The notes under the pieces: model-generated | Seen by the model: only the letters and a program-made list of their open reading frames with translations | Databases searched by the model: none | Told to the model about the DNA's origin: nothing | Shown: positions 1-11,579 of the stretch, in pieces | How positions within the stretch are numbered: position 1 is the stretch's first letter | How the letters are laid out: every line of letters starts with the position of its first letter | From: Candidatus Gastranaerophilales bacterium | GTDB taxonomy: Bacteria; Cyanobacteriota; Vampirovibrionia; Gastranaerophilales; Gastranaerophilaceae | Direction of reading: 5' to 3' | DNA: 11,579 nt | Assembly: GCA_900548405.1 (NCBI GenBank) | Contig: UNSJ01000053.1 | Location: forward strand, 1-11,579 | Position numbers and translations under genes: made by a program

Positions 1-9
1 TCCTTTCTT
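1..9 (-). promoter_or_regulatory. Ribosome binding site of a minus-strand gene lying beyond the window edge
   Basis: Read on the minus strand, the last bases before the edge are AAGAAAGGA, a strong Shine-Dalgarno sequence. It sits downstream of a complete promoter and a leader that duplicates the leader of the pilin at 2384-3060. A start codon is therefore expected within about ten bases outside the window. That gene is probably another pilin-like gene, but this is inferred only from the shared leader. Confidence 0.55.
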
Positions 10-28
10 TTTTATAATGTTTATAAAT

Positions 29-95
29 AACCCATTGTTGCGGGTCCAGCGGCTACGCTGGTTGCTCCTTTCATATAACTTCTTTATTATAACAA
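29..95 (-). repeat. Promoter-leader repeat, copy 1 (67 bp, one mismatch to copy 2)
   Basis: Bases 36-95 are identical over 60 bp to 3104-3163. The match extends to 29-95 against 3097-3163 with a single difference (T35 versus A3103). On the minus strand the unit holds the -10 box, an AAAGGAG motif, a perfect 6-bp hairpin (arms 46-51 and 56-61, four-base loop) and the start of a small ORF. That ORF runs from ATG at 74 to TAA at 21 and reads MKGATSVAAGPATMGYL. The GC-rich core stands out in AT-rich surroundings. It is oriented away from oppF, towards the gene outside the window. Confidence 0.9.
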
Positions 96-114
96 ATGTA
101 ATGTTATATTTCAA
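86..114 (-). promoter_or_regulatory. Sigma70-type promoter of the gene beyond the left edge
   Basis: The minus strand shows TTGAAA (114-109), a 17-bp spacer and a perfect TATAAT (91-86). The same boxes and spacing precede copy 2 of the repeat, although the spacer sequence there differs. Shared boxes with unshared spacers argue that the promoter is functional and not merely copied along. Confidence 0.65.
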
Positions 115-125
115 CATTAGTATAA

Positions 126-154
126 TTGCTTTTGTTTTAAAATTACGCTAAAAT
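126..154 (+). promoter_or_regulatory. Promoter of the oppF-like gene, predicted leaderless
   Basis: TTGCTT (126-131), a 17-bp spacer and TAAAAT (149-154) end only six bases before the ATG at 161. No Shine-Dalgarno sequence lies in between. Transcription would start at or next to the A of the ATG, giving a leaderless message. The promoter is back to back with the minus-strand promoter at 86-114; their -35 boxes are 11 bp apart. Confidence 0.5.
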
Positions 155-160
155 TTTGTT

Positions 161-1111
161 ATGAATTTAGTAAGAATTAACGACTTATATGTAGAATACA
201 AATCAAAAAAAGGCGTTTTTGGAGAAGTAAAAACCATTCACGCTGTTAACGGAGTATCTCTTGATATTAAAAAAGGAGAAATTCTTGCGGTAGCAGGTGA
301 ATCAGGCTGCGGAAAATCTACGCTTGCAAAAGCGATAATTCAGCTTGAACCTGCTAAATCAGGTGAAATTTATTTCAATGATATCGACACTTTGTCTTTA
401 CACAAAAAAAGTTTAAAAGATTTCAGAGAAAAGGCTCAAATGGTGTTTCAAAACCCTTATTCAAGCCTTGATCCGAAAATGAAAATTTTTGATACTTTAA
501 AAGAACCTCTACAAATTAATACAGATTTTTCAGAGGAAAAAATAGAAAAAATTGTTAAAGAAAAAATAAAACTTGTAGGGCTTGATGACAGCTGTTTGAA
601 TTTATATCCCCACGAATTTTCGGGAGGGCAAAGACAAAGAATTGCAATCGCAAGAGCTTTAGTACTCAATCCTGAATTCATTCTTGCCGATGAGCCTGTA
701 AGTGCACTTGATGTGAGTATTCAGGCTCAAATAATAAATTTATTAAAAGAACTAAAAGAAGAATATAGTTTAACTTTTTTGCTTATTACACACGATATGA
801 GTGTAATTAAATATCTTGCAGACAGGGTTGCCATAATGTATCTTGGAGAAATCGTTGAAATAGGGAATACGGAAGAAATCTTCAAAAATCCTATGCACCC
901 TTACACAAAAGCATTGTTGAGCTCTGTTCCGCAAATGGATAAAAAAACACAAAAAATAATATTGAAAGGTGATTTACCTTCTCCTGCGAACCTGCCTTCC
1001 GGCTGTAAATTCCATACAAGATGCCCGTTCGTTATGGAAAAATGTAAAAACCATGTGCCTGAGCCGATAGGTATTGAACATCAGGTTAAATGTTTTTTGT
1101 ATGAAAATTAA
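161..1111 (+). CDS. Oligopeptide/dipeptide ABC transporter ATP-binding protein (OppF/DppF family)
   Basis: The 316-aa protein is the cytoplasmic ATPase subunit of a peptide or nickel importer of the Opp/Dpp type. Visible motifs are Walker A GESGCGKST (46-54), Q-loop Q97 in the family-typical FQNPYSSLDP, signature SGGQR (154-158), Walker B ending in E178, D-loop SALD (181-184) and switch His211. The C-terminal oligopeptide-binding ATPase extension starts at HPYTKALLSSVP (246-257). It ends in a four-cysteine cluster (C282, C288, C295, C311) usual for this family, and some homologues are reported to hold an iron-sulphur cluster there. Length and motifs are complete. No permease, binding protein or partner OppD gene lies next to it, so the transporter must be assembled from loci elsewhere and the substrate cannot be named. 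The start follows a -10 box by six bases and has no ribosome binding site. Confidence 0.93.
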   Translation: MNLVRINDLYVEYKSKKGVFGEVKTIHAVNGVSLDIKKGEILAVAGESGCGKSTLAKAIIQLEPAKSGEIYFNDIDTLSLHKKSLKDFREKAQMVFQNPYSSLDPKMKIFDTLKEPLQINTDFSEEKIEKIVKEKIKLVGLDDSCLNLYPHEFSGGQRQRIAIARALVLNPEFILADEPVSALDVSIQAQIINLLKELKEEYSLTFLLITHDMSVIKYLADRVAIMYLGEIVEIGNTEEIFKNPMHPYTKALLSSVPQMDKKTQKIILKGDLPSPANLPSGCKFHTRCPFVMEKCKNHVPEPIGIEHQVKCFLYEN

Positions 1112-1149
1112 CTTTAGCAATTTTTCACTTTGAGAAGTTTTATGTTTGT

Positions 1150-1905
1150 ATGATTAAAGTATTACAGACAGCAAAATTTCCTCTCGAAATCTGCAAAGGC
1201 AGCTGTGAAGAACGGGTTGCACTTGCAAAGAAGCTTAACAATAATTTCTTTAACAAAATCAGTGAAAAATTTAAAACAAATGAAATAACGTTTGATGTCT
1301 TTGAAAAAACATTACAAGAAAATACTCCCGGAAAAGTTCAGGTTGAAATTAAAGATTATGGCAACAAAAGCGGAGGCTGCACCAGCTTTAAGTTGAATGA
1401 CGATGAAAATGGGATTGAAGGCCTTTTAATATTTTTTGAAAAAAGTCACTACAATAAAGGAATCCGATTATTAAATACTGAGATATCTCTGCATGAAACT
1501 TTCCATTATTTCAACCATCTTACAAACCCCAAACATACAGCAAGAACAGCAAAAATGCACGAAAAAGGGCTTCTGGATAAGACAAAAAGTTTTTATAGCC
1601 AAAATCTTTATACCCGTAAAGAGTTCAATGAACAAGAATTACGTGCAAATTTGAATGAATTTCTTAAACAGTTCACGCCGCAAGAACAGATAGAATTTCT
1701 GCAAAACAGCCGTTACCGAATGGCAGAAGAATACAATGCCTATGATGAAGGCTATAAATATCTTGACAAAATTCAAGATATTCACTCAGATTTAATTTGC
1801 GAAAAAATTTACGGTAGGGAAAAAGAAGAATACAGTTTCCCTGAAAAAATCAAAATTGTTGTAGAAAAACTTAAAGAAGTAATAGAAGATTACAGAAAAA
1901 GTTAA
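1150..1905 (+). CDS. Unrecognised protein with an HExxH zincin-type motif
   Basis: This 251-aa protein belongs to no family I recognise. It carries HETFH (115-119) in the helix-like context SLHETFHYFNH. That matches the HExxH zinc-binding and catalytic core of metallopeptidases, in which both histidines bind zinc and the glutamate is the general base. A candidate third ligand lies about 75 residues downstream in the acidic stretch AEEYNAYDEGYKY (E193/E194, D199 or E200), on a predicted helix as in gluzincins. There is no signal peptide and no membrane segment, so the protein is probably cytoplasmic. Two cysteines near the N-terminus (C15, C19) could matter but form no clear motif. It lies 38 bp after oppF and 23 bp before smpB on the same strand, with no clear ribosome binding site. 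The metallopeptidase reading is an inference from one motif. Confidence 0.8.
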   Translation: MIKVLQTAKFPLEICKGSCEERVALAKKLNNNFFNKISEKFKTNEITFDVFEKTLQENTPGKVQVEIKDYGNKSGGCTSFKLNDDENGIEGLLIFFEKSHYNKGIRLLNTEISLHETFHYFNHLTNPKHTARTAKMHEKGLLDKTKSFYSQNLYTRKEFNEQELRANLNEFLKQFTPQEQIEFLQNSRYRMAEEYNAYDEGYKYLDKIQDIHSDLICEKIYGREKEEYSFPEKIKIVVEKLKEVIEDYRKS

Positions 1906-1913
1906 TATTTTTA

Positions 1914-1922
1914 TGCTAAAAT
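1914..1922 (+). promoter_or_regulatory. Extended -10 promoter of smpB, predicted leaderless
   Basis: TGCTAAAAT is an extended -10 element (TGn plus TAAAAT) ending six bases before the smpB ATG at 1929. The -35 position is poor (AGAAAA), which is usual when an extended -10 is present. No Shine-Dalgarno sequence can fit, so the message would be leaderless, as for the gene at 161. Confidence 0.5.
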
Positions 1923-1928
1923 CATCGT

Positions 1929-2381
1929 ATGGACAGAAAAATTGTTACTACTAACAGAAAAGCTTTTCACGACTACACTATTATTGAAAAATATGTAGCC
2001 GGAATTGTCTTGACAGGTACAGAAATAAAATCTATACGTAAAAGTGCAATAAACCTTAAAGACAGCTTTTGTAAAATCGAAAATAACGAAATTTTTCTGT
2101 ATAAATGCCACATTTCACCTTATGAACAAGGAAACAGATTTAATCACGATGCCGAAAGGGTGAGAAAACTTTTATTAAATAAAAAAGAAATTCTCAAAAT
2201 GCATTCTAAAGTAAAACAGGACAATTATACAATTGTCCCGCTGGAAGTGTTTTTATCTCACGGATTTGCCAAAGTAGAAATTGGTCTTGCAAAAGGTAAG
2301 AAAGTACATGACAAACGTGACGATATAGCGAAAAAAGACCAGAAACGCGAAATGGAAAGAGCCTCAAAAATCAGATATTAA
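1929..2381 (+). CDS. smpB: SsrA-binding protein SmpB
   Basis: SmpB binds tmRNA (SsrA) and delivers it to stalled ribosomes for trans-translation. The 150-aa length is normal. The N-terminal strand pattern is typical: TTNRKAFHDYTIIEKYVAGI, then GTEIKSIR, NLKDSF and HISPYEQGN. The C-terminal tail is basic (KGKKVHDKRDDIAKKDQKRE) and ends in a lysine/arginine-rich segment that becomes helical in the ribosomal A site. The start at 1929 is supported by family alignment and by the -10 box just upstream. The gene ends two bases before the stop codon of the convergent pilin gene. The tmRNA gene itself is not in this window. Confidence 0.96.
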   Translation: MDRKIVTTNRKAFHDYTIIEKYVAGIVLTGTEIKSIRKSAINLKDSFCKIENNEIFLYKCHISPYEQGNRFNHDAERVRKLLLNKKEILKMHSKVKQDNYTIVPLEVFLSHGFAKVEIGLAKGKKVHDKRDDIAKKDQKREMERASKIRY

Positions 2382-2400
2382 TCCTATTTGAGGATATAAT
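2377..2400. terminator. Weak bidirectional hairpin between smpB and the pilin gene
   Basis: ATCCT (2381-2385) and AGGAT (2391-2395) pair around a five-base loop. ATTA (2377-2380) and TAAT (2397-2400) extend the stem past one bulged base. The structure spans both stop codons of the convergent genes. It lacks a following T-run on either strand, so it may shield mRNA ends without terminating transcription. Confidence 0.25.
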
Positions 2401-3060
2401 ACGCTGAACATCCCCAGCCATAATAATCTCCCTCACATGTTCCATCGCCTTGTGTCAAAGTTACGAAAGTACCATCGGCAGCTCCCCACCTTTGTCTATA
2501 TCCTTGTGCAACTCTTACCTGATACGCTTCGCCGTCGAAAATAGCCGCAAAAATATCAACACCTATTCGGTTAGGCAAAGCTGCTCCGTTTACATCACAT
2601 ACAATTATAGTATTTCTGCCGCTGCCGTCAAAACATATTGTTCCTCCGCTTACTGTATTCATACAAACTCCGCCGCCTCCAACCGCCCCTAAGCTGTTTG
2701 TCTGCTTAACACCTTTATAATTATAAACAGGACGGTTTTCTTTCCAGCAGCCTTGCAGAATATCAAGATTTGCCTGACAGACTTTATCTACTTTAATATA
2801 TTTGGCAAATGTTTCACCTATTTTTTGTTCTGATGATAAATCAACTTCATCAAGAGACATTAACAATGCTGCATTAGAAATATCCGAATACATCTTTTTC
2901 CAGGCAACAATCATTTCTTTTTCTTTTTTATGGGCTATCAGTGAAGGCAAAGTCAAAGCAGCAACCACACCAATAATACCAAGCGTTACCAATACTTCGG
3001 CGAGAGTAAATGCAGGAGCTTTTAGAGTGCCCCCCCCCCGACATAACTAAATTTTCTCAT
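2384..3060 (-). CDS. Type IV pilin-like protein, out of frame at a G10 tract (probable phase-variable gene, OFF)
   Basis: The body encodes a prepilin. Its class III signal ...KAPA|FTLAEVLVTLGIIGVVAAL has Phe1 and Glu5 of the mature protein, a hydrophobic helix and a helical spine. A C-terminal globular part follows, rich in cysteine and glycine, with DVNGAALPNRIGVDIF as in many pseudopilins of this lineage. The mature form would be 208 aa. A good ribosome binding site (GAAAGGAG, 3074-3067) lies six bases before ATG at 3060. From that ATG the frame reads MRKFSYVGGGAL and hits TAA at 3022, because the G run (3039-3030 on the minus strand) has ten bases. With 11 G it would read MRKFSYVGGGGTLKAPA and continue into the pilin; with 8 G it also would. 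The first in-frame start downstream is TTG at 2992, inside the helix and not credible. Slipped-strand phase variation is the leading reading; a homopolymer sequencing error or recent inactivation is the alternative. Confidence 0.85.
3030..3039 (-). repeat. G10 homopolymer in the start of the pilin gene
   Basis: Ten consecutive G on the coding (minus) strand lie 18 bases after the pilin ATG. Such a run is very unlikely by chance in an AT-rich genome. It sits exactly where a length change by one switches the signal peptide in or out of frame. Confidence 0.95.
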
Positions 3061-3142
3061 AAATTGCTCCTTTCAATGATTTTAAACTATATGCACAACC
3101 CAATGTTGCGGGTCCAGCGGCTACGCTGGTTGCTCCTTTCAT
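3047..3142 (-). CDS. Possible 31-aa leader peptide overlapping the pilin start
   Basis: Between the pilin promoter and the pilin ATG a small ORF runs from ATG at 3142 to TAG at 3047. It reads MKGATSVAAGPATLGCAYSL and then eleven more residues, and overlaps the pilin start by 14 bases in another frame. Its ATG begins 11 bases after the -10 box, so it would be almost leaderless, like other genes here. The first 13 residues are the same in copy 1 (ATG at 74), but because the DNA there is identical this gives no independent evidence of protein-level selection. It could couple or attenuate pilin translation, or be a chance ORF inside a structured leader. Confidence 0.3.
   Translation of the reverse strand: MKGATSVAAGPATLGCAYSLKSLKGAIYEKI
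3064..3075 (-). promoter_or_regulatory. Pilin ribosome binding site, inside a 12-bp direct repeat
   Basis: TGAAAGGAGCAA contains the AAAGGAG Shine-Dalgarno sequence, ending six bases before ATG 3060. The same 12 bases occur 66 bp upstream at 3130-3141, spanning the leader ORF start. This site fixes ATG 3060 as the intended pilin start, although that frame is at present interrupted. Confidence 0.75.
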
Positions 3143-3163
3143 ATAACTTCTTTATTATAACAA
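3097..3163 (-). repeat. Promoter-leader repeat, copy 2 (upstream of the pilin gene)
   Basis: This copy matches 29-95 with one mismatch; 3104-3163 is identical. It holds the -10 box, AAAGGAG, and the hairpin CCAGCG-TAGC-CGCTGG (3129-3114 on the minus strand). Downstream of the repeat the leaders diverge before each reaches its own ribosome binding site. The 5' untranslated region of the pilin message would be about 90 bases. Confidence 0.9.
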
Positions 3164-3182
3164 TTTTTTTGAGACTTTTCAA
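3154..3182 (-). promoter_or_regulatory. Sigma70-type promoter of the pilin gene
   Basis: TTGAAA (3182-3177), a 17-bp spacer and TATAAT (3159-3154) form a near-consensus promoter, the strongest in the window. It is identical in boxes and spacing to the one at 86-114. It faces away from the formyltransferase promoter, whose -35 box starts six bases beyond it. Confidence 0.7.
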
Positions 3183-3188
3183 GCTGAA

Positions 3189-3217
3189 TTGCAATTATAT
3201 AAAAAACAATGTAATAT
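3189..3217 (+). promoter_or_regulatory. Promoter of the formyltransferase gene, predicted leaderless
   Basis: TTGCAA (3189-3194), a 17-bp spacer and TAATAT (3212-3217) are followed by seven bases and then the ATG at 3225. No Shine-Dalgarno sequence is present. This favours ATG 3225 as the start over an upstream in-frame TTG at 3189, which would lie inside the -35 box. Confidence 0.5.
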
Positions 3218-3224
3218 TAAGTTT

Positions 3225-4157
3225 ATGAAAGTTGTAATTCTCGGCAAAGGCGAAATGTTATGTAACTTAATCGAAGGAACGCTCGATGCTAAGTGTGATA
3301 TTGTCGGAGTTTTTAGGTATGAAAGAACAGCTTATTCAGCGTTAAAACTTGCTTTACACGATTTTTTCAAAAGTTCTTCGGATTATACATTAATAAAGCA
3401 GCATAAACTGCATGAAATAAAATGTAAATCCGCAAACTCAGAAGAATTCAAAAAAGAAATTATAAAACTGAATGCTGATGTAATTCTTGTAGGAACGTGG
3501 TGCGAAAAGCTTAAAAAAGAAATCATTGATTTACCTGTTATCGCGACCATAAATGTTCATCCGTCTTATCTTCCCGAATACAGAGGACCAAACCCTTATT
3601 TACAAACTATCTTAAACAGAGAAACCAAATCAGGCGTAACTTTTCATTTAATGAACGAAGAATATGATGCAGGAGCTGTTCTTGCACAAAAACGTGTTAA
3701 CATCATACCCGGTGACACTTCTAAAGAGTTAAAAGAGCGAACTGTTTTCCATGCAAGACTTTTATGTGCGGAAGTACTCAAAAAATTAGGTTATGGTCTT
3801 GTTATTCCTGTAAATCAGGATGAAAGTAAAGCAACTTATTTTCCTAACATCAAACGAGAAGATATGATGCTTGATTTTGAAAAGGAAACAGCAGAAGAAA
3901 TTCACGCCAGAATTAGAGCCTTTCATCCGTTTTTGCCGTGTTATTATGAATATAAAAACTTCTATTTTATCCCTAACCCGTATAAACTTGAAATTATTAA
4001 TAAAAGCGGAGATACAGGCAAAATAATATGTAAAAATGCTAAGTCTGCTTCAATAACAATAGCCTGCAAAAACGGCAGAGCCTTAAAAATGTCAGGAGTA
4101 AGACTTTACGGATTTAAAATGTTTACAAAATTCTTCATACAGCACTTTGTAAAATAA
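3225..4157 (+). CDS. Formyltransferase related to methionyl-tRNA formyltransferase (Fmt-like)
   Basis: The 310-aa protein starts MKVVILGKGEM and has the two-domain plan of Fmt. An N-terminal formyltransferase domain carries the catalytic Asn110-x-His112 and Asp148 in NVHPSYLPEYRG and EEYDAGAVLAQ. These are the Asn-His-Asp residues that move a formyl group from 10-formyltetrahydrofolate to an amine. A C-terminal Fmt-type domain begins around ATYFPNIKREDMMLDF (about 207-222) and continues with IRAFHPFLPCYYEY. Several Fmt hallmarks are altered: RGPNP replaces RGAAP, and the start of the protein lacks the usual GTP/EFA pattern. It may therefore be a paralogue acting on a sugar nucleotide or another amine, with true fmt elsewhere, or the lineage's divergent Fmt. 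It stands alone, divergent from the pilin, and the next gene has its own promoter. Confidence 0.85.
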   Translation: MKVVILGKGEMLCNLIEGTLDAKCDIVGVFRYERTAYSALKLALHDFFKSSSDYTLIKQHKLHEIKCKSANSEEFKKEIIKLNADVILVGTWCEKLKKEIIDLPVIATINVHPSYLPEYRGPNPYLQTILNRETKSGVTFHLMNEEYDAGAVLAQKRVNIIPGDTSKELKERTVFHARLLCAEVLKKLGYGLVIPVNQDESKATYFPNIKREDMMLDFEKETAEEIHARIRAFHPFLPCYYEYKNFYFIPNPYKLEIINKSGDTGKIICKNAKSASITIACKNGRALKMSGVRLYGFKMFTKFFIQHFVK

Positions 4158-4160
4158 TTT

Positions 4161-4189
4161 TTGTGCTAACATGAAAGAAGAAATATTAT
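4161..4189 (+). promoter_or_regulatory. Promoter of the yebC operon
   Basis: TTGTGC (4161-4166), a 17-bp spacer and TATTAT (4184-4189) lie just after the formyltransferase stop. Transcription would start near 4196, leaving a leader of about 75 bases before yebC. Unlike the leaderless candidates, this leader has purine-rich GAGAGGA (4253-4259) and AAGAAAG next to the start. Confidence 0.45.
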
Positions 4190-4203
4190 AAAAGAAAGTA
4201 AAC

Positions 4204-4219
4204 GGAGGCTTCAGCCTCT
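4204..4219 (+). promoter_or_regulatory. GC-rich hairpin in the yebC leader
   Basis: GAGGC (4205-4209) and GCCTC (4214-4218) pair around TTCA; a flanking G-T pair and an inner T-A pair are possible. No T-run follows, so it is not an intrinsic terminator. It would form near the 5' end of the operon message and might stabilise it. Confidence 0.4.
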
Positions 4220-4271
4220 GGCTAAAACATAATAAGTCACACCCAAATCTCAGAGAGGATAAAAAAGAAAG

Positions 4272-5021
4272 ATGTCAGGACACTCAAAATGGTCAACAAT
4301 TAAACATAAAAAAGCTAAGGTAGACTCACAGCGTGCAGTTGTATTTCAAAAATATTCAAGAGAATTAATCGTATCGGCTCGCTTAGGCGGTGCTGATCCT
4401 GCCGGTAATTTCCGTTTAAGAACTGCCATTGAAAAAGCTAAAGCGGCAGGACTTCCTAACGACAACATCAAACGCGCCATTGAAAAAGGTGCAGGTGCAG
4501 GTGCTTCAGAAAACTATGAAGAATTAATTTATGAAGGATATGCGGCAGGCGGTGTAGCTGTTGTTATAGAAGCGATGACGGACAACAGAAACAGAACCGC
4601 AGGCGACATCAGAAGCTATTTTACAAAATACAACGGAAGCTTAGGTGCAACAGGCTGTGTAGGCTGGATGTTTGATCAGCGCGGTGTTATAACATTTGAC
4701 GAAAGCGTTGATTTTGATAAACTGTTTGAAGCTGCAATCAACCTTGATGCACTCGATGTAACTGAAGAAGATGATACTTATAAAGTTATTACTTCACCTG
4801 AAAAATTTCAGGCAGTTGTAGAAGGATTGGAAGCGGCAGGATTTACAAGCCAATCAGCAGACCTTTTAAGAATTCCTCAAAATACTGTTGAAGTAACAGA
4901 TGAAAAAACAGCTGACCAGGTGCTTAAACTTTTGGATAAACTTGAAGAACATGATGATGTTCAAAACGTTTATGCCAACTTTGATATTTCTGATGATATT
5001 ATTCAAAAGCTTGAAGGTTAA
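4272..5021 (+). CDS. yebC: YebC/TACO1 family protein (translation factor / regulator)
   Basis: The 249-aa protein begins with the family hallmark MSGHSKWSTIKHKKAKVDSQ. It continues with the conserved GGADPAGNFRLRTAIEKAKAAG, LPNDNIKRAIEKG and YEGYAAGGVAVVIEAMTDNRNRT blocks, then GSLGATGCVGWMFD. The length is standard for the three-domain fold. Family members were long annotated as DNA-binding regulators; more recent work links bacterial YebC and mitochondrial TACO1 to ribosomes and relief of stalling at proline-rich stretches. It heads a same-strand cluster with a diguanylate cyclase 14 bp downstream. Codon use shows more GC-containing codons than its neighbours (GCA, GGT, CGT), consistent with high expression. 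Confidence 0.96.
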   Translation: MSGHSKWSTIKHKKAKVDSQRAVVFQKYSRELIVSARLGGADPAGNFRLRTAIEKAKAAGLPNDNIKRAIEKGAGAGASENYEELIYEGYAAGGVAVVIEAMTDNRNRTAGDIRSYFTKYNGSLGATGCVGWMFDQRGVITFDESVDFDKLFEAAINLDALDVTEEDDTYKVITSPEKFQAVVEGLEAAGFTSQSADLLRIPQNTVEVTDEKTADQVLKLLDKLEEHDDVQNVYANFDISDDIIQKLEG

Positions 5022-5035
5022 TCAGATTAAAGACT

Positions 5036-6367
5036 ATGCTTGATAAATTAGAAAACTTTTCAATAGAACTCAACGAAGCCTGCAATGCACAAAGCATTGT
5101 CAGAGTACTTGAGGAGTTTTTTCCATCAGTAAATATTTATATCCACGATTCTACAACCAACTCTTTAAGAGATTTTTCAAGAAGCTGGATGAGTATTGAC
5201 GAATTTCTGGAAAAACAAAAGTCCAGAAACCTTTACAAAATTTTTGAAAATTTGAAAGAAGAAAAATATATTATTGAAAATAACAGCCTTTACTATGCTT
5301 TATTCCAACAGAACAGGGTTATCGGTCTTCTTGAGTTCTCTAAAAAAATTAATGATGAACTTATGCAGTTTTTGAATATAGCTTCTTTTCAAATTTCTTT
5401 AAAAATTCAAAACGTTATTTTGACCGAAAAGATGCAGAAAAACATTGATTTCCACGATTCAATGAAAAATATTGCAAAAATAATAGAAACTCAGTACGAA
5501 ACAAACTACATTATTCCGATAATCGGTGAAATGATTGACAAATTTGTTTCAGACCATTTGATTTACATATTTCTAAACAATACTCTTATATGGCCCAGTG
5601 CCTGCAAAGACGAAAAAATATTCGAGTTGATTAAGTGCCTTAATAACAAATCCGAATATATTCTTACACCGGATAAGAAAATAGGATTATTCCCTTTAAT
5701 CAGTGAAAATAAACTATTGGGCTGTATTGTTACCAAAAGTACTGATAACGTTTTGAGCGAAAAAGAAATAAGTTATCTGGAACAGCTTACAAATCAGGCT
5801 GCTACAACTATTAACAGAGCAAATGTTTATGCTGAAATTCTAAAACACGCAACACTCGATGCATTAACAAGTCTTTATAACAGAAGACAGCTCGAAGAAC
5901 GTATTAAGCAGGAAGTTTCTGGAGCAAAACGACACAACAGAAGTTTATGCGCAATAATGACCGATATTGACTTCTTTAAAAGCGTTAATGATACTTATGG
6001 TCACGCCGCAGGTGATTTAGTCTTAAAAACAGTTTCCAGAATAATTAAGCTTCAACTGAGAGATTACGATATTGCAGGGCGTTACGGCGGAGAAGAATTT
6101 GCAGTGCTCCTTCCTTTTACAAAGCTTGAAGAAGCTAAAATGGTAGCAGAAAGACTTAGAAAAGCTGTTGAAAATAAAAAAATAGATATATCTAAAATTA
6201 ACACTGAAAGCCCTCAAAAAAATATTAGTGTTACAATAAGTCTTGGAGTAGCTGAATACAACAACGGAGATTCGGAAGATACTTTATTACAGAACGCTGA
6301 TAAAGCCCTATATAAGGCAAAAGAAAGCGGCAGAAACAGAGTTGAAGAATATGCTCAAAATCTTTAG
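5036..6367 (+). CDS. Diguanylate cyclase with N-terminal GAF-like sensor regions
   Basis: The 443-aa protein would make cyclic di-GMP from two GTP. The GGDEF domain runs from about 271 (HATLDALTSLYNRRQLEERI) to 440, with DIDFFKSVNDTYGHAAGD, the catalytic GGEEF (351-355) and the closing DKALYKAKESGRNRV. The product-inhibition I-site RxxD is present as RDYD (342-345) at the correct distance, so feedback control is expected. The first 265 residues hold two weak GAF-like regions (roughly 10-130 and 140-265, the second containing FPLISENKLLGCIV). There are no transmembrane segments, so the sensor is cytosolic and its signal unknown. It lies between yebC and tsaE with short gaps, so it is probably co-transcribed. 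With a pilin in the same window, control of surface behaviour is plausible but not shown. Confidence 0.93.
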   Translation: MLDKLENFSIELNEACNAQSIVRVLEEFFPSVNIYIHDSTTNSLRDFSRSWMSIDEFLEKQKSRNLYKIFENLKEEKYIIENNSLYYALFQQNRVIGLLEFSKKINDELMQFLNIASFQISLKIQNVILTEKMQKNIDFHDSMKNIAKIIETQYETNYIIPIIGEMIDKFVSDHLIYIFLNNTLIWPSACKDEKIFELIKCLNNKSEYILTPDKKIGLFPLISENKLLGCIVTKSTDNVLSEKEISYLEQLTNQAATTINRANVYAEILKHATLDALTSLYNRRQLEERIKQEVSGAKRHNRSLCAIMTDIDFFKSVNDTYGHAAGDLVLKTVSRIIKLQLRDYDIAGRYGGEEFAVLLPFTKLEEAKMVAERLRKAVENKKIDISKINTESPQKNISVTISLGVAEYNNGDSEDTLLQNADKALYKAKESGRNRVEEYAQNL

Positions 6368-6376
6368 GAAGAAAAA

Positions 6377-6835
6377 ATGAAATTTAAACAAATATGTGAA
6401 ACAATTGAAGATACTAAAAAATTGGCACAAAAATTTGCACCGTTAATAAAAAACGGCTGCTTTATTAACCTTTACGGAGAAATTGGAGCAGGAAAAACAG
6501 CTTTTGTTAAGCTTGTTGCTGATGCTCTTGATGTAAAAGAAAAGGTTACAAGCCCGAGCTTTGTTATCTTAAACGAATATCATACGGGTTCTGTTCCGAT
6601 TTATCACTTTGATCTATACAGGCTTGAAAATGAAGGTATAAAAACAATATTTGATGAATTAAGAGAATATTCCGAAGGCAAACAGGTTACTTTTGTTGAA
6701 TGGGCTGAATTTAATCAGGATGAAACTCCTTTTAACCACTTAAAAATAAATGTAACATATTCTGATGATGATGCAAGAATTTATGAATTCGAATCTTTCG
6801 GAAATGACGAAATAATAGAAGGGCTGGCAAAATGA
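6377..6835 (+). CDS. tsaE: tRNA threonylcarbamoyladenosine biosynthesis ATPase TsaE
   Basis: TsaE is the small ATPase that works with TsaB and TsaD to place threonylcarbamoyl on A37 of ANN-decoding tRNAs (t6A). Walker A is GEIGAGKT (34-41). The family blocks TSPSFVILNEY, IYHFDLYRL and VTFVEWAEF follow in order. The 152-aa length is typical. An AGGAAG ribosome binding site (6366-6371) overlaps the stop codon of the preceding diguanylate cyclase gene. The last four bases overlap the start of tsaB as ATGA, which implies translational coupling of the two partners. Confidence 0.95.
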   Translation: MKFKQICETIEDTKKLAQKFAPLIKNGCFINLYGEIGAGKTAFVKLVADALDVKEKVTSPSFVILNEYHTGSVPIYHFDLYRLENEGIKTIFDELREYSEGKQVTFVEWAEFNQDETPFNHLKINVTYSDDDARIYEFESFGNDEIIEGLAK

Positions 6836-7440
6836 CTGTAATATTAGCATTTGATACCTGTTTAGACAAAATGTATGCAGTTTTAAAAGATGATGAGCAG
6901 ATACTTGCATCTCGAACAGTTGAAAACACTGACACAAAATATCATTCAGCTTTTTTAATTTCCACCTTGCAGGAAATTATGAAGGAAAACGATATTAAAC
7001 CTCAAGATATTGATTTGATTGCAACCAATATCGGTCCGGGAAGTTTCACGGGGATTAGAGCCTGCGTAACTGTTGCCCGCGTAATGGCACAGCAGCTTGA
7101 TTGTAAAGCTGTTGGAATTTCTTCTCTTGAAATTCTTGCAAAACTTGCTGATAAAAATCCGCTTGTAGCACTGGATGCCAGAAAAAATTCCGCTTATTTA
7201 TACTTGAACGGAGAAACTAAGGGAGCTGTGCCTCTTGATGAAGTCAAAAAATTAATTGCTACTGGTCATTATACAGTTATAACTGATGATAAATTAAAGC
7301 CTGCCTTAGGAGGAACTTCTTATCAGGAAATATCTCATCCGTTAGGAGAAGTTTTAGCAGAGCTTGCCTGTCAGGATGGCAGAGAAAATAACTGGAGAAA
7401 GCTTAAACCATTGTATATTCAACCGCCTCCGGGAATATAG
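6832..7440 (+). CDS. tsaB: tRNA threonylcarbamoyladenosine biosynthesis protein TsaB
   Basis: TsaB is the ASKHA-fold scaffold that dimerises with TsaD in t6A synthesis. It has no catalysis of its own. The N-terminal MTVILAFDTC strand and the diagnostic NIGPGSFTGIR loop (66-76) are present, followed by the SSLEILA segment. At 202 aa it is slightly shorter than the E. coli protein, mainly in the C-terminal half, which is the variable part. Its start overlaps the tsaE stop by four bases. The tsaD and tsaC genes are not in this window. The operon probably ends here, although no clear terminator follows. Confidence 0.94.
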   Translation: MTVILAFDTCLDKMYAVLKDDEQILASRTVENTDTKYHSAFLISTLQEIMKENDIKPQDIDLIATNIGPGSFTGIRACVTVARVMAQQLDCKAVGISSLEILAKLADKNPLVALDARKNSAYLYLNGETKGAVPLDEVKKLIATGHYTVITDDKLKPALGGTSYQEISHPLGEVLAELACQDGRENNWRKLKPLYIQPPPGI

Positions 7441-7457
7441 ATTAACTGCTCATAAAA

Positions 7458-7486
7458 TTGGGAATAATATTATTGAACATTATCCT
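7458..7486 (+). promoter_or_regulatory. Possible weak promoter before the first HNH-like gene
   Basis: TTGGGA (7458-7463), a 17-bp spacer and TATCCT (7481-7486) precede the ATG at 7498 by 11 bases. Both boxes match consensus at four of six positions. No Shine-Dalgarno sequence is visible, so the gene may be nearly leaderless, or be read through from tsaB. Confidence 0.3.
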
Positions 7487-7497
7487 GATGGGCTGTT

Positions 7498-8448
7498 ATG
7501 GAGAAAAGAATAGTAAAAACAGAAAATATTTCTTTTAAGTTAGTGGAAATTCCTTTGACACGCAAAGAACTGCGAAATATTCTTAATTACCGCATTCCCT
7601 GTTTATGCTGCGGTCATGAAATGATTCACCCGGATACTTATACCGAGCTTATTGAAAACCCGCTTTTAGCATCAAATGCTTTAACAGTTATACCTGTTTT
7701 AGAGCCTTATGAAAAAATTATGTATCCTGTTGAAAGGCAGGTATTTAATATGCTCAAAAACTTATCTGTTAAGTATCCTGACAAAAACTTTCAGCAGCTT
7801 TTAATGATGAAAAAAGACGTTCATGAGCTTGCTCTTGTAAGAATTCAGAGCATAATTTTTAATAAGATAAGCTTTTACAGAAGAATTCTACCGGAAAAGG
7901 AAGCTCGCTGGCTTCGTTCATTAATGATAAAAACCAATGACATAATATTTGATCCCGCCCCGAAAAAACCTTTCAGCAGAAGAATTTTTATTACAAAAAT
8001 CAAAAGAATAGTAAAAGATATTCATAACATAAGAATGAAAGATGAAATTATTGAAATTGCACGAAGATTGCCTCGTTCAAGCGATGAAGTATGCGCCTTT
8101 GTCGTTAAAAACGCACGAAAACGTCCAGAAATCATAGCTCTTAATCTCATACATCCTGCAGTTGGAACTTTTGAGCATCTTCAACCTAAGAGTTTAAAAG
8201 GCGCAAATAATTCATTAAACTTTGCGCTTGAATGTTCATACTGCAACAATTCACGACATCATTACCCTTTATCCGTTCAAATTGAAGAAAATCCTTATAT
8301 GCCGCAAAATGCTCAGCTTCACATTGATAAGCTGATTTCACTCTGTAAAAAAGGAATAGGTAAAAAAGAATATATTGAAAATCTTCGAGAGGTTCTATTT
8401 AACCTTTCTTATGAAGAAATTGACCTTGATATTTCTAAGCTTAATTAG
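7498..8448 (+). CDS. HNH-like zinc-knuckle protein, first of a tandem paralogous pair
   Basis: The 316-aa protein is not one I can name. Its C-terminal part holds FEHLQPKSLKGANNSLNFAL followed by ECSYCNN. This is the HNH/beta-beta-alpha-metal pattern, with E226-H227, N241 and the C246-x2-C249-N250 knuckle at the spacing of HNH nucleases. A second cysteine pair, CLCCGH (C35, C38), lies near the N-terminus, so the four-cysteine zinc site would be completed across about 190 mostly helical residues. A motif PFSRRIFITKIKRIV (158-172) and LPRSSDEVCAFVVKN recur in the next gene. The final HNH position is not clear here (CNNSRHH), so nuclease activity is uncertain. It could be a cytosolic DNase, or a protein using the fold only for binding. 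No signal peptide is seen. Confidence 0.8.
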   Translation: MEKRIVKTENISFKLVEIPLTRKELRNILNYRIPCLCCGHEMIHPDTYTELIENPLLASNALTVIPVLEPYEKIMYPVERQVFNMLKNLSVKYPDKNFQQLLMMKKDVHELALVRIQSIIFNKISFYRRILPEKEARWLRSLMIKTNDIIFDPAPKKPFSRRIFITKIKRIVKDIHNIRMKDEIIEIARRLPRSSDEVCAFVVKNARKRPEIIALNLIHPAVGTFEHLQPKSLKGANNSLNFALECSYCNNSRHHYPLSVQIEENPYMPQNAQLHIDKLISLCKKGIGKKEYIENLREVLFNLSYEEIDLDISKLN

Positions 8449-8494
8449 TCAGTAACACTTTATTTACAATATAGCAAAAAATTTAAATCAGGTG

Positions 8495-8500
8495 TATTTT
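8495..8500 (+). promoter_or_regulatory. Candidate -10 box before the second HNH-like gene
   Basis: TATTTT ends six bases before GTG 8507, the same distance as at the genes at 161 and 1929. The -35 position (TAGCAA, 8472-8477) is poor. The element mainly helps to choose GTG 8507 over GTG 8492, which would lie inside the promoter. Confidence 0.25.
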
Positions 8501-8506
8501 GTAATT

Positions 8507-9889
8507 GTGAAAATTGCACCAATTACTTTAAATAATATTTATCATAAAAGAAACATTGAGAATAATCATACTGATTATTCTCAATATAGGGTACCTGTAT
8601 TGAACTCAAATCTGCAGGATAAATTTGTTCCGTCATTTTCAGGTTCTTTTATTAATCTTCACAAATCTACGTTTAGAAATTATGCACAAAACAGGCACAT
8701 TGGCTGCATATACTGCAATCGTCATATGTTTACAAACAAAGAAAGAGATTCAATCTGCAAAACTTTCAAAGATCAGCCTTCCGCAGTTTTCACAACTTTA
8801 ATGGGCAGCTTCTTTGATTATTTTGATGAAGCTGGTATTGAGCTTCTCAATAAAATGGATAATATGTCAATGAGTTATCCAAAAGCAAAAATAAACAAAA
8901 TCTTACAGGCTTTAAGCCCTGACTCGGAAGACAGACTTATTGACTTGCAAAAACAAACTTTTGGAGAAATAATTAATCTGAAAAAACTTCTTCCCGAAAG
9001 TTCACGCTCAGAACTTGAACGTCTGATACAAAATTCTTATGATTGTATTAACGGTAAAGCATTCATACAAGATTACAGTGCTAAAGAATTTAATTACCAG
9101 TTAAAAAGACTTTCAGAGTCTCTTAATAAGCCTCAAACAACAGCCTATGTAAATAATATGGCTGATTTATTAACTCATCCGATTTACAAAGCAGAAAACA
9201 CACCGCTTAATAATAAAATTATGTCAAATGTTCTGAGGACAACAAAATCACCCCATTACAATATTGATTTGACAAGTAATAATGCTAAAGAGAAAGTTCA
9301 ACTTTTCATCATAAACAAGATAAAAAAAGCAGCTGAAAATGAAAACAATACAACTATTATTAATCTTTGCGATATAACTAAAAAAAGGCTTTTAGGACAA
9401 CCTGCATACTCAAAATTCAGTAATAAAGCATTTACCTACAAATTAAATGAAATTTTGGGAAATTCATCAAGTACTGACGAAATAAAAGAAATATTTAACA
9501 ATATCTGTAACAAACTTCCGAAATCAAGCAACAGCATTGACGCTTTTATTGTAAAAAATAAAGATGCAACAAATATGGCAATTATAAATAATCTGCTTGA
9601 TCAATATATGGTTACCATTGAACATATAGTTCCCTCAAGCAAAGAAGGCGCAAATGACATCAGCAACTGGGCACTTGCTTGCAAAAAGTGCAACGGTATT
9701 CATGGAAGCAGCGATATAAAAACGAATTATCCGTTTGACAGAGAAGCACCTCAGGAATATTTTAATATAATAATTGATGACTGCAATAACAAAAACTTTT
9801 TTAACCCTAAAGATATTATAAAGATGGCAGATAACTTTTATAAAATTACAGACATAAAAGTTGATTTATCAAAATTAAAAGTTGATTAA
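8507..9889 (+). CDS. HNH-like zinc-knuckle protein, second of a tandem paralogous pair
   Basis: The 460-aa protein (465 aa if GTG 8492 is used) is the better preserved HNH-like member. It has TIEHIVPSSKEGANDISNWAL followed by ACKKCNGIHG, giving E372-H373, N387, C392-x2-C395-N396 and His399. Histidine to asparagine is 14 residues and asparagine to cysteine 5, exactly as in its neighbour. An N-terminal CIYCNRHM (C67, C70) would supply the other half of a zinc site, more than 300 residues away. The middle is helical and contains an internal repeat of the motif YSAKEFNYQLKRL (190-202) as FSNKAFTYKLNEIL (304-317). Start GTG 8507 gives MKIAPITLNNIYHKR, a more natural N-terminus, and PSFSG follows at 42-46. 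It lies 58 bp after the first paralogue. A metal-dependent nuclease is likely by family pattern; its target is unknown. Confidence 0.82.
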   Translation: MKIAPITLNNIYHKRNIENNHTDYSQYRVPVLNSNLQDKFVPSFSGSFINLHKSTFRNYAQNRHIGCIYCNRHMFTNKERDSICKTFKDQPSAVFTTLMGSFFDYFDEAGIELLNKMDNMSMSYPKAKINKILQALSPDSEDRLIDLQKQTFGEIINLKKLLPESSRSELERLIQNSYDCINGKAFIQDYSAKEFNYQLKRLSESLNKPQTTAYVNNMADLLTHPIYKAENTPLNNKIMSNVLRTTKSPHYNIDLTSNNAKEKVQLFIINKIKKAAENENNTTIINLCDITKKRLLGQPAYSKFSNKAFTYKLNEILGNSSSTDEIKEIFNNICNKLPKSSNSIDAFIVKNKDATNMAIINNLLDQYMVTIEHIVPSSKEGANDISNWALACKKCNGIHGSSDIKTNYPFDREAPQEYFNIIIDDCNNKNFFNPKDIIKMADNFYKITDIKVDLSKLKVD

Positions 9890-9947
9890 TATTAACAATT
9901 GTAAAAAATCTGCTTAAAACATTAAACTTTTAATAAGAAATAACCGA

Positions 9948-9969
9948 TTAACTAAATGTACTTAGTTAA
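9948..9969 (+). promoter_or_regulatory. Perfect 8-bp inverted repeat before the 98-aa gene
   Basis: TTAACTAA (9948-9955) and TTAGTTAA (9962-9969) flank ATGTAC, directly upstream of the AAAGGA ribosome binding site that ends eight bases before ATG 9982. It may be an operator for a dimeric repressor, or an RNA hairpin that influences translation. The AT-rich arms make chance more likely than for a GC-rich repeat. Confidence 0.4.
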
Positions 9970-9981
9970 AAGGATTAAATC

Positions 9982-10278
9982 ATGGCAGATACAGGTGCTT
10001 CATTTAACAGACCATATAAACCGTTCGGAATGAATGTAAAAGTTCCTGAAATTGGAGAAAGAACTTTAAAACAAGCAGGCGACACTTTAAGCAACATTGT
10101 TAAAGCTCCGACTGAACCTTTATTTAAATTCCTTGAAGAAAATGAAGAAGTATTCACTGGTGATATAAATTACAAAATGAATAAAATGTATGCGGAAAGT
10201 TTCACAATAGGTTCTGCAATGCGTTTGGAAGATGAAAAGATTAACGGTATGCCTTCATCATTTGATATGCATTTTTAA
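9982..10278 (+). CDS. Unrecognised 98-aa protein
   Basis: I do not recognise this small protein. It starts MADTGASFNRPYKPFGMNVK after a good ribosome binding site (AAAGGA, eight-base spacing) and ends SSFDMHF. There is no signal peptide, membrane helix or cysteine. The centre, about 25-55, is likely helical and mixed-charge (ERTLKQAGDTLSNIVKAP, LFKFLEENEEVF), while the ends are proline- and phenylalanine-rich and probably flexible. A strong intrinsic terminator lies about 55 bases downstream and an inverted repeat just upstream, so it looks like a separately controlled single gene. Clean start, ribosome binding site and terminator argue that it is real; nothing in the sequence shows its function. 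Confidence 0.75.
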   Translation: MADTGASFNRPYKPFGMNVKVPEIGERTLKQAGDTLSNIVKAPTEPLFKFLEENEEVFTGDINYKMNKMYAESFTIGSAMRLEDEKINGMPSSFDMHF

Positions 10279-10332
10279 CCCGCTGAGCAGAGGTACAAAG
10301 CAAACTAATTCTTATTTGTCTATATACGATAG

Positions 10333-10358
10333 AAAAGCCCCTAAAGGGCTTTTTTTTA
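10333..10358 (+). terminator. Intrinsic terminator after the 98-aa gene
   Basis: AAAAGCCC (10333-10340) pairs with GGGCTTTT (10346-10353) around the loop CTAAA, and a run of T continues to 10357. This is a textbook rho-independent terminator and the only clear one in the window. It separates the 98-aa gene from pnp. Confidence 0.9.
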
Positions 10359-10408
10359 TTAACCTCAAAAATCAACCAAAGTTGTAACTGATGAGTAAGT
10401 TTATAAAC

Positions 10409-10437
10409 TTTCCTATTTTTCTTGTTTGCGGTATAAT
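10409..10437 (+). promoter_or_regulatory. Promoter of pnp
   Basis: A perfect TATAAT (10432-10437) lies 17 bp after a weak TTTCCT (10409-10414). Transcription would start near 10444, giving a leader of about 84 bases that contains two hairpins. Confidence 0.5.
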
Positions 10438-10466
10438 AATAAAGAACATAGAAGTGTATAACTAAA

Positions 10467-10509
10467 TGCGCCAGAAAAGCGCAAAGCATACAGGAAGTTC
10501 ACTGTATGC
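10467..10509 (+). promoter_or_regulatory. Two consecutive hairpins in the pnp leader
   Basis: TGCGC/GCGCA (10467-10471 and 10479-10483, seven-base loop) is followed three bases later in the leader by GCATACAG/CTGTATGC (10486-10493 and 10502-10509, eight-base loop). Neither is followed by a T-run. In E. coli the pnp leader forms a hairpin through which PNPase represses its own synthesis; a similar role here is an inference from position only. Confidence 0.55.
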
Positions 10510-10527
10510 AGAAAAGAAAGGAAAACT

Positions 10528-11579
10528 ATGGTACCGGAAACAAAAAAAACACAGATTGAAATCGGCGGTAAAACAGTTACTATTGAAACAGGAAAATACG
10601 CTCAATCTGCAAACGGTTCTGTTACAGTAAGATGCGGAGATACAATGCTCTTTGTACACGCAACAGTTTCAAAAGAACCAAGAGTGGGAATTGACTTTTT
10701 CCCTCTATTAATTGATTACGAAGAAAGAATGTCTTCAATTGGTCGTATACCCGGCGGTTACAACCGTTCAGAAGGTAAAGCCAGCGATAAAGCTATTTTA
10801 ATATCAAGACTTATTGACAGACCAATAAGACCTCTTTTCCCTAAAGGATATAGAAACGATATTCAAATCGTTGCACAATTATTCAGCTATGATCAGCAAA
10901 ATCAGCCTGATACATTGGCTATGTTAGGCGCATCTTTTGCTTTAATGCTTTCAGGAGCTCCATTTGAAGGTCCTATTGGTGCTGTTAGAGTATCAAGAGA
11001 TGAACAAGGCAACTTGATTGCTAACCCGACCCACCAACAAGCTGATAAATCAGATTTAGACATCGTAGTTTCAGGAACACACGATTCTGTAATTATGGTT
11101 GAAGCTGGATGTAAGTTCGTTACAGAAGACGATATTATGGCTGCTGTTGAATTTGCTCAAGGTGAAATCAGAAAACAATGCGATGCACAGCTTGCATTTG
11201 CTAAAGAATGCGGAGTTGAAAGACAAGAATTTGTTAACCCGTATGACACAACAGAATTGAAAGCTATTATTCAGGAAACTGCAGGGGCAATGATTCATGA
11301 TGCATATCATAACTTTGACAGAGCTTACAGACAAGAAAAACTTGAAGAAGCTAAAAAACTTGTTAAAGAAAAAATTGATGCACTTCCTGATGATCATTAC
11401 ATCAAAAAAATCATGGAAGAAACAGGTATTGACTTTGTATCAGAAGAATTTAAAGCTGCAGAGAAAAAAGTTATGCGTGCAATGATATTGGAAGAAGGCG
11501 TTAGAGCTGACGGAAGAAAACCACATGATGTACGTCCTATCTGGTGTGAAGTTGGTGTATTACCTAGAGCACACGGTTC
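10528..11579 (+). CDS. pnp: Polyribonucleotide nucleotidyltransferase (PNPase), 5' part, cut by the window edge
   Basis: PNPase is a 3'-to-5' phosphorolytic exoribonuclease of RNA turnover. The first 350 codons are present, about half of the usual 700-residue enzyme. The first RNase PH domain is clear, with [68 protein letters not shown] and [12 protein letters not shown]. The helical linker domain follows, and the window ends at the start of the second PH domain ([26 protein letters not shown]). The start at 10528 has AAAGGA five bases upstream. The frame is open to the last base. No rpsO gene precedes it, although rpsO-pnp is a common order elsewhere. The expected S1 and KH domains lie outside. 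Confidence 0.97.
   Translation, partial: [350 protein letters not shown]

Follow-up and report, generated by a model that had tools for sequence, protein, structure and literature searches.

Phase variation is best known from pathogens, and surface-glycan genes are among its usual targets. In Campylobacter jejuni the phase-variable poly-G runs of such genes are about as long as those described here; this set is not known to include pilin genes, and the organism is not known to have mismatch repair. In Neisseria meningitidis, repeat variation in 115 genes has been confirmed by deep sequencing (PMC5084427). The closest known system is the G-tract switch of the sortase-dependent pili of Bifidobacterium breve UCC2003, in which runs of G11 and G10 leave the genes annotated as off and the loss of one G turns them on (PMC9187656). 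At one of these loci the culture contained 93.4% G10 and 6.5% G9, and the same study warns that annotated run lengths can be wrong (PMC9187656).

Here, we examine a G10 tract in a stretch of 11,579 nucleotides (the window) from a Candidatus Gastranaerophilales bacterium. The tract lies at the start of a type IV prepilin-like gene and, on the sequence evidence assembled below, is quite probably a slipped-strand phase-variation switch. The initial annotation had considered phase-variable pilins to be undescribed for this kind of organism; our search of the literature, with subscription papers and preprints outside its range, likewise found no account of them. A relative from termites (Melainabacteria) is reported to have pilA, pilB, pilC, pilT, and pilD, and the accessible part of that report makes no mention of tracts (PMC5877343).

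Results

A Prepilin Gene Split between Two Reading Frames

The ATG of the gene (3060-3058, minus strand) is situated 21 bases before the G10 run (table 1), and its frame reads MRKFSYVGGGAL before it ends at the TAA 3024-3022. Past the run, the prepilin frame reads TLKAPA-FTLAEVLVTLGIIGVVAALTLPSLI... and is open for 214 residues to the stop at 2384. From the ATG to the F codon of FTLAEV there are 50 bases, which leaves a remainder of 2, so a run of 11 or of 8 G would join both frames. These readings bear out two earlier statements about the gene, namely that its start is put out of frame by the G10 and that 11 or 8 G would connect the ATG to the prepilin signal. In the window, the TAG 3049-3047 closes the prepilin frame to any start before the run. 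Reinitiation past the stop was also discarded, there being no ATG, GTG, or TTG in the window's prepilin frame between the run and the motif; the same holds for 43 of the 51 genes in which this spacing is at most 60 bases.

Table 1. Features of the prepilin locus and of its repeated leader in the window
Feature	Position	Strand	Remark
Second copy of the 103-nt promoter/leader repeat	12..114	-	84% identical
Prepilin gene: RBS and ATG, 7 codons, G10, then prepilin body in another frame	2384..3060	-	Out of frame at the assembled length
FTLAEV of the prepilin cleavage/methylation motif	2993..3010	-	
TAA ending the ATG frame, two codons past the last full codon of the run	3022..3024	-	
G10 tract (C10 on the plus strand)	3030..3039	-	Exactly 10 G
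TAG in the prepilin frame, upstream of the run	3047..3049	-	Excludes an upstream start in the prepilin frame
Ribosome binding site (RBS) AAAGGAG	3067..3073	-	
103-nt direct repeat copy: promoter-like site and 5' leader	3080..3182	-	
Promoter-like site TTGAAA-17-TATAAT, TG before the -10	3154..3182	-	Consensus match only

The run is not due to chance: none of 200 dinucleotide-preserving shuffles contained a G10, and the window itself has no other run of at least six G (5 overlapping matches versus 0.44 expected). The ATG gives no prepilin at G10, as would be true of a decaying pseudogene frozen off by its run. Against this account, the 214 codons past the run are intact, tens of genes with an open downstream frame are likewise off, and in-frame relatives exist; we therefore judge decay to be highly improbable. 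The predicted protein aligns over its full length, at 91% identity, with its closest relatives among the best 120 of 4592 protein matches, and since the 214-residue frame is open and this identity extends along the whole length, no second disabling change is seen in the gene. Other disabling mutations had earlier been named as one of the findings that would speak against a switch.

The assignment as a prepilin derives from several lines of evidence. The FTLAEV motif is present with its Glu at +5; the NCBIfam model TIGR02532 is passed with 19.7 bits (cut-off 16.3), and the score of 20.4 bits for N_methyl (PF07963) falls 0.8 bits under the cut-off of 21.2. A structure model built from 42 aligned sequences (mean pLDDT 89.7) has a long N-terminal helix at 9-57 and a beta-rich head. 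A profile search of solved structures returned the N-termini of geopilin, PilA, and GspG chains, together with one unrelated ice-binding chain, and a Foldseek comparison of the model with the PDB gave no match with E < 0.001. Viral contigs searched with the protein P0001 yielded no match. In 62 of the 196 listed homologues that have the motif, GGG or PPP stands ahead of it. Six of the proteins (P0005, P0010, P0016, P0158, P0196, and P0201) share an extra stretch, FTLAEGATHVA/GATHLA..., ahead of a second FTLAEV, which gives the appearance of a prepilin signal duplicated on either side of a short dispersed insert.

Elsewhere in the window, the neighboring gene encodes a formyltransferase, the best relative of which among 12 loci is 72% identical, and two adjoining genes (7498-8448 and 8492-9889) have HNH-type motifs (PF01844).

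A Repeated Promoter-like Site and Leader

The -35/-10 pair at 3182-3154 agrees with the consensus at 11 of 12 positions, in a region that has 5 such sites versus 3.2 expected. It belongs to a direct repeat, the two copies of which are nearly identical for about 60 bases from the -10 hexamer on, including a CCAGCG...CGCTGG hairpin. The copy at 12-114 probably points to a gene past the left end of the window that would be a second member of the set. The sequence AAAGGAGCAA is found twice on the minus strand, at about 3128-3145 (before the hairpin) and at the RBS 3067-3073, as if direct repeats flanked the leader element. Folding of the leader was no better than that of shuffles (z 0.16), an Rfam scan of the window gave no match, and a pattern derived from the leader repeat, possibly an ill-chosen one, matched 0 of 322 loci.

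In the genomes G006 and G007 the 300 bases upstream of many tracts are at least 90% alike between nonorthologous genes, and the downstream sequences are unlike (e.g., L306, L280, L318, and L277). On these alignments, the promoter/leader together with the run is a dispersed cassette in both genomes. Six G006 contigs (C8, C10, C15, C16, C42, and C43) end within 50 bases of a tract, as if the assembly had forked at the run or at the adjoining repeated leader.

Long G/C Runs across the Group

In 1.2 Mb of sequence (800 kb of G008 and 400 kb of G004) there are 30 G/C runs of length 6, 3 of length 7, 1 of length 8, 1 of length 9, 14 of length 10, 17 of length 11, and 4 beyond. The long runs in this sequence are a distinct class and not the tail of a distribution, and 25 of the 37 runs of at least 8 are hosted by prepilin starts. 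Among 276 genomes sampled evenly out of the larger family of G001, runs of at least nine G occur in 223 and are absent from 53; G001 itself has 89 such runs and the maximum is 176 (G211). A further 39 genomes, taken from a list of relatives outside this draw, have at least one run in 28 cases (median 2, maximum 30). The earlier restriction of the switch to a single gene was hence too narrow, the runs being a genome-wide trait of the group, and the reading as phase variation itself stands.

The fetched loci contain 294 distinct runs. A strict prepilin rule captures 110 of these and a further 30 lie within 700 bases of a prepilin motif; of the rest, 131 touch another open reading frame (ORF) and 23 touch none. 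From the 131 non-prepilin tract ORFs, 30 (mostly longer ones) were picked by hand and scanned; 23 had a Pfam match, and at least 16 are surface-glycan genes by domain reading, with glycosyltransferases, LicD, pyruvyl transferase, AlgX-like acetyltransferase, FkbM methyltransferase, and TupA among their domains. In three of the loci (L134, L111, and L319) two enzyme domains are joined (the pairs being GT8-LicD, GT2-TupA, and GT8-PIG-L), and the run is at or near the junction; a slip there might drop the second domain.

Prepilin Genes Are Mostly Assembled One Base Out of Frame

For 112 prepilin genes from 23 genomes and the window (24 sources, with 50 of the genes contributed by G006-G008), the start was chosen by its RBS alone and the frame was then scored. 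At the assembled length, 17 were in frame, 46 had a remainder of 1, and 49 a remainder of 2. The prepilin frame was open from the run to the motif in all 76 genes with a spacing of at most 120 bases (34 expected by shuffling) and in 21 of the 36 with a longer spacing (0.7 expected). After exclusion of the 15 genes in which it closes before the run there are thus 97 in which it is open back to the run, so that translation must pass through the run from the upstream ATG; 12 of these are in frame at the assembled length. Removal of five more, with a stop in the leader or a non-ATG start, leaves 92 genes, of which 11 are in frame (P 2e-6 versus one third, relatedness ignored); counted by leader clusters, the figure is 6 of 44 (P 0.003). 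Mixed on and off states at about the frequency of chance, a feature that is common in contingency loci and not required of them, were accordingly not found. When all runs with open frames on both sides are taken together, 37 of 70 rows are in frame, these being tract-strand rows that include prepilin genes and chance frames, the plus strand of the window among them; the off-frame bias is therefore strongest in the prepilin genes.

The offset is also directional. One base less would bring 31 of 39 genes of G006-G008 into frame, whereas elsewhere 35 of 53 need one more. This rule, one base off with a lineage-specific direction, is a testable regularity that is new to us. Could it be produced by errors of length, the true run being in frame and the assembly off by one? 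Lengths of G runs are hard to sequence, and the length annotated in B. breve proved not to be the most frequent one (PMC9187656). But the offset is found in many assemblies from unrelated projects and takes opposite signs by lineage, so that a systematic error would have to add a base in some and drop one in others; there is very little chance that such errors account for it.

Free switching, in turn, does not fit these data, the off state being too common against an expectation of one third and the offset having a sign. An alternative is that slippage occurs in expression, the one-base-off length being the working state from which RNA polymerase or the ribosome, slipping some of the time, would give a low, steady amount of prepilin from many genes. 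The constancy of the offset direction within lineages speaks for this, as does its persistence while the run length varies: in G007 the runs are of 10, 11, or 12, yet 18 of 27 genes share one offset (9.4 expected on permuting the lengths of all 27 genes, closed ones included; p 0.00025), and in 5 of the 6 genes with a run of 10 the flank past the run is one base longer, which keeps the offset. It is also favored by the position of the stop in the ATG frame, which lies within three codons of the run in 59 of the 85 out-of-frame open genes versus 37 of 85 for the third frame. However, both signs of the offset occur among related genomes, and G and C runs serve alike (73 of the 92 prepilin genes have a run of G on the coding strand and 19 a run of C), as slippage in DNA would allow. 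Natural in-frame alleles exist, runs of 7-8 are almost missing while pure runs of 10-11 are kept, and the mid-gene runs of glycan genes are often in frame. Moreover, the known slippery motifs named in PMC3711429 are short heptamers or A/T runs. On balance we regard slippage in expression as an unlikely explanation of the locus, though a better one than either length error or gene decay.

Run Length Changes between Close Relatives

G006 and G007 are 94% alike at the locus tested. Among the eight best of their 20 tract pairs the run length differs in seven, one of which (L252/L235) has weak downstream similarity and may consist of paralogues; 15 of all 20 pairs differ, the lower-ranked ones being paralogue matches. 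In L298/L290 the run is of 13 or 14 with no gap in the 250 bases on either side, and the protein is correspondingly open or stopped. An AlgX-like pair (L309/L261) and a prepilin pair (L006/L007) also go from open to stopped, and tandem paralogues within L201 exhibit the same change.

The leader of the window is found in frame in proteins of other contigs, P0122 (MRKFSYVGGGGTLKAPAFTLAEG) and P0003, and with one residue changed in the in-frame P0128, these three alleles being known from protein only. Judged from protein, P0146 and P0153 look like G10-type alleles that gene callers have misread from a wrong upstream start, since their KGAIYEKI is the translated RBS region. No weight was given to P0011, which combines a G9-type reading with a second change of frame and may be erroneous.

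In the related genomes, then, the single in-frame length that the initial annotation had set against a switch was not seen: 12 of 97 open-frame prepilin genes are in frame and G006 and G007 differ by single Gs. The one-G changes of state between conserved flanks, the in-frame relatives, and the concentration of runs in prepilin and glycan genes all argue for phase variation.

Mismatch Repair Genes

In 62 genomes of our own choosing, which are not phylogenetically independent sets, MutS1 scored above the cut-off in 35 of the 36 tract-rich genomes and MutL likewise in 35 of 36; in the 26 tract-free genomes the figures were 10 for MutS1 and 11 for MutL. The presence of both in the tract-rich genomes makes fast switching through loss of repair unlikely. 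In about half of the tract-free genomes MutL and a full MutS1 are absent or divergent, and hardly any tract-rich genome shows this; were phase variation due to loss of repair, the opposite pattern would be expected.

Discussion

Several properties of contingency loci are found here. The repeat is pure, overlong, and placed at the start of coding; its length decides whether the reading is complete; lengths differ between close relatives with conserved flanks; and the runs are concentrated in surface-structure genes. Phase variation is the best explanation of the G10, a judgment of comparative strength in which every length is that of an assembly consensus. Ribosomes would start at ATG 3060 and, with 10 G, would meet a stop right past the run and make no prepilin (off); the gain of one G or the loss of two in replication would join the frames (on). 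The gene of the window would be one of a large repertoire, each genome having tens of run-bearing genes for prepilins and surface glycans. Since the prepilin genes are usually off in the consensus, only a few would be on in any one cell. We infer that slippage in replication is the cause, and also the reversibility, rate, and surface display of the switch and the small number of genes on per cell.

The lineage-specific direction of the offset and the presence of mismatch repair genes leave some room for slippage in transcription or translation. Either the prepilin genes are anchored one slip from the on state, with a lineage-specific bias of slippage, or the off length is of use through slippage in expression. 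The former is our preference, given that the run serves in either orientation, that there are alleles in frame, and that lengths of 7-8 hardly occur. A possible, and for now tentative, extension is that the prepilin genes form a default-off library, in which tens of pilin genes would be held by selection one base off, in a direction specific to the lineage, and a few would be displayed through rare slips. In its strongest form, no less tentative, slips in DNA would produce a heritable high state while slips of RNA polymerase or ribosome would supply a little pilin from the off length.

If the reading as phase variation is true, slipped-strand switching diversifies the surface of a commensal lineage in the cyanobacterial phylum that has hardly been cultured, with tens of switched genes per genome and its mismatch repair genes present. 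It would also explain many truncated or misstarted calls of pilin genes.

How does this system compare with those already described? Programmed frameshifting and transcriptional realignment of the dnaX kind resemble it in the homopolymer, the conserved offset, and the stop soon after; the cases named in PMC3711429 involve heptamers or A/T runs, whereas the runs here are of G or C, with offsets of either sign and natural in-frame alleles. Slipped-strand phase variation is a known mechanism, and the larger finding is the genome-wide set of G runs in the pilin and glycan genes of this lineage. Unlike what is known of C. jejuni, the tract-rich genomes have MutS1 and MutL, and pilin genes of the group bear runs. 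N. meningitidis similarly has many simple repeats in surface genes, but these are of mixed types, with effects mostly other than on/off switching of the frame, whereas here G/C runs switch the frame (PMC5084427); it is also a pathogen, in contrast to the uncultured commensal lineage considered here. The likeness is greatest with B. breve UCC2003, again a gut commensal with G runs in pilus genes that are annotated as off (PMC9187656). Yet its pili are sortase dependent and encoded in two clusters, whereas in the present lineage type IV prepilin-like genes are involved, many per genome, with the run at the very start of the gene and the direction of the offset set by lineage.
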